Source: Syntrophales bacterium (GTDB lineage Bacteria > Desulfobacterota > Syntrophia > Syntrophales > UBA2210). From it: a stretch of DNA of 52,825 nt. The translations under genes were made by a program, and so were the position numbers. Location: the NCBI GenBank assembly GCA_028718565.1, contig JAQULO010000009.1, positions 1 through 52,825 of the forward strand, read 5' to 3'. This document shows positions 1 through 52,825 of this stretch, in pieces; the stretch's first letter is position 1; the number at the start of each line of letters is the position of its first letter. Under the pieces are notes generated by a model, which had not been told where the DNA came from, did no database searches, and saw nothing but the letters and a program-made list of their open reading frames with translations.

Positions 1-127
1 TACATGTAGTTTGCGTCTATGGCTGTGAGGCACACGATCATACGGCCACCCGCCGCGAGAAGACGGGGCTTCTGCTCCTCGAACACCTTGTAGGAAGGCA
101 ATTCCGATATGATAATGAGCTTCCGTT
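1..127. repeat. Terminal direct repeat, left copy
   Basis: This stretch is identical to the last 127 bases of the window. It lies inside the terminase gene and keeps the reading frame across the join. A repeat of exactly 127 bp is what a de Bruijn assembler with k=127 leaves at the ends of a circular contig, so I read it as proof of a closed or circularly permuted genome and not as a true phage terminal repeat. Confidence 0.9.
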
Positions 128-590
128 GCTGTCCTGCTCCTGTCTGCGGGTCCTGATTGAAGGACATGAACTCAAGATAGATATCCTTGCCTCCCTGCGG
201 GTCCTTTATCGTCATGACCGAGTTGCGGGCCGTGATGTTTTTTTTGATCCAACTCTTCGGGAAGATACGCTTCACGACCTGATACACGGGGTTCGTGACT
301 TCCGATTCCTTGTCACCGGGAAGATTCTCTGCTAAAAGACGGATAGTCCGAACGGTATCGGTTGGGCGCATGTTGAAACGCTCGATAGGAAGAAGACCAG
401 AGATCATCTTGAACAAGTAAAGGCCGGAGATATGATAATCCTTACCAAACTGATTCCCGGTGAACAGCCCCAGATACGTCGTCGGTATCTTCTCGATCAG
501 GTCAAGAGCCGTGTAGCCGGGAGAGACATACGCGTTGTTGTATGTCGCCAACCCTACCCAATCATTCCAGTTGACGTTGCGCTCTTCCAT
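1..590 (-). CDS. terL: Terminase large subunit, N-terminal part (continues at the window end)
   Basis: DNA-packaging motor ATPase, N-terminal 196 codons; the rest is at 51654-52825, and the joined gene has 544 codons. ATG at 590 follows an in-frame stop six codons upstream. Visible ATPase region: LFTGNQFGKDY at about residues 42-52 sits where phage terminases have GNQxGKT, and KLIIISELPSY stands where the Walker B DE..P is expected, followed by a conserved arginine-glycine stretch and a CLTA coupling-type motif. The usual Ser/Thr after GK is Asp and the Walker B Asp is Ser, both unusual. It lies just downstream of a 24-codon membrane peptide and just upstream of the portal gene. Confidence 0.85.
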   Translation of the reverse strand, partial: MEERNVNWNDWVGLATYNNAYVSPGYTALDLIEKIPTTYLGLFTGNQFGKDYHISGLYLFKMISGLLPIERFNMRPTDTVRTIRLLAENLPGDKESEVTNPVYQVVKRIFPKSWIKKNITARNSVMTIKDPQGGKDIYLEFMSFNQDPQTGAGQQRKLIIISELPSYKVFEEQKPRLLAAGGRMIVCLTAIDANYM

Positions 591-600
591 TCGTTTTGCC

Positions 601-675
601 CTATATCAAGTCTTCCTCTCTCATGATGAAGAACAATAGAACCCCCGATATCGCTAAACAGAGCAATGTTGCCAT
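601..675 (-). CDS. Predicted 24-residue membrane peptide
   Basis: Tiny gene between the Com-like gene and terL. ATG at 675 is preceded by AAGGGGG at suitable SD spacing. The product has one hydrophobic stretch (MATLLCLAISGVLLFFIM) and an acidic tail REEDLI. It stops 10 bases before the terL ATG, so it sits in the late operon. No family recognised; function unknown. It could be chance, but its position, SD and membrane character match other micro-peptides in this genome. Confidence 0.45.
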   Translation of the reverse strand: MATLLCLAISGVLLFFIMREEDLI

Positions 676-693
676 CTATCCCCCTTTCCAGCA

Positions 694-801
694 CTACCAA
701 AACAAATTCGTATAGCCACATTTAGGACAACGTATCTCGCCTTTGACTGCATCTGCTTTCATCAGCAAACGCCCGCACTTCACGCATCGAACATCAATCA
801 T
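694..801 (-). CDS. Com-like zinc-binding regulator
   Basis: 35 residues with two Cys pairs, CVKCG and CPKCGYTN, spaced as in the Mu Com family of small zinc proteins. Mu Com activates translation of the DNA-modification gene mom by binding its mRNA. ATG at 801 overlaps the stop of the preceding gene (ATGA), which fixes the start. I see no mom-like gene next to it; the next genes are a membrane peptide and terL. The family resemblance is good, but an RNA target here is inference. Confidence 0.75.
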   Translation of the reverse strand: MIDVRCVKCGRLLMKADAVKGEIRCPKCGYTNLFW

Positions 802-1328
802 GCCTTTCTCGCTTGCGTCTCTTTGTCAAATCTTACAAGATTCGTCAATACATCGTTCACAAAATGTATCCTTTTCCCGTCGAACCAACACGGGTTGGCC
901 GGGGTCATTTGCTTTGCGTTGATTTTTGTGCCGTCTCTTCCGGCTATCGCAAATCGTGAATAAACACACTGTTTATTCGGATTAAACTCGCCTATTTCTG
1001 GAAATACGCGCCAAATGAGAGTGTTTCCCTCTCGCCCTACGGTGTCGAAGACCTTTTCAAGCATGTAGGCGTAGTGTTCTACGATGCCTTCGATTTCTAT
1101 GTATCCTCCACATGCGAACTCATCGAAATCTATGATGCGGTCCTTAGAAACTTCCTCGGGACTCACCAACTCTCCGTCTTTGAGCGCACAGCAGCAGTCT
1201 TTCGGACCACGAAGTACCTTCAGGAAGCCCTTCTCCTGTTCAGATACAAGGGTCGCCAATTTTATGGATAGGGGGTCTTTATTCTCGCTGCCTTCGTCAG
1301 TCTTTATGTACCAAGACGCTGTATTCAT
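798..1328 (-). CDS. Phage protein of unknown function
   Basis: 176 residues, soluble, not recognised. The start at 1328 (MNTASW) overlaps the stop of the preceding gene as ATGA. A middle segment has a CCC cluster (DCCCAL), and the C-terminal half resembles a small globular domain with conserved Trp and Phe. It lies in the tightly coupled run of accessory genes before terL, so it is probably expressed late; no direct evidence of function. Confidence 0.75.
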   Translation of the reverse strand: MNTASWYIKTDEGSENKDPLSIKLATLVSEQEKGFLKVLRGPKDCCCALKDGELVSPEEVSKDRIIDFDEFACGGYIEIEGIVEHYAYMLEKVFDTVGREGNTLIWRVFPEIGEFNPNKQCVYSRFAIAGRDGTKINAKQMTPANPCWFDGKRIHFVNDVLTNLVRFDKETQARKA

Positions 1329-1840
1329 GCCTTGACCCACTCTTCTCCGTTCCAGGTCTTGCCGTACTTCTCCTTCATGACGAAGGCGAGCCAGAGTTGT
1401 TCCATGGAACCTGGATCAATCTTTATATTCATCCATTCTCTACCCCATACGAGGCTTCCCATTGTTTCAACAAATTCTTTTGCAAGACGCCATCCTGCAC
1501 AACTTTTTTCAACTCTTTGCTCAATATATGGAAGAACTATCTCCTGCAACCGGTCTTGACTGGGAAGCCATATGCAATTCCCCTTCAGAATTCCTTCGCT
1601 TTCGTCATATCCATCATAAAGTAGAATGTCCGTATCCCCACAATAGCGCGAGTCTTTATCTAGTATGTAGGCGCATATACCCAAAAACACCGGCTTTCCG
1701 GTGGGGACATCGATCTCGTTTAGATATTTGACGGATTGTGGTTTCAGGATGATGCAATCTCCATATGTCGGCTCCCACGCCACCTGTATCTCCCACGCCT
1801 TCTCAGACATTTTGATGTATTCAGGGGTGGTATCCATCAT
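1325..1840 (-). CDS. Phage protein with W-LP-QD-LQ motif, unknown function
   Basis: 171 residues from MMDTTPEY at 1840, whose ATG overlaps the upstream stop. Features seen: an N-terminal AWE(P)xYGDC segment and IWLPSQDRLQEIV in the middle, a pattern (WLPxQDxLQ) I know from many small phage proteins of unknown role. Acidic, no membrane segment. Sits in the translationally coupled late block upstream of terL. Confidence 0.75.
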   Translation of the reverse strand: MMDTTPEYIKMSEKAWEIQVAWEPTYGDCIILKPQSVKYLNEIDVPTGKPVFLGICAYILDKDSRYCGDTDILLYDGYDESEGILKGNCIWLPSQDRLQEIVLPYIEQRVEKSCAGWRLAKEFVETMGSLVWGREWMNIKIDPGSMEQLWLAFVMKEKYGKTWNGEEWVKA

Positions 1841-2175
1841 CTCACCAGATTCACTCTCCCACAATTCGGGCACCCGGCTTCGTACTGATATGCCCTCGGA
1901 GTGTAATAGACATCAACGGGGTTCCCGTCCTGCATGAGTTTCATGGCATTGCCCACCATTCCAGGAGTGTCCATGGTGCATATCTTATCATCCGCATCCA
2001 TCGTGGACAGATCCGAAGCGACAACTTCGTCCGTGACTTTCACGCGAGCCCGCTCCGGGGTAGTAAGCCTGTCTATGTTGATGATAAACCCGCACTGAGG
2101 GCAGCGGAACAGCTTGCCCGCCTCGTCCTTCAAAGGAGTATGCTTCGATCTTATGGGACGGAGGCGGTTATTCAT
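1837..2175 (-). CDS. Zinc-ribbon protein
   Basis: 112 residues with two Cys knuckles far apart, CPQCG near residue 25 and CPNCG near the C-terminus, likely forming one zinc ribbon around a 70-residue insertion. ATG at 2175 overlaps the stop of the basic-protein gene upstream (ATGA). Probably a nucleic-acid or protein-binding accessory factor; function unknown. Confidence 0.8.
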   Translation of the reverse strand: MNNRLRPIRSKHTPLKDEAGKLFRCPQCGFIINIDRLTTPERARVKVTDEVVASDLSTMDADDKICTMDTPGMVGNAMKLMQDGNPVDVYYTPRAYQYEAGCPNCGRVNLVR

Positions 2176-2360
2176 TTCTTCTTTCCCATCTTTCTCAGGG
2201 TCTTTGCAAGGTTGGCCTGCCTCTTCGTCCGTGCCGATGCCTTACTGCCCTTCTTGGTGACCTTCTCTGCGTAGGCGGACACACTCATCCCGGCGGACTT
2301 CGCCTTCTTCGTGAGGGCTCCAGGTCGCTTAATGGCCTTCTTTATCCATTTGCCGGGCAT
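2172..2360 (-). CDS. Small basic protein, MPGKWIKKAIKRPGAL family
   Basis: 62 residues, very rich in Lys, Arg and Ala, with no Asp and one Glu. The N-terminal pattern KWIKKAIKRPGALTKKAK recurs in short basic phage proteins of unknown role, often thought to bind nucleic acid. ATG at 2360 lies one base after the stop of the Lys-Gly peptide gene; the stop overlaps the next ATG. Confidence 0.8.
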   Translation of the reverse strand: MPGKWIKKAIKRPGALTKKAKSAGMSVSAYAEKVTKKGSKASARTKRQANLAKTLRKMGKKK

Positions 2361-2361
2361 G

Positions 2362-2430
2362 TCAGTAACCGCCTTTCTTACCCTTACCCTTCTTGCCCTT
2401 GCCTTTTTTGGAACACTTGTTTCTGGTCAT
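2362..2430 (-). CDS. Lys/Gly-rich 22-residue peptide, overlapping gene
   Basis: Encodes MTRNKCSKKGKGKKGKGKKG plus GY. It starts inside the last 47 bases of the preceding gene in another frame, at an ATG with a strong AAGGAG SD seven bases upstream, and stops one base before the next ATG. The SD, the composition and the exact fit between neighbours argue for a real gene. Alternatively it marks a frame change giving the upstream protein a basic tail. Confidence 0.5.
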   Translation of the reverse strand: MTRNKCSKKGKGKKGKGKKGGY

Positions 2431-2911
2431 GGGTCAGCTCCTTGTGCGAAGAAATAAGTTCAGTCATCATATTTGGACTCAAATACTGTCCAGATACACT
2501 AACCTGTACCCTGTCCTCATTGAAGGGATCGACATCTCGAAAGATTGTGTTTTCAAGCCTTCGTATGAGCGCGTGACGGGCTTCGGTGAACTCTTCTGGC
2601 TGCACGTAGCGGCAAGTCCCGATGTGTTCGAGAGGCCAGGTGAGAAGTTCGCAGACCTCGTGGAAGGCAGTAAGTTTAATGTCGAGAAAGGGACGTTCAT
2701 CATCGTCGTCCGACATCTTATTGAGGCACAAAACGGCAGCCCTGTTCTCTGTGCCATTAGCTTTTGTCCAGGCTACAGAAGAATCGGTTCTGTTGGTACT
2801 ATCACCTTCTTCGTGAGAAAAACGAACCTTCCAGTCAGTCAGGCCGAAATACTTGATCCACTTCAGGCATTCGGCTTTGAACTGCTCGAACTCTTCAGGC
2901 GTGGTCGGCAT
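2384..2911 (-). CDS. Putative zincin-like metallopeptidase
   Basis: 175 residues. The segment TAFHEVCELLTWPL, followed about 25 residues later by EARHALIRRLEN, matches a family of phage proteins with a metallopeptidase-like HExxE...H arrangement; the N-terminal YFGLTDWKVRF also fits the family. Substrate and activity are unknown. Situated in the late block; its last 47 bases overlap a basic-peptide gene in another frame. Confidence 0.7.
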   Translation of the reverse strand: MPTTPEEFEQFKAECLKWIKYFGLTDWKVRFSHEEGDSTNRTDSSVAWTKANGTENRAAVLCLNKMSDDDDERPFLDIKLTAFHEVCELLTWPLEHIGTCRYVQPEEFTEARHALIRRLENTIFRDVDPFNEDRVQVSVSGQYLSPNMMTELISSHKELTHDQKQVFQKRQGQEG

Positions 2912-2946
2912 GAGTCACCTGTTTTCCTTTCTTGGATGACAATAAG

Positions 2947-3156
2947 TCACCGGCATATGTATTCCTTGAACAGACGCTTGAGTTGTTCCAATAGGCAATT
3001 CAATTCAGTCTCCCGTAACTGCTTTTCCTGTTTTTCCCGCAGTTCGTAGAAATCACTGGTAGGACCCCGAACCCCCGCGCCAGGTGGCGAAGATAAGCGG
3101 AAGGAAGGCTTAAGGCCCGCTTCCGCAGGGGCTCGGGTATAGAAGGCTTGTGTCAT
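2947..3156 (-). CDS. Small protein with C-terminal coiled coil
   Basis: 69 residues. ATG at 3156 overlaps the upstream stop as ATGA. The C-terminal 35 residues (ELREKQEKQLRETELNCLLE onward) are a clear amphipathic coiled coil. The N-terminal half is Pro/Gly-rich and coincides with a 73-base DNA palindrome (3065-3137), so the hairpin may have been inserted in frame into a shorter gene. Function unknown. Confidence 0.6.
   Translation of the reverse strand: MTQAFYTRAPAEAGLKPSFRLSSPPGAGVRGPTSDFYELREKQEKQLRETELNCLLEQLKRLFKEYICR
3065..3137. repeat. Long imperfect palindrome inside a coding region
   Basis: Outer arms CCCGAACCCC and GGGGCTCGGG pair with one mismatch; inner arms GCGGAAG (3097-3103) and CTTCCGC (3120-3126) pair perfectly. 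The fold spans 73 bases within the Pro/Gly-rich half of the overlapping gene. It looks like a REP-type or inserted hairpin element. Confidence 0.45.
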
Positions 3157-3368
3157 ACTTCTAGTCCTCTCTGATCGATAATCACCATTGGCTTTTCTTT
3201 CGTTTCCGCTGTAACTATGGTCTCACGGCACCAGGGACATTCTCTCTTGATGTTGCGCCTTGATTGGAACAAAATCTTACACGCCGGGCATCTGCATATT
3301 ACGATCTTGTTTCTCCAATCCAAGATGCGCTTGAGGTTGACAACCTTTTTTCTCTGCTCTTTTTGCAT
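3153..3368 (-). CDS. Zinc-ribbon protein
   Basis: 71 residues with CRCPAC and CPWC knuckles about 18 residues apart, a compact zinc ribbon, between a basic N-terminus and a hydrophobic beta-strand tail (PMVIIDQRGLEV). The ATG is 14 bases after the small hairpin GGGCTTCGCCC, with only a weak SD. First of the tightly coupled run of genes that leads to terL. Confidence 0.75.
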   Translation of the reverse strand: MQKEQRKKVVNLKRILDWRNKIVICRCPACKILFQSRRNIKRECPWCRETIVTAETKEKPMVIIDQRGLEV

Positions 3369-4006
3369 CTTCTCTCTGGGCGAAGCCCTACCCCCGTAAA
3401 AGAAAAATCAGGCTACCCTTACAGAATTATCAGCCCTACCGTGCTCTCTGCCGCGTCTCTGTACCCCGGATGTTCCCCGCCGACTGCGAGTGCGGGGCCG
3501 TTATGGGTACGGCTTTCAAAAGGTGGCTGTTTACTCCGTTGACCCGGCCTTTCGGGTCGTTCGGCATCCGGGGGTCATGATGCCTGCAAGGTTTCGGTGA
3601 ATCTATGTAAAACGCTTGAAGCCTATTACACGTTGAAAATACCCCTTGTGTGTGTAGAGGACCTCCAAAACCGGTGATGGGACCCGGGGTCGCCTCCCGC
3701 TCCCCCCACCCCCAGGGGCCTGGCTCATTAATCAGACGCTCGCACTCTTGGTACAGATAAGAAGCATTATGTGCTGTTTCGACATTATTGTCGATACGCA
3801 ACACATTGATATCACAGGGGTTATGGGATCGGTTGTGATATGCGTTATCCGGGGTGCTCGGTGGGATAGAATAGAGCTGATCGCATCCCACTTGGGGGGT
3901 ATTTTGGGGGGTTTGAGAGTGGTTGCATCCCACCAGTTGGAGTACTCGAACCCCTAACGGGGCCGGGAGGTTGCCGGCCGTGTGTGTTGCTACCACGTAC
4001 ATATCT
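3369..4006. other. 638-base gap with repeats and a doubtful ORF
   Basis: No gene here convinces me. A minus-strand ORF (3436-4014) is open but begins with TTG, or ATG at 4002, and its product is Pro/His/Asn-rich and low in complexity. The DNA holds GCATCCCAC twice in direct orientation (3883-3891 and 3925-3933, 42 bp apart), its partial inverse GTGGGAT at 3861-3867, several runs of five or six G or C, and a GGGCTTCGCCC hairpin at 3371-3381 (written for the minus strand). It directly follows the terS-like gene and one small gene, where packaging sites often lie. Confidence 0.4.
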
Positions 4007-4246
4007 CTATCCAATCTGCCTTATCTCAATCACAGTATGCCGCTTGGACTCGTTGCGATACTCGCTCAACACATAATTGATGCCCCTTGCGAGATCCATT
4101 GAACGATCATCGATTGCTATCATGCCGCCATTGGCTATGATCATGGCGCATATGAGCAACCTGGCGTTGCGCAACTCATCCATTAACACTGCATCGTTGG
4201 GCACCCTGCTATCACGACCCATGAGATCGTTAAGCGTCTGCTCCAT
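4007..4246 (-). CDS. Small alpha-helical protein, unknown
   Basis: 79 residues from ATG at 4246, which overlaps the stop of the HTH gene (TGATG). Mostly helical with a hydrophobic centre (LLICAMIIANGGMIAI) too polar at its edges to call a membrane span with confidence. Coupled to the terS-like gene; function unknown. Confidence 0.65.
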   Translation of the reverse strand: MEQTLNDLMGRDSRVPNDAVLMDELRNARLLICAMIIANGGMIAIDDRSMDLARGINYVLSEYRNESKRHTVIEIRQIG

Positions 4247-4737
4247 CACCCTATCTCCTCGTACTCCACATCAATCACTGGTTGCGATACCATTTGCTGC
4301 CGACCCAATAGAGTGGTGATCTCCGGCGGTATGGCCTCCGTGCGATTATCGTTGTAGATGTTTTGAATGAGAATGGCCGTACCTTGGCTCGGTAGTATAC
4401 CCACTGATCTCAACATCTCCATCGAGGCCCGGAATCCGTGCTCACGAAGTTGCTCATCGAATACCTGCATCTCAGTGGTGCTTCCGTCGCGGGCTCGCTT
4501 GATTACATGCAGGCCGGGCTCCTGGTAACTGTGAATCATGTGCTTGATGTTATTGGCCGCTTCGGCGAGGCTTGTGCTCATCAACTCATCGTGCAGGCGT
4601 TCTACGGCAGCTCGTATTTCGGGGGCACGAAGGCGGCGCTGAACCGTGCTGGGGCTTACTCCGGTTTGCCTCGCAACCTCGCGACTCGCATAACCATGAG
4701 CCGTAGACGAGATTATTTGGGCATCGGTTTGCGTCAT
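4246..4737 (-). CDS. HTH protein, candidate terminase small subunit
   Basis: 163 residues from ATG at 4737 (an upstream GTG is possible, SD weak). Residues about 15-40 (YASREVARQTGVSPSTVQRR) form a classic helix-turn-helix, followed by helices and an acidic tail, the plan of many phage TerS proteins that recognise packaging sites. It stands upstream of terL in the same late operon, but about 3.7 kb away with many small genes between. It could instead be a late regulator. Confidence 0.55.
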   Translation of the reverse strand: MTQTDAQIISSTAHGYASREVARQTGVSPSTVQRRLRAPEIRAAVERLHDELMSTSLAEAANNIKHMIHSYQEPGLHVIKRARDGSTTEMQVFDEQLREHGFRASMEMLRSVGILPSQGTAILIQNIYNDNRTEAIPPEITTLLGRQQMVSQPVIDVEYEEIG

Positions 4738-4774
4738 ATGCTCAAAATACCGCACTATTGACTCGCCCGCAACC

Positions 4775-5008
4775 CTAAAATGACAGTAATTGATTTTGCG
4801 CGTATGCTCGTAATGCCTCGACATCCTCCGGGGACCACGTAGTGCTCGGTAGGTCCAAGGCCTGCAGGTATCCTCGCAGCGCCTTCCGGCGGCGCTCACA
4901 TGGCAACTGTGCGAGCTGCCGCACGAACTCCATCTCGTGGTGTAGCCACCATTGCTTGTGCTCTGGCAATCCGTAGTTGGGGCTCGATGGGTGGGGACCA
5001 GCCATCAT
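4775..5008 (-). CDS. Small helical protein, unknown
   Basis: 77 residues from the ATGATG at 5008, which overlaps the stop of the membrane peptide gene before it. Contains a Trp/His-rich stretch (KQWWLHHEMEFVRQL) and a helix rich in Arg and Leu. Not recognised. First soluble product of the late block after the divergent promoter region. Confidence 0.6.
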   Translation of the reverse strand: MMAGPHPSSPNYGLPEHKQWWLHHEMEFVRQLAQLPCERRRKALRGYLQALDLPSTTWSPEDVEALRAYAQNQLLSF

Positions 5009-5076
5009 AACCCCCACACGATCCACCAGCCGATCACCCATCCCAGGATGATGCCGGTGATAATCCACTCTATCAT
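5005..5076 (-). CDS. Predicted 23-residue membrane peptide
   Basis: Encodes MIEWIITGIILGWVIGWWIV followed by WGL, almost entirely one membrane helix with five Trp. ATG at 5076 has GGAGGG at good spacing, and the stop overlaps the next start (ATGATG). First gene of the late minus-strand block, divergent from the plus operon at 5232. Function unknown. Confidence 0.6.
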   Translation of the reverse strand: MIEWIITGIILGWVIGWWIVWGL

Positions 5077-5160
5077 TTTGCCCTCCATCCTTACAGCCCC
5101 AAACGTTTGCGCATTATTAGCATCCTGCAAAAATATGTTTGTTGCCCCTGAAAAAACTTC

Positions 5161-5189
5161 TTGACATCACCATTATCACGATATATACT
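5161..5189 (+). promoter_or_regulatory. Near-consensus sigma70 promoter
   Basis: TTGACA at 5161-5166, a 17-base spacer, and TATACT at 5184-5189: consensus -35, optimal spacing and five of six -10 bases. Expected transcription start near 5196. It is the only recognised promoter for the plus-strand island and looks strong and factor-independent. Confidence 0.85.
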
Positions 5190-5191
5190 GT

Positions 5192-5216
5192 GGTTATGAT
5201 AGATGATCGAATAACC
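5192..5216 (+). promoter_or_regulatory. Inverted repeat at the transcription start, candidate operator
   Basis: GGTTAT at 5192-5197 and ATAACC at 5211-5216 form a perfect 6-bp inverted repeat over the predicted start site and upstream of the first SD. A repressor bound here would block the promoter; the tandem-HTH protein encoded in the same operon (6240-6758) is the obvious candidate. Confidence 0.55.
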
Positions 5217-5231
5217 CAAAAGGAGGGCACG

Positions 5232-5402
5232 ATGGCCAAAGACCTGACACTGTGGAAAGAAGGAGCGGAAATATTCGACGACGAGGGCAACACTTACTAT
5301 GCCGACAAATGGTTTTGCAGCGACGGCATATCCACATTTTTTGCCGATACCAGGGCGGAGGCCGCTGCTCATTTTGGCGTGCCTCTCGGCTTCGACAACT
5401 AG
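5232..5402 (+). CDS. Small acidic protein, first gene of the plus island
   Basis: 56 residues, acidic, with aromatic residues in short beta-like segments (NTYYADKWFCSDG, TFFADTR). ATG at 5232 follows an excellent AAAGGAGGG SD; an ATG farther upstream lies before the transcription start and is rejected. No family recognised. Size, acidity and first position behind a strong promoter are features often seen for inhibitors of host defence, but nothing in the sequence proves that. Confidence 0.75.
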   Translation: MAKDLTLWKEGAEIFDDEGNTYYADKWFCSDGISTFFADTRAEAAAHFGVPLGFDN

Positions 5403-5403
5403 C

Positions 5404-5467
5404 CCCGCGCCCGGCCGGAATGCCGGGGCATACAGGAAATGCCCCCAGCCTTCGGCTGGCGAGGGGG
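5404..5467 (+). ncRNA. Repeated structured leader element, copy 1
   Basis: Starts with CCCGCGCCCGGCCGG, a stem pairing CCGGC with GCCGG, continues with GCATACAGGAA, then a second hairpin (CCAGC...GCTGG) and ends GCTGGCGAGGGGG. It fills the gap between the first two island genes, just before the SD of the second. The first 35 bases and last 13 recur at 5733-5795, while the middle differs but keeps a hairpin. Confidence 0.55.
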
Positions 5468-5488
5468 AATAAAGAAAGGAGGGGACCA

Positions 5489-5686
5489 ATGAATTTTATT
5501 GAAAGTTTGATCTCTGCCGAGGACCAGTATGATCCCAACGCAATCCCCTACACATTCCGCCGCACAGGCACGCAGGGGAGGAAAAAGATCGTTGTTTTTG
5601 CTACCAGTGCCGAGGCCGCATGGAGAGCGCTGGAAGAAAAAACAGACGAAAATGAAGAAAACGGCTGGTATATCGCTCATATATGA
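5489..5686 (+). CDS. Small acidic protein, unknown
   Basis: 65 residues; ATG with AGGAGGGG four bases before it. Pattern YTFRRTGTQGRKKIVVFATS then AEAAWRALEEKTDE suggests a small alpha/beta fold. It lies between the two copies of the repeated leader element. Not recognised. Confidence 0.75.
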   Translation: MNFIESLISAEDQYDPNAIPYTFRRTGTQGRKKIVVFATSAEAAWRALEEKTDENEENGWYIAHI

Positions 5687-5732
5687 GAAACGGTTGACGA
5701 CACCCGTGAATTCATTTACGGGGCCTGACCGT

Positions 5733-5795
5733 CCCGCGCCCGGCCGGAATGCCGGGCATACAGGAACGGCCGTCAGGCGTGAGCTGGCGAGGGGG
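5733..5795 (+). ncRNA. Repeated structured leader element, copy 2
   Basis: Matches copy 1 at 34 of the first 35 positions and at the 3' end (GCTGGCGAGGGGG). In the middle CGTCAG pairs with CTGGCG (one G-T pair) where copy 1 has CCAGC/GCTGG, so pairing is kept with different bases. It precedes the SD of the zincin gene. Confidence 0.55.
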
Positions 5796-5815
5796 TAAAA
5801 AAGGAGGGGGAAGAG

Positions 5816-6223
5816 ATGGAGATTGATGCCAGCAATGCCAAATACAAATGGTTCGGCTCGTCGGATCATGCTCCCCTTTCCGCTCTCCTCGACTTCCCTG
5901 AGCTGTATGCCACATTCCCTCAGCTCGCCGATTTGCCTGTGCGGAAATCCGATCACAGCGATTTCACCCATGCATTCGGCGGGGAGATCGCTTTCAGGGA
6001 GGCCACCAATTACATCCTCTGGAACGATATGCGGCTCAAAGCGCGGGATGAGCGAGATAACCTGGCCGATCTGATTCACGAGGTGCAGCACGCGGTGCAG
6101 AATATCGAAAATCCCGGGAACCCTGGAACAGAGGGCCGTACCCATGCCGAGTATTACAATCACCCGAAAGAGGTTCAGGCACGCGATGCGGCGGCCCGTA
6201 TGGTAATCATTATCAAACCGTGA
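5816..6223 (+). CDS. Small zincin-like protein with HEVQH
   Basis: 135 residues. LADLIHEVQHAVQ carries the HExxH zinc motif at residues 88-92, and HPKEVQARDAAAR follows about 25 residues later; this pair resembles the polyvalent-protein-associated peptidase-like domain (LPD23 type: L.HEiQHA.Q then E..AR). That domain normally sits inside very large phage polyproteins carried into the host; here it stands alone. ATG after AGGAGGGGG. Possibly cleaves or binds a host protein; substrate unknown. Confidence 0.7.
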   Translation: MEIDASNAKYKWFGSSDHAPLSALLDFPELYATFPQLADLPVRKSDHSDFTHAFGGEIAFREATNYILWNDMRLKARDERDNLADLIHEVQHAVQNIENPGNPGTEGRTHAEYYNHPKEVQARDAAARMVIIIKP

Positions 6224-6239
6224 AGAAGGAAAGGAGCCG

Positions 6240-6758
6240 ATGAGCAACATAAAAAAAGAGCTACCCGCTAACATCATCAAAGCGCTCGGCACAAAACCTG
6301 ATTCCGCGCTGGCGAGCGAGGCTAGCGTGAGTGTGGAGAGAATCCGGCGCGAGCGCATGAAGCTGGGGATTGAGTCGCACCGACGATATTTTGCGTGGAC
6401 CGAGGAAATGGATGCGCTTTTAGGCACCGTGCCGGATGCCGAACTGGCCGAGCAACTCGGTATCAGCCTACAGGCGGTGTTGCACCACAGGGAAAACAGG
6501 CGTATCGATCCCCACCGGCCGATGATGAAATACAAAACGCAGGTCAGGGCGATCGGCGCGGTATCGCTAACAGCGCACATATCGGAAAACGCAAGAAAAC
6601 AAGTGGTCGACCTCATGGCGCCACTCCTCGAAATATACCGTGAAACAGGCCTGCCCGTGAGAGAAATCAACATGTGGCAGGTGATAGAGTACGCAATCAA
6701 CAAGCTGCACAGAGAGCTTGTGCGCGACAAAAAGGAGGCAAAGAATGAGACGCTGTGA
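6240..6758 (+). CDS. Tandem helix-turn-helix protein, candidate operon regulator
   Basis: 172 residues. Two related HTH units follow each other: PDSALASEASVSVERIRRER (about residues 20-39) and PDAELAEQLGISLQAVLHHR (about 65-84); the second half has a helical oligomerisation-type region. ATG after AAAGGAGCCG. Likely binds DNA as a dimer, and the inverted repeat at the operon start site is a natural target. Anti-CRISPR-associated (Aca) regulators have the same place and logic, but this protein is not a recognised Aca family. Confidence 0.7.
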   Translation: MSNIKKELPANIIKALGTKPDSALASEASVSVERIRRERMKLGIESHRRYFAWTEEMDALLGTVPDAELAEQLGISLQAVLHHRENRRIDPHRPMMKYKTQVRAIGAVSLTAHISENARKQVVDLMAPLLEIYRETGLPVREINMWQVIEYAINKLHRELVRDKKEAKNETL

Positions 6759-7059
6759 TACGTGTGGCCGTACCGGGAACGCAACGATAGGCATGGGCGG
6801 TGCCACGATCTGTAATCAGTGTGAGCCCGACGTGCGCGAGGAAATGGACCGGCTTCGGCAGGCCGGGCAGCCCGTGAACGTGATGCACATTGCTCGGAGG
6901 ATATTCCGGGCCACCAATCGGGGGAGTGATTTTCTCCTGAAGGACTGGCCGGCGGATCTCCGGGCGCTAGCCGAGGATCGGGCATCGCGGGATGGGACCT
7001 CGATTCGGGAGTTGATTTTGAGTGCGGTGGAGGCATATGTCTCGGGGGGCTCGACATGA
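6745..7059 (+). CDS. Zinc-knuckle plus ribbon-helix-helix-like protein
   Basis: 104 residues from ATG at 6745 (AGGAGG, six bases before; overlaps the previous gene by 14 bases). N-terminus CDTCGRTG and CNQC form a zinc knuckle; the C-terminal 45 residues (LRALAEDRASRDGTSIRELI) look like a ribbon-helix-helix or CopG-type DNA-binding segment. Probable nucleic-acid-binding factor. Confidence 0.7.
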   Translation: MRRCDTCGRTGNATIGMGGATICNQCEPDVREEMDRLRQAGQPVNVMHIARRIFRATNRGSDFLLKDWPADLRALAEDRASRDGTSIRELILSAVEAYVSGGST

Positions 7060-7316
7060 CAACCGCTAAAATACTCAAGTTCAGGCGCATAACGGTCATC
7101 GAGGTAAAATGGGTTGATGACCCGCGCCGAATCTCGTCCCTCTTTATCCGCGTGCACGGAGCCGAGCTCACTGTCGATGCCGGTCCACTCGGTGCCTTCG
7201 CGATACAGTTGATTGATGGGGAGGACGGCGAGCAAATCAAGACGAGAATCTCAGAGGCCCTCGCCGGGCAACCGTTGAGGGCGACCGAGGAAATCATAGC
7301 CTCGGTGATCAACTGA
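7056..7316 (+). CDS. Small protein, unknown
   Basis: 86 residues; starts in a four-base ATGA overlap with the gene before. Beta-rich N-terminus (ITVIEVKWVDD, LFIRVHGAELTVDAG) and a helical C-terminus. Not recognised. Sixth gene of the plus island. Confidence 0.7.
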   Translation: MTTAKILKFRRITVIEVKWVDDPRRISSLFIRVHGAELTVDAGPLGAFAIQLIDGEDGEQIKTRISEALAGQPLRATEEIIASVIN

Positions 7317-7339
7317 GAACTGCGTGAGGGGGTGAAGAA

Positions 7340-7525
7340 ATGATGACTCTTACTGACGCGCTTGTAGCAATAGACAAACAGGGATACGTGCAGGACATAG
7401 GGCAACTGAGCATGGACGCAAAGCGTATGCTTCAGCTGATGGTCAAAAAGGGGTTCCTCCTTAAATCCCGTGAATATTGGACGGGAGGTACGGCTGTTAT
7501 GAAAACAACCTATCGAAATCCCTAG
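7340..7525 (+). CDS. Small protein, possible winged-helix fold
   Basis: 61 residues, ATGATG after GAGGGGGTG. MDAKRMLQLMVKKGFLLKSREYW followed by a basic strand resembles the recognition helix and wing of a small winged-helix domain, but this is only a pattern impression. Last gene of the island, followed by a terminator. Confidence 0.65.
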   Translation: MMTLTDALVAIDKQGYVQDIGQLSMDAKRMLQLMVKKGFLLKSREYWTGGTAVMKTTYRNP

Positions 7526-7544
7526 CTCCACTTTCTCGTCCTGT

Positions 7545-7570
7545 GGCCGTCTTCGGGCGGCCTCTTCTTT
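7545..7570 (+). terminator. Rho-independent-type terminator
   Basis: GGCCGTC and GGCGGCC pair over 7 bp around a TTCG loop (7545-7562), followed on the plus strand by TCTTCTTT. It closes the plus island where it meets the converging early operon. The T tract is interrupted, so strength is uncertain. Confidence 0.6.
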
Positions 7571-7664
7571 ACCGTCCCCATATCCAAACCATCACCCTGA
7601 CCATCCCCACCAAGAACAGGCCATACCCCACAAGGAATGCCACTCGTACAATGCGGAGTCGCAT
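7569..7664 (-). CDS. Predicted 31-residue membrane peptide
   Basis: Encodes a basic, hydrophobic peptide (MRLRIVRVAFLVGYGLFLVG onward) with a single membrane helix. Its ATG shares bases with the stop of the resolvase gene (TAATG), so it is probably the last gene of the early minus operon. Function unknown. Confidence 0.5.
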   Translation of the reverse strand: MRLRIVRVAFLVGYGLFLVGMVRVMVWIWGR

Positions 7665-8143
7665 TATGCACCCCTAGCCCCGTACTCCTCCCACGCCATG
7701 AGCCCGAGGAGAATCGCGTCGGCCTCGTTATCGTCCCCGATCTGTCTCCCGATCCTGGCTTCTGCAGCGCCGATCATGGCCTCTTTATCGCCCCTGCCTT
7801 TGCCGGTTGCCCATTTTTTCAGGGTTGCCGTATGGTATGTCACGACTTGTGCCTGACTCCATGCCGCGATCTCTTGCACCCTGCCGGTCATGTTGACGCA
7901 GATCTCCGTTGCAGCTCCCCCCCGGTGGTGGGCTTGCTCATAGACGAGCAACCGTATGCCGCTATGGAAATCCCGATAATGGTAAACCATGTCTTCGAGC
8001 CATTTTCTGAAACGCAGGAACATTCCCCCGTTGGATTCCCCGCGTTTTTTACCGAAATCCTGGACGCCTGATTCGAGGACGCTGCCATCCTTGATCATCG
8101 CCCAACCGGTCTTAGTCGCACAATCCAGGGCCAGTATGATCAT
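7664..8143 (-). CDS. RuvC-like Holliday junction resolvase
   Basis: 159 residues with an RNase H-fold acidic set as in RuvC: D7 in MIILALDCATKTG, E69 in LLVYEQ, and D138/D142 in the C-terminal GDDNEADA. Cleaves four-way DNA junctions, resolving branched replication or packaging intermediates. Length is typical. Start overlaps the upstream stop (ATGA). Near the end of the early operon. Confidence 0.88.
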   Translation of the reverse strand: MIILALDCATKTGWAMIKDGSVLESGVQDFGKKRGESNGGMFLRFRKWLEDMVYHYRDFHSGIRLLVYEQAHHRGGAATEICVNMTGRVQEIAAWSQAQVVTYHTATLKKWATGKGRGDKEAMIGAAEARIGRQIGDDNEADAILLGLMAWEEYGARGA

Positions 8144-8385
8144 GTCTCCTTCTCCCCACCTACGGGCTCGTAACCCGTAGCATTTTTTCTCAGCCTTTTA
8201 GCCGCGATCCACGTAGCTCCGACGAACGGGCAGGGCAGACCATTGCTCCGTACCCTCTGCATTCTAACCCTCTGCCGCTCCTCGTCTATCTCGATGATTT
8301 TCAGATAGCGCTCGGGCACCCGTTTGTCGAGGTCCTTCCAAATCTGGCCGATGGCAATTTCTATCCCGTAAAAATGGTTAAACAC
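8140..8385 (-). CDS. Small phage protein (GQIW...TGY type)
   Basis: 81 residues, GTG start at 8385 overlapping the previous stop, with GAGG upstream. The pattern IGQIWKDLDKR ... TWIAAKRL ... TGYEPV is that of a small widespread phage family (DUF6354-like), predicted beta-rich, with no known role. Confidence 0.7.
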   Translation of the reverse strand: MFNHFYGIEIAIGQIWKDLDKRVPERYLKIIEIDEERQRVRMQRVRSNGLPCPFVGATWIAAKRLRKNATGYEPVGGEKET

Positions 8386-8587
8386 TGGGCCTCACCTCCC
8401 CCGGCTCTTCGATGGGGCCTGCCCATTCTCCTTCAACCATGTCCTCCATCTTCCACGCCCCGTTTTCATTTCTCACCCACAGAGCATCGCCAAACAGCAG
8501 TACTTCGCGAATGTATTGCTGGAGTGACGACGTTCTTCTCCAGTACCACCCCGGCTCTTTCGGCTTCTCTTTGGTCCATGTGAGCAT
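8378..8587 (-). CDS. Trp-rich small phage protein (DUF551-like tail)
   Basis: 69 residues with KPKEPGWYW at the N-terminus and EWAGPIEEP at the end. This layout is common in small phage proteins related to the DUF551 type. Function unknown. The stop overlaps the next start. Confidence 0.7.
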   Translation of the reverse strand: MLTWTKEKPKEPGWYWRRTSSLQQYIREVLLFGDALWVRNENGAWKMEDMVEGEWAGPIEEPGEVRPSV

Positions 8588-8596
8588 GTGGCCTCC

Positions 8597-8839
8597 TTAC
8601 CTTGCTGTTTTCAAATCTTTCGCCATCATTTCCAAGGCAGTCGCACAAAGTGCATCTCCCATCCAGCGGGGCAAATCTATTTCATCATTGTAACTGGCCA
8701 GAGTAGCCACAGATGCAGCGGTCAAAACCATAATATCATCGAAAAACTCTCTCGGATCGAGACCCGCATCAAGTTTATCCGCAAGTGCTCTCAACTCTGC
8801 TGACATTTCTCTGTGTTTGTCATCCTTACGTTTCTTCAT
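8597..8839 (-). CDS. Helical small protein, unknown
   Basis: 80 residues from ATG at 8839 (GGAGGG nine bases upstream). N-terminus is highly charged (KKRKDDKHREMSAELRAL), followed by hydrophobic helices. Not recognised; member of the early operon. Confidence 0.6.
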   Translation of the reverse strand: MKKRKDDKHREMSAELRALADKLDAGLDPREFFDDIMVLTAASVATLASYNDEIDLPRWMGDALCATALEMMAKDLKTAR

Positions 8840-8873
8840 CTTTCCCATCCCTCCTGCAATTTGGGTAGCTCCT

Positions 8874-9140
8874 TCACAGGCCAACCGCCTTCATCTGTTC
8901 CTTCTTTAGCCAATTCGTGATGAATTTCTTCCAGCTCCGTTTACGCCCTTTTTTATTCACTTTCAGCGGCATCCGCGATACTACCTGCCTGTCGAGCCAT
9001 TGAACCATCGCTTGGAATTCCTTTTTCATGTCGACGCCGGGGTATATCCTCCGCCATAAATCCGTATCTTCTGTTGTTATTCCTCGGAATTTCATGGTCG
9101 ACCAATCAAAATCAATCTTCTTCGTGGACGAAGTCTCCAA
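8874..9140 (-). CDS. Replication-associated protein, C-terminal loader-like module
   Basis: About 88 residues if the TTG at 9140 (GGAGG upstream) is used; ATG at 9095 is the alternative. Contains IDFDWSTM, then WRRIYPGVDMKKEFQAMVQW and a terminal KKFITNWL helix. This sequence type is known as the C-terminal part of phage replication initiators or helicase-loader proteins. Here it is a separate gene overlapping the end of the primase-helicase gene. Likely assists replication; start uncertain. Confidence 0.6.
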   Translation of the reverse strand: METSSTKKIDFDWSTMKFRGITTEDTDLWRRIYPGVDMKKEFQAMVQWLDRQVVSRMPLKVNKKGRKRSWKKFITNWLKKEQMKAVGL

Positions 9141-10785
9141 GGTCGAGATCCTCCCCTTTTGTCCATTTTCCTTTCTGACGGAACACGCAACCACGGGCAA
9201 GGCTGTATCGCACGGCATATCCGTTCGGGTTGAACTCCGTTCTCCAATTCTTTGCCTTAACGATCTTGATCACGTTTTTGATAGACATGGTGAGATATAG
9301 ACGGGGCTTCTCTAAACCTCTAAAACCACCCAACCCTACCTCGCCACTCACTGTTCCGTCTTTGGCCTTGCGAGTCGGGTTTTTCTGAAGGGCTATGACG
9401 GCTATTCCTTTGTTAAGCCGATCATGAATCTGCTTCATAATTCCGCTAATTTCCCAGAATCGGTCGTGGAGTTCCAAAAAATCAATGATATTAAGAGCGT
9501 CAGGCCTTATCACATCAGGAAAGTCGGATGATCGCTCCCAAAACTTGGCCGTCCAATCTTTCAGGGGGAAGTCAAATTTGCTGAGACGTTCATTTAATTC
9601 GACAGGGCCCTGCTCGGAAGAGAATACGTGTGTTTCATGGTAAGCCTGGTTTTCTAATGCTATGTTCATCAAAAGAGCGGTCTTGCCGGCGTTCGGTTCG
9701 CCGGCGACGACGATGATGTTTTTGGGAAATATCTTCACAAAGCGTTCGATCTCAAATGGAAGATGTATTTTGAATTCCTCAGTGGGGGCATTCACAAAGT
9801 CGATGGCCTCCACTTCTTGGTCAAGAGTCCTAAAACATCCTCGCTTATTGCCTTCTTTGACGATCAAACCTTCGTCGCGAAGTCTTCCGAGGATGTTAGA
9901 CACATTCTGGAGTTCTGTCCGTGATGACGAAGATGACAAACCTACCGCTTTGATGACATCGGATGACAGAAAGATGCCAGATGATGACAGAACCCAATCT
10001 CTTACCTCTTGGGATAGGTTTCTTTCTTTTCTCTGTGTCCTGTCCATAGCCGACTTAACCTTGACCAATACCTGATTTGCCGGGAATGGAGGATCACAAC
10101 TTTGTGCAAGTATTTCAATTACTTCAGCTATTTTATCGACCGCCATTCTCCCATCGGAGAGACATTGAGCCGTGTAATAGAGATCATTGTCCCGGTGACC
10201 CTCCCGGAACATGGCACCATAATTGCTACGCGCGTGTGCGGTACTAGAAATACTAATACTAGTATCCATGGAAAAAACATTACTACCCTTGAGAAGCTCA
10301 AGAACCTTCGGTGGTACAGGTGCGGGGGGTAACGTCCATGGTTCGTAACCATCTACCCACGCATATGGTTTGCCATCTCTATTCCTTGATGGAGCCACCA
10401 CGATATACCCTCCTTCGCTCCTCACGTCCATGTGATCTATGACAGCAGCCTTGTTGCGCACGTCCTCGGCATATTTGCATACGAAGTGTCTGCCTCCCCT
10501 GGGGGTGTTCTGCATGGGGGTATAAAAAGTCTTCCACGTCATTTCTTCAAAAGCTTTGATTGCTTCCTGACTATCACAATCAATAACGGTGAGCCCGGAG
10601 ATAGCGCCTGTAATGATAGCAATGTTCATGGTGGGGTATTCTCGGTCCCACTCGCGGATCTGTTTTTCGTCGGCACGCACCTTCTGAAACGGTTCCCATT
10701 TCACGATAGGTCGCTTGTCAGTCGCAACAGGAATCACGCTGTACCCCATGCTTTCGTATTTTAAAGCTGCTTCTAAAATCGTCAT
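9112..10785 (-). CDS. Primase-polymerase fused to RecA-type helicase
   Basis: 557 residues from ATG at 10785. Residues about 1-175 are an archaeo-eukaryotic-type prim-pol domain (LKYESMGYSVIPV, VIDCDS at 68-72, RH at 99-100, GGYIVVAPS). A winged-helix-like linker (about 260-325) follows, then a RecA/DnaB-type ATPase with Walker A GEPNAGKT at 362-369 and IAVIALQK as Walker B-like strand. It should prime and unwind phage DNA in one protein. Start overlaps the stop of the HNH-like frame (ATGA), which fixes it. Confidence 0.88.
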   Translation of the reverse strand: MTILEAALKYESMGYSVIPVATDKRPIVKWEPFQKVRADEKQIREWDREYPTMNIAIITGAISGLTVIDCDSQEAIKAFEEMTWKTFYTPMQNTPRGGRHFVCKYAEDVRNKAAVIDHMDVRSEGGYIVVAPSRNRDGKPYAWVDGYEPWTLPPAPVPPKVLELLKGSNVFSMDTSISISSTAHARSNYGAMFREGHRDNDLYYTAQCLSDGRMAVDKIAEVIEILAQSCDPPFPANQVLVKVKSAMDRTQRKERNLSQEVRDWVLSSSGIFLSSDVIKAVGLSSSSSRTELQNVSNILGRLRDEGLIVKEGNKRGCFRTLDQEVEAIDFVNAPTEEFKIHLPFEIERFVKIFPKNIIVVAGEPNAGKTALLMNIALENQAYHETHVFSSEQGPVELNERLSKFDFPLKDWTAKFWERSSDFPDVIRPDALNIIDFLELHDRFWEISGIMKQIHDRLNKGIAVIALQKNPTRKAKDGTVSGEVGLGGFRGLEKPRLYLTMSIKNVIKIVKAKNWRTEFNPNGYAVRYSLARGCVFRQKGKWTKGEDLDLGDFVHEED

Positions 10786-10946
10786 ATCTCCAAGAGTTCC
10801 GTGGCTACCTTGTCCCCTACTCTCCAAACCCCCGCATGTAGCTCCGCGTGGCAATTCGCGCAGAGAATCATGAACTCAGTGCTTTTGATTTTCTCCTGGA
10901 AATCTTTGAAGCTCTTTTGGCCGTGTCCAAATACAGTTCGAGCCAT
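10782..10946 (-). CDS. HNH endonuclease, C-terminal half in separate frame
   Basis: 54 residues from ATG at 10946, ending MILCANCHAELHAG..., the typical C-terminal metal-binding part of small HNH nucleases. The stop overlaps the prim-pol ATG, so this frame is translated. The N-terminal half of the same family is encoded in another frame at 10868-11104, and the usual CxxC knuckle between the halves is missing. Either a decayed HNH gene or a split or frameshifted one. Confidence 0.55.
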   Translation of the reverse strand: MARTVFGHGQKSFKDFQEKIKSTEFMILCANCHAELHAGVWRVGDKVATELLEI

Positions 10947-11104
10947 CTTATCTTCCGATCCCTCACCCCAATTCTAATGCTGGAGACCTTTGCGGGATTT
11001 CTAGTACGCCATAACCGCTGCCTTTTGCGTTCCTCTTCTGCGTGAGTGACGCGATATTTCCTTTGATATACCCTGTCTGCTTCTTTTTGCTTTTCGCTTT
11101 TCAT
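10868..11104 (-). CDS. HNH-associated N-terminal half, basic helical
   Basis: 78 residues, strongly basic (RVYQRKYRVTHAEEERKRQR, then RNPAKV...KIRWLEL), the arrangement that precedes the CxxC-HH-CANCH core in one HNH family. ATG overlaps the upstream stop (ATGA). It overlaps the C-terminal fragment by 79 bases in a -1 related frame. Alone it lacks any catalytic residue. Confidence 0.5.
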   Translation of the reverse strand: MKSEKQKEADRVYQRKYRVTHAEEERKRQRLWRTRNPAKVSSIRIGVRDRKIRWLELYLDTAKRASKISRRKSKALSS

Positions 11105-11277
11105 ATACCCAACTTCCTTGTCAGTTTTTTTATGGTCTGTTCGTATTCTCTTGGGGAAAGATTGAGGGCTTGGATTCTTGCTTTTTCAGCCTCATAACAG
11201 CGCCATAAAGGTTGCTCAAACTTCGCTTTTTCCTTGAAAACGGGTTCTATTTCAAGCTCACAGTTCTTACACTTCAT
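11101..11277 (-). CDS. Small protein with N-terminal Cys pair
   Basis: 58 residues starting MKCKNCELEI, then a charged helix and ending REYEQTIKKLTRKLGI. ATG at 11277 lies just after the stop of the previous gene; its own stop overlaps the next ATG (ATGA). Too few Cys for a full zinc ribbon unless it dimerises. Unknown function. Confidence 0.65.
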   Translation of the reverse strand: MKCKNCELEIEPVFKEKAKFEQPLWRCYEAEKARIQALNLSPREYEQTIKKLTRKLGI

Positions 11278-11281
11278 GCCC

Positions 11282-11494
11282 TCACAACCCTCTCTCCACC
11301 CGGTTCATACTCTCAGCCTCATCCCTGGTAGGAGGCTCTCTCCCCTCGACATAGAGTAGCTCTGTCCTGCCGCAAAACCATGCGGCGATCCCGTGCGAAA
11401 TCGACATAGGGGGCCCCTGGCACCACGGGCACGAGTGTTTGTGCCAATTATGGCCGCGAGGGGAATAATCGGTATCGCCTTCTCTGCTCATCAT
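11282..11494 (-). CDS. Small CPWC-containing protein
   Basis: 70 residues with HKHSCPWCQGPP, a possible metal site with the nearby His and a later Cys, and a Trp-rich middle. The start (ATGATG at 11494) lies ten bases after the tRNA-like structure. Not recognised. Confidence 0.5.
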   Translation of the reverse strand: MMSREGDTDYSPRGHNWHKHSCPWCQGPPMSISHGIAAWFCGRTELLYVEGREPPTRDEAESMNRVERGL

Positions 11495-11503
11495 CCTCTC
11501 AAA

Positions 11504-11584
11504 TCCGGGCCGCGGGAGTCGAACCCGCCCATGCGCGGGATAGGATCAAGAATCACGCTGGACCCGCCGACCGGGTGGCCCGGA
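11504..11584 (-). ncRNA. tRNA-like structure, not a canonical tRNA
   Basis: On the minus strand, TCCGGGCC and GGCCCGGA form an 8-bp acceptor-like stem. A perfect T arm (GCGGG, loop TTCGACT, CCCGC) sits next to its 3' strand. A 4-bp D-like hairpin (ACCC...GGGT, loop GGTCGGC) follows the acceptor with no linker. The place of the anticodon arm is taken by an 8-bp stem with a bulge (CCAGCGTG with CGCGCATGG) and a 16-base loop. No CCA is encoded and no standard anticodon loop exists. Confidence 0.5.
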
Positions 11585-11588
11585 ATAG

Positions 11589-11873
11589 TCACAACTCGAT
11601 TTCCCGGTGGATTTCCTGAAGCCTCTTCGCGATTTCTTCCATGTGTTCCCGCACCTCCTGAAGCCGTGTAGCCAGAGGACACAATGGCTCTTTCGGAGTG
11701 GAAGCATTTTGCTCCGCACATTGTGTAGATATCGGAAGTCTCACGTCCGCGACCCGATCAGCGAGAATGTTGATGGCCTGGTCGACTTCATTGATTGCGT
11801 TGTTGATCTTCAACATCTCGAGGTTCACCTGTGATTCACGTTGTTTTTGTCCAGCGGTTGCACACCCATCCAT
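11589..11873 (-). CDS. Coiled-coil protein, unknown
   Basis: 94 residues from ATG at 11873, five bases after AGGAGG. Two helical stretches (INNAINEVDQAINILADRV and RLQEVREHMEEIAKRLQEIH) flank a Pro-rich centre, so it probably forms a helical hairpin or oligomer. Function unknown. Confidence 0.65.
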   Translation of the reverse strand: MDGCATAGQKQRESQVNLEMLKINNAINEVDQAINILADRVADVRLPISTQCAEQNASTPKEPLCPLATRLQEVREHMEEIAKRLQEIHREIEL

Positions 11874-11926
11874 GTTATCCTCCTTTTTATTTATCCCCCC
11901 TGCCATCTCATCAACATCAAAGTGTC

Positions 11927-12118
11927 TCATTTAGTTCTTGTTCTCCTTTCCCTCATCCCCCTCAGCACCACCTGAACATCGAGCCTCAGCCTCGCCTCAT
12001 TGTGCTGCGACAGATAATCAATCCCTTCAAAGTCCGGCATGATCACCAGGTCTTGATAGCCTATGGCCCACACGTTGCGCTTATGGGGGCCGGAGTAGAG
12101 GTCATCTCCGGGAATCAA
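11927..12118 (-). CDS. Small phage protein, unknown
   Basis: 63 residues. TTG at 12118 overlaps the stop of the methyltransferase gene and has AAGGAGG four bases upstream. Beta-strand NVWAIGYQDLVIMPDF then a basic helix ending in RERRTRTK. Not recognised. Confidence 0.6.
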   Translation of the reverse strand: MIPGDDLYSGPHKRNVWAIGYQDLVIMPDFEGIDYLSQHNEARLRLDVQVVLRGMRERRTRTK

Positions 12119-12642
12119 TCCTCCTCCTTCGGGGCGGGTTCCTTTCCGCTGAGCCCGCCCCTGGTGTGATGTTGTTTCCAGATATTCCACGCTTCAGTAA
12201 CCGCCCCGCTCCCTGGGTACAAATCGTCCAGCTGATCGTCGGGACACATGTTGAGCACCGAAAACAACCACAGGCAAAACGATAGTGGCTTGGCACCGTG
12301 CGTGCCTTTTTTGAGAGTGATATTGGCCGACATCCAATCTCGTACCGTTTCTTCCGTCCGCCGCCTTGGCCGGCCTCCCCGGACTATGACCGGCTCCCAC
12401 GCATAGGCGGGATTGACACCAGGTTTGAAAGAGGCAAACGGCTTGACCCATGCCATCACGCGGACATCAGGGGGGCATAGCGGCAAAATGAACCGAAGGG
12501 CGGGAGAACTCGTGGATAAAGCCCACCCGTCTGGATAATCGGTGGCGAGGAGATTAACGAGCTCGATGTGGTCGATCTCCCGAGAGGCATAGTGTCGCTT
12601 TGCTTGGCCAGGATATGGAGGATCAGCGTAAGCGAATTTCAC
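12115..12642 (-). CDS. DNA adenine N6-methyltransferase, DPPY type
   Basis: 175 residues, GTG start at 12642 after GGGGGG. MKFAYADPPYPGQ at the N-terminus carries the catalytic DPPY motif (residues 7-10); DDLYPGSGAVTEAW near the C-terminus is the SAM-binding (F/Y)xGSG motif, the permuted beta-class order. Short for a complete enzyme with its own target domain, as in MT-A70-like phage enzymes. Likely modifies phage DNA to evade host restriction, or regulates. Confidence 0.8.
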   Translation of the reverse strand: MKFAYADPPYPGQAKRHYASREIDHIELVNLLATDYPDGWALSTSSPALRFILPLCPPDVRVMAWVKPFASFKPGVNPAYAWEPVIVRGGRPRRRTEETVRDWMSANITLKKGTHGAKPLSFCLWLFSVLNMCPDDQLDDLYPGSGAVTEAWNIWKQHHTRGGLSGKEPAPKEED

Positions 12643-12770
12643 AGCATCCCCCCACCAACCCTCTCAACAATCCTTCGAGCAGCCCGCATAGCCCACGTAA
12701 ACAGCCACGGGGGCACGTGCAGCTCTTGAATGATGATCACAAATATGTCGTGGGTCAGGCGATCAGTCAT
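12639..12770 (-). CDS. 43-residue small protein
   Basis: Starts at ATG 12770 overlapping the preceding stop and ends overlapping the methyltransferase GTG. Sequence has a hydrophobic N-terminal strand (DIFVIIIQEL), a PPWLFTW turn and a basic helix with RRIVERVGGG. It fits perfectly between neighbours, so it is very probably real. Function unknown. Confidence 0.6.
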   Translation of the reverse strand: MTDRLTHDIFVIIIQELHVPPWLFTWAMRAARRIVERVGGGML

Positions 12771-12903
12771 GAGCCTCTTCCCTTGTCAGCTTCTTCAGGC
12801 CATACCTAAACACGAACGGATTGCTCTCCCATCGCTCGCCGGGCTTCTTGTGAAGTGAGTCCCAAAGATCGGCAAATGCCATTCTAGCCGTTTGTACGTC
12901 CAT
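12763..12903 (-). CDS. 46-residue small protein
   Basis: ATG at 12903 with AGGAGGAGAC upstream; stop overlaps the next gene. Helix MAFADLWDSLHKK, then GERWESNPFVFRYGLKKLTR. Soluble; not recognised. Confidence 0.6.
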   Translation of the reverse strand: MDVQTARMAFADLWDSLHKKPGERWESNPFVFRYGLKKLTREEAHD

Positions 12904-12911
12904 GTCTCCTC

Positions 12912-13094
12912 CTAGCCGTATACCTCTCGCTGCAATGCTCCATTTTCCCGTAGAGCGTCCTGAAGCAATTCCCTTGTTTCTTCAAGAAGGTCTTTCAGTT
13001 TCGATAACTCATCCTCCATCTCGCATATAGGACATCCGCTCCTTGATGGTTCATAGACGACCGCGAAATTTCCGTGATTTGTGCAACAATCCAT
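12912..13094 (-). CDS. Zinc-knuckle and coiled-coil protein
   Basis: 60 residues: CC near the start and CPIC at about 21-24, perhaps one metal site, then a 35-residue leucine-rich coiled coil (DELSKLKDLLEETRELLQDA). ATG directly after GGGGAG. Stop is followed at once by the SD of the next gene. Confidence 0.7.
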   Translation of the reverse strand: MDCCTNHGNFAVVYEPSRSGCPICEMEDELSKLKDLLEETRELLQDALRENGALQREVYG

Positions 13095-13137
13095 CTCCCC
13101 TCCCTATGCCAGCGCCCCTTGGGTGGGCACCGGTTGG

Positions 13138-14043
13138 CTATGCCACCTTGATTATCTTTGATTGCCAGTATCGGGACGGCTTGACTTCATAACCCTTCCG
13201 GTCCTTCCATCCGCCTTCGATGAACCACGGGCCGACGAGTAATTTGTCACGCTCTTTGATGCGTTCCTTGATTTCCTTGTCTATTTCCTCGTACTGCTTA
13301 TGATTGGCTACGAGAGCTTCACGCTGATTGAGAAGAGAAAGGAGTTCGGTGTCATCTTCGATCTTCATGGCATCGACTGTCCGGTCAGGAAGGCATATAT
13401 GGAGAAAAGGACACTCGCCGCATATGTCGTCGTCCCACTCGATAGGGTCTGGGACAAACCCGTGTTCGATATGGCGGTTGACCCGCTCTATCTTCTTCAA
13501 CGTGGCTTCTCCAAGATCATAATCGAGCGACATCCATACCTCTTTCATGGCGCCGTTTACTTTGTTTTTCAAAATGAAAACGCCCTTTTCCTTATTGTCC
13601 ATGAGGCAGTAGAGGTTGAGTTGTGTGGGATATTTCCGAAGATAGAGATACCTTCCCTTCGTCATGTCCTCTACTGAGTTGATGCCGTTGAACACGTAAG
13701 GGCTCATGGTCTTGATTTCGAGAGGCCAGGCCTGGCCGTCTACCACGATCTTTCCGTCGATGGAACCCGTGATGTCATACTCCTTCCATTCGAAGCCTCT
13801 CTGGGTCTGATTGACGCTGAAGCCTGCGTCCTGAAGATCACGGATGACGGCAGGCTCGAGAATGTTTCCGAGGTCAAAGATGAATTGCAGTTCCGGCCTT
13901 GGAAGAGTTTTCTCTTGCCATCTCGTACGATTGAAAACGAGATACCGTTCACAAGGATGGCCGCATTCTGAAGCCCGATTGCTACGGACAGGCCATTGCT
14001 GCATCTTCGCCGCTTTTGCTTCTATGACACGTTCCACGATCAT
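13138..14043 (-). CDS. Cas4/RecB-like iron-sulfur nuclease
   Basis: 301 residues with PD-(D/E)XK nuclease motifs: E63, D96 in TGSIDGK, E109-x-K111 in PLEIK and Q141 in PTQLNLY. Cysteines at 27/31 and 208, 211, 217 (CGECPFLHIC) match the Fe-S cluster ligands of Cas4 and AddB-type nucleases. It overlaps the annealing-protein gene (ATGA), so the two probably form a phage recombination pair that resects and pairs DNA ends. The C-terminal 80 residues are helical and charged. Confidence 0.8.
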   Translation of the reverse strand: MIVERVIEAKAAKMQQWPVRSNRASECGHPCERYLVFNRTRWQEKTLPRPELQFIFDLGNILEPAVIRDLQDAGFSVNQTQRGFEWKEYDITGSIDGKIVVDGQAWPLEIKTMSPYVFNGINSVEDMTKGRYLYLRKYPTQLNLYCLMDNKEKGVFILKNKVNGAMKEVWMSLDYDLGEATLKKIERVNRHIEHGFVPDPIEWDDDICGECPFLHICLPDRTVDAMKIEDDTELLSLLNQREALVANHKQYEEIDKEIKERIKERDKLLVGPWFIEGGWKDRKGYEVKPSRYWQSKIIKVA

Positions 14044-14876
14044 AATTCGCCCTGCCCTTTATCTGATTCAGGTTCCGGCGCCTGCTTCGGGTGCTTCTCA
14101 ACATACTTTCTCAGATCACCGAGGACGCGCCCGGCCCACGTTTCTTTTGCTCCCTTGAGAAATTTCAGTTTGATGTATCGCTCCTCACCTTTGTCGTCGG
14201 TGAAGGATGACAGTTTGCGAAGAAGCTCTGCCATCTTTATCGTATCGGCGTCGCAGTAGTCGGAAAGGGTTTGATATAGATGCTTGTGGGCGTCTGTCGG
14301 GAGATCCGCCGGAACGTCACCCGCAGCGTTACCTTGGCCTCCCTGTCCATATTCAACGCCCTTTCCCATTGTGATTCCGGCTTGGGAGAGTTCATCGACT
14401 GTCATGTTCCTGATTCCAAGAAGACGGGTAATCCCATTGGCCGTCAGGTTCGTGAAGGCAGCCTTTTTTACATCCCCATGATCGATTTCTGAAGGAGGCA
14501 CATCATCGCCATGTGAACGGGAAAAGAACGGGTCTTTGCTCGAACGGGTGCCTACGGCTTCGATAGATATTCCGCCCAAGCTAAAAATCCCCGTATACGT
14601 GTAGGTAAAATGTCCGCCTTCTTCCCCGGTCATGGTAGGCTCGTCTATCTGCCATGAGATACCAAAGAGCCTGGCTATCTTCTCGGCGCCGGAGCTTTGA
14701 AGATATGGCTTTCCCCCCATGTTGACCCAGTCCAGGCCGTTTGTAACCTTCAGGGCCAGCTTCTTGATGGTCTTGACTGCCTCGATGCGTTTTTCTGCAT
14801 TCTGAGCGACTGCGATAAGCGTATCATCGGCAATCGCCGGCAGGTCGGTATTGCGCTTAATGTCTTCAGCTTCCAT
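14040..14876 (-). CDS. Putative single-strand annealing / recombination protein
   Basis: 278 residues. The sequence type WVNMGGKPYLQSSGAEKIAR, then a beta-rich part (GGHFTYTYTGIFSLGGISIE) and DVKKAAFTNLTANGITRLLG, is a phage family that usually sits beside exonucleases. By place and pattern it is likely the ssDNA-annealing partner of the Cas4-like nuclease; family identity is from memory and activity is inferred. ATG at 14876 after AAAGGAGG. Confidence 0.65.
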   Translation of the reverse strand: MEAEDIKRNTDLPAIADDTLIAVAQNAEKRIEAVKTIKKLALKVTNGLDWVNMGGKPYLQSSGAEKIARLFGISWQIDEPTMTGEEGGHFTYTYTGIFSLGGISIEAVGTRSSKDPFFSRSHGDDVPPSEIDHGDVKKAAFTNLTANGITRLLGIRNMTVDELSQAGITMGKGVEYGQGGQGNAAGDVPADLPTDAHKHLYQTLSDYCDADTIKMAELLRKLSSFTDDKGEERYIKLKFLKGAKETWAGRVLGDLRKYVEKHPKQAPEPESDKGQGEL

Positions 14877-14997
14877 CGACTTCCTCCTTTCCTCTCTCTA
14901 CTCCCAACTTTTTCTTCGGGCCCCCCTTGGGGTTCTTGGCTACGTGCCACCCAGGGGGACAGAAAAACCGCGCTATGGCCAGTCTCAGGGCGATCAT
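14866..14997 (-). CDS. 43-residue basic small protein
   Basis: ATG at 14997 overlaps the stop of the gene before (ATGA), and the gene runs 11 bases into the next one. MIALRLAIARFFCPPGW then a Lys/Pro/Gly-rich tail. Its SD-coupled fit supports it; function unknown. Confidence 0.55.
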   Translation of the reverse strand: MIALRLAIARFFCPPGWHVAKNPKGGPKKKLGVERGKEEVDGS

Positions 14998-15407
14998 TGG
15001 TCCACCTCGATCATGGTCTCTTCGATGGGGCAGATGATTTCAACAGAATCCCCAAGCGCACGCATTAACCCATCTTTGGTCCATAGGTCCGGTAGGACAT
15101 TGATATTGCCGCTTTCGTACCATTTGACAAGCCATTGCCATTTCTTCACCTTCTTCTTGGGGCGGGGAATGGGGAAAGTTCCCGATGCTCCTATTGTTGA
15201 CCGGTTCTTGGAGAAATAAAGGGCGCACTCGTCGGCGTCAGGCGGTATGTGAACTTCGTAAAGAACCCCAACCGGCCATCGGTCAAAACTACAGTTGACA
15301 GCAGTTACAATACAAATTGTCCCATCTGGGCCTGTCTGAAGAACCGCCTCACCACTATTCGGTTTTCTTACTTCTCCTGTTGGAATAAACAGGTATGCCT
15401 TACCCAT
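14994..15407 (-). CDS. Phage protein, unknown
   Basis: 137 residues. N-terminal half is beta-rich (LFIPTGEVRKPNSGEAVLQT); the middle has a basic PRPKKKVKKW stretch, then WQWLVKWYESGN and an acidic end. Overlaps its neighbours on both sides by a few bases. Not recognised. Confidence 0.65.
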   Translation of the reverse strand: MGKAYLFIPTGEVRKPNSGEAVLQTGPDGTICIVTAVNCSFDRWPVGVLYEVHIPPDADECALYFSKNRSTIGASGTFPIPRPKKKVKKWQWLVKWYESGNINVLPDLWTKDGLMRALGDSVEIICPIEETMIEVDQ

Positions 15408-15588
15408 GTGTCTCCCCCTTCGCCTTCAGCCCTCCGAGAAAGGCTTGGTAGGCAACGTCGACTATGTAGTCTTTATATTGATTTTGTGTCTTATCCCACG
15501 TGAGATCGCGCACGGATAGTACCAGGCCTCCGCTTCTCCACCTTGCTCGTCTCGCCCACTTCTCGAAGAGCTCACGTTCCTTTGGCAT
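15400..15588 (-). CDS. Small protein, unknown
   Basis: 62 residues; ATG with AAGGAG seven bases upstream. FEKWARRARWRSGGLVLSV then a helical tail. It overlaps the end of the preceding gene by 127 bases in a different frame, an unusually long overlap for this genome. Confidence 0.6.
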   Translation of the reverse strand: MPKERELFEKWARRARWRSGGLVLSVRDLTWDKTQNQYKDYIVDVAYQAFLGGLKAKGETHG

Positions 15589-15890
15589 TGACGTACTCCT
15601 TTCTTCCGTCGCTCTATGAACTCATGCATCATCTCGTCAAACTCTGTTCCGTCATCCGAACACCAATCGACCCACCCCGGATTTCCCTCTCCGTCAGCAT
15701 CTTTGTCCCAGATCTGCAATCCACCCGCGTTGCAGTAATCCGGTTTGATGTCGTGGGTCAATTGAAATAGGTCGTATTGTGCTAAAACATCGCAGAGAAT
15801 TGCGCCTTCTTCTGGGCTATTAACCGGATACTCAAAAGGCTTCATGGGAATTTGAGGAATCCACCACACGCGAAGAGCACCCTCTTTCAT
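15462..15890 (-). CDS. Common phage protein (RVWWIPQIPMKPF family), extended C-terminus
   Basis: 142 residues from ATG at 15890 (GGAGG five bases upstream). The N-terminal 95 residues (RVWWIPQIPMKPFEYPV, later PDYCNAGGLQIW) match a widespread small phage protein of unknown role that normally ends near here. The last 45 residues are Ser/Arg-rich and lie over the next gene in another frame, which suggests a lost stop codon or a frameshift. Confidence 0.75.
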   Translation of the reverse strand: MKEGALRVWWIPQIPMKPFEYPVNSPEEGAILCDVLAQYDLFQLTHDIKPDYCNAGGLQIWDKDADGEGNPGWVDWCSDDGTEFDEMMHEFIERRKKGVRQCQRNVSSSRSGRDEQGGEAEAWYYPCAISRGIRHKINIKTT

Positions 15891-15914
15891 GATTTCCTCC
15901 ATCGACGTATTCTT

Positions 15915-16139
15915 TCACGGCCTGGCGACGGCCATTACAGCGTATTCGATGTTTTCGCATCCGCTACTTGTCCGATCTTTCAATCCTTCCCTGTACCCGA
16001 AAAGCCAGACAGCTTCCATCACGTTGCTCAAAATCTCTTCGCGGGCTTCAGGGCGATAGGCTGCTAATGCGGCGTTGCGCCGTATCAGGTCTTTCGCCTG
16101 TTGCCCTTCCGGCGTTGCAATCCATTCCTGAAAGTTCAT
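15915..16139 (-). CDS. Small helical protein, unknown
   Basis: 74 residues from ATG at 16139 (AGGAGG six bases upstream; 13 extra codons upstream are rejected). Helical, with GYREGLKDR in the middle. Overlaps the upstream zinc-knuckle gene by 92 bases in another frame. Confidence 0.65.
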   Translation of the reverse strand: MNFQEWIATPEGQQAKDLIRRNAALAAYRPEAREEILSNVMEAVWLFGYREGLKDRTSSGCENIEYAVMAVARP

Positions 16140-16236
16140 CGTCTTCCTCCTCGTCCGGTTCGCAGCACGATCCGTCATCAGGTGAGAATCTCTTATGGCA
16201 GTAGGGACAGGTGACGGATAGAGAAAAGTCGCTCAT
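16048..16236 (-). CDS. Small zinc-knuckle protein with acidic tail
   Basis: 62 residues. VTCPYCHKRF then SCCEP gives a compact Cys-rich metal site; a run of ten acidic residues out of twelve follows. ATG overlaps the upstream stop (ATGA). The last 30 residues lie over the next gene and may be an extension without function. Confidence 0.6.
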   Translation of the reverse strand: MSDFSLSVTCPYCHKRFSPDDGSCCEPDEEEDDELSGMDCNAGRATGERPDTAQRRISSLSP

Positions 16237-16466
16237 GATTTATGGCCCTTGAGCCTCGCTATCTCCCTGTCGTATTGATAGGGGCTTATCTCCGTGTCCA
16301 TCCCAAGAGCCTTCTTGCAAACAGCAAGGGCGTCGGCGCTCTTCCTGCTCTGCGCTCGGAATGCCATCTTGCAGCGCGGGCAGGTACATATAGGTCCGGT
16401 AGCTTGCGGCGTCTTGAGCAGGATGCGTTCCTTGGCCTTTCTCTCGGTGCGTTCGGAGTCAATCAT
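16233..16466 (-). CDS. Small zinc-binding protein
   Basis: 77 residues. GPICTCPRCKMAFRAQ carries a CxCPxC cluster near residue 27, then basic helices. ATG after AGGGGGGCCCC. Not recognised beyond the metal site. Confidence 0.65.
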   Translation of the reverse strand: MIDSERTERKAKERILLKTPQATGPICTCPRCKMAFRAQSRKSADALAVCKKALGMDTEISPYQYDREIARLKGHKS

Positions 16467-16476
16467 TGGGGCCCCC

Positions 16477-16731
16477 CTACTCGAACTTCAGCTCTTTGAT
16501 CTTCTCTATCTGATTCCGCAATGAGACGAGCTTCTTATCCTTCATCACGTTGGCCCGTTTGACAGCCTCTTCTCTTGTGGTGTGCCAATCGGGCTTATAG
16601 AAGTATTGATTGTATGTGCCAGGTGAAGAGGCTTTGACCACGATCATCTTCGGGCAATCATGACTTGGGGCCTCTACCTCGCATTCAACAATCCCGTCAG
16701 TAAGTGCGTATTTCGTTATCCAGACTTTCAT
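16477..16731 (-). CDS. Small phage protein (MKVWITKYALTDGI type)
   Basis: 84 residues. The N-terminus WITKYALTDGI and the middle YNQYFYKPDWHTTREEAVKR match a small widespread phage family without known role, predicted alpha/beta. Start overlaps the upstream stop (ATGA). Confidence 0.75.
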   Translation of the reverse strand: MKVWITKYALTDGIVECEVEAPSHDCPKMIVVKASSPGTYNQYFYKPDWHTTREEAVKRANVMKDKKLVSLRNQIEKIKELKFE

Positions 16732-17042
16732 GGTTTCTCCCCTTCGATCTCGGCCAGTAAGGCGCGGGCTTCACCCCACCATGTAGGTACTGGCGGTCCT
16801 TCATGTTCACAGATCCACATGATGCTCTTTATCAGCTTCACCGCCCTATCCCTTTGGGCGAGGAGAGTGGGGGCGGCAATTGAGAATGCGCCAATTCGCT
16901 CTACGATTGGCCTATGGGGACATGTCTGCGCATTTTCCCATGCTTGGTTGGCGTCTTCCTGAGTTCCGAAAATCTGTCCCCCTGGAACGGCCTCTTCTTC
17001 TTCGGTCCTGTAGACGTTGATAAACCCCTCGAACTTCTCCAT
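16728..17042 (-). CDS. Phage protein, unknown
   Basis: 104 residues from ATG at 17042 (GGAGGG six bases upstream, one-base overlap with the previous stop); the longer open frame upstream covers two other genes and is rejected. N-terminal beta strands (GFINVYRTEE), then a helix, ending in a Trp-Trp-Gly segment (PTWWGEARALL). Confidence 0.7.
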   Translation of the reverse strand: MEKFEGFINVYRTEEEEAVPGGQIFGTQEDANQAWENAQTCPHRPIVERIGAFSIAAPTLLAQRDRAVKLIKSIMWICEHEGPPVPTWWGEARALLAEIEGEKP

Positions 17043-17248
17043 CACCGTCCCTCCCTGACGTACATAGGCTCTTTGTGCATTTGCGTTATGGTTCGTGGCT
17101 TCGGGCATTCGACGACGGGCTTTGGATGGTAAAGCATGCCTATACCTGAAATCAGCACTTTGTGAAATGCCATCGGATACCCCAACACGCACCAATCCTT
17201 TCCTTGGGAACAATTCAATGCCCGACATCCGTAGCAGGTTTTCTTCAC
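17042..17248 (-). CDS. Cys-rich small protein
   Basis: 68 residues from GTG at 17248, which overlaps the upstream stop and follows GGAGGG. Four Cys in KTCYGCRALNCSQGKDWC suggest a zinc or disulfide knot, with two more Cys later. Not recognised. Confidence 0.65.
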   Translation of the reverse strand: MKKTCYGCRALNCSQGKDWCVLGYPMAFHKVLISGIGMLYHPKPVVECPKPRTITQMHKEPMYVREGR

Positions 17249-17415
17249 CGTCCCTCCGTGACGCTTTCCCTCCACGTCCTTTCGGCCCTTTCGAGTTTGT
17301 CAACGAAAAGCCTCATTGCCCTTTCCAAGTTGTCGAGGGCCTCGTACTCAGGCGTGTTACAGTTCATCTTTCCATCTATTGCTTCTCTGGCCGTGTCCAA
17401 TAGTGCCATGATCAT
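17245..17415 (-). CDS. 56-residue helical protein
   Basis: ATG at 17415 follows GGAGG and overlaps the membrane-protein stop. Helical throughout (ALLDTAREAIDGK; LDNLERAMRLFVDKLERA), probably oligomeric. The open frame continues 87 codons upstream but those codons are shadows of the membrane-protein gene. Confidence 0.6.
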   Translation of the reverse strand: MIMALLDTAREAIDGKMNCNTPEYEALDNLERAMRLFVDKLERAERTWRESVTEGR

Positions 17416-17582
17416 GCTGTCCTCCGTTTCAGAAACTCCCTCTCCGCCCTTCTCCTGACGCTTTCCCTCCCCTGCCACCATCCCCCCACGCGCCGATAGG
17501 TCTTGACCAGTTCCTTCCGGTTCAGATAGGCCCAGAGGGATAGGAAGGCTATGCTTTCGAGGATGAGAGGCAAATAACGCAT
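17412..17582 (-). CDS. 56-residue single-span membrane protein
   Basis: Starts ATG at 17582 in a TGATG overlap and ends in an ATGA overlap. N-terminal hydrophobic helix (LPLILESIAFLSLWAYL) followed by a strongly basic cytoplasmic tail (RRVGGWWQGRESVRRRAERE). Too short for prior annotation but placed exactly between coupled genes. Confidence 0.65.
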   Translation of the reverse strand: MRYLPLILESIAFLSLWAYLNRKELVKTYRRVGGWWQGRESVRRRAEREFLKRRTA

Positions 17583-17728
17583 CACTCGACCTCGTGAATG
17601 CTGTCCACTGAAAACTCATCAATGATCTCGGTGAAGTAATCAATGGCATCGGAGATGTCGTTTTGAACATCGCCATCTGTGACGCTGTCGGGAGTTTTCA
17701 CGGTGAGAGTTACGGTGAAGGCTCTCAT
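17582..17728 (-). CDS. 48-residue acidic protein
   Basis: ATG at 17728 with GGAGGG six bases upstream. MRAFTVTLTVKT then an acidic helix (AIDYFTEIIDEF). Stop overlaps the membrane-protein start. Resembles small phage proteins of beta-alpha form; function unknown. Confidence 0.65.
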   Translation of the reverse strand: MRAFTVTLTVKTPDSVTDGDVQNDISDAIDYFTEIIDEFSVDSIHEVE

Positions 17729-18135
17729 CGTATTCCCTCCGTCTTACCCCCAAAACAGGGGGCGTCAGGTACAGGCTCGCGTCTGCCCGCCTCTCTGAGT
17801 TTCAGCAGATCCTCGGTAAGCAGCCTCTTTCCCCTCATCTCCGCCACCTGAAGGTTGAGATGGGCCGTGTAGCCGTCCATGAAGGCAAGGCGCTCATAAA
17901 CTGTGCGACACTTTTCTGCCATCCATGCTTTCTCGACGGCCTCGAAAAGCCTTCCGTCTATCTCGTATTGGATTGTGATCTCATCTTCGGGGATGGACCG
18001 CTCCATGGCCTCCATGGCTATGAACCGCAGGACCTGTTCAGGCGTAATCTGTTCGGTGTGGAACACCACGAGTGGTTGACCGTTAAAAACGAGGGCCATT
18101 ATGTTGCGTGTTGGATCGGTGATGAGACGTTTCAT
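17725..18135 (-). CDS. Phage protein, unknown
   Basis: 136 residues with N-terminal beta strands (IMALVFNGQPLVVFHTEQ), a charged middle and a helical C-terminus. Both ends overlap neighbours by four bases. Not recognised. Confidence 0.7.
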   Translation of the reverse strand: MKRLITDPTRNIMALVFNGQPLVVFHTEQITPEQVLRFIAMEAMERSIPEDEITIQYEIDGRLFEAVEKAWMAEKCRTVYERLAFMDGYTAHLNLQVAEMRGKRLLTEDLLKLREAGRREPVPDAPCFGGKTEGIR

Positions 18136-18368
18136 TGGCGCACCGCCTTGTACGTTTTCTTGGCATCCTTGTATTGGCGACGGAGGCCGATTGAGCGGAG
18201 TGTACCTTCGTAGCCGAAGAATACTTGTTTGATATGCATCATCTTGCCTTTGATGAAAACCACTAAGTTGCGGTTGATGTGATGGCCCGTTTGATCGTAC
18301 TCAGTTGCCCGCCGTGATTTATCCCCGTAGACCTGTTTCCGAATGAGCCGTGCTTTCTTGCCGTTCAT
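18132..18368 (-). CDS. Small basic phage protein (MNGKKARLIRK type)
   Basis: 78 residues, 24 of them Lys or Arg. MNGKKARLIRKQVYGDKSRR is a recurrent start of small basic proteins in phage early regions. AAGGAGG seven bases before the ATG. First gene of the early operon after the terminator at 18397-18471. Confidence 0.75.
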   Translation of the reverse strand: MNGKKARLIRKQVYGDKSRRATEYDQTGHHINRNLVVFIKGKMMHIKQVFFGYEGTLRSIGLRRQYKDAKKTYKAVRQ

Positions 18369-18396
18369 GGCTAACCCTCCTTGCCATATTCCCCGT

Positions 18397-18471
18397 AAAA
18401 AAGCCCCTGCCGGAAAAGCGCGGGGTAACGCTTATCAGACCGGTGCGCCGAACGGTACTGTCCGGCAGGGG
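18397..18471 (-). terminator. Terminator with 11-bp stem and long structured loop
   Basis: On the minus strand CCCCTGCCGGA pairs perfectly with TCCGGCAGGGG across a 46-base loop, followed by CTTTTTT. It separates the CII-like gene from the early genes, so early transcription would need antitermination or an internal promoter. The long loop contains further short stems and could be a separate small RNA. Confidence 0.7.
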
Positions 18472-18518
18472 GTGCTCATTCTGTACGCCATACCCTGATA
18501 CCACCATCGACAAATAGG

Positions 18519-18546
18519 TTGACTTCCCAGGCGACAATGGTACAAT
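18519..18546 (+). promoter_or_regulatory. Sigma70-like promoter facing the CII-like gene
   Basis: TTGACT at 18519-18524, 16-base spacer, TACAAT at 18541-18546. It reads toward the 3' end of the CII-like gene on the opposite strand, as the lambda OOP promoter does. An ATG stands at the expected start site (18553). Confidence 0.55.
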
Positions 18547-18552
18547 CCCCAT

Positions 18553-18699
18553 ATGGTCTCCTGGGCCTGGTTGATCGTCGCGTTTCTCTCGGGTCTGGCA
18601 ACACCGATTATTGTGGTGTTGGTCAGGGTCATCTTCGCGAGAGAAAGGGTAGATTTCATAGCAAATCCTCGAAGAGACGGTCCAAGGCGTGACGCCTGA
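18553..18699 (+). CDS. Possible leaderless 48-residue membrane protein
   Basis: ATG six bases after the TACAAT box, with no SD, so the message would begin with the start codon. Hydrophobic helix (WAWLIVAFLSGLATPIIVVL) followed by basic residues. Its last 44 bases run antisense to the end of the CII-like gene. The two strands are both open here; a minus-strand ORF (18435-18659) is the rival reading. Confidence 0.4.
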   Translation: MVSWAWLIVAFLSGLATPIIVVLVRVIFARERVDFIANPRRDGPRRDA

Positions 18700-19048
18700 T
18701 TCGGGCCTCCATCTGTTTGAGACGCTCGGCATCGGTCTGTACATGCTTCTTGTCAGGATGCTCCCTTCCGCATAGGTCACAAAGAAAGAAGACGACGAGC
18801 TCGGCAAACCTGTCAGGGTTCTTCTTGGCTATCGAAGGTATGTAACTCAAGCCGAAGGATGACTGCCCCCCGTTGGTGTTGAGCATTTTGCTGATAGCCT
18901 GATAGGTAACGTCATTCGCTGTAGCAAGGTCTTCTCGCTTACAGCCCTCTGCTACGGCCTTGCATCTCTTGTCCAGCTCGTCGGCCAGTTCTTTTATTTC
19001 CGCCTGTTCTTTTGCTATCAACACGTCCATCAGTTCTCCTTGAGACAT
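18656..19048 (-). CDS. CII/Cro-family HTH regulator
   Basis: 130 residues. An HTH segment (LATANDVTYQAISKML, about residues 41-56) with LSYIPSIAKKNP after it recalls lambdoid CII-like regulators; C-terminus is helical and basic. GAGGGG SD before ATG 19048. It follows the Cro-like gene on the same strand, the place of cII. Probably decides between lytic and lysogenic growth; whether it activates or represses is not shown. Confidence 0.65.
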   Translation of the reverse strand: MSQGELMDVLIAKEQAEIKELADELDKRCKAVAEGCKREDLATANDVTYQAISKMLNTNGGQSSFGLSYIPSIAKKNPDRFAELVVFFLCDLCGREHPDKKHVQTDAERLKQMEARIRRHALDRLFEDLL

Positions 19049-19065
19049 AACCCCTCAGAAGTACT

Positions 19066-19119
19066 GGTTGTTCAACTACCGGTTGAGAGCGGTTGAAATA
19101 TCTCTACTGGATTCAACCG
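19066..19119. promoter_or_regulatory. Cluster of GGTTG half-sites
   Basis: Between the Cro-like and CII-like genes: GGTTG at 19066, 19081 and 19091 (the last two 10 bp apart, one helical turn), and CGGTTGAA (19090-19097) with its perfect inverse TTCAACCG (19112-19119). Likely a second regulator's binding site or an RNA hairpin on the early transcript. Confidence 0.45.
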
Positions 19120-19147
19120 GGCGAAAAATGGGAAAAAAAATCATGGA

Positions 19148-19357
19148 TCAATCATTCCCTCCGGCTCTGACAAGTTCCCTGACACTACCTGGGAGAAGAT
19201 CGACGGGTGTGTATAGCCCTTCGGATGCTTCCACGATTCTATTGACCATCACAACTGATATGGGCCGTTTGTGGTGCCCCTTGAGGATTTTGTTGAGCCA
19301 GACGTTTGTAATGCCAGCACGTTTTGCAATCTGTTTTTGGGTCGGCTTCTTTCTCAT
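19148..19357 (-). CDS. Cro-like XRE-family repressor
   Basis: 69 residues, an almost pure HTH domain: TQKQIAKRAGITNVWLNKIL at about residues 6-25. Divergent from the larger repressor-like gene over shared operators. The ATG lies eight bases after the -10 box, so the transcript is leaderless or nearly so. Expected to shut off the opposing lysogeny promoter, by analogy with Cro. Confidence 0.75.
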   Translation of the reverse strand: MRKKPTQKQIAKRAGITNVWLNKILKGHHKRPISVVMVNRIVEASEGLYTPVDLLPGSVRELVRAGGND

Positions 19358-19365
19358 AATTCTCT

Positions 19366-19393
19366 ATTTTAAACCGATTCGGATAAATGTCAA
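19366..19393 (-). promoter_or_regulatory. Early leftward promoter with embedded operator
   Basis: On the minus strand TTGACA (19388-19393), 16-base spacer, TAAAAT (19366-19371). The operator core CCGATTCGG (19374-19382) lies wholly between the two boxes, so repressor binding must exclude RNA polymerase. Confidence 0.75.
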
Positions 19394-19417
19394 GTATTAT
19401 TTTAAACCGATTCGGGG
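19367..19417. promoter_or_regulatory. Operator pair at the lysogeny switch
   Basis: TTTTAAACCGATTCGG occurs twice. The palindromic cores CCGATTCGG are centred at 19378 and 19411, 33 bp apart, about three helical turns. One lies in the leftward promoter; the other is just downstream of a TATTAT box (19395-19400) that can serve the rightward repressor gene. Confidence 0.8.
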
Positions 19418-19437
19418 AATTGACGGACGGTGATTAC

Positions 19438-19950
19438 ATGGATACGATTTCCACAATGATGAAACGGGACGATAATCCCCTCAAGCCCAGGTCACATAGG
19501 GAACCTAAACCTCAAAAGGAACAACTCGTAGATAATTTGGCGCGAGCAGGACTGAGATGCATCCTCAAGGACCGCAAGATAACCAAGAGTAGATTCGCCG
19601 AGATGATCGGATGGAGTCCACAGATGCTGTCGGCATACATCAAAAAGAACGGAAAGTCTCTCACACCCCATACAAAGACTTTTGCCGATGCTCTCAATAT
19701 TACCGCAGTGACCCTTGTTCTTCCGAGCCTGTCAGACCCGATTGTGGTCCAAATATTGCAGCTTCTTAATGAGTTTGATCAGGACATGAGACAGGGGGTT
19801 TTGAAGTATACGATAGATAAGAAAATAGTCCGGGATGCAAGCGGCCCTAAGAAACATTCTATGAGAGAGGTGAGAGGCCGTGATACTCACCGCCGAGGAA
19901 ATGGAAATGATACGAACTCTCAGAATTCTGGCGGGAGAAAGGAGAAGTAG
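19438..19950 (+). CDS. CI-like repressor with HTH domain
   Basis: 170 residues from ATG at 19438. HTH at about residues 46-75 (ITKSRFAEMIGWSPQMLSAY), then a helical middle and a basic, Asn/Gly-rich tail. No LexA-type S24 protease domain is visible, so it would not self-cleave like lambda CI; induction must work differently. Divergent from the Cro-like gene over two operators. The SD is weak. Expected master repressor of both operator pairs. Confidence 0.7.
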   Translation: MDTISTMMKRDDNPLKPRSHREPKPQKEQLVDNLARAGLRCILKDRKITKSRFAEMIGWSPQMLSAYIKKNGKSLTPHTKTFADALNITAVTLVLPSLSDPIVVQILQLLNEFDQDMRQGVLKYTIDKKIVRDASGPKKHSMREVRGRDTHRRGNGNDTNSQNSGGRKEK

Positions 19951-20083
19951 GGTTATACGCTACGCCGGGGAACAACTCATCATTTTTAGATATGAACAGC
20001 GTATTGATATAGATAGAACCCACGAACCCTGCAAACACAGAGTGGCGAAGATTCTACCCTTATCACTCTTCAGAAAATCTTAG
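19880..20083 (+). CDS. Small basic protein downstream of the repressor
   Basis: 67 residues, GTG start within the last 71 bases of the repressor gene, with GAGAGG upstream. Helical and basic (ILAGERRSRVIRYAGEQLII). Could be an anti-repressor or host factor; no family recognised. Confidence 0.5.
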   Translation: MILTAEEMEMIRTLRILAGERRSRVIRYAGEQLIIFRYEQRIDIDRTHEPCKHRVAKILPLSLFRKS

Positions 20084-20124
20084 TGCAATAACCGCGCACT
20101 CATATGGGCTTAATCGCCCATATG
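20081..20124. terminator. Double hairpin between converging genes
   Basis: CATATGGGC and GCCCATATG form a perfect 9-bp stem with loop TTAATC (20101-20124); a smaller stem AGTGC/GCACT lies beside it. Neither strand has a clear T tract, so this may be a Rho-assisted or bidirectional end for the repressor transcript and the outer-membrane-protein transcript. Confidence 0.5.
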
Positions 20125-20125
20125 T

Positions 20126-20761
20126 TCAGAATCGATATCCAAAAACGGCACTTGCCTTAACACCTTCCACGGAAAAATCTGAGCCTACCGGTATGCCAGC
20201 TATCTCGGCACGCAACGTCGTCTCTCCCGTCCAAAGGTATTTCCCTTCGAGTCCCAGAAACCAATTAGGCGTGATGTTATAGACCCCTCCGGCCCCTAGA
20301 AAACCCCCGACTACGAAACTGTTGTCGCTTCCCGAGGCCCGCCCATATCCTGGTATCGTATATGTCACCGATCCGTGGACGTAATACACCCCGGCCCCGG
20401 CGATACCGTACAGTTCCGCTTTCTTGGCAATCGGTACTATTCCCTTTACAGCTACAGTGATGGGAATCGCATAAACCTTTACGTCTTCAGATACGGAATA
20501 GACGCCAACGGATTCACGAATTGTCTTGCTTGTCTCCATATACCCGCTGCCGAATTCTACCGCAAAACTTGGATTGATCTTTCTGCCAATGGCGATTTCC
20601 CCGTTGAATCCGGTATCAAGGTCTTTGAGATCCCCTTGCGGCTCGTATATTCCCCCCTTCAGGATGACGTAACTCTGGCCATCCGATGCAGCTCTTAAGG
20701 AGATAGAAGAGAAAAGAACGGCAAATAGAACCAAACACACAACAGCCAGAACAGTTTTCAT
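20126..20761 (-). CDS. Outer-membrane beta-barrel protein, lysogenic-conversion candidate
   Basis: 211 residues from ATG at 20761 (GGAGGG six bases upstream). Signal peptide MKTVLAVVCLVLFAVLFSSI... cleaved near RAA-SDG, then alternating amphipathic strands with Gly/Tyr turns and a C-terminal Phe (FGYRF), typical of 8-strand OmpA/OmpW-like barrels. It has its own promoter and stands apart from the phage operons. Probably made in the lysogen and changes the cell surface, for instance to block other phages; that role is inference. Confidence 0.78.
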   Translation of the reverse strand: MKTVLAVVCLVLFAVLFSSISLRAASDGQSYVILKGGIYEPQGDLKDLDTGFNGEIAIGRKINPSFAVEFGSGYMETSKTIRESVGVYSVSEDVKVYAIPITVAVKGIVPIAKKAELYGIAGAGVYYVHGSVTYTIPGYGRASGSDNSFVVGGFLGAGGVYNITPNWFLGLEGKYLWTGETTLRAEIAGIPVGSDFSVEGVKASAVFGYRF

Positions 20762-20800
20762 AAGAAACCCTCCGATATTAGTAATGTTAGTTCCTATGCG

Positions 20801-20829
20801 ATTATAGCTCAACAAAATCGGAACTCCAA
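20801..20829 (-). promoter_or_regulatory. Promoter of the outer-membrane protein gene
   Basis: Perfect TATAAT (20801-20806) with TTGGAG (20824-20829) 17 bases upstream. The operator pair of the next operon lies more than 40 bp beyond, so this promoter is probably not repressed in the lysogen. Confidence 0.65.
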
Positions 20830-20867
20830 GAAAAAATTAAACCGTGCAGTCGATTTTTCTTGCAATC

Positions 20868-20920
20868 TTTAAACCGATATGGTTAACTGGGAAATGTCTG
20901 ACTTAACCAATTCGGTTTAT
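20868..20920. promoter_or_regulatory. Operator pair of the rightward operon
   Basis: AACCGATATGGTT (centre 20878) and AACCAATTCGGTT (centre 20911) are the same operator type as at the switch, again with centres exactly 33 bp apart. A -35-like TTGCAA at 20860-20865 precedes the first. The ParB-like gene starts 21 bases after the pair. Confidence 0.75.
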
Positions 20921-20931
20921 GGAGATGAAAA

Positions 20932-21516
20932 ATGTCTGACCTTGCTAAAGTGATGATGACGGCGGAGGAAGCCCGGACGTGCATAGACAGCATCAACAAT
21001 AATCTCCGCAACACCCGCGAGCTTTTGCTGGACCTGTACGAGCGGGAGGGGTGGCGGGCCTTGGGCTATAACAACTGGCGCGATTGTGCCACGGGGGAAT
21101 TTACCGTGAAGCAAGCGCACCTATACCGTGAACTCATGGCCGCCCGCGTCGAACAGAACATTTCTCCAATTGGAGAAAAACCGGAAGTGGGGAAAATTCC
21201 CGAATCGCATCTTCGCCCCCTCTCCGGCATGAATCCCGACCAGCAGCGCGAAGTCTACCAGGAAGCCGTCAATACCGCCCCCGATGGCAAGGTCACTGCC
21301 CGCCACGTCCAGGAGACCGTCGAGAGAATGTCGGATCACAAGCGGCCCGCCCGCCTCATGCCCAAGGAGACGGAAAAGGTCAGCGTCATGTTCAAGGTGG
21401 CCTTCGATAACATGGTGTCCGTCATCAAAAACGAGAAGGCTCTCAAGTGGAAGGATACGTCGAAGGCCGATGCTCTGAAGTATGTCCAGATACTTGCGGA
21501 CATCATTAACGTTTGA
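20932..21516 (+). CDS. ParB-like/KorB-type DNA-binding protein
   Basis: 194 residues, ATG after GGAG. The pattern LYEREGWRALGYNNWRDC, then FTVKQAHLYRELMAARVEQN and IPESHLRPLSG, is a phage and plasmid family with a ParB-like HTH but no nuclease-type N-terminus. First gene behind the second operator pair. May take part in prophage maintenance or regulation; partner genes follow directly. Confidence 0.65.
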   Translation: MSDLAKVMMTAEEARTCIDSINNNLRNTRELLLDLYEREGWRALGYNNWRDCATGEFTVKQAHLYRELMAARVEQNISPIGEKPEVGKIPESHLRPLSGMNPDQQREVYQEAVNTAPDGKVTARHVQETVERMSDHKRPARLMPKETEKVSVMFKVAFDNMVSVIKNEKALKWKDTSKADALKYVQILADIINV

Positions 21517-21528
21517 AGGAGGAGAACC

Positions 21529-22371
21529 ATGGAATTGGTGCAACAGAAACTCGTGGATTTGACCCCGGAAATGGCTGAGAATCTGCTAAAAATAAATAAC
21601 TATCCCGTACAACGACCCCTGAGAGAACGTCACCTAAAAGATATCATCAAGGCCATAGAAGAGGACCGTTTTGTAGGGGGTGAAATCGCGACGGTAAAGT
21701 GTTTTTTTGATGGCGGAGGCAACTTCCTCGTCAATGGACAGCATCAAGCCGAGGCGGTGGTAAGGACAGGCAAAACAGTAAGTGTCGTTTTCAAGAAATT
21801 TACGGTAGATTCATCTGAAGACCTTGCCCTTCTATGGCAGCAATTTGATCACCATGCCCCGCGCTCCCTTGCCAATGACACGCACACGGAAGCCTACGCT
21901 CTCGGCATACAGTGGCCCGAAAGAATATCCCGACTTATGGTAACCGGCGCATCGCTCAAAGAGGGCAAAATGGATGCAAGCAAGCAGGAAAAGGTGCTTC
22001 TCCTCAAGAGATATTTGAGAGCCGGAGAAGCATTTGCACCACTTCTCGAAGGTGACGGCGCACGGCACTTGAGGCGTGGACCTGTCGTATCCGCAATGCT
22101 CATGACGTGGGAGAAGAACCAGGAGCAATGTCGAGAGTTCTGGTCTGATGTCCGGGACGGTGAAAATCTGAAGCGTTCCATGGCGGCCTACAAGCTCAGG
22201 GATTATCTGCTCTCCACCAATATCAGCAGGGGCATGGGCGCAAGAATGTCACGAAGCGTGACCGTCAGAGAGATGCTGTCAAAATGCATTGTCGCTTGGA
22301 ATGCTTACCGAAAGGGAGAATCTACCGCCCTGAAGTATTTTCCCGAAAAGCCTGTACCAAAGGCGGTGTGA
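21529..22371 (+). CDS. ParB/Srx-like domain protein
   Basis: 280 residues. LVNGQHQAEAVVRTG near residue 68 matches the NGQHR-type motif of ParB/sulfiredoxin or DGQHR-like domains; the rest is helical. AAGGAGGAG SD. Works next to the ParB-like gene and a cytosine methyltransferase. ParB-fold proteins of this type can bind nucleotides or DNA; no activity can be read with confidence. Confidence 0.6.
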   Translation: MELVQQKLVDLTPEMAENLLKINNYPVQRPLRERHLKDIIKAIEEDRFVGGEIATVKCFFDGGGNFLVNGQHQAEAVVRTGKTVSVVFKKFTVDSSEDLALLWQQFDHHAPRSLANDTHTEAYALGIQWPERISRLMVTGASLKEGKMDASKQEKVLLLKRYLRAGEAFAPLLEGDGARHLRRGPVVSAMLMTWEKNQEQCREFWSDVRDGENLKRSMAAYKLRDYLLSTNISRGMGARMSRSVTVREMLSKCIVAWNAYRKGESTALKYFPEKPVPKAV

Positions 22372-22375
22372 CCCC

Positions 22376-23176
22376 TTGACCTTCCCCTCAGCCCCGGCGA
22401 ATAGAAAGCCCTTGGCCATAGACCTCTATTGTGGCCTTGGCGGTTGGGCTGAAGGGCTACTCTCGGAAAGATGGGAAGTAGTCGGCTTTGACATCGAACG
22501 CCACGACTACGGGACGGGAGGCTATCCCGGTCAACTTGTCCTTCAGGATGTCCTCACGCTCGATGGAAGGCGATTCAAGGATGCCGGCCTTATTGTCGCC
22601 TCTCCTCCCTGCCAAGCGTATTCCTACAGGGCAATGCCGTGGAAGAGGGCGAAGGCTTTGCCGCCCCCGGACAATACACTTTTCGAGGCTTGCTTCAGGA
22701 TTCAGCGAGAAGCCATAGAAGCGGCAGGTCATCACATTCCAATGGTAGTCGAGAACGTGAGGGGTGCGGAGAAGTGGGTTGGGCGGGCACGGTGGCACTA
22801 TGGGAGTTTCTACCTGTGGGGCGATGTACCTCCTCTCATGCCTCCGACTAAGCATCGCAAACTTCCAGGGAATGACACGTTTTACAAAGGTGGTGGCCCT
22901 TGTGGAAAATTGACTGATCCTCGTTACCCGAGCAAGGTTCCGGTGCATGGTTTCAAGGACATCCCCCATTCCCCTACCGGTCATTGGACGAACCCCGGAG
23001 AGAACGGATGCAAGAATCCTCCGGACGGATTGCACGAGGAATGGTTTCGGCGTGGCCTCGCAAGGCATTCCTCTAAATCAAATGCCCGAAAAGCCGCTAC
23101 TGCCATGATCAGCAAGATACCTTTTCCTCTCGCCCAATGGATCGCCCGGTGTTACAGGGAGGCCCGTTTTGATTGA
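22376..23176 (+). CDS. DNA C5-cytosine methyltransferase
   Basis: 266 residues, probable TTG start. Motif I DLYCGLGGWAEG near residue 17 binds SAM; SPPCQAYSY (catalytic Cys) near residue 80; VVENVRGAEKW is the ENV motif. The target-recognition region is short. It would methylate cytosines, most simply to protect phage DNA from restriction, or to set expression in the lysogen. Under repressor control with the ParB-like genes. Confidence 0.88.
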   Translation: MTFPSAPANRKPLAIDLYCGLGGWAEGLLSERWEVVGFDIERHDYGTGGYPGQLVLQDVLTLDGRRFKDAGLIVASPPCQAYSYRAMPWKRAKALPPPDNTLFEACFRIQREAIEAAGHHIPMVVENVRGAEKWVGRARWHYGSFYLWGDVPPLMPPTKHRKLPGNDTFYKGGGPCGKLTDPRYPSKVPVHGFKDIPHSPTGHWTNPGENGCKNPPDGLHEEWFRRGLARHSSKSNARKAATAMISKIPFPLAQWIARCYREARFD

Positions 23177-23231
23177 CTTCCCCTCCTCCCCGGCATACCA
23201 TACCCCTAAAAGCATAAGCGGGGGGTGGGAT

Positions 23232-24440
23232 ATGACCGATCAGGGATCGATTCGGTGTACTGTCTGCAATACCGGTGTGCCTGAGAAGAGCGGGATATGC
23301 CCGAAGTGCAAGAAAAATACTCACGTCTGGATCGATGTCTATTGGTCCCTGAAGGCTGGCGGGGATGGGAAGCACTACCCGATTAGAAGGGATGAGCGAG
23401 GTGACCCCCTCAGCTTTCAATCGGCTTGGAACATCCGTAAAGAGGTCCAGGCGGACATCAGAAGGCGAACCTTCAAGCCCTGGAAATATCTCCCCGAGGG
23501 GCGCTCTCCTCGTCGCTGTGAGCTATTTTTCGACCGGTGGCTACGTGATGTACATGAGAGCCTGTCCGAAGGCACCTACAGGGCCTACAGGAGCACTGTG
23601 GAGGCTCATTTGCTCCCTTACTGGGGGCCTAAAGACATCCAGGATGGAGTCACTGCACGAGCCCTGAAGACATGGATTGTCGAATTGGAGAGGAAGCGCC
23701 GGAAGACTGCGGCCAGGGCAATCAGGAACCGTATGCACGCCTTTCTCTTGTGGGCAAGTTCCGAGGGACTTTTGGATGACATTCCCACTTTCAAGAAGAT
23801 CGTTGGTCGAGATGAGCGGAAGAAGTACGCTCTGACTCTTCAGCAGCAGTTCATCTATGCCGAGAAAGTGCGCCATCCCGTGATGCGCCGGGCCATTATC
23901 CTCGGAATGCTTACCGGAATGAGGATGAGCGAAGTCCTCACCCTGAAGGCATCCGACGTTGATTTCGAGGAAAGGTCCATTAACGTACGGCGGACATGGT
24001 CGGGGTATAAGATCAAGCCTACGACGAAGACTTCGGAACCGCGGAAGATTCCTCTTCCCGCCCTTGCCTTCCCTATCGTCAAGGAGGCCATAGGGAAGCG
24101 TGTAGGCGACGTATGGCTCTTTCCGAGAGCTGACGGTACTCTCCCCCTTCACGGCCGGCAATTCACCCGGTATTGGAAAGAAACTGGCTGCCCTGCGACG
24201 ATTAGGGACGCCACCCGGAGAAGTTATGCGACGGTCCTCAAGGACCAGGGTTTCCCCCTGGAGAAGATCAAGGAACTTCTCGGTCATCGATCGATCAAGA
24301 CGACGGAGATTTACCTGATAGATGAGCCGATGAGGATGGCTGACGAGGTAGACAAGCTACAGGGGAAGCTCCTCCGATTCCGAAACGAAAACCTAGACGA
24401 AACCGAAATCAATTCTGGGGGGTCAAAACCTGATGAATAG
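23232..24440 (+). CDS. int: Tyrosine recombinase (integrase) with N-terminal zinc ribbon
   Basis: 402 residues from ATG at 23232; a TTG 63 bases upstream is possible. Residues about 8-30 (CTVCNTGVPEKSGICPKC) form a zinc ribbon, uncommon in integrases. Then a SAM-like core-binding domain and a catalytic domain with GMLTGMRMSEVL (Arg I) and LLGHRSIKTTEIYL (His and Tyr). The box-II motif, normally HxLRH, reads DATRR, so the first His is replaced. Catalyses site-specific integration and excision. Confidence 0.9.
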   Translation: MTDQGSIRCTVCNTGVPEKSGICPKCKKNTHVWIDVYWSLKAGGDGKHYPIRRDERGDPLSFQSAWNIRKEVQADIRRRTFKPWKYLPEGRSPRRCELFFDRWLRDVHESLSEGTYRAYRSTVEAHLLPYWGPKDIQDGVTARALKTWIVELERKRRKTAARAIRNRMHAFLLWASSEGLLDDIPTFKKIVGRDERKKYALTLQQQFIYAEKVRHPVMRRAIILGMLTGMRMSEVLTLKASDVDFEERSINVRRTWSGYKIKPTTKTSEPRKIPLPALAFPIVKEAIGKRVGDVWLFPRADGTLPLHGRQFTRYWKETGCPATIRDATRRSYATVLKDQGFPLEKIKELLGHRSIKTTEIYLIDEPMRMADEVDKLQGKLLRFRNENLDETEINSGGSKPDE

Positions 24441-24540
24441 GGGGTTTTCGGGAAAGGTGATGAAGTCTCTGAATATGTGTCGCATCGTTATTTATCGGCC
24501 AAATCACGGTAAAAATCAAGACCTAAACGAGACCGAAACG
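24391..24540. other. Direct repeats beside int, candidate attP arm sites
   Basis: ACCTAGACGAAACCGAAATC (24391-24410, inside the int 3' end) and ACCTAAACGAGACCGAAACG (24521-24540) match at 16 of 20 positions, 130 bp apart, with another CCGAAACGA at 24380-24388. The 120 bases after int carry no gene. Arm-type integrase sites are arranged like this; the crossover core cannot be identified without the host sequence. Confidence 0.4.
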
Positions 24541-24560
24541 AGAGAAGGGGGGAAGGCCCA

Positions 24561-24902
24561 ATGAAACTCGAAGACCAATACGTATCCCTCGACCTGGCGA
24601 AGAAGATGAAAGAGGCGGGATGCAATCTGACCGCAGAGTTTTGCTGGTATCCAGATGTAGACAGCCCAAATGGATTTTCCTTGAACCGGTGCTTCGGAAA
24701 ACTTCCTGGACCCGACTGCTACTTTGCCTGTTCGGTTTCCGAGTTGGGAGAGGCGCTGCCTTGGGACATTATAAACTGTGTCGGTCGCATGGCCGATAGC
24801 AGGTGGTTTTTAACAACCAACCAAAGCTGTATCGTTGAAAAGACCGAGGCCGACGCCCGCGCCCTCATATGGCTCTATCTCAAGGAAAAGGGGCTGATAT
24901 GA
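24561..24902 (+). CDS. Common phage protein, unknown
   Basis: 113 residues. LEDQYVSLDLAKKMKEAGCN followed by a Tyr/Trp-rich centre and VSELGEALPWD is a small phage family seen in many genomes. GGGGGG SD. Overlaps the next gene by four bases. Confidence 0.7.
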   Translation: MKLEDQYVSLDLAKKMKEAGCNLTAEFCWYPDVDSPNGFSLNRCFGKLPGPDCYFACSVSELGEALPWDIINCVGRMADSRWFLTTNQSCIVEKTEADARALIWLYLKEKGLI

Positions 24903-25066
24903 AATGGCCCACCATAGACTGGTACCTCTGGTCCTCCAAGCCCCGCAAGGAAGACACCGGTCGTCGGCGCTACTGTTCCTGGGAAGGATGCGGCAAGATA
25001 GTGTCGAAGAAGGGTGAGTATTGCGCGTTTCATAAGAGGAAGGTGAGGGAGAAGGAGACAAGATGA
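24899..25066 (+). CDS. Small zinc-finger protein
   Basis: 55 residues from the ATGA overlap. RRYCSWEGCGKIVSKKGEYC then AFHKRK gives a CC-CH type metal site in a basic protein; probably nucleic-acid-binding. Trp-rich N-terminus. Confidence 0.65.
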   Translation: MKWPTIDWYLWSSKPRKEDTGRRRYCSWEGCGKIVSKKGEYCAFHKRKVREKETR

Positions 25067-25332
25067 ATTGGAACTATCGCGTTGTTCGACACGAGTTAAA
25101 AGGTGAGGTCTGGTTTGCCATCCATGAGGTTTATTACAACAAGAGTGGCGAGGTATGCGCCATGACCAAGGAACCTGATCCCCCCGTAGGAGATACCATC
25201 GAAGAACTCAAGACGGACATTACCCAAATGCTAAGTGCTCTTGATGCTCCTATACTTGAGCATAATATGGAGTTTGCTAAATCCCCGTGGAGCGATGCGA
25301 TACAAAAAGGAAAGGTGAGGGAGAAAAGATAA
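25063..25332 (+). CDS. Common phage protein (NYRVVRHE...FAIHEVYY type)
   Basis: 89 residues of a widely distributed small family: WNYRVVRHELKGEVWFAIHE, a TKEPDPPVGDT segment and a helical end. ATGA overlap at the start. Role unknown. Confidence 0.75.
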   Translation: MNWNYRVVRHELKGEVWFAIHEVYYNKSGEVCAMTKEPDPPVGDTIEELKTDITQMLSALDAPILEHNMEFAKSPWSDAIQKGKVREKR

Positions 25333-25616
25333 TGGGCATATCAAGTAACCAAAAATATTTAGGTATGGCACAAATACAGGATGGAGCGACAGTTTATTTT
25401 GATCATAGAAGTGGGAAGTGGAATGACAATAACACGGTATTTAGCGTCTACTCATTCAGCAACACCTTGCATAAGTGCCAAGCATACGGATACGGGATAA
25501 TCGGAGGCGGAGATGGGTCTTATGGTAACGGAGCCTTGTATGTAAGGCCCCAAGACCTCTTGTGGCAAACTGCAATGACAGATGCATGGAAAGACGTCTC
25601 TATAGCAGTGTCGTAA
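25332..25616 (+). CDS. Gly/Tyr-rich small protein
   Basis: 94 residues; ATG shares bases with the previous stop (TAATG). Gly- and Tyr-rich centre (QAYGYGIIGGGDGSYGNGAL). Probably beta-rich; not recognised. Confidence 0.6.
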   Translation: MGISSNQKYLGMAQIQDGATVYFDHRSGKWNDNNTVFSVYSFSNTLHKCQAYGYGIIGGGDGSYGNGALYVRPQDLLWQTAMTDAWKDVSIAVS

Positions 25617-25643
25617 AGCGTGGAGTATATAGGAGGCCCAGTC

Positions 25644-26042
25644 ATGACCATGGAACCGGGGCAGGAGCTGGATAGGTTGGTGGCCGAGAGGGTGATGGAA
25701 GAATGCTATCACGTTGTAGCTGATGGACAGGACATATTTGAATGCGGCTTTCCTGTGAGATGTGAGAAGTGCGGCAAAGAATGGGATGCATTGCCACTAA
25801 CTTCTAATTGGCCGAATCCGTTATACTCCACCGACCTCTCTGCCGCCTGGATGGTCGTGGAGAAGATGATGTCCCTCGGCTACCGATACGTTATGAGGAG
25901 CAACTTTGAAGGAAATGGCCTACATTGGTGTGGTTTCGATCATCAAGAATGGGCATACAGGAATCCTCTCCATCAATCGGAACTGTGTAAGTCTCTTCCC
26001 CACGCCATTTGTCTCGCCGCCCTTGCTACAAAGGAGAAATGA
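25644..26042 (+). CDS. Phage ABA-sandwich domain protein
   Basis: 132 residues from ATG at 25644 (AGGAGG seven bases upstream). FPVRCEKCGKEWDALP is a zinc-knuckle-like start; YSTDLSAAWMVVEKM is the hallmark of the phage ABA-sandwich family. Structure known by family, function not. Confidence 0.75.
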   Translation: MTMEPGQELDRLVAERVMEECYHVVADGQDIFECGFPVRCEKCGKEWDALPLTSNWPNPLYSTDLSAAWMVVEKMMSLGYRYVMRSNFEGNGLHWCGFDHQEWAYRNPLHQSELCKSLPHAICLAALATKEK

Positions 26043-26197
26043 TGACCCGTGGGGAGATGGCGTTGATGGTATTTGTCCCATCCTACATTCTATTCATTGT
26101 AGGGGCATGTGCTAACCATTGGATAGCCCTCATGGGATTCTTGGGCATGTTGATTACCGGAGTAGCCGGTCTTAGCCATAGTAATAAGGAGAAGTGA
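26042..26197 (+). CDS. Two-span membrane protein, 51 residues
   Basis: ATG overlaps the previous stop (TGATG), AAGGAG upstream. Two hydrophobic helices (MALMVFVPSYILFIVGACA and WIALMGFLGMLITGVAGLS) and a charged tail. Unknown; could affect the cell envelope in the lysogen or during early infection. Confidence 0.6.
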   Translation: MTRGEMALMVFVPSYILFIVGACANHWIALMGFLGMLITGVAGLSHSNKEK

Positions 26198-26571
26198 TGG
26201 ACCTGAGAGAAGAGATAGACAGACTCCTGATGGATTATGGTCTAAAAGACATTTCACGTTTCGCTATAACTATGAAGATATTTTCTATTCTTCGCTCCAA
26301 CGGTGCCATCTTTCCTGATGACGTGGTGGAGTGGGCGGTCATTGAGGAGACAGAGGCAAGGGATTCTGACAATATGTATTTGTCAACTCGTGGATCGGTC
26401 GTAAGGAAACTCCCCACCACTGTCAAAGACCTCTTGGACAGGACAAAGGGGATGGTGGAAATGCTTTATACGGATAGCGTGCTTATTAAGATCTACTTTC
26501 CACATCTTTCCGAAAGATGTTTGCAGGCCCTTGCCGGTCTTCGGGTAAAGGAGGAAGACAATGAACGATGA
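26197..26571 (+). CDS. Phage protein, unknown
   Basis: 124 residues, ATG in a TGATG overlap with AAGGAGAA upstream. Helical, acidic, with LLDRTKGMVEMLYTDSVL. Overlaps the next gene by 11 bases. Not recognised. Confidence 0.65.
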   Translation: MDLREEIDRLLMDYGLKDISRFAITMKIFSILRSNGAIFPDDVVEWAVIEETEARDSDNMYLSTRGSVVRKLPTTVKDLLDRTKGMVEMLYTDSVLIKIYFPHLSERCLQALAGLRVKEEDNER

Positions 26572-27373
26572 ACTGAAGGAGAAGATAGCAACAATCATAA
26601 TGAGAGCGGTGCCAGAAGATAAGTATGAGTTTGCACAGGATATTCTCTCTCTCCAAGTCGGGGAGAGGGAAGAGAAGTGTCCGGAATGCGGTGGTATCAA
26701 AAGCAAGTTTATCAATCCCGACCCTTGTCATATGTGTCACGGAAAGTATTCAATTACCCGTCCCATCACCATTGCCGAAGCAGTTGAGGGATACCTGAAG
26801 GCAAGGGAAGAGGCCGAGTTGTGCAGGAAGGCAGGAGTATGGCTGCTGACTCAACTGGAACCACTTCTTACCTTTAGAAGCGATGGGAGTGTTTTCATCC
26901 GTGGTGTAGAATTGGTGGGATTCAATAAGCAATTTGATAACGCCAGAAAGACCCTCCTCAAACAAGAAGGACGCTCCGAAGCAGTTGAGTCCGGGGTAAA
27001 GGTGCTGACAAGCAAAGAGTCGTATGAAATAGAAGAACTAAAGATGAGCATCGGAGTTCTCGCTGAAGAAAACAAGCTCCTAACACGTAAAGCGGTCGAT
27101 GACGCGTGGAGCATGAAGGTTCAGCGAAATGCTTTAAGCAAAAACGCTAATGAGATAGCAACACTTCAGGAAGAGGCCGACAGGCACAAGAAGGCACTGG
27201 AAGCCTTGATAAGTGCTGCTACCAACATGATCGACATAGCCAATGAAAGCGAAGGGGTATCGGGGTGGCACATGAACGGGGACTTACTGTTATGGGGCCA
27301 GTGTGAGCCGTTGCAGGAATTGGAAGGCGCACGTGAGGAGGCTGAGAAGGCCATCAAAGGAGACCTGACATGA
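26561..27373 (+). CDS. Zinc-knuckle plus coiled-coil protein
   Basis: 270 residues. KCPECGGIKSKF...PCHMCHGK (about residues 40-62) forms a four-Cys zinc site; residues about 130-265 are long charged coiled coils, with a Trp/Gly segment near 230 (GVSGWHMNGDLLLWGQ). Many phages carry such proteins in accessory operons. Function unknown. Confidence 0.65.
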   Translation: MNDELKEKIATIIMRAVPEDKYEFAQDILSLQVGEREEKCPECGGIKSKFINPDPCHMCHGKYSITRPITIAEAVEGYLKAREEAELCRKAGVWLLTQLEPLLTFRSDGSVFIRGVELVGFNKQFDNARKTLLKQEGRSEAVESGVKVLTSKESYEIEELKMSIGVLAEENKLLTRKAVDDAWSMKVQRNALSKNANEIATLQEEADRHKKALEALISAATNMIDIANESEGVSGWHMNGDLLLWGQCEPLQELEGAREEAEKAIKGDLT

Positions 27374-27867
27374 CCGAATCACAAAATAGGTTTCTTCACG
27401 AGTGTATGTGGAAGTGTTGGCATAGTCCTGGCAAATACGAAAAGATAACCATTCCTGCACCGTCAGTGTGGCCCGTATGTCCTGTGTGTGGTATTGGGTA
27501 CAAGGAAATGCCCGACTACTCCACCTGGGAAGGATTCCAAATCCTCTGGCCCTGGGTCATGCTACCCGAGCACCCAGAAGTGGAGGTTACGTGCCCGGAG
27601 TGCGGAGGGAAAAGGCTAAAGACTTACGAGATATTGGAATCAAGACCACATCCAAGGTATTCAAGAAATTTAACTAAGATAGATCAGACTTGCCCCCTCT
27701 GTTCCGGTAACGGCAAGGTCGTAGTGAAGGCATGGAAAAGTGCGACATTCTTTAGTTGGTTCCGTTATCAAGAGCCGTCGCCCCGGCCCGATATAGCACC
27801 AATAATCGGCCCGCCCTTCGCCGATCCACTGTATGAGTTCCTGTTGGCGAGGATAGAAAGGAGGTGA
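27370..27867 (+). CDS. Cys-rich zinc protein
   Basis: 165 residues with four CxxC knuckles: CPVCG, CPECGG, CPLCSGNG and an N-terminal CMWKCW. The last two have the CxxCxGxG-like pattern of DnaJ-type zinc domains. ATGA overlap at the start. Unknown. Confidence 0.65.
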   Translation: MTESQNRFLHECMWKCWHSPGKYEKITIPAPSVWPVCPVCGIGYKEMPDYSTWEGFQILWPWVMLPEHPEVEVTCPECGGKRLKTYEILESRPHPRYSRNLTKIDQTCPLCSGNGKVVVKAWKSATFFSWFRYQEPSPRPDIAPIIGPPFADPLYEFLLARIERR

Positions 27868-27935
27868 TGCGAAATGACATCGGATTGGGACCGGTGCACG
27901 TGACCCGGCCCCCGGCGACGAAGGGAAGTAATGAA

Positions 27936-28379
27936 ATGGCCGAAGAGTGGAGAATCGTCAAGAGCTTTTCGAAATATGAAGTATCCAACAATGGAGTTGT
28001 TAGGCACCGAAGGACATTACAGTTAGTCACATCCTACGTTGATCGTTTTGGATATCCAAGAGTTCAATTGTATTTTGATAAAAAGATGGGATCAAAAAAA
28101 CGTAAATGGGTGAGAATTCATCGACTTGTCGCAGATGCTTTTATTGAAAATATAGGTCACGCCATAGTTCACCATCGAAACGGAATAAGATATGATAATA
28201 GCATTGAGAATTTAACGTGGACTGCTTCCAGAGAGAATTCTAAGTTTAGATGGTTGCAGTTTACCACATTCAAACGTTTGATGAAGGATATCTTGGAAGG
28301 CGTGAAAAATGGACTATCAGAAGAAGAAATATACGTTCTACTCAGAAAACAATACGATAAATCGGAGGGGAACCCATGA
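27936..28379 (+). CDS. HNH homing-type endonuclease with NUMOD4 domain
   Basis: 147 residues from ATG at 27936 (an in-frame start at 27864 or 27867 is possible). EEWRIVKSFSKYEVSNNGVV is the NUMOD4 motif, followed by GYPRVQLYF, VRIHRLVADAFIEN, HAIVHHRNGIRYDNSIENL (HNH core) and a basic C-terminal helix. AT-richer than its neighbours, so likely a mobile intruder. It could cut rival DNA lacking the gene. Confidence 0.85.
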   Translation: MAEEWRIVKSFSKYEVSNNGVVRHRRTLQLVTSYVDRFGYPRVQLYFDKKMGSKKRKWVRIHRLVADAFIENIGHAIVHHRNGIRYDNSIENLTWTASRENSKFRWLQFTTFKRLMKDILEGVKNGLSEEEIYVLLRKQYDKSEGNP

Positions 28380-28525
28380 AGAACCTCTTGATAGTTCTTG
28401 TGTTGATTGCCATCACTACCATTTCCACAGCATACAGCGTACAGCTGATCATCTCCGCTCGAAACGCCGGATGTAGCGTATATGCTGAGCTCGGCGAGAT
28501 ATTTATCAACTGCCCGATAAAGTGA
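28376..28525 (+). CDS. Secreted 49-residue peptide
   Basis: ATG overlaps the HNH stop (ATGA) and has GGAGGGG upstream. N-terminal signal-like helix (MKNLLIVLVLIAITTISTAY) then a short tail with two Cys that could form one disulfide. Last gene of the plus operon, facing the lysis genes. Unknown. Confidence 0.6.
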   Translation: MKNLLIVLVLIAITTISTAYSVQLIISARNAGCSVYAELGEIFINCPIK

Positions 28526-28555
28526 AATAGGTGCAGCAGAAGCCGCCCCGAAATC

Positions 28556-29035
28556 CTAATCGAACGTGTACGAGAAGTTCAGCGCAAGCCCGTAGACCGG
28601 CCTCCCTGTCGTAACATTGTACGCCCCCACAGGCCCGAACTTAGCCGCAAAGTTATTCATGAATGTCACGCCCTTCACTCCCGAGATGAGCTTTGCCAGA
28701 TCGACATAGGCCGCAACACCGAAGATGGTAGCATTCGGCGTCTCGCTCTTGTTCGTCACCTGGTAGGCTCCGAAGGGGTGGATCGTGATGTCCAATGCAC
28801 TCGTCTCAGAGAGCGACTTATTGTAGTTCAGGATGTCCACACCGGCGCCTATGGCTATGTACCCGCTGGACTGGCCGGAATCGAACAACAGGAAGTTATC
28901 CTCCCCGACCGCCAAGAGACCTCCTGCAATGGGCTGGGGCGTCTCCTGGGCCATCAAGTACCCCCCGCATCCCGGATGAAGTCCTGCAGAAAGCCATATC
29001 GTTGCAAGAATCATTACTGCCAACAACTTTTTCAT
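28556..29035 (-). CDS. Secreted beta-barrel-like outer-membrane protein
   Basis: 159 residues. Signal peptide MKKLLAVMILATIWLSAG... with cleavage probably near LMAQ; an upstream GCG is not a good lipobox. The mature part alternates short strands and Gly/Asn turns and ends FSYTFD, as in small outer-membrane barrels. Coupled to the lysis genes (ATGA overlap), so made late. It may aid release or envelope disruption, or modify the surface; evidence is composition only. Confidence 0.6.
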   Translation of the reverse strand: MKKLLAVMILATIWLSAGLHPGCGGYLMAQETPQPIAGGLLAVGEDNFLLFDSGQSSGYIAIGAGVDILNYNKSLSETSALDITIHPFGAYQVTNKSETPNATIFGVAAYVDLAKLISGVKGVTFMNNFAAKFGPVGAYNVTTGRPVYGLALNFSYTFD

Positions 29036-29292
29036 GGTACCTCCCTTTCGCCCTTCGGGCGTGCTTTGATTTCAAAATCTTCGATGATTTGCCGTATTCT
29101 CCCGTTCAGATATGCGCTCAACTCCCCCGCATACCTGTCGATCATACGCGCCTCATCGCCAGGAGTACTTTCGGAGATCCTGTGTGTCTCCGAGACAATG
29201 GTCTGTACGAAATTCAAGATAGTGTCATCCTGTTTCTTGAACATGAGCGGGCAATAGACATATGGGTCGTATGACCCTGGGCAACGCTCCAT
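29032..29292 (-). CDS. Small helical protein in the lysis cluster
   Basis: 86 residues from ATG at 29292 (GGAGG seven bases upstream). Cys-containing start (MERCPGSYDPYVYCPLMF), then a long acidic helix. No membrane span. Unknown; overlaps the next gene by four bases. Confidence 0.6.
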   Translation of the reverse strand: MERCPGSYDPYVYCPLMFKKQDDTILNFVQTIVSETHRISESTPGDEARMIDRYAGELSAYLNGRIRQIIEDFEIKARPKGEREVP

Positions 29293-29293
29293 C

Positions 29294-29488
29294 TCAAAAC
29301 CTCCGTGTGATCCTGAACACAAACCTACGTTTCTTCGCCCCCTGCGTCTCCGCTACCCGGTCCCTATCGGTGAGACGGTCGCGGTTGAGCATACTCTGCT
29401 GGGATTCCTGTTCCTGTCCCTTCTTGAGCCATGTCAGGAGACGGCTCAATCTGCTCCCCGGCATTCCCTGGTACACGGCTTCACCCAT
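29294..29488 (-). CDS. Small basic protein in the lysis cluster
   Basis: 64 residues; ATG at 29488 overlaps the end of the holin-like gene. Rich in Arg, Lys and Gln, with a terminal KKRRFVFRITRRF. No spanin features. Function unknown. Confidence 0.5.
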   Translation of the reverse strand: MGEAVYQGMPGSRLSRLLTWLKKGQEQESQQSMLNRDRLTDRDRVAETQGAKKRRFVFRITRRF

Positions 29489-29786
29489 TGGGGGCGTCTG
29501 CCACGGCCTTCTGTTTCTTAATCTGGCCGACAACGCCTAGCGCAACACCGTAAAGGGCGCTGATACTGGTGATCAGTTCGGGTATGCTGCCGGCGACAAC
29601 GTCTATGTCGGCCTGCTGCACTACTATCCCGTAGACCCCCTTGGCGATGACCGACAAGGCGAGGATGAGGGCCCCCCAAAACCGTCTCGATGCGTGCCAA
29701 GGCTTACCCGCTGCCTTCTCTTCTTGGTAGACCGACGCCACCTGCCGGAACGACAGGATGTACTTGAAATACGTCCACATGATCAT
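29481..29786 (-). CDS. Holin-like membrane protein
   Basis: 101 residues with two hydrophobic segments (FWGALILALSVIAKGVYGIV at about 37-56 and LITSISALYGVALGVVGQ) and a charged C-terminus, the size and plan of phage holins. Located three genes after the endolysin in the lysis cluster. It would form the inner-membrane lesion that releases the endolysin. Confidence 0.65.
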   Translation of the reverse strand: MIMWTYFKYILSFRQVASVYQEEKAAGKPWHASRRFWGALILALSVIAKGVYGIVVQQADIDVVAGSIPELITSISALYGVALGVVGQIKKQKAVADAPNG

Positions 29787-29977
29787 TCCTCCACAATAGT
29801 TCGTTCGATGAGCTTACCGTCCTCGAATTTCTCGGTGACGGTGCGTTTTGTGAATGTCTTTTGGGGAAGCATTACAAACCCGCTCGGCCAGAAAGAGCAG
29901 ATATGTATCGTCCCTGGAATAACCCATTGACCGCATCCTGAGCAATTGTAGCCTTGGGGGAAATCTCCTGTTGGCAC
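29783..29977 (-). CDS. Small CxxC protein
   Basis: 64 residues, GTG start six bases after AGGAGG. YNCSGCGQW...HICSFW suggests one zinc site; C-terminus is charged (KFEDGKLIERTIVEE). Lies between endolysin and holin-like genes. Unknown. Confidence 0.65.
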   Translation of the reverse strand: MPTGDFPQGYNCSGCGQWVIPGTIHICSFWPSGFVMLPQKTFTKRTVTEKFEDGKLIERTIVEE

Positions 29978-29978
29978 G

Positions 29979-30434
29979 CTACACCTCCTTCTCTTTGAAA
30001 AACTCGTGATGGCCGATTTCGGCCGTCTTGATCAATTTCCCTATAGCGACTTGCTTGTCGAACCATGGATTCTTCGTCCCTGGAACCCTGTAGAATGTCG
30101 CATAATCGATTTTTCGTCCTACCTCCCTACTGTCATCCTTCCATGCCTTGAAAGATTGCTGTAGCGAGCCTCTGTAGGTTCCTGTGGCCATCTCTTCCGC
30201 TATAAGGAGGAGCCTTGTATAGTTGGGGTCGCTCGACAGGTAGCACGAGAACTGATTGGGAGCGAAGACGACCTGTTTTATGGTCTTCCGCCATCTCTCA
30301 GCGCGGTTGGCGATTACACAGCCCACAGCCTGCATTCCCTCAAAGGGCTCTCCCCGAGCCTCTCCATAGATCGTGAGAACGGCAGCCTCGGAATCATCGA
30401 GGGCGTGGAATATTGGACGGTGCTCTGGCTTCAT
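29979..30434 (-). CDS. SleB-type cell-wall hydrolase, endolysin
   Basis: 151 residues matching the hydrolase_2/SleB domain: AVLTIYGEARGEPFEGMQAVGCVIANR (catalytic Glu in YGEARGE), later FSCYLSSDPN and an ATFYRVP segment. Cleaves peptidoglycan glycan strands during lysis. No signal peptide, so it needs a holin. ATGA overlap with the preceding membrane-protein gene. Confidence 0.85.
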   Translation of the reverse strand: MKPEHRPIFHALDDSEAAVLTIYGEARGEPFEGMQAVGCVIANRAERWRKTIKQVVFAPNQFSCYLSSDPNYTRLLLIAEEMATGTYRGSLQQSFKAWKDDSREVGRKIDYATFYRVPGTKNPWFDKQVAIGKLIKTAEIGHHEFFKEKEV

Positions 30435-30655
30435 TTCCCCACTACCTCCCTTCCGAAGATCGCGAGAACACCCCCCACGACCCCACCTGCGAATGAAAGT
30501 GCCCTATTCGGCCATGGTGACGCCTTTCTCTCTCTTGTCTCCAAACATTCCACCCGCTGACAGACTTTCTGGACAGTCTCGAAGAGTATCCATTCACGCT
30601 GAGCCGGTTGCATGTGGTCCCACGTGTCCTTGCTTATCTCCCAACCGTTGGACAT
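30431..30655 (-). CDS. Tail-anchored membrane protein, lysis-associated
   Basis: 74 residues: an amphipathic coiled coil (VQKVCQRVECLETRERK) followed by a C-terminal membrane helix (ALSFAGGVVGGVLAIFG). The XhlA-like layout (cytoplasmic helix then one span) and the place directly before the endolysin suggest a holin or holin partner. GAGGAG SD. Confidence 0.6.
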   Translation of the reverse strand: MSNGWEISKDTWDHMQPAQREWILFETVQKVCQRVECLETRERKASPWPNRALSFAGGVVGGVLAIFGREVVGK

Positions 30656-30656
30656 C

Positions 30657-30884
30657 CTATCTCCTCACTACCGTCAATCTCGCCTCCGCCAGCCGACATC
30701 TCCCCCGGCTCCAAAACACTCCCGGTCGCTCCTGCCATAGACCCGGCGCCTCTCCTATCCAGTCCGGCCCACCCGGTCTCATGCAGACGTAGCCGCGCTT
30801 GTAGTCGCAGGGCTCATCGCAGATGGTCTTGTCCGGTGAGGGGCGGGTGAGTTTTTGGATGACGTTTCCGTAAGCGATGTTCAT
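30657..30884 (-). CDS. Small Cys/Trp-rich protein, unknown
   Basis: 75 residues; ATG overlaps the stop of the spike gene (ATGA). Contains CDEPCDYKRGYVC and Trp/Gly-rich turns. Could be a spike accessory or a lysis factor; nothing recognisable. Confidence 0.55.
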   Translation of the reverse strand: MNIAYGNVIQKLTRPSPDKTICDEPCDYKRGYVCMRPGGPDWIGEAPGLWQERPGVFWSRGRCRLAEARLTVVRR

Positions 30885-33166
30885 GGCCCGACCCCCATAA
30901 GGAGCATTCCGCCCCCCGAGCTACGCCACTGGTATGCCCCTATTGACCGGTAAGGCACGACAACGGCGCCTGCCGCGTTCGTGATGATTCTGCCCGCCAT
31001 GTCGGTAACGCTGGCCGTGCCGGATAGAATGGTGTTGTCGCCTGCCTTCCTGGCAAGAGAAGACCCGCGAAGTCGCAGGTCCAGGCCATCGACAAGTGTT
31101 CTCGTCCACTCCGTCCCGTCGCCCAAAGTGTCAACCCCTGTCGGCAATATGCCTGTCTCGACGTTGCGGACGTGCTTTGCCATGTCGGAGGCGGACATGA
31201 CCCGGCTGGAGCCTATCGAAGATCGCGACAACTCATCGAAGATGTAGCCCCACTGAGCCTCTGTCACGCACGTTCCGGTTCCACTCCCGGTACAGCAGAC
31301 ATAGGGCGTTTCCGAGGCCGTGCAGTCGGCATTGACGCCGATCTGATGGGTCCAGATATGGGCCGCCGCGCCGATAGCCCCGAGGGCCTCTGCCAGCGTT
31401 GCCGTGCGGGCTCGAGTCTCCGTCTCGTTTGACCCAAAAAGGGTGCTGTTGACGAAATAGCCTGTGAGCTTGAAGGGGTACAGGTCGGACAGCGTTTTGC
31501 TGTTGCCCGATACGGTGGAGTCCGTGCGGGCTGCCATATACACGTCTTTGACATACCCGATGACCGTATCGTTGAAGTTGTTGCCCGGATACACAAAGGT
31601 GTCGCAGGTCCAGGACGAGAGGGCGGCGCTGTGTGCCCGCACCTGAGTCTCGATGTATGCCTTGCAATCGTCCAACTCGTATCGGAAGAAATCCGTCTCG
31701 TCTACCGACAATGCCTTGTACGTGTCGTAAGAGAGGGCCTCTCCTGCATTGGCCTCAAGGGTTTTCGATGCAGCGGACGTGGCGGCGGCGGTCAGGAGCG
31801 TTGCCGAGTAAAACGATTTGAGGTCTATTTCCGCAACCAGCGTACCGACGTCTTTGTAGAGGGCGTTGGTCAAATCCCAATCGATGCTCGTTGACCCGTC
31901 ACTCTGCCCTGTTAGCGTCACCTGGAACCTATCGACATACCCGTCTGAGTCCGTATCGGTGATGCTCAAGTTGATTCCAGTGGCGTTCCCGGTGTATTTG
32001 AGCTGCATGACATCGGTCAAGGACGTCGTCAGGTTCGTATGCGTCATGGTGTGGCCCGCGACGTCGTGCCCATCCAGTATCTTGGAGACGACCGTGTCCC
32101 AATTCGCGGACGACAGCAATTGCGGGCGTGAAATGGCCCATGTGACGCTCATTCCGTAAGGCGTGGCGAGATCGGCGAGAGCCGTGAACGTTGCCACATT
32201 GGTGTTGTCATCCACGCTCACGCTGAGAATGGCGGGATACCGCGCGCTCCGTATCCCTGGAACTCGGTAGAGAGAGTCTACCGGCGTCTCCGTGCCGCTG
32301 CCGTAGGATTGACTGATGAGTGATCCACGGTTGAGGAGCAGGGTATTATTCAGCGCAAAATTGCCCCCGGCGCTTTTGTAAAACGGGTAAGCTGCGGCGC
32401 TGAGCGCATTGGCAACTTCAATACCGTTATTGATCGTCGTGGTCGTAGCAGCGCCGTCCTGGTATATCACAACGCCTTGGGAGCCGTAGAACTCGCAGTT
32501 GTTGAACACGTTTGTTCCGGCGTGGGTGTTGATATAGCTCGCAGAACCCAGGTACAGAAACCGGCAATAATTAGCCGTGACGGAATTTCCGGAAACAAGT
32601 ATGATATCGCTGAAAGGCCCGATGAGACTCACCCTCGTCGCAACCACGTCTGCTCCCGTTCCGGTGCGGAAAGGCTGTCCATATGTCGAGCTGATCGTCA
32701 CGTCAGTGGCGTAGTGGGTTCCGGCCACGTCAAAATACACGCCTTTCTTGCTGGTAGGAATGTTTTGCATGGTGAGGTCTTGTATCGTGGCCCCACCACC
32801 CGCCGGGCTGACATAGAATGCGTTGTTTCCCGACATGCCGGTATGGTCAAGGATGGTGACGCCCTGCCCCGACCCGATGAGTGCTTGGCTTGCGGCAGTG
32901 GTGGACAAATTGTAGGTTGCATTGATCATCGCGCCTGAATACGTGCCGGGGCAGACATAGACGGTGCTGCTCGCTCCAGACGCCGTGATGGCCGCCTGGA
33001 TGTTGCTCGCTCCCGACCAGCCCGACGCATCATTGCAGTTGGACAGGTTCCCGGCCTTGTACTTGCTCGACACGCCAGCTTCGTTGATTGTGACAACTTG
33101 ATCCGCCGCCCCCGCCACGCCGGGCAAGAGGGTGAGAAGGAGAAGGAGGAGGAGAAGGCGTCTCAT
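30881..33166 (-). CDS. Tail spike: beta-helix plus polysaccharide deacetylase domain
   Basis: 761 residues from ATG at 33166. MRRLLLLLLLLTLLPGVAGA is a textbook Sec signal. Residues about 25-300 show repeating short strands of a pectate-lyase-type beta-helix. Residues about 310-540 contain NodB/CE4 motifs: DD at 319-320, HTMTH at 372-376 and FVYPGNN near 525, giving the metal-binding Asp-His-His set of polysaccharide deacetylases. The late position fits a spike that strips acetyl groups from surface polysaccharide during attachment. A signal peptide on a virion protein is odd. Confidence 0.7.
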   Translation of the reverse strand: MRRLLLLLLLLTLLPGVAGAADQVVTINEAGVSSKYKAGNLSNCNDASGWSGASNIQAAITASGASSTVYVCPGTYSGAMINATYNLSTTAASQALIGSGQGVTILDHTGMSGNNAFYVSPAGGGATIQDLTMQNIPTSKKGVYFDVAGTHYATDVTISSTYGQPFRTGTGADVVATRVSLIGPFSDIILVSGNSVTANYCRFLYLGSASYINTHAGTNVFNNCEFYGSQGVVIYQDGAATTTTINNGIEVANALSAAAYPFYKSAGGNFALNNTLLLNRGSLISQSYGSGTETPVDSLYRVPGIRSARYPAILSVSVDDNTNVATFTALADLATPYGMSVTWAISRPQLLSSANWDTVVSKILDGHDVAGHTMTHTNLTTSLTDVMQLKYTGNATGINLSITDTDSDGYVDRFQVTLTGQSDGSTSIDWDLTNALYKDVGTLVAEIDLKSFYSATLLTAAATSAASKTLEANAGEALSYDTYKALSVDETDFFRYELDDCKAYIETQVRAHSAALSSWTCDTFVYPGNNFNDTVIGYVKDVYMAARTDSTVSGNSKTLSDLYPFKLTGYFVNSTLFGSNETETRARTATLAEALGAIGAAAHIWTHQIGVNADCTASETPYVCCTGSGTGTCVTEAQWGYIFDELSRSSIGSSRVMSASDMAKHVRNVETGILPTGVDTLGDGTEWTRTLVDGLDLRLRGSSLARKAGDNTILSGTASVTDMAGRIITNAAGAVVVPYRSIGAYQWRSSGGGMLLMGVGP

Positions 33167-33168
33167 GG

Positions 33169-33540
33169 CTATTCCGAGTAGTACAGAACCGACACATTGA
33201 CACCAGTGGCGGCAGCACCGCTTAGATTTATGTTCAGTGCTTCGGCTTCGTTCGTCTGCATGCGCACAACGACATAGCCGCCTTCGGAAGTGAAATCTGT
33301 CCTTGTTCCCCAATTAAGTGTGGAGCTCCAAAGGGTAGAGCCATGAATGTCGTTCGTGGCCGATTGGAACTTGATCTGCACGTCATCATTACTCGACAGT
33401 TCATAGGAAACGACCTTTATTCGTTTGCCGGTTACGGCGGCAACCACTTCTGTGTTTCCCGAAGAAGTCACTGCATTTACCGTTGCCCAATAGTACGTTC
33501 TTCCGTACCCGTAATTAAAACTGGTAGCTACCGTAGCCAT
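33169..33540 (-). CDS. Small beta-rich virion-type protein
   Basis: 123 residues, AAGGAGG SD. Ser/Thr/Val-rich with alternating strands (KRIKVVSYELSSNDDVQIKF). Size and neighbours fit a small tail-tip or decoration component. Stop lies two bases before the spike ATG. No family recognised. Confidence 0.6.
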   Translation of the reverse strand: MATVATSFNYGYGRTYYWATVNAVTSSGNTEVVAAVTGKRIKVVSYELSSNDDVQIKFQSATNDIHGSTLWSSTLNWGTRTDFTSEGGYVVVRMQTNEAEALNINLSGAAATGVNVSVLYYSE

Positions 33541-33553
33541 TTCCTTTTCCTCC

Positions 33554-34267
33554 TTATATCAGCTCGATAAGCATCATCGTCTGGGTGATCGTGTCGCTAG
33601 CATCCGCACATTCTCCCGTGCATTTGACAATAACCGCCGCTGTCGTGTCCTCGGTTCCTGTCTCATAGCCTGACATGGGCGGGATAATCGTTGAATCGTG
33701 AGAACCAAGCCACGTTATTCTTTGCGTATTAACGGCCCCGGCATTGAATATCAAAGCTTCACAGCGCCAGTCGTTCGTATCGTTCGTGGCCGTTCCGAAG
33801 GTCCAATTCGTCGTCCCGAAGTACATCTTCAACGTCTTCATACCGGTGCTACCGATCTTGGTCCCTGCCGCCGTCACCCTGACACCTCCGTTCACTCGAA
33901 GGGTTCCTGCGGGAATAGTGATCGTCATGAGATCGTCTTCACCCGTTCCAGAGCTGGACACTGACGTGAACTCCTTGTAACTCAAGGCAGGGAATATGCG
34001 GATGGACGAATAGGTCTGGGCTTCGTACCCGTCCTTGGTCAAGGCGATGTCAAAAAGTTGGCTCGTGTCGTAGTCGGAATTGTCCACGTAGAAGGAGAAC
34101 GAGCCGTTTGTAGAATCGGACGTGACGCTATTGACGGCAGTGGCACCGGTTGCGGTAGTGTAAATGCTTGCCGCTGTGGTCGTTCCTGCCAAATAGACGC
34201 TTATGGTTCCGCTTTGAACGACATGGCCTGCCCCGTCTCTGAATGTTCCGGTGAATAGGTGTCTCAT
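33554..34267 (-). CDS. Tail fibre-like protein
   Basis: 237 residues. The N-terminal 100 (FTGTFRDGAGHVVQSGTISV, ATTAASIYTTATGATAV) are the beta-sandwich type found at the base of many phage fibres. The rest is a beta-rich sheet domain ending in TMMLIELI. Start overlaps the ejection-protein stop (ATGA). Probably connects the spikes to the tail or binds receptors itself. Confidence 0.7.
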   Translation of the reverse strand: MRHLFTGTFRDGAGHVVQSGTISVYLAGTTTAASIYTTATGATAVNSVTSDSTNGSFSFYVDNSDYDTSQLFDIALTKDGYEAQTYSSIRIFPALSYKEFTSVSSSGTGEDDLMTITIPAGTLRVNGGVRVTAAGTKIGSTGMKTLKMYFGTTNWTFGTATNDTNDWRCEALIFNAGAVNTQRITWLGSHDSTIIPPMSGYETGTEDTTAAVIVKCTGECADASDTITQTMMLIELI

Positions 34268-36717
34268 TGGGTTTCTTCCTGATTTAGTTCATTCAACAAC
34301 TCGTCAATGGACTGATTTTCAGTCCTTTCCCCCTTGCCGGATTGCTTAGCCATGAGGGCTACTAGTTTCGTAACCAAGGCAGTTGCTTGTGGCGTTCCTG
34401 GCGGTAGTTTGAGGCCCTGAAGAATGAATTTTCGGCCTACCGGGGAAAGATACAGTTTTGCGACTAGTTGAGGGGCAAGGGTAATGCCGGCAATCTTAGC
34501 TCCGGCCTTGCCCACCTTTGCGACGTTACCAGTTGCAAGCCCTATCGCCCCTTCCGCTATCCCGGACAATATCATCCTTCCCGCCTCAAAGGTGATGACG
34601 GCCTGTGCGGTCCCTGATGGATTGCCTGAAAGTTTTTCAACCGTTTCCGCTGATTTGCTCACTTGGAACATTCTGTCGATGAACTGAAGCTCATCTTTGC
34701 TGAAGATGGCTTTCATGGTCGGCTGATCCATCTTCGCGATTTGAGTGGCCGCCGATATTGGCTGATACAGCCCGTGAGTGCTTTCCTTCAAGATATTGTC
34801 GGAAAGCCATTTGGAACGCGCCTCATCGAAAACGTCTTTGGGAATGATCCTTTTAACTTTGGCGACATTTATGGAATTGTTTTTTGTGAAGATGAAATTA
34901 GATACCTGCTCCCCCGTCGATTTCTTTGCTATGTCAAGAATGAATCTATCGGCAATAGGCATTGCCTCTTCTCTCAAGCCCCTTGTGGCATAGGTTGCGA
35001 GCATCTGCCATTCCCGTGGAGTGAATATCGTGTGAAGTGTCTCGGTGCCATACTTCTGGGCTTCAGCGACGAGTTTGTCCCAAGAAAACTCTCCTCCCTT
35101 GGATGCGGAATCAATGAGCTTCCCGACAAATTTCTGTTTGAGTGGCTGGAACCCCTGTTCCCCAAGGGCCTTTTTTGTGGTATTGATGACTGTGACGTTA
35201 CCTGGACGGAAAATTGTGTCAACGACTGTTTCAGGTTTTGATTCTGCAAGGCGCATTATGTCCTTATTTCTCCATATCGGCGCAAATTCTTCACGATAGA
35301 AAGCATTAGCTATCTTGAGTTTATCGAGAGCATTTGTGCCTGTTTTCTCTGCTATTACCTGAAAATCTTGATCAAGTGCGTTTTTGAGCTGCAGATATAC
35401 CCTCGATTCCGTCAAATTGCCTGACTTTCTGGAAGATTTGACTAGGTCCGTCAATTCTGATCTCCATTGCTGAAGGGTTTTCCAATCTCTAGCCGGTACT
35501 CCTGCGGCAACTGTTTCTTCTTGCGAAAGCCATGCTCTCATTTGCGAAGGCAATTCTGATATTTTCGTTTCAATCCCTTGGACATTTACTGTTGGAGGAA
35601 GCTCTTCCGCTGATTTTGATGCACCGCTAATCTTGCTCAAAACCGTTCTAAGCGTACTTCCAGGCGCAAGTGATTTACCAAGAGATTCCTTAGCCTGCTG
35701 TGCCACTTCATTGATGTTAGGAGTATCCAACGGTCCTGAAGGAACAGATTCACCTATTTCAGCATATACTGCATTTTTTTTAGCAGTAGCCTCTGCCATG
35801 CGTTTTTCTAATATCTCTTTCGTTTTCAGACCGAGGGATTCATATGTGTCGGTCGATCCCATTTTCTTCAACATTGAATCAGCCAATTCCCTTGTGCGTT
35901 GATTTTTCAGGGCTTCTTTCCCTCCGAGCATCTTTTCGATGGTTGCCTTGATTTTCAGCCCCACGTTTTCTACGCTTTCAGGGGTACCCTTACCGTTGTT
36001 AACTTTATCGATGAAATCGTTCCTTAGCTCGGTGAGTTTTTGTAGCTGCGAAAAGTATTTCTTCTGTATTGTTCCCGCCGATCCAGGAATATAACTCAAC
36101 GCCTTTTCGACAAGCATTGCGCCTTTGCTACCGGCCTCCTGAGCTGGCGTCATCTCGTAGCCTAGCTCCTTAGCCGCCTGTGCAGCTTGCTTTACTTCCG
36201 CGGCTCTCATTCCTTTCTCTGTCCATGACTTGATTGCTGGACCTGCTGATCTGCTTATGGCCGCTACAGGCAAAGCTGCCAATTGACCGCCTGCTTCCAA
36301 CGCGGCGCCTGTCAATACGTCCTTTCCTGATTCGATGGCCTGTTCCTTCAGCGAACGTGGCTTTTTGTATCCAAGAGCCTGTTCTATGGCAGTAGCGGCT
36401 TGATTCATCGCCGCATAACCGAGGGCCGATCCTGTTACGGCACCGGCAGTAGAAGTGGCAGGAGCAGTTGTGAAGGCAGTTGGGGCACTTGCGAGAAGAC
36501 CGCTTCCGGCGCCGACTATCCCTCCCCCGACTAAACCCACGGTCTGCAAGGTGGGTCTTATAGCCGAGACGTACCAAGGCGGGGGATTGTATATGCCGCC
36601 ATATTTGGCGGTGCGTTCCTCCATAGTAAGAACCTTGGAACGTTCCTCGAACAAATCTTTCGGCTGCTCTCCACTTGAAGGAGTTATCCCTGTTTCTTCA
36701 AACAGATCACGAGGCAT
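34264..36717 (-). CDS. Large ejection-type internal virion protein
   Basis: 817 residues. N-terminal DLFEE repeats, a Gly/Ala-rich hydrophobic region at about 60-130 (LVGGGIVGAGSGLLAS) able to insert in membranes, then long helices, and a C-terminal Gly/Ala segment. Third of three adjacent large helical proteins after the nozzle gene, like P22 gp7, gp20, gp16. Likely ejected with DNA to form a channel across the envelope. Start shares bases with the previous stop (TAATG). Confidence 0.7.
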   Translation of the reverse strand: MPRDLFEETGITPSSGEQPKDLFEERSKVLTMEERTAKYGGIYNPPPWYVSAIRPTLQTVGLVGGGIVGAGSGLLASAPTAFTTAPATSTAGAVTGSALGYAAMNQAATAIEQALGYKKPRSLKEQAIESGKDVLTGAALEAGGQLAALPVAAISRSAGPAIKSWTEKGMRAAEVKQAAQAAKELGYEMTPAQEAGSKGAMLVEKALSYIPGSAGTIQKKYFSQLQKLTELRNDFIDKVNNGKGTPESVENVGLKIKATIEKMLGGKEALKNQRTRELADSMLKKMGSTDTYESLGLKTKEILEKRMAEATAKKNAVYAEIGESVPSGPLDTPNINEVAQQAKESLGKSLAPGSTLRTVLSKISGASKSAEELPPTVNVQGIETKISELPSQMRAWLSQEETVAAGVPARDWKTLQQWRSELTDLVKSSRKSGNLTESRVYLQLKNALDQDFQVIAEKTGTNALDKLKIANAFYREEFAPIWRNKDIMRLAESKPETVVDTIFRPGNVTVINTTKKALGEQGFQPLKQKFVGKLIDSASKGGEFSWDKLVAEAQKYGTETLHTIFTPREWQMLATYATRGLREEAMPIADRFILDIAKKSTGEQVSNFIFTKNNSINVAKVKRIIPKDVFDEARSKWLSDNILKESTHGLYQPISAATQIAKMDQPTMKAIFSKDELQFIDRMFQVSKSAETVEKLSGNPSGTAQAVITFEAGRMILSGIAEGAIGLATGNVAKVGKAGAKIAGITLAPQLVAKLYLSPVGRKFILQGLKLPPGTPQATALVTKLVALMAKQSGKGERTENQSIDELLNELNQEETQ

Positions 36718-38219
36718 TACTTGATCCCCAGTTTTGCCTTTACTTGATCCACCGTCATTCCGTACTTCTTTGCGGTAAATTCAAGGTCGGCCTTAGAATA
36801 GGTTTGTTTCGGCTGTTCCGTTCCCGTTTTGCCAGCCTGTTTGGAAGAAAACACCATATTCGGATTTATGCCGCTCATCGTCGCGTAATTCGCGTATTCC
36901 TGCATTCTGCTGTTGTAGTTGTTTTGATATGTCGCCATGAAGAGCTTGCCCATACGAACTATGGCGTTTCTTTCTTCAGGAGTAAGCCCGGCGCCACCTT
37001 CCATTATCTTTTGAGCTTTTCCTTTGACCATATTGATAAACGGCATATTGACGCCCGTCCTCGCATACTCGCTTTCCCTGACGACGGAGTTTGGGTCGGT
37101 CATTTTGTTGAACAGGGTGATAAGAGCCTGATCGACGGCAACCATGTTTTCGGATGTTTTTGATTCACCAAGGGCCGCCACCATTGCGTTGTATTTAGTC
37201 TTTATGTTGTTGTAGTCTCGCACTTCCTGAAGGCTGTTAAACTCTTTCCTGAGACTTGCGGCGTCTTTACCCATCTCACGAGGACTGGTATTTACGACCT
37301 TTTCCACCTTCGGAATGACACGCCCGGTATATGGTCTTCCCCCTACCTCCTGTTGACCGGTTCGAGGGTTGTAGTTGACAGGCTGATTGTCGGGAGTGTG
37401 CCCTATCAATTGCAAAGATTCAGGTTTGGGTTCTCCCCTGGCAATAACCGTAGGTTGTCCACCGCCTGTGCCAGGGGAAACAAGTACCTCTCCCTGGCCG
37501 AGTTTTACCGGTTCCATCGCCTTTTGGCGGGCCTCGACGGCTTTCATCAAAATGGTCTGGACCTGTGCGGGATCGTCGGTAGCCCTGGCCTGTTGGAGTA
37601 GAAGTTGAAGTGTCGGATTGTTCATGGTCAATTCATCTATCAGCGCCTTGTTCTTTCTGAAGAATTCGTTTATCTGGACCTTCTTGAGCCCCGAGTCTAC
37701 TTTCCCTGCAAGGATGTTGTTTTTCTCCACGGCTGTTTTATACGTCTGTTGTGCTTGTGCGATTTTCTGCTCATCTCCTCCTTGTTGGGCCTTTTGTAAG
37801 GCTTCGTAAGCATCGCCTACAGACTGCCTTGACTGTTCCAGGCGGATGTTTGCGTAGTCGGAGGCGAGCCCGACGTCCGCCTTCATACGCTCTATGACCA
37901 TGGCCCGGTTACGTTGAGTTCCTATCCCTTGCTGATTAACGACACCGATCTTTTTCAGTGAGTTAAGGTATTGCACCCGCTTGTTATCGGGGAGCCCCGC
38001 CAAAAGAGGGTCAGTGGTTGCGTCCCATGGGGAATTCAACATTTTTTCTTTTTCCTCAATCTGCTTGAACTCCATCATGGACTTGTTTATGTTGATCTGA
38101 TTCAACTGCTCCTGCTGGCGCATAAGGCGTCCGTTTTTCTGCATCTCTGCCATGTTCGCCGCATTGGCGGTAATATTTGAAAACGCTTGAGATATCTGGC
38201 CCCAAGGATTGTCAGCCAT
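36717..38219 (-). CDS. Ejection-type internal virion protein
   Basis: 500 residues, almost wholly helical and Gln/Asn/Lys-rich (MRQQEQLNQININKSMMEFK), with long coiled coils and a middle Pro/Gly segment. GAGAGGG SD; two bases after the previous stop. No sequence family recognised; assigned by neighbours and composition. Confidence 0.6.
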   Translation of the reverse strand: MADNPWGQISQAFSNITANAANMAEMQKNGRLMRQQEQLNQININKSMMEFKQIEEKEKMLNSPWDATTDPLLAGLPDNKRVQYLNSLKKIGVVNQQGIGTQRNRAMVIERMKADVGLASDYANIRLEQSRQSVGDAYEALQKAQQGGDEQKIAQAQQTYKTAVEKNNILAGKVDSGLKKVQINEFFRKNKALIDELTMNNPTLQLLLQQARATDDPAQVQTILMKAVEARQKAMEPVKLGQGEVLVSPGTGGGQPTVIARGEPKPESLQLIGHTPDNQPVNYNPRTGQQEVGGRPYTGRVIPKVEKVVNTSPREMGKDAASLRKEFNSLQEVRDYNNIKTKYNAMVAALGESKTSENMVAVDQALITLFNKMTDPNSVVRESEYARTGVNMPFINMVKGKAQKIMEGGAGLTPEERNAIVRMGKLFMATYQNNYNSRMQEYANYATMSGINPNMVFSSKQAGKTGTEQPKQTYSKADLEFTAKKYGMTVDQVKAKLGIK

Positions 38220-38221
38220 CT

Positions 38222-39649
38222 CTATACCCTCTCACCGTTTGCTCTGATGTAGGAATCAACCGTGCTTCCAAGTCTCTTACATGCCGCAAGAAATTCGAGA
38301 GACACCTGTTCAGATTCAGGAGCACACAACTCTGTTTCTCCGAGTTTGAACCTTCCGTAGTCGATCAGCCTGTCCACGAGGTCGCGCTTGATCTGCCAGG
38401 AGAACCCAAGGTCTCTTTTCATGTTCATGACAACGGGTTCGGCAAGCATGTAGTAGCCTCGTATACTCTCCTCGTCCATGAACCTGTCCCTGAATCTCCT
38501 GGTAACGTCCACCTCTGCGGAGTCCCTACCGTGACAGGCCGTGCAGATGATACAGTCGTCAAATATCTCCTGAGCACCTCCGACTATGCCGCCTATTACT
38601 CCTCCAACCACGTTACCAACACCAGGAACTATGGAACCGATAGCGGCCCCTGCCGCCGCTCCACCCGCTATTCCTCCTGCCGCACCCCACTCATTGCTTC
38701 CCCCAAACCCTACCTGGTCTCCCATCCACTGACCTACTGCAGAACCTATCATTCCTCCGACGGAACCGGCACCTACAGGTGCAGCATACGGAGCAGCAGC
38801 AGACATTGCACCGCTTATCCCTGAAGAACCTGCCCCTAGCCCCGTTTGCGTCGCCGCACCTATGCCACTGTAGTATCCAGCCCCGGCTTCAGGTACGAGT
38901 GATCCGGCTGCGACTGTACTTCCTATGCCTGTCGCAGTCCCGGCTAGTGTCCCTGTTGTTTCTCCTCCTGCTGCAAGATTTGCGGCTGCGGTTGATCCAT
39001 AGATATCGCCAAGCTCGGTAGCGGCACCAATGCCTTCATACATGCCTGTAGTTGGGATTGTCGTATATGGAGTAGTGGCCAAGCCAGCCTGTGTTGCTGC
39101 TCCGATGCCTTCGTACATACCTGTAGTTGGGATTGTCGTATATGGAGTAGTGGCCAAGCCAGCCTGTGTTGCTGCTCCGATGCCTTCGTACATACCTGTA
39201 GTTGGGATTGTCGTGAAGGGGTTTGTGGCTGCTGCTGCATTGCCCCATAGGTCAAGTTCCTTTCCGAGTTTGTATACTGCAAGACCAGCCAATGGGGCTT
39301 GCACGCCTGCGCTGATCAGACCGGCCTGCTTCTGCGCCTGCGCCTGTTTCTCGGCCTGTCGTATGTTCGCCATGTTCGCGGCGTACTGTTGTTCCAGGCT
39401 TTGAGTTCCGAGATTCAGTTGATTCGTGATGCTCTGTTGCGTAAGGGCATTGGACGCCGTATTTTGCGAAGCCTGTTGCGCGAGTGCTTGTTCTTGCAAT
39501 GCGAGAGAACGAGATTGTGCTTTCCGGTTGTATTCTTCGTTCAATTCCGCCATCCGAAGGGCTTGTAGTTCTTCAGGGCTTGGCTTCATCCCTGTCGTGA
39601 GATACCGTTGATTGAAGTAATTGCGCCATGCCGCCAAACTATTTGCCAT
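38222..39649 (-). CDS. Ejection-type virion protein with 25-residue repeats and Gly-zipper
   Basis: 475 residues from ATG at 39649 (AAGGAGG seven bases upstream; 22 extra upstream codons fall in the terminator and are rejected). Parts: coiled coil (about 20-120), three tandem copies of TIPTTGMYEGIGAATQAGLA + TTPYT, then Gly/Ala-rich membrane-active segments (GGIAGGAAAGAAIGSIVPG), and a Cys-containing C-terminal domain (CIICTACHG). Fits a pore-forming ejection protein. Confidence 0.7.
   Translation of the reverse strand: MANSLAAWRNYFNQRYLTTGMKPSPEELQALRMAELNEEYNRKAQSRSLALQEQALAQQASQNTASNALTQQSITNQLNLGTQSLEQQYAANMANIRQAEKQAQAQKQAGLISAGVQAPLAGLAVYKLGKELDLWGNAAAATNPFTTIPTTGMYEGIGAATQAGLATTPYTTIPTTGMYEGIGAATQAGLATTPYTTIPTTGMYEGIGAATELGDIYGSTAAANLAAGGETTGTLAGTATGIGSTVAAGSLVPEAGAGYYSGIGAATQTGLGAGSSGISGAMSAAAPYAAPVGAGSVGGMIGSAVGQWMGDQVGFGGSNEWGAAGGIAGGAAAGAAIGSIVPGVGNVVGGVIGGIVGGAQEIFDDCIICTACHGRDSAEVDVTRRFRDRFMDEESIRGYYMLAEPVVMNMKRDLGFSWQIKRDLVDRLIDYGRFKLGETELCAPESEQVSLEFLAACKRLGSTVDSYIRANGERV
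39023..39216. repeat. 75-bp tandem repeats inside the ejection-protein gene
   Basis: A 75-bp unit beginning CCTGTAGTTGGGATTGTCGT starts at 39045, 39120 and 39195. The first two copies are identical along their full length and the third is partial. Each unit encodes one 25-residue repeat. Near identity at DNA level points to recent duplication or slippage. Confidence 0.95.
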
Positions 39650-39671
39650 TTTCCGTACCTCCTTACGAAGA

Positions 39672-39711
39672 AAGGCCCGACAAACCACCATTTGGTGATT
39701 CATCGGGCCTT
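39672..39711 (-). terminator. Terminator downstream of the M48 gene
   Basis: On the minus strand AAGGCCCGA pairs with TCGGGCCTT, continued by ATCACC/GGTGGT around AAAT, then TCTTCG. A small hairpin CCCGGTAACGGG lies just upstream (39719-39732). It ends the M48 transcript before the ejection-protein genes. Confidence 0.65.
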
Positions 39712-39752
39712 GCATCTTCCCGTTACCGGGGATTACAGGCTACCGAGACTAC

Positions 39753-40400
39753 CTACTTCTTCTCATAGTCCCTTATGGCTTCTATTCTTTTCTCAAGACC
39801 TGGATGATCCGAGAACAAGCCCCCTTTCGTTTTTATGTCATTGTTCCTGGCATAGTCCAACAGCTTTTCAAGGGCAGTCGCGCAACATTCCTTGTCGATT
39901 CCCATATATCGATCTACGTATTCCACCCCGGCTATGTCTGCCTCTGATTCTGCTTTTCGTGAGTATGCCTTGGTCATAAGCGGATTGGCTAGAGCGTTGA
40001 CGTTTCCCGTTCCGGGAACCACCATGTTTGCTATCAAAGACACGGTAGTTACGGCACTCGATACCGCTCTTCTTTTCCGCACATGACCCAACACGGAATG
40101 AGCTACTTCGTGTGCAAAAACACAGGCGACCTCATTGTCATCCAGCATACTGAAAAGGCCGGTCGTGAACACTAGAGCTCGATCGTTGTTCCACGCCCCC
40201 GGAATACAATCTATCACGATGGAAACCCTGTATTTTTCGACGTTCCCTTTATCGACACGGGGAATTATGGCGTTTCCTATCCTAACCGCCCTTTTATAGT
40301 CCGGTTGATCAAAAGGAAGAACTGCCGGCCGGTGTTTGGTGTACCCCGCACACCCCACAAGCAAAAGCACCATCACAATGGCAACGACAGTGTATCTCAT
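39753..40400 (-). CDS. M48-family metalloprotease lipoprotein
   Basis: 215 residues from ATG at 40400. MRYTVVAIVMVLLLVGCAG is a lipoprotein signal with Cys17 as the lipid site. HEVAH at 97-101 and SEADIAG (E153) are the zinc ligands of M48 peptidases, as in LoiP/BepA-type periplasmic proteases that handle outer-membrane proteins. It has its own promoter and terminator inside the virion gene block. Likely made in the lysogen and anchored in the envelope; substrate unknown. Confidence 0.88.
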   Translation of the reverse strand: MRYTVVAIVMVLLLVGCAGYTKHRPAVLPFDQPDYKRAVRIGNAIIPRVDKGNVEKYRVSIVIDCIPGAWNNDRALVFTTGLFSMLDDNEVACVFAHEVAHSVLGHVRKRRAVSSAVTTVSLIANMVVPGTGNVNALANPLMTKAYSRKAESEADIAGVEYVDRYMGIDKECCATALEKLLDYARNNDIKTKGGLFSDHPGLEKRIEAIRDYEKK

Positions 40401-40407
40401 AATAACC

Positions 40408-40435
40408 ATTCTACGCTCAATGAGAGATTTGTCAA
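40408..40435 (-). promoter_or_regulatory. Promoter of the M48 gene, leaderless
   Basis: On the minus strand TTGACA (40430-40435), 16-base spacer, TAGAAT (40408-40413). The expected start is at or within a base or two of the ATG at 40400, so the message lacks a leader; the other in-frame ATG at 40409 falls inside the -10 box. Confidence 0.7.
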
Positions 40436-43400
40436 GCCACGGTCTCCTTGTCCACTCGATACAAGCCGCTGATCATGAGCGGCTGAAAGCCTATTGTCTC
40501 GTCATCGGTCGATATGCTGAATTCAAGGCTGTGCTCTACCGCCTTAAGGCTCGCCGATCTTACAACCTGGTATATTCGCTTCCCCGTTCCTGTCTGCGGG
40601 ATTGCCGTAAGCGACGTTCCAGTGCTGTCGCCGTCCGCATAATGAGTCATCGCCACTGACTGATCGCTGGTCGATTTCGTTTTTCCAGTCAACTTGATAT
40701 AGCGCAATTCCGTCCTGTACATGGCACTCGCAAAGCGTTTACCGAGCAGTCTGAAACTGTACGTGATCGCAGATCCGTCCATAGTGGTTCCGTTTTCGAG
40801 TCTTTCAATATAACCGGTTGTAGTGCCTCCATAGCTGTAGCCGTTTCCCAGAGCGTCTTGCACGTTCCATCCGCATTGGAGGGGCACGGGCCTTACAACT
40901 TCGTACCACTTGCGCCTCTTGAGATCGTAGGCCCATTCCTTATTCAGTGTGGTGCTCGATCCCGTAGCGAACAACCAGTGATATTCCTTGTTGCGGTCAT
41001 CCCAGAAAGAAGAAAACTTGTCGATTATTGAAACGTTTATGTAATCAGGGTCGGCAGGATCAAAGAAGTTTTGAATGTCATCAGATATTGGAATGACGCT
41101 GTTGGCGTCAAACATCACGATTCCCCCGGAAGACTGCCATATGGCCGCGTGCCTGTTGATTCCCGGTGCAAGTTGAAAACCGATGTTGCAGAGCTGCATG
41201 GTGAGAGCCGCGACACATCCTATGTTATCCGCTACCTTGTATACCCGATAGTTGGTCGATGTGACGGCAACGTTCGTTGTGGATGTTGACGATGTGACGG
41301 TAGTATCGACCAGATAGGTATCGTTCCGCTTACACATCACAAGGTTTTCGTATATGACGCCTCCCTGACGGGAAAATATCGGTACTGCCGCTACCAATTC
41401 TTCATCACCGTCAAACGATATCTCAGGGGAATCTTCACCATTGAAAACGCAATCGGACAAATATGACGATCCTTTCATCGAGTTTTTGGCGTCGCTTTGA
41501 TTTGCGCATAGCCATACCCTGTCCTGCCAAAATATCGGAAAGGAGTATTGACCAAGGGTTTTCTGACTCGGTATTCCATACACATAGTCTATGTAAACAT
41601 CCGACGAAAGTGTCTGATCGAAGGATATCTTGTAGTAGTAGATACGGCTTTCGTCTCTGATTGATGTCGTAAATTCCTGGTCCAATGACGGTGCGTTCCA
41701 CATCATAACGCCGCTTTTTGAGAGCGACTTATTATCGTGTGATGTATTGTCCTCAACGTCTCCCACGTCGGTCCACGAAGAGCCGTTCCAATAGCTAATG
41801 GAACAAAAGGTATTAGCCGTAGAGTTGACATTGTCCTCGACCAGTCTGAAGCCTATGGCCGTCATCTGTTCAGAAAACCCGGCAAGGATATGTTGGGAAG
41901 AGGTAAGGGTACCCACGTTTGTGTACGATCCTGTGTTGTACGAATCGTAATCTTCGTAAATCACTGCTGTTGACCGGTCATTGTAAATTCCGGTGTAACT
42001 GAAGAAATATGAGATATCTCTAGGTATTCCATCCCATATGTCTTTGATATTCTGAATCGAAGCGTCAAGCGTCACGCGAGAAATTGTTACATCGTCATCG
42101 AGCCCCACAAAGGAAAATTGGTACCAATAGGCCATGGAGTTGTTGTAGAGTTTTACTTTTGCCACTGATTCAGTGTCGCTAAAAATGATTGAACCGTTCT
42201 GGGCGAGGGATTTTCCACTCACCGACGTCCCGTCCGTCAACCCGGATACCGCCTGCCATGCCGACCCATCCCAATAGTTAACCGAGGCGGTAACCGCTGA
42301 TGAGGTATTGGCATTTTCTACATAGAATTTCACACCCTTGATTGGTCTCGATGCTCCGATAAACACATTAGCGGATGATTGAGTTGAGTATGCTGACGGA
42401 GGTGATGTAAAATCCGCACTATATCGAGAGACGCCTACCGACAGACGCGCTTCATCGATCCTCCCGTAAAACCATTCGGAACTGGAGGATGCGTCGAAAA
42501 ATGCTCCGATTGCAAGTCCGTAGCCTGTGTAATTGGCCGGTCTTACGACGCTCGACGTAGAGGCGCGCATTTTCCCGTTCACAAAGATGTACCAATCGTC
42601 TCCATTTTCAGCAAAAGCGATATGGTCGTACGATCCTAGATTGACGGCGTCGTTAGCGGTAGTCAATAGAAGGACGGTAGAAGACGCTGCTTTTACTGCA
42701 AGACTGACTGCCCCGGATGTGTTTATGTATCCATAGATATAGTTGTTCGCATCCGTTGCTTGGCAGAAAAGTCCTCGCTGAGTGGCAACGCTTATTGTGT
42801 TGGCTTGGACATCGAAGCACCATATCCCGCCGCTTATGTTGAAGTCGGCGTGGTCGGCAACCGTAGCATACGCTGACGCATTGCAATAGGCTGAATAGGT
42901 TCCGAACTTTGGTAGCGTTGAAAAAGCAATTGAGTGATTTGTGAGAGTATGGCTGTTCCCCGATGAATCGGTAAAATTGTTTTCAAAGTGCCACATCCCC
43001 TTAGTGTACGCGTCTATTCCCCCTCCGACTGTTGTCAGTTTCGCGACGTTAAGCGAATCCGTCAACGTATTGTTGACTATATCGCTGTAATCGTATCTTG
43101 TAGAAGATGTCTCAGGATCATAAACAACAAAATACCCGCATCTGTACTCGTTGCCACCCCATACGTAGTTCTTCACTCCGTTGCAGGCAACAGAGCTACC
43201 TTGGGGCGCTTTAGAATACCTGACCAGGTTATCGTTATCCAATGTCAGGAAATTGCTGAAAGTATCAGTTTCAGGTATCGATGCCGAGTTATCCGACTTG
43301 ACCAAACGTGAATTCCCGGTTGTTTCATCGGTCGTTTGAACAATGATGTGTGATTCCTGAGGTTGGTCTTTCCTGAAGTGAAAACCGTTTTTGAGAGACG

Positions 43401-43596
43401 TATACGACGCGGCGGTGGCATTGATCTTTGTCATGCCCTGAATGCCTTTGATTCCCCTGTCCGTATACCTCATGTTCTTGAGGCTCTGCATGTTTCCGAT
43501 TTGGGGATTTTCGTCTGAAATAAGGGCAGGATCATCCGACGTTATGCATTTGCCAAGCACTATGTCGAATGGGGTGAGGCCGTCAGTTTGTGACAT
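40432..43596 (-). CDS. Tail nozzle / stabilisation protein with LamG-like insertion
   Basis: 1054 residues from ATG at 43596 (TAATG overlap). The flanking parts (QIGNMQSLKNMRYTDRGIKG; DRVWLCANQSDAKN; MLIS-type C-terminal strands) match the propeller-type gp10/nozzle proteins of podoviruses. Residues about 199-400 (KGMWHFENNFTDSSGN ... FYGRIDEARLSVGVSRY) are a concanavalin/LamG-like domain set into it. This would sit at the tail tip, the insertion probably binding sugar on the host surface. Confidence 0.75.
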   Translation of the reverse strand: MSQTDGLTPFDIVLGKCITSDDPALISDENPQIGNMQSLKNMRYTDRGIKGIQGMTKINATAASYTSLKNGFHFRKDQPQESHIIVQTTDETTGNSRLVKSDNSASIPETDTFSNFLTLDNDNLVRYSKAPQGSSVACNGVKNYVWGGNEYRCGYFVVYDPETSSTRYDYSDIVNNTLTDSLNVAKLTTVGGGIDAYTKGMWHFENNFTDSSGNSHTLTNHSIAFSTLPKFGTYSAYCNASAYATVADHADFNISGGIWCFDVQANTISVATQRGLFCQATDANNYIYGYINTSGAVSLAVKAASSTVLLLTTANDAVNLGSYDHIAFAENGDDWYIFVNGKMRASTSSVVRPANYTGYGLAIGAFFDASSSSEWFYGRIDEARLSVGVSRYSADFTSPPSAYSTQSSANVFIGASRPIKGVKFYVENANTSSAVTASVNYWDGSAWQAVSGLTDGTSVSGKSLAQNGSIIFSDTESVAKVKLYNNSMAYWYQFSFVGLDDDVTISRVTLDASIQNIKDIWDGIPRDISYFFSYTGIYNDRSTAVIYEDYDSYNTGSYTNVGTLTSSQHILAGFSEQMTAIGFRLVEDNVNSTANTFCSISYWNGSSWTDVGDVEDNTSHDNKSLSKSGVMMWNAPSLDQEFTTSIRDESRIYYYKISFDQTLSSDVYIDYVYGIPSQKTLGQYSFPIFWQDRVWLCANQSDAKNSMKGSSYLSDCVFNGEDSPEISFDGDEELVAAVPIFSRQGGVIYENLVMCKRNDTYLVDTTVTSSTSTTNVAVTSTNYRVYKVADNIGCVAALTMQLCNIGFQLAPGINRHAAIWQSSGGIVMFDANSVIPISDDIQNFFDPADPDYINVSIIDKFSSFWDDRNKEYHWLFATGSSTTLNKEWAYDLKRRKWYEVVRPVPLQCGWNVQDALGNGYSYGGTTTGYIERLENGTTMDGSAITYSFRLLGKRFASAMYRTELRYIKLTGKTKSTSDQSVAMTHYADGDSTGTSLTAIPQTGTGKRIYQVVRSASLKAVEHSLEFSISTDDETIGFQPLMISGLYRVDKETVA

Positions 43597-44516
43597 TACC
43601 AACGCCTTTTCTTGAGGTTCATTGTCCACGTGTTTCTGTCTGTCACTTTTCGCACGGTTCCTCCGGTCAACTTGACGCCTCTATCGGCCTGTTGCGTGAA
43701 TGCAGCGGCAAAGGTAGCGTCCTTGTCCCTCATTTTGTACATTCCCGCCGCATATCTTATGAGCTCTCCATTCTCATACGGGAATGTGTAGGACCGATAC
43801 GGAGAAAACACCGGTTCGGGATTTTTGATGTATTCTATGGTAACCGTATGTGAAGAAGTAGATGGAGGGGGGTCAAAGACTATGGACATGCGTGGTTGCG
43901 GAACAATGACATAGGCGTCGCCTGAAGACCAGCTCTGTGCATCGCCATTGCTGTCAAATATGGCGGTGACAAGGGCGGTGTTCGATGTCTTTGAAATCAC
44001 GATGCCATGCTCAGACCCCGTCGTGTTGTGAACCGCGTCTCCCGATGAAACGTTCGCGAACCTTGTTGAAGATGCTGTATCGGTGAGCGTAGCCTCGCCA
44101 TTTGAAACCGTTCCGTCAGCAGTCGCGGTCCCGGTGACATTCGATACCTGAGTCGTCGCGTGCCTGATGCTGAAGAAATCCGGGATCGTAACTGATTCGG
44201 TCTGGTTGTCGTAGATCACTTCCGCGTACGGCTTCATGGTGATGAACGTGTCGTTCGTGCCGTCATTGTATTTGACGAATGGCTCTCCATCCGTGGTTTT
44301 CAGATAGAGACCCCCGAAATCAGGGTTCAGGTTGTATTCCGCCTGTTCTGCGACAATCGTAATCGTCTGACTGGAAACTATTGACGCCGTGCGCCTGTTA
44401 AGCTCCTTGGCGGCCTCGAAGAGCAGGGTATAACTCAACTGGTCATTGAGATAGTCGCTCGAAGAGCCTTCGCCTATCGTCTCCCTGAGCTGCCAAAGGG
44501 CCGTCCATCCATCCAT
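43596..44516 (-). CDS. Neck adaptor protein with inserted domain
   Basis: 306 residues. The N-terminus (YLNDQLSYTLLFEAAKELNR) and the C-terminus (FPYENGELIRYAAGMYKMRD) form the helical part of P22 gp4-type head-tail adaptors; a beta-rich insertion (about 100-215, Thr/Ser/Gly-rich) lies between them. Just before the nozzle gene, as expected. Joins portal to nozzle. Confidence 0.7.
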   Translation of the reverse strand: MDGWTALWQLRETIGEGSSSDYLNDQLSYTLLFEAAKELNRRTASIVSSQTITIVAEQAEYNLNPDFGGLYLKTTDGEPFVKYNDGTNDTFITMKPYAEVIYDNQTESVTIPDFFSIRHATTQVSNVTGTATADGTVSNGEATLTDTASSTRFANVSSGDAVHNTTGSEHGIVISKTSNTALVTAIFDSNGDAQSWSSGDAYVIVPQPRMSIVFDPPPSTSSHTVTIEYIKNPEPVFSPYRSYTFPYENGELIRYAAGMYKMRDKDATFAAAFTQQADRGVKLTGGTVRKVTDRNTWTMNLKKRRW

Positions 44517-44520
44517 GCCG

Positions 44521-45069
44521 TCACCTTCTCAGTATCTCGACGTTGGCATACTCTTTCAGGTACTTCCTACCGATTTTCCACATTTTCTCCATGCCGTCCC
44601 TGGTGATTTTCCCGTCCGGGCTTATCGAGACTTGGCACGCCTTTGCGAAGGAGACCATATCGTCGTCTCCTGATATTGGAAGATAGGGTTCAAACCTTTT
44701 TCTGTTCTCGGTCTGAATATCCACTACGCGACGCTCGCACTCCTTTGTGGTAGGGTACTCGTTCTTCAGAATCTTCCCGAGTTTCTCGACTAGGGCCCCT
44801 ATTTCGTCCCGGTCGTTTTGGGCGTCATCGACCAAAGTGGTATCCTTCATGGTTTTCAACTGCTCTTCAAGGCGGATCACGCCTTCCCTGAAATCGCTTT
44901 CCACTCCCCTCGGCACTGCTCCGTTTGCGAGGGCTGCCTTTTTTGCGTCAAGCTCTTCTTCCTTTTCCGATATCATCCTGGGGTTGTACCACATGGGATA
45001 TTCGGATCTGACCTTTCCTGTCGTAGGGTCTCGGTCGGCCTCGGAATAGAATTGAAATTTCTCTGCCAT
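44521..45069 (-). CDS. Virion-block helical protein, unknown
   Basis: 182 residues, AGGAGG SD. Charged coiled coils (MISEKEEELDAKKAALANG) and a C-terminal helical domain. Lies between the beta-helix protein and the adaptor; could be a neck component. Not recognised. Confidence 0.6.
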   Translation of the reverse strand: MAEKFQFYSEADRDPTTGKVRSEYPMWYNPRMISEKEEELDAKKAALANGAVPRGVESDFREGVIRLEEQLKTMKDTTLVDDAQNDRDEIGALVEKLGKILKNEYPTTKECERRVVDIQTENRKRFEPYLPISGDDDMVSFAKACQVSISPDGKITRDGMEKMWKIGRKYLKEYANVEILRR

Positions 45070-45088
45070 AAATCCTCCTGAAGATTTG

Positions 45089-45115
45089 GGGCGGGGACCT
45101 CTGTTGCCCCCGCCC
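45089..45115 (-). other. GC-rich hairpin between virion genes
   Basis: GGGCGGGG and CCCCGCCC form an 8-bp stem with an 11-base loop, no T tract. Probably protects or processes mRNA, or slows RNA polymerase, after the beta-helix gene. Confidence 0.5.
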
Positions 45116-45126
45116 GTGTGGTTCCG

Positions 45127-46119
45127 TTACGACGGATTCGCCGCTATTGATATTCCTCCTGCTTCCGCATATGTCGGGCTTGCGGAGTAGACGCGAGCCG
45201 TGGCGACTCCTGCCCAATCCGTGAAGCCATGTCGCACGCAATCCTTGAAGACGATGAACCCGTTATTCGGCGCGGTTCCTATCACGACTACCGCTTCTGC
45301 CGTGACATCTCCGTCCCTGTACATCTGGAAGAAGCAGTTGTCAAAGTACATCGTTCTCGTGATGGAATCACCGGCCCCGACGAGCTTTATGATGGCAGCC
45401 GTCGTTCCTGCCGATCTAAACGAAACGAACTCGCAGAAATAGAACCTGTTCCGCATCGCACCGCTTCCCACCAGCAACTCGGCGCCGGCAATGTCGGTTT
45501 TGTCGAAGGTATCAGACCCAATGACACAGTTCTCGAAGGTGTTTTCATCCCCCCCGTCGATGTAGAGGTCATAGTCGTTCACGGTCGGTGTGGTCATACC
45601 CATGCCGCCCATGAAATGCACGTTGCCGAAATAGTTCCTGTCCCCGGTTACCTTGACGCAACCGGCCCCGGTCGTTCCTCCGTTGTATAGCGAGATGTTA
45701 TAAAAGGCGTTGTTCGACCCGGACACGGTGATGAGATTGGCAAGGTTGACCGCTTGGGTTGATATCCTTGCCCGTTGGGAAAACCTCGTTGGGGCACATG
45801 CCCCGTAGACTGTTATGGCGCTTTTCGACCATGTGAGAGCCGCCGTCAAATACGACGTGCATTCGGCGGTGCTCGTCCCTCCACCGAGAAGACATATCCC
45901 GTCTCCCTTCCCATCCACGCATGTCCCATAGGCGGTCACAACACTGTCCATCGGCTGTTCCCATGTCCCTGGATTGCTCGAAGAACCAGGATAGGGATTC
46001 TGCGTGGCGCTGTACGTGGTATCGGGATTCACGAAATACCAGTCTCCCCTTATTACGGGAAGACTTCCGCCTATTACCGGTGTTGCCAAAATTCCGTGAG
46101 GAAATCTCGTAAGACCCAT
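45127..46119 (-). CDS. Beta-helix virion protein
   Basis: 330 residues from ATG at 46119 (AAAGGAG six bases upstream). Repeating short strands with Asn/Gly turns (NNAFYNISLYNGG, DRNYFGNVHFMGG, ENTFENCVIGS) are typical of right-handed parallel beta-helices. It sits directly after the capsid gene, so it may be a head fibre rather than a tail spike. No active site recognised. Confidence 0.65.
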   Translation of the reverse strand: MGLTRFPHGILATPVIGGSLPVIRGDWYFVNPDTTYSATQNPYPGSSSNPGTWEQPMDSVVTAYGTCVDGKGDGICLLGGGTSTAECTSYLTAALTWSKSAITVYGACAPTRFSQRARISTQAVNLANLITVSGSNNAFYNISLYNGGTTGAGCVKVTGDRNYFGNVHFMGGMGMTTPTVNDYDLYIDGGDENTFENCVIGSDTFDKTDIAGAELLVGSGAMRNRFYFCEFVSFRSAGTTAAIIKLVGAGDSITRTMYFDNCFFQMYRDGDVTAEAVVVIGTAPNNGFIVFKDCVRHGFTDWAGVATARVYSASPTYAEAGGISIAANPS

Positions 46120-46200
46120 TGTCATCTCCTTTGCTTAAGGGACATGGCCCTGTCTCATGCTCATGCCGACCGGAATCGCACCGGTCCTTACCCGGTTAAC

Positions 46201-46234
46201 GGTCTCGGCGGCCCCTCTTCAGAGCCGCCTGACC
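46201..46234 (-). other. Hairpin after the major capsid gene
   Basis: GGTC-GGCGGC paired with GCCGCC-GACC around a 10-12-base loop, 11 bases past the capsid stop, no T tract. Likely stabilises the abundant capsid message or reduces read-through. Confidence 0.55.
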
Positions 46235-46244
46235 TTTGCATCCC

Positions 46245-47177
46245 TTACGAGACGGTAGATTTGATGACCCACCGCCAATCCTTGTACCCAAGCCCGAACC
46301 TGAAGTAGACCGAGAGCGAGGTAATCTTCGTCTCGAAGTCGTGATTGCTCTCAAATTCGGGGTCGAATTTCTTCAGGTACTTGAGGTTCTGCTTCATCAT
46401 CGAGAAATCGACCAGATACCAATCGTTCGTGTCGTAGTCGTCCAGACGGTTCCAGACGATCACCTTGTACTTCCCTTTCCAGTAGTTCGTCGTTCCCTCA
46501 CCACTGTAGAGGCCCTTGTCCGTGCCGGTGATCTCGAATGCCGTTTGAGCCAAGGCGTTCGGAACAATCAGAGTGTCAAAATTCGTCCCTATCCTGTAAC
46601 CGTTGGCGTCCTTGATGTTGGCGCCCTGCAACCTTACGGTCGCAAGGTTTGCGGGTGTGAGGGCGAGCGCCGCAGTGTTGGAAAAACCTGTGGTCGTTGA
46701 TGCCCCCGATTTCGTGGTGTGGGACGAGCTGACGAGCGCGACACCCTCTTCGTTGTAGGTCATGTATTCGAGGGCCGCAGATGTTGCATAGACGAACGGG
46801 ATTGCGCATGACGTATCTATGGTACGATACGAAGACCGTGCGAGTTCCTTACTGTCGTCGTTCATTACGTCGAACTGTTTGTCATCAAGAAACTTGCGCT
46901 CCCACATCTCCTTGGCCGCATGCTCGATGGGCTCGAACCTGGAGAGAAAGCCGGGGCTTCTCACCAAGGCTTCAAGCTTGCCGTTGAACTTCGGGATGTT
47001 CCCGAGACCGTTGATGCCGTAGAACTCGGCATAGGCCATGTCAAGGTCCATATCCGAGTAGAACTCCTTACGGGCGTCAAATATCTCGTGCTGTTCCTTG
47101 TAGGTTCTTTCCGCTACCTCCTTGATGGCCGATGCCACCAAGAGTTTTTGATATCTTGAGCTGGTTTCTACTGCCAT
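46245..47177 (-). CDS. Major capsid protein
   Basis: 310 residues, HK97-fold by composition and place: N-terminal arm helix (TYKEQHEIFDARKEFYSDMD), a middle with LTPANLATVRLQGANIKDAN, then GTNFDTLIVPNALAQTAFEI and C-terminal strands (YFRFGLGYKDWRW), a plan I know from Mu gpT-like and related major head proteins. AAGGAGG SD. Preceded by scaffold and decoration-type genes and followed by a hairpin. Confidence 0.8.
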   Translation of the reverse strand: MAVETSSRYQKLLVASAIKEVAERTYKEQHEIFDARKEFYSDMDLDMAYAEFYGINGLGNIPKFNGKLEALVRSPGFLSRFEPIEHAAKEMWERKFLDDKQFDVMNDDSKELARSSYRTIDTSCAIPFVYATSAALEYMTYNEEGVALVSSSHTTKSGASTTTGFSNTAALALTPANLATVRLQGANIKDANGYRIGTNFDTLIVPNALAQTAFEITGTDKGLYSGEGTTNYWKGKYKVIVWNRLDDYDTNDWYLVDFSMMKQNLKYLKKFDPEFESNHDFETKITSLSVYFRFGLGYKDWRWVIKSTVS

Positions 47178-47189
47178 TGTCGTACCTCC

Positions 47190-48014
47190 TTATGCCCTGG
47201 CGAACGAGAACTGATCGGGCTGGAATCTGAAAATTGCGTATTCCTGGCCCGCCGTAGCGAGGTTCAGTTCAACGACGTCCACGATGTAGTAGTTGGTCGC
47301 CGGGGAAGCCGAAGCGTCGATGAAGGTTGCCGTCGCGTCGATCTGGATGTAACTCGGTCCTTCCCTAAGCGGCACCGACACGAACGTATCTCCGATTGCG
47401 ATGTCGTACTTGAAGTAGTCGAAAACGGTTTTGACGGTCGTGGAAGTGTCGGACGTCACCCTGCTTACGCCTTTGTTCAGTCCGCTACGGCAGTACACCG
47501 TGCAGAGTCCGGCGACGGGTGTGTAGTCGGAAACGGTCGAAGACGTGAAGCCCGCACCTGTCGTACTGGCGGTCGATACCGTTCCCACCGTTATAGCGGT
47601 GCCCCATGTTCCATTCCATATGGGCATTTTGATGTAGGTTCCGGGATCGATTATGGCGACTTCCGCCTTTGGCCTGCCGTCATCGATCACGCCCACATTG
47701 TTGCTGCCTCCGAGATATTCGGCGGTAGAGGCGTGCTGAGACGCTGATGCGACGGCCGTCATGGTCTGCCGTCCGCTGCTAAAGGTGGGCTGCATTGCGT
47801 TGAAGCCGAGGACGAGGCCGTAGGGAACCTTGAAAGCCGTGGTGTCAGCTATTCCTACGGCATTGCCGATGAGCAACACACCGTCCTGCGTCAAGTCCTG
47901 ACTGGCCTTGACCATTGTTACGATGCTACCTTCGTAAAAGACCGTGGCGGCATCGCCCGAAAGTGGAACCCATCTTTTGAATGGGCTTGATTCGTAGGCT
48001 ATGCTTGCGTTCAT
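47190..48014 (-). CDS. Capsid-associated / decoration-type protein
   Basis: 274 residues, beta-rich with many Thr and Ser (SSTVSDYTPVAGLCTVYCRS). AAGGAG SD. Between scaffold and major capsid genes, a usual place for head decoration proteins. Ends in hydrophobic strands (EYAIFRFQPDQFSFARA). No family proven. Confidence 0.6.
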   Translation of the reverse strand: MNASIAYESSPFKRWVPLSGDAATVFYEGSIVTMVKASQDLTQDGVLLIGNAVGIADTTAFKVPYGLVLGFNAMQPTFSSGRQTMTAVASASQHASTAEYLGGSNNVGVIDDGRPKAEVAIIDPGTYIKMPIWNGTWGTAITVGTVSTASTTGAGFTSSTVSDYTPVAGLCTVYCRSGLNKGVSRVTSDTSTTVKTVFDYFKYDIAIGDTFVSVPLREGPSYIQIDATATFIDASASPATNYYIVDVVELNLATAGQEYAIFRFQPDQFSFARA

Positions 48015-48026
48015 TGATGATCTCCT

Positions 48027-48884
48027 TTATCCCTTGGTTTTCTTGTGAAAATCGGCCAGGAACTCATCACTCAGGTCGAACGAGTTCAAGATTCGCCTTG
48101 TGTTGGCATCGGCCTGGATTGTTTCGGTTTTTGTCTGGTCGGTCTTCTGTGAAGTGCCTATACCGGTTGGGCTGATCGGTGCTTCTCCTTTAACCGGGAC
48201 ATTCGGCTTCGCGGTTTTGGCCGTTTTGACCATCGAGCTTATGAGGGCCTGCTGAAAGTTGATCTGTGCCGATATGCCGGGGTCCTGATTGTGTCGCTGA
48301 TGACCCAAGGCATCCATTTCAGCTTGAACGGCCCTGACCTGATCGGGGTTGAGCTGGTAATGATTCGCCAATTGCCCGAGAGTCCTTTGATATCCGGTCC
48401 AGTACATCCGCTCCTGTTGGGCCATGGCAGTGTCTCTGCGGGCCATAAGGTCAAGGATGTCCTGTGCGGTTGTGGGTATGCTGTTGGGGTCTATTCCTTC
48501 AGGCATGATGGTTTGTACAGGCTGCATGGCGGTTTCCTGCGGCTGCCTGTTCCCCTGAAGGCCGTTGAAGAACTGAGCAAGGGTATTCTGGATGGTGTCG
48601 TTCACTTCTCGTTTGTGCTCGGCGAGTTTCCTTCCCATCCAAGATTGCAGCTTGTGTTCTTCGGCGACTTCAGGTTCAGTGCCTTCGTCCCCTCCCTGCT
48701 GTTGCGTTTCCTGTCCCGTTTCTTCCGTTTCCTGTCCCGTGGGTTGTTCTTCTTCTGGAACCTGGACACCGAACGCCCGTGCTACTTCTTCCCTGGCGGC
48801 GTGCTCATCCTGCATGGCTTCCGGTGTTCCGGGAGCGGCGGCTTGAGTCGCATTGGCCTGTTCCGTAGCTTTTTCTATTGCCAT
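48027..48884 (-). CDS. Scaffolding protein
   Basis: 285 residues from ATG at 48884 (AAGGAGG four bases upstream; the longer frame reaches into the terminator and is rejected). Gln/Glu-rich and disordered N-terminal half (QETEETGQETQQQGGDEG), helical middle, basic C-terminus ending FHKKTKG. Composition and position before the capsid gene are typical of podovirus scaffolds, which shape the procapsid and leave before packaging. Confidence 0.75.
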   Translation of the reverse strand: MAIEKATEQANATQAAAPGTPEAMQDEHAAREEVARAFGVQVPEEEQPTGQETEETGQETQQQGGDEGTEPEVAEEHKLQSWMGRKLAEHKREVNDTIQNTLAQFFNGLQGNRQPQETAMQPVQTIMPEGIDPNSIPTTAQDILDLMARRDTAMAQQERMYWTGYQRTLGQLANHYQLNPDQVRAVQAEMDALGHQRHNQDPGISAQINFQQALISSMVKTAKTAKPNVPVKGEAPISPTGIGTSQKTDQTKTETIQADANTRRILNSFDLSDEFLADFHKKTKG

Positions 48885-48900
48885 AAGTCCTCCTTGGACG

Positions 48901-48946
48901 AAAAAAGCCCGCGAACAACACCGATTGCTCGATGTCATTCACGGGC
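48901..48946 (-). terminator. Strong intrinsic terminator before the scaffold gene
   Basis: GCCCGTGAA/TTCGCGGGC and ACATCGA/TCGGTGT pair around a GCAA tetraloop, followed by TTTTTT. A hairpin CCGGCC-ATTG-GGCCGG lies just upstream (48957-48973). It separates terL-portal-tRNA-like genes from scaffold-capsid; the scaffold SD is 9 bases after the T tract. Confidence 0.8.
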
Positions 48947-49006
48947 TCTTCAACTACCGGCCCAATGGCCGGGTTAATCAGCTTCCGTCAATCACTACGT
49001 CTTATT

Positions 49007-49092
49007 CAGGGCGGGCCGGAATTGAACCGGCCCATTGCCTAGTGACCTAAAAGACAACTAAACAATCTTCTCTCACCATTGAGACCGCCCTG
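49007..49092 (-). ncRNA. tRNA-like structure A
   Basis: On the minus strand CAGGGCGG and CCGCCCTG form an 8-bp acceptor stem. T arm GCCGG-TTCAATT-CCGGC is perfect and adjacent. A 4-bp D-like hairpin (TCTC-AATGGT-GAGA) follows the acceptor without linker. An arm AAGAT/GTCTT has a 9-base loop instead of seven, and 19 bases separate it from the T arm. No CCA is encoded. Best called tRNA-like; a diverged class II tRNA cannot be ruled out. Confidence 0.55.
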
Positions 49093-49188
49093 CGGGAATC
49101 GAACCCGCCGTCATACAGAAAACATCCCATGCATAGTTGAGTTGAAAGCCACGGTTCATCTATGCGTGGTATCCCCTTAACCGGGCAA
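49085..49188 (-). ncRNA. tRNA-like structure B, overlapping A
   Basis: T arm GCGGG-TTCGATT-CCCGC is perfect. Its 3' acceptor strand AGGGCGG is the same seven bases that begin structure A. The 5' acceptor TTGCCC pairs less well (two G-T pairs). D-like hairpin GGT-TAAGGGGAT-ACC; a long arm with GCATAG/CTATGC and a 23-base loop replaces the anticodon arm. The two structures cannot both be folded at once. Confidence 0.45.
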
Positions 49189-49212
49189 GGGTTGTAAGCA
49201 TGACGTTCCACT

Positions 49213-49362
49213 TCATTTCACCTCTACCTGTTTAGTAATCGTGGCGACACCTCCATCACGTATGTGAAGTATCACCTGACCGGTGTCCTTCTCGCCTATG
49301 ATCTCAAGCCTTTTCAACGCCTCGGCGATGATCTTCTTTTTGTTAACTTGTTCCTTTTCCAC
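49213..49362 (-). CDS. Small DUF2292-like protein
   Basis: 49 residues, GTG at 49362 with AGGAG five bases upstream, starting inside the previous gene. ALKRLEIIGEKDTGQVILHI then DGGVATITKQVEV is the helix-strand-strand form of small phage and bacterial DUF2292/YezD-like proteins. Function unknown. Confidence 0.6.
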   Translation of the reverse strand: MEKEQVNKKKIIAEALKRLEIIGEKDTGQVILHIRDGGVATITKQVEVK

Positions 49363-49681
49363 TCTGGCTCCTGATAAGGCCGATTGCCTTGTACCATTCC
49401 GTGATTTTACGCGCTATGCGGGGAAGACGATCGAATAGAAGGTATTTGCACTCGAAGCGTTCCACGTCTGTCACGTTCTCGTTTTTGAGGACATGTATTG
49501 CCAGAGATCCGGCCTTCTCTACGTCTCCCCTGAGCAATTCCCATCCAACGCCGGTCTCCATGATCTCCTTGACTTCAGGGGCTATTTTCGTAAGAATCTC
49601 CGCGACGCTGTGGCCGAGGCTTTTGTGCTTGGCTACGAACTCGCGTATTTCCTGCTCTGATGGCTTTGAGTTATTCGTCAT
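49343..49681 (-). CDS. Small helical protein after the portal gene
   Basis: 112 residues, all helical (EQEIREFVAKHKSLGHSVAE; RLPRIARKITEWYK). ATG overlaps the portal stop (ATGA). May be an assembly cofactor; unknown. Confidence 0.65.
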   Translation of the reverse strand: MTNNSKPSEQEIREFVAKHKSLGHSVAEILTKIAPEVKEIMETGVGWELLRGDVEKAGSLAIHVLKNENVTDVERFECKYLLFDRLPRIARKITEWYKAIGLIRSQSGKGTS

Positions 49682-51651
49682 GCAATACCACCGGTTTGCT
49701 GCATTATCTGTCTCGCGTTCATTTCACCGCCGCTCATGGGTATCCCTGTCTGATTCGATGTACCAGCCGTGATAGCCGGGGTACTTCCGCTCGTTCCCCC
49801 TCCCTGCATTGCGGCCACCCTTGCCTCGTTGCCTTCACTGAAAGAAGCCTCGTTCATCCTGTCGTAGTCCGGTCCCAGTATCTCAAATATCATGCGCTGA
49901 AGCACATTGAGAATCTTCGGGGTATCAGGATTCGGTATCGCCGCCACGGTCTGCATGAGCCCCTGGATGAACTGAAGTTTGCGATACTTGTTGTATTCCG
50001 TCTCTATGGCGCTTGTGACGGGGGTGTAGGTGTAGTCGGCGTCAGGATCGAAATAGTAGGCATCTTCACCCATGAGCTTGAGAGCCGTGGTGGGACGGGC
50101 AAAGCGCCATGTCATCTGAAGTATCATCCAGTACAGATCGACCAAAAACGTGTATTCAAAGGTGATGGCCTTGTAGTTCTGGCGCATATTGGTCCGTGAT
50201 TCAGCGCCCGCTATGGCAGTGGCCGTGGTGCTTGCCGCGACACCTCCCACATTTCCCATGGTTGTTGGATACGTCGATGTCACCTGATCGGTGTGGTTCT
50301 TCACCAGAGCTATCATGTTGATCATGTCGCCCAGGCTATTGGGTACCTCAAGAAAGTCAAACGCTTTCTTGCCCCCTTCGATGGCTATGTTGTGGCCCGG
50401 CTCGAAGAAGATACTGTCGTTGTCATCAGCCGCAAATTTGTCGGATATCGTGGTCGGTATGGTTTTCAGTTTTGCCGTATCGAAGGCAAGGTTGAAGGCG
50501 TCATTGATGCCTGAATCCAGATCGAGAAGCAATTGCCCCTCTCCCAATCCGGTGTCCTTCGTGGGGTGAGGATAACAGATGCCCCTGCATACCGGTTTGT
50601 ACGGACTGTTCCTACTGTCTATGTACGGCGTAGCATCGAATCTCGCGAGGACTGAATTGCTCCCCGACACCGCGAAACAGATAATGGCCTCTACCAGCTC
50701 GGCATCAGCAAGAATGTTGCCGTCCCTGTCATATCCGGGCCTCATCTTCTTTGGAATGCCCTCTTCCGTGCGCTCTTCCACTACGGCCCATACTTTTCCG
50801 AGGCGCGTATAGAGATCGAACGGTTTTATCGGCGTCTTCGACGGCTTGGACCTGTTCTTGCCCTTGTTGGTCGATTCCTTTGACGTCTCGGTCTCCACGG
50901 GACGAGACATTTCCTTGATGAGATTAAGGTTGATGTAGCCGTTTTTCTGTTCCAGGGCCTTCATTTCCTCATAGGTTGTTTCAGATCTGAAGATTATCCA
51001 CCGCTTATCCTGGATATTGTAGACATACTCATCCGAGACAAATACGTTTCTGGCGTCGTAGACATCGTAGTTGAACATGTCCAGTTTGACGACTTCGGTG
51101 TATTGAGGCTCGTCCATGGGTTCCCACATGATGCGTCCGTACTCGTCCACGCCGTTCTCTTTCCATTTCCTTGTGAATCCCGTCTGTTTTTTTTCAATTT
51201 CCTGCTCCCAATTGCAGAGGGCGTAGACATGAGACGCCATGTTGTTTATGTTCTTCGCCCTCGTGAATTTCATGTAATGGTAGAGACGGCGGTTGTTCAA
51301 TGTCTTGTTGATGGTCTTTTTTGCCGCCTTGGCCTTGCGCCTGTCGTTCGGGTCGTCACCCTCAAGCACTACTTCGACAAAGTCTCGAGACTGAAAATAC
51401 TGATTCACGGCCGTAGAGGCATCGGTGAGAAGGATGCTCGTTCCTTCTTTCAACGAGAGGTTGCTGTACCATTCGTAATCCTTGGCGGTCCTTTGGCCCT
51501 CGAACATTTCAAGGGCCATCTCGAAGTTGTCGATATCGCCGCTCGTGTTCGTCTGGGATGTCTGAACCTCATCCCGGTAGACAGAGGTAAGATAGACCTC
51601 AACATCGGCGTCGAAGGCGTGCTTAACGGTTTTGGGTTCTTTACTTGCCAA
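49678..51651 (-). CDS. Portal protein
   Basis: 657 residues, TTG start at 51651 six bases after AGGAG. Features of large podovirus portals: N-terminal helical wing region, a basic KAKAAKKTINKT segment, a beta-rich region with VWAVVEERTEEG, and near the C-terminus the tunnel-helix type segment with AATTTAIAG-like Ala/Thr/Gly (GGVAASTTATAIAGAESRTN). Between terL and scaffold. Forms the twelve-fold ring for DNA entry. Confidence 0.8.
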   Translation of the reverse strand: MASKEPKTVKHAFDADVEVYLTSVYRDEVQTSQTNTSGDIDNFEMALEMFEGQRTAKDYEWYSNLSLKEGTSILLTDASTAVNQYFQSRDFVEVVLEGDDPNDRRKAKAAKKTINKTLNNRRLYHYMKFTRAKNINNMASHVYALCNWEQEIEKKQTGFTRKWKENGVDEYGRIMWEPMDEPQYTEVVKLDMFNYDVYDARNVFVSDEYVYNIQDKRWIIFRSETTYEEMKALEQKNGYINLNLIKEMSRPVETETSKESTNKGKNRSKPSKTPIKPFDLYTRLGKVWAVVEERTEEGIPKKMRPGYDRDGNILADAELVEAIICFAVSGSNSVLARFDATPYIDSRNSPYKPVCRGICYPHPTKDTGLGEGQLLLDLDSGINDAFNLAFDTAKLKTIPTTISDKFAADDNDSIFFEPGHNIAIEGGKKAFDFLEVPNSLGDMINMIALVKNHTDQVTSTYPTTMGNVGGVAASTTATAIAGAESRTNMRQNYKAITFEYTFLVDLYWMILQMTWRFARPTTALKLMGEDAYYFDPDADYTYTPVTSAIETEYNKYRKLQFIQGLMQTVAAIPNPDTPKILNVLQRMIFEILGPDYDRMNEASFSEGNEARVAAMQGGGTSGSTPAITAGTSNQTGIPMSGGEMNARQIMQQTGGIA

Positions 51652-51653
51652 TG

Positions 51654-52825
51654 CTATCTCCTGGCCCCCTGCCCATACTTAGCTTGCGGGACGCTACGCT
51701 GTACTATCGTCTCAAGTCTCGGAGGCCGCTGAAATGCCGGATGCTTCAAGGCCGCTTCCAGGCACATGCAGTGGTGCGACCATTTCTGCTGCGGCTTCTC
51801 CTTCGGGTCCTTCTCCACCTTTGCGTTTTGGTCCTTGTGTTCCTCGGTCCTCCAGTTCTTCAGGCTCAAGGCCGTCTGCCTACAGGTATCCATGATCCAT
51901 ATCGTGGGGAGTATCTCCGTCCTCCCATTCCTTACGACCTTGTTGTTGAACGGCCTTCCCACGTCCCTGGCATTCTTCAGTCTCTTCTTCAGTTCATCCC
52001 TTCCTCTTTGGGATTTAGTGTCCCATGACTGGAAGTAGCCACCCGTGCCTATTCCGTCGCGCTTGAGGTTGAACAGGTGCCGGTTCAAATCGTCTACGAC
52101 CGGTACGCCGACAGACGGCTGGTTCTTTGCCGCGAGCGGGTCTATGAGATCGACGGACGATTTCACGTCACCCGTCATTTCCGCTATCTCGTGTGCTATG
52201 TACATCACCACGTCTTTCTCGGGGGAAGGGTCGTACTCCCGATACACGAATATCTCATCGTCAGGAGAATGGGCAATCCAGTTCACGGCCCAGGGATTGA
52301 GCTCATGAAAATCGATCATCCTTCCGTGCCGCCATTCGTAGGGCACACCGCTTGGAAAGTATTTCTCCATACTCAGCCAATGGACATCCCACTGGAGGTC
52401 CTTGAAGATGGCGCCCCCGATTTGTTTCATAATCCCGTAACGCCTCATAGGGATAAGATCAGGATCGGCGCCGGCAATATAGGTGCTGATATACTCGTCA
52501 ACGGTCATGTCGAGGCCCTGCTGTCTGATGACTTCGGCCCATATGGGGTTGTCATCGGTAGCGGCCTGGAATATGCCTATGTCGTACGGGCTGTCGGTCT
52601 TCTCGACCTTCTTGACCTCTTTGTTGAGGTATGTCTTGTACGCCTTCACCACTTCTGGGGTACGAACGATGACTTTGGCATTCTCATACAGTTCTTCGTA
52701 CATGTAGTTTGCGTCTATGGCTGTGAGGCACACGATCATACGGCCACCCGCCGCGAGAAGACGGGGCTTCTGCTCCTCGAACACCTTGTAGGAAGGCAAT
52801 TCCGATATGATAATGAGCTTCCGTT
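51654..52825 (-). CDS. terL: Terminase large subunit, C-terminal part (begins at 590 across the join)
   Basis: Continues the frame from 590 through the circular join. It holds the nuclease half: MIDFHELNPWAVNWIAHSPD then EIFVYREY is the first acidic strand and return strand of the RNase H-like nuclease, and DVVMYIAHEI with later Asp-rich segments supplies the rest. A TTG near 52799 is not a true start. Stop lies three bases before the portal start. Confidence 0.85.
   Translation of the reverse strand, partial: RKLIIISELPSYKVFEEQKPRLLAAGGRMIVCLTAIDANYMYEELYENAKVIVRTPEVVKAYKTYLNKEVKKVEKTDSPYDIGIFQAATDDNPIWAEVIRQQGLDMTVDEYISTYIAGADPDLIPMRRYGIMKQIGGAIFKDLQWDVHWLSMEKYFPSGVPYEWRHGRMIDFHELNPWAVNWIAHSPDDEIFVYREYDPSPEKDVVMYIAHEIAEMTGDVKSSVDLIDPLAAKNQPSVGVPVVDDLNRHLFNLKRDGIGTGGYFQSWDTKSQRGRDELKKRLKNARDVGRPFNNKVVRNGRTEILPTIWIMDTCRQTALSLKNWRTEEHKDQNAKVEKDPKEKPQQKWSHHCMCLEAALKHPAFQRPPRLETIVQRSVPQAKYGQGARR
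52699..52825. repeat. Terminal direct repeat, right copy
   Basis: Exact copy of bases 1-127; marks where the circular sequence closes. Confidence 0.9.

Follow-up and report, generated by a model that had tools for sequence, protein, structure and literature searches.

A self-contained seven-gene phage operon encoding a predicted solo form of the polyvalent-protein zincin domain

The window analysed here (the whole stretch of DNA, 52,825 nt) carries seven plus-strand open reading frames (ORFs) spanning 5232-7525, hereafter the island, which is opposite in strand to its neighbours on both sides, as described in the initial annotation. Codon-usage scores were positive for all seven, albeit weakly for ORF5 (0.02 bits per codon). 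The description of seven small genes with strong Shine-Dalgarno (SD) sequences holds for the number of ORFs and for the purine-rich SDs ahead of ORFs 1-5, but the SD of ORF7 is less well placed and the start of ORF6 overlaps the stop codon of ORF5. A 710-aa minus-strand ORF covering most of the same region (5399-7531) was rejected as an antisense artefact on the basis of its negative codon-usage score and odd composition (13% Ser, few Asp, Glu and Lys residues), with the homology of ORF3 also arguing against it. Very short minus-strand hydrophobic ORFs of about 25-30 aa are present at both edges of the island (5005-5085 and 7569-7664).

Upstream of ORF1 a plus-strand sigma-70-type promoter at 5161..5189 consists of TTGACA (5161-5166), a 17-nt spacer and TATACT (5184-5189), matching 11 of 12 consensus positions with an expected start near 5196. 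Three sites of this quality are present genome-wide compared with 0.4 expected in random sequences of the same dinucleotides, and one of the other two coincides with the lysogeny switch, at about 19393 on the minus strand, suggesting that such sites are real in this phage. A plus-strand intrinsic terminator comprising GGCCGTCTTCGGGCGGCC and a T-rich tail (7545..7562) is located 20 nt past the last stop codon. Both the near-consensus promoter and the terminator noted initially are therefore upheld; at the sequence level the island has a promoter and terminator of its own and is a real, self-contained operon. The inverted repeat GGTTAT-13-ATAACC (5192..5216; arms at 5192-5197 and 5211-5216), claimed as the operator of a helix-turn-helix (HTH) autorepressor, is present but at chance level: when 82-nt windows were examined for arms of at least 6 and spacers of 3-20, an equal or better repeat was found in 404 of 2000 shuffles and 274 of 1287 real windows of the genome (approximately 20% of windows). 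No second copy was found at 0-1 mismatches. The repeat is downstream of the -10 element and outside the core promoter, whereas Aca inverted repeats are located within it (PMC9410906). With the HTH gene in mid-operon and encoding a 172-aa tandem-HTH protein, the proposed autorepression is not supported.

Two copies of a structured GC-rich repeat, an 86-nt segment with 87% mean identity, are present on the plus strand between ORF1 and ORF2 (5403..5488) and between ORF2 and ORF3 (5732..5815), although the flanking ORFs are unrelated. Copy 1 contains a CCGGC-CGGAAT-GCCGG hairpin, CATACAGGAA, a CAG..CTG hairpin and a GGAGG ribosome-binding site, and both copies keep the first hairpin, CATACAGGAA and, ahead of the ribosome-binding site, GCTGGCGAGGGGG. 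The copies share an identical 5'-proximal hairpin whilst the middle sequence and the remaining predicted folds differ; a common fold of both copies was thus rejected, two sequences giving no covariation evidence. Fold energies were modestly under those of shuffled sequences (z -2.2 and -1.5). The repeat corresponds to no Rfam family, and five pattern matches in viral contigs had nothing in common outside the pattern. Covariance-model matches in genome G082 (by eye, coding sequence of a transhydrogenase beta subunit) and in G128 (an rpsB leader) were judged to be chance, a match in G035 had no convincing context, and in the genome bin a near match on contig 17 falls within a coding gene. No convincing copy was found elsewhere in viral contigs, in the bin or in the covariance-model search of genomes. 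The repeats may act in mRNA insulation, stabilisation or processing, or may represent a functionless recent duplication.

ORF1 (5232..5402, plus strand, 56 aa), ORF2 (5489..5686, plus strand, 65 aa), ORF6 (7056..7316, plus strand, 86 aa) and ORF7 (7340..7525, plus strand, 61 aa) gave no significant match in Pfam, PHROGs, NCBIfam or PADLOC. For ORF1 no relatives were found, and for ORF2 there was no phage match and only a WGR-like match below cut-off (PF05406, E=0.0042, under the gathering score). A paralogous relationship between ORF1 and ORF2 was rejected, as 1204 of 2000 shuffles reached an equal score. PADLOC defence families matched no island product. The description of the island products as a new set of proteins fits ORFs 1, 2, 4, 5, 6 and 7 at the level searched, but not ORF3, which has known relatives.

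ORF4 (6240..6758, plus strand, 172 aa) contains two HTH copies of the PD.ELA..L..S...V kind followed by a C-terminal helical region that is ribbon-helix-helix-like by eye. The mutual alignment score of the two copies was reached by none of 2000 shuffles, confirming the predicted tandem-HTH protein as an internal duplication. ORF4 matched PHROG 323, a T5 D5-like regulator family (E=4.7e-5), and its structure predicted without an alignment (pLDDT 56) gave matches that are meaningful only as HTH-type folds. No relatives were detected in viral contigs, by peptide patterns in 84,980 bacterial and archaeal genomes, or by a profile in 59 related genomes; the search for this gene in other phages, suggested as a source of informative neighbours, therefore yielded none to list. 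ORF5 (6745..7059, plus strand, 104 aa) has a CxxC..CxxC motif and then, by eye, a ribbon-helix-helix-like C-terminus, with a weak Arc-like match to PHROG 582, and looks like a zinc-finger plus ribbon-helix-helix protein.

ORF3 (5816..6223, plus strand, 135 aa) is identified by homologues and predicted fold as a zinc metallopeptidase with H88, E89, H92 and E119 as the characteristic residues, confirming the HEVQH zincin noted previously. Relatives were found at 21 viral loci with 29-39% identity. H88, E89, H92 and E119 are invariant across nine aligned members, all ligands being kept, and further invariant residues include P28, L30, Q91-AVQNIE, A122, R123 and R128. The closest relatives, on 21 viral contigs, are domains of proteins of up to 3228 aa, and viral and bacterial relatives alike are longer open frames (314-3228 aa), the bacterial ones being frames of 429 and 2666 aa in two genomes out of 394 others from the phylum. 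Pfam LPD23, a 'large polyvalent protein associated domain', was found in one relative, and a virion protein of 3.8 kaa from Pseudomonas phage Epa33 is a weak match. The AlphaFold2 model of ORF3 (pLDDT 79) has strands at 41-44, 58-61 and 66-69 and helices at 79-98 and 117-133, and fits the MPTase superfamily core, in which a three-stranded sheet is accompanied by one helix on its N-terminal side and two on its C-terminal side; this core and the ligand set are described by Iyer et al. (2017) exactly as found in ORF3 (PMC5512222). The top BFVD match of the model was a viral protein with an LPD38 annotation (E 8.7e-6, TM 0.74). PDB matches were headed by minimal zincins such as abylysin and selecase, none at a significant E value; IrrE-like phage proteins were weaker structural matches (E about 0.09-0.13), and there was no M78/IrrE Pfam match at E<=1. 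Structure prediction and remote homology, proposed for every product, placed ORF3; homology searches left ORF1, ORF2, ORF6 and ORF7 without relatives. ORF3 is a single 135-aa domain with stop codons on both sides and so is not a whole polyvalent protein, in which 2-15 domains occupy one polypeptide. From homology and the model it is best described as a zincin domain of the kind built into phage large polyvalent proteins, here standing alone.

The window opens and closes with the same 127 bases (1-127 = 52699-52825). The phage genome is therefore complete and circular, with a length of 52,698 bp, and forms contig 9 of a genome bin of 2.53 Mb. A gene spanning the circle junction is split in the window and, by its position, is probably that of the large terminase. 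Gene content includes an SU10-like portal, a head/protease-type protein, a tyrosine integrase, a cytosine methyltransferase, a primase-helicase and a Cas4-type exonuclease, and predicts a tailed phage, of temperate type since integrase and Cro/CI-type genes are present. Searches of the phage collection, of viral contigs and of 154 further genomes of the order found no portal relatives, indicating a phage distant from those sampled, and no whole-DNA match was found. A BLAST search of the stretch following the integrase against the bin, for an attachment site, gave only weak short matches. Relatives of the primase-helicase (32-46% identity) are present in 12 genomes of the order (including G043, G074, G083, G039, G087 and G067) which share almost no further gene with the phage and offer no site comparable to that of the island; this points to a widely swapped replication module. 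Elsewhere, a 75-nt unit is repeated three times in tandem inside a long late gene (39008-39232), and a minus-strand gene at 2384-2911 encodes a 175-aa protein with HEVCE replacing HExxH, possibly a second, altered zincin.

The island sits between the minus-strand replication block, which ends in a RuvC-like resolvase gene directly to its right, and the minus-strand late side, with a gene for an HTH/terminase-small-subunit-like protein (weak match) to its left. Its GC content is 55.4% against 51.6%, a deviation of only approximately 1.4 s.d., with 7 of 101 windows equally high. No syntenic relative lacking the island was found in the data searched, which leaves its insertion putative. The lysogeny switch occupies 19.35-19.42 kb, where two exact TTTAAACCGATTCGG operators (19368 and 19401) lie between divergent Cro-like and CI-like genes; a third, at 20868, has two mismatches (operator regions 19365-19422 and 20865-20889), and no such operator was found near the island promoter (5160). 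Within the lysogeny region, on the opposite strand, a minus-strand gene at 20126-20815 encodes a predicted beta-barrel protein of the outer membrane (Pfam OMP_b-brl, E 5.8e-13) and may serve lysogenic conversion or superinfection exclusion. RuvC is at the end of the leftward early block, and no minus-strand terminator-like site was found between RuvC and the late side; lytic leftward transcription would consequently cross the island antisense and could silence it. Such crossing would favour expression of the island in lysogens or right at the onset of infection, and the lysogen or the first minutes are as likely a time of expression as the 'early' phase originally proposed.

We place at about even chances an interpretation of the island as a moron-like accessory operon of this temperate-type phage. 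Seven small genes, served by a constitutive sigma-70 promoter and a terminator of their own and lying outside the phage lysogeny operators, would have been inserted in reverse between the RuvC end of the replication block and the late side. Their transcription would be independent of the lytic cascade and would hence take place in the lysogen and/or immediately on entry. The operon's effector is probably the zincin. As ORF3 is without a partner polypeptide of its own, the simplest inference is cleavage in trans, and it may cut a protein of the host or of a competing element, for example a regulator or defence component. ORF4 and ORF5 would be DNA-binding regulators tuning the cassette or other phage or host promoters, and the structured segments that precede the ribosome-binding sites of ORF2 and ORF3 probably have a part in stabilising, processing or insulating the polycistronic mRNA, in the way that RNase III sites act between the early genes of T7. 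The raised GC content of the island counts in favour of an accessory operon and the small size of the deviation against it, and auto-processing, allowed by Iyer et al. (2017), would not fit a lone host-directed domain. A fuller version, in which ORF3 is a minimal host-directed protease acting in trans and served by two DNA-binding regulators of its own, while a new structured RNA element present twice sets translation or processing of the operon, appears quite unlikely.

In an alternative reading ORF3 would cleave a phage or host HTH regulator such as the adjacent ORF4, in the manner of ImmA/ImmR or IrrE/DdrO, and the island would then be regulatory in function instead of a cassette of effectors. 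The zincin gene lies directly upstream of the HTH gene in one operon, modules of HTH repressor and metalloprotease are known (PMC10233336), and the weaker structural matches of ORF3 to IrrE-like phage proteins are consistent with such a switch. This reading is nevertheless doubtful given the far better match of ORF3 to polyvalent zincins and the absence of an M78/IrrE Pfam match, and given that ORF4 is no CI-type repressor of the single-HTH kind and that the phage has its lysogeny switch elsewhere. An anti-CRISPR or anti-defence operon with an Aca-type autorepressor would account for the promoter, the small unrelated genes and the HTH gene, and the zincin family has been linked to phage-host conflict (Iyer et al. 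2017; PMC5512222). The chance-level inverted repeat outside the core promoter argues against it, as do the lack of a PADLOC family and of homologues for guilt by association, and no Cas1 was found in the bin (the same search finds Cas1 in a genus mate and in 10 of 21 genomes of the set); the phage's actual host may be an organism other than that of the bin. An operon of this design is unlikely; an anti-defence role for the island is possible.

A virion or morphogenesis role, with ORF3 processing structural or ejected phage proteins in trans as its domain may inside polyvalent proteins, draws on the presence of domain relatives in virion proteins, among them the Epa33 'structural protein', and on the processing of DdrB prior to packaging (PMC5512222). 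We consider it highly unlikely, as the operon is apart from and opposite to the late genes, has a constitutive-type promoter and two regulators, and an HExxH scan identified the phage's other good zincin, an M48 peptidase, in the late block (minus strand, 39753-40409; Pfam E 9.8e-19, within the structural genes). The significance of the accessory-operon interpretation lies in the fact that the zincin is the commonest domain of phage polyvalent proteins, for which both auto-processing and host-directed cleavage have been proposed and the choice between self-processing only and host-protein cleavage is still open (Iyer et al. 2017; PMC5512222). A solo 135-aa zincin in a self-contained operon has had the self-processing partner removed and is small enough to express, allowing a direct test of a role in trans, and if the fuller version described above is correct the isolated effector could reveal the substrate of very common phage proteases.

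Compared with known systems, the island resembles acr-aca operons in its strong promoter, small genes and HTH gene, but lacks an above-chance inverted repeat in the core promoter, its HTH protein is larger, doubled and encoded mid-operon, and none of its products has an Acr/Aca-type match in Pfam, PHROGs, NCBIfam or PADLOC. As in ImmA/ImmR and IrrE/DdrO pairs a zinc protease gene adjoins an HTH gene, but the protease is of the polyvalent type rather than M78, the regulator is tandem-HTH and the lysogeny switch is separate. Phage morons and lysogenic accessory loci share with the island a sigma-70 promoter and terminator, a position between core modules, opposite strand orientation and unrelatedness to lytic functions; the island differs in having seven genes and two intergenic structured repeats, and no insert-free sister phage is present in the data searched. 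With the MPTase domains of polyvalent proteins (PMC5512222) ORF3 shares HExxH plus a distal Glu, the PELY..YPQL N-terminal helix, QHAVQNIE and the E-A-R helix, together with the sequence identity and structural match to the LPD38-annotated protein given above, but it is a solo 135-aa protein in an operon of its own whilst its relatives lie in frames of 314-3228 aa.
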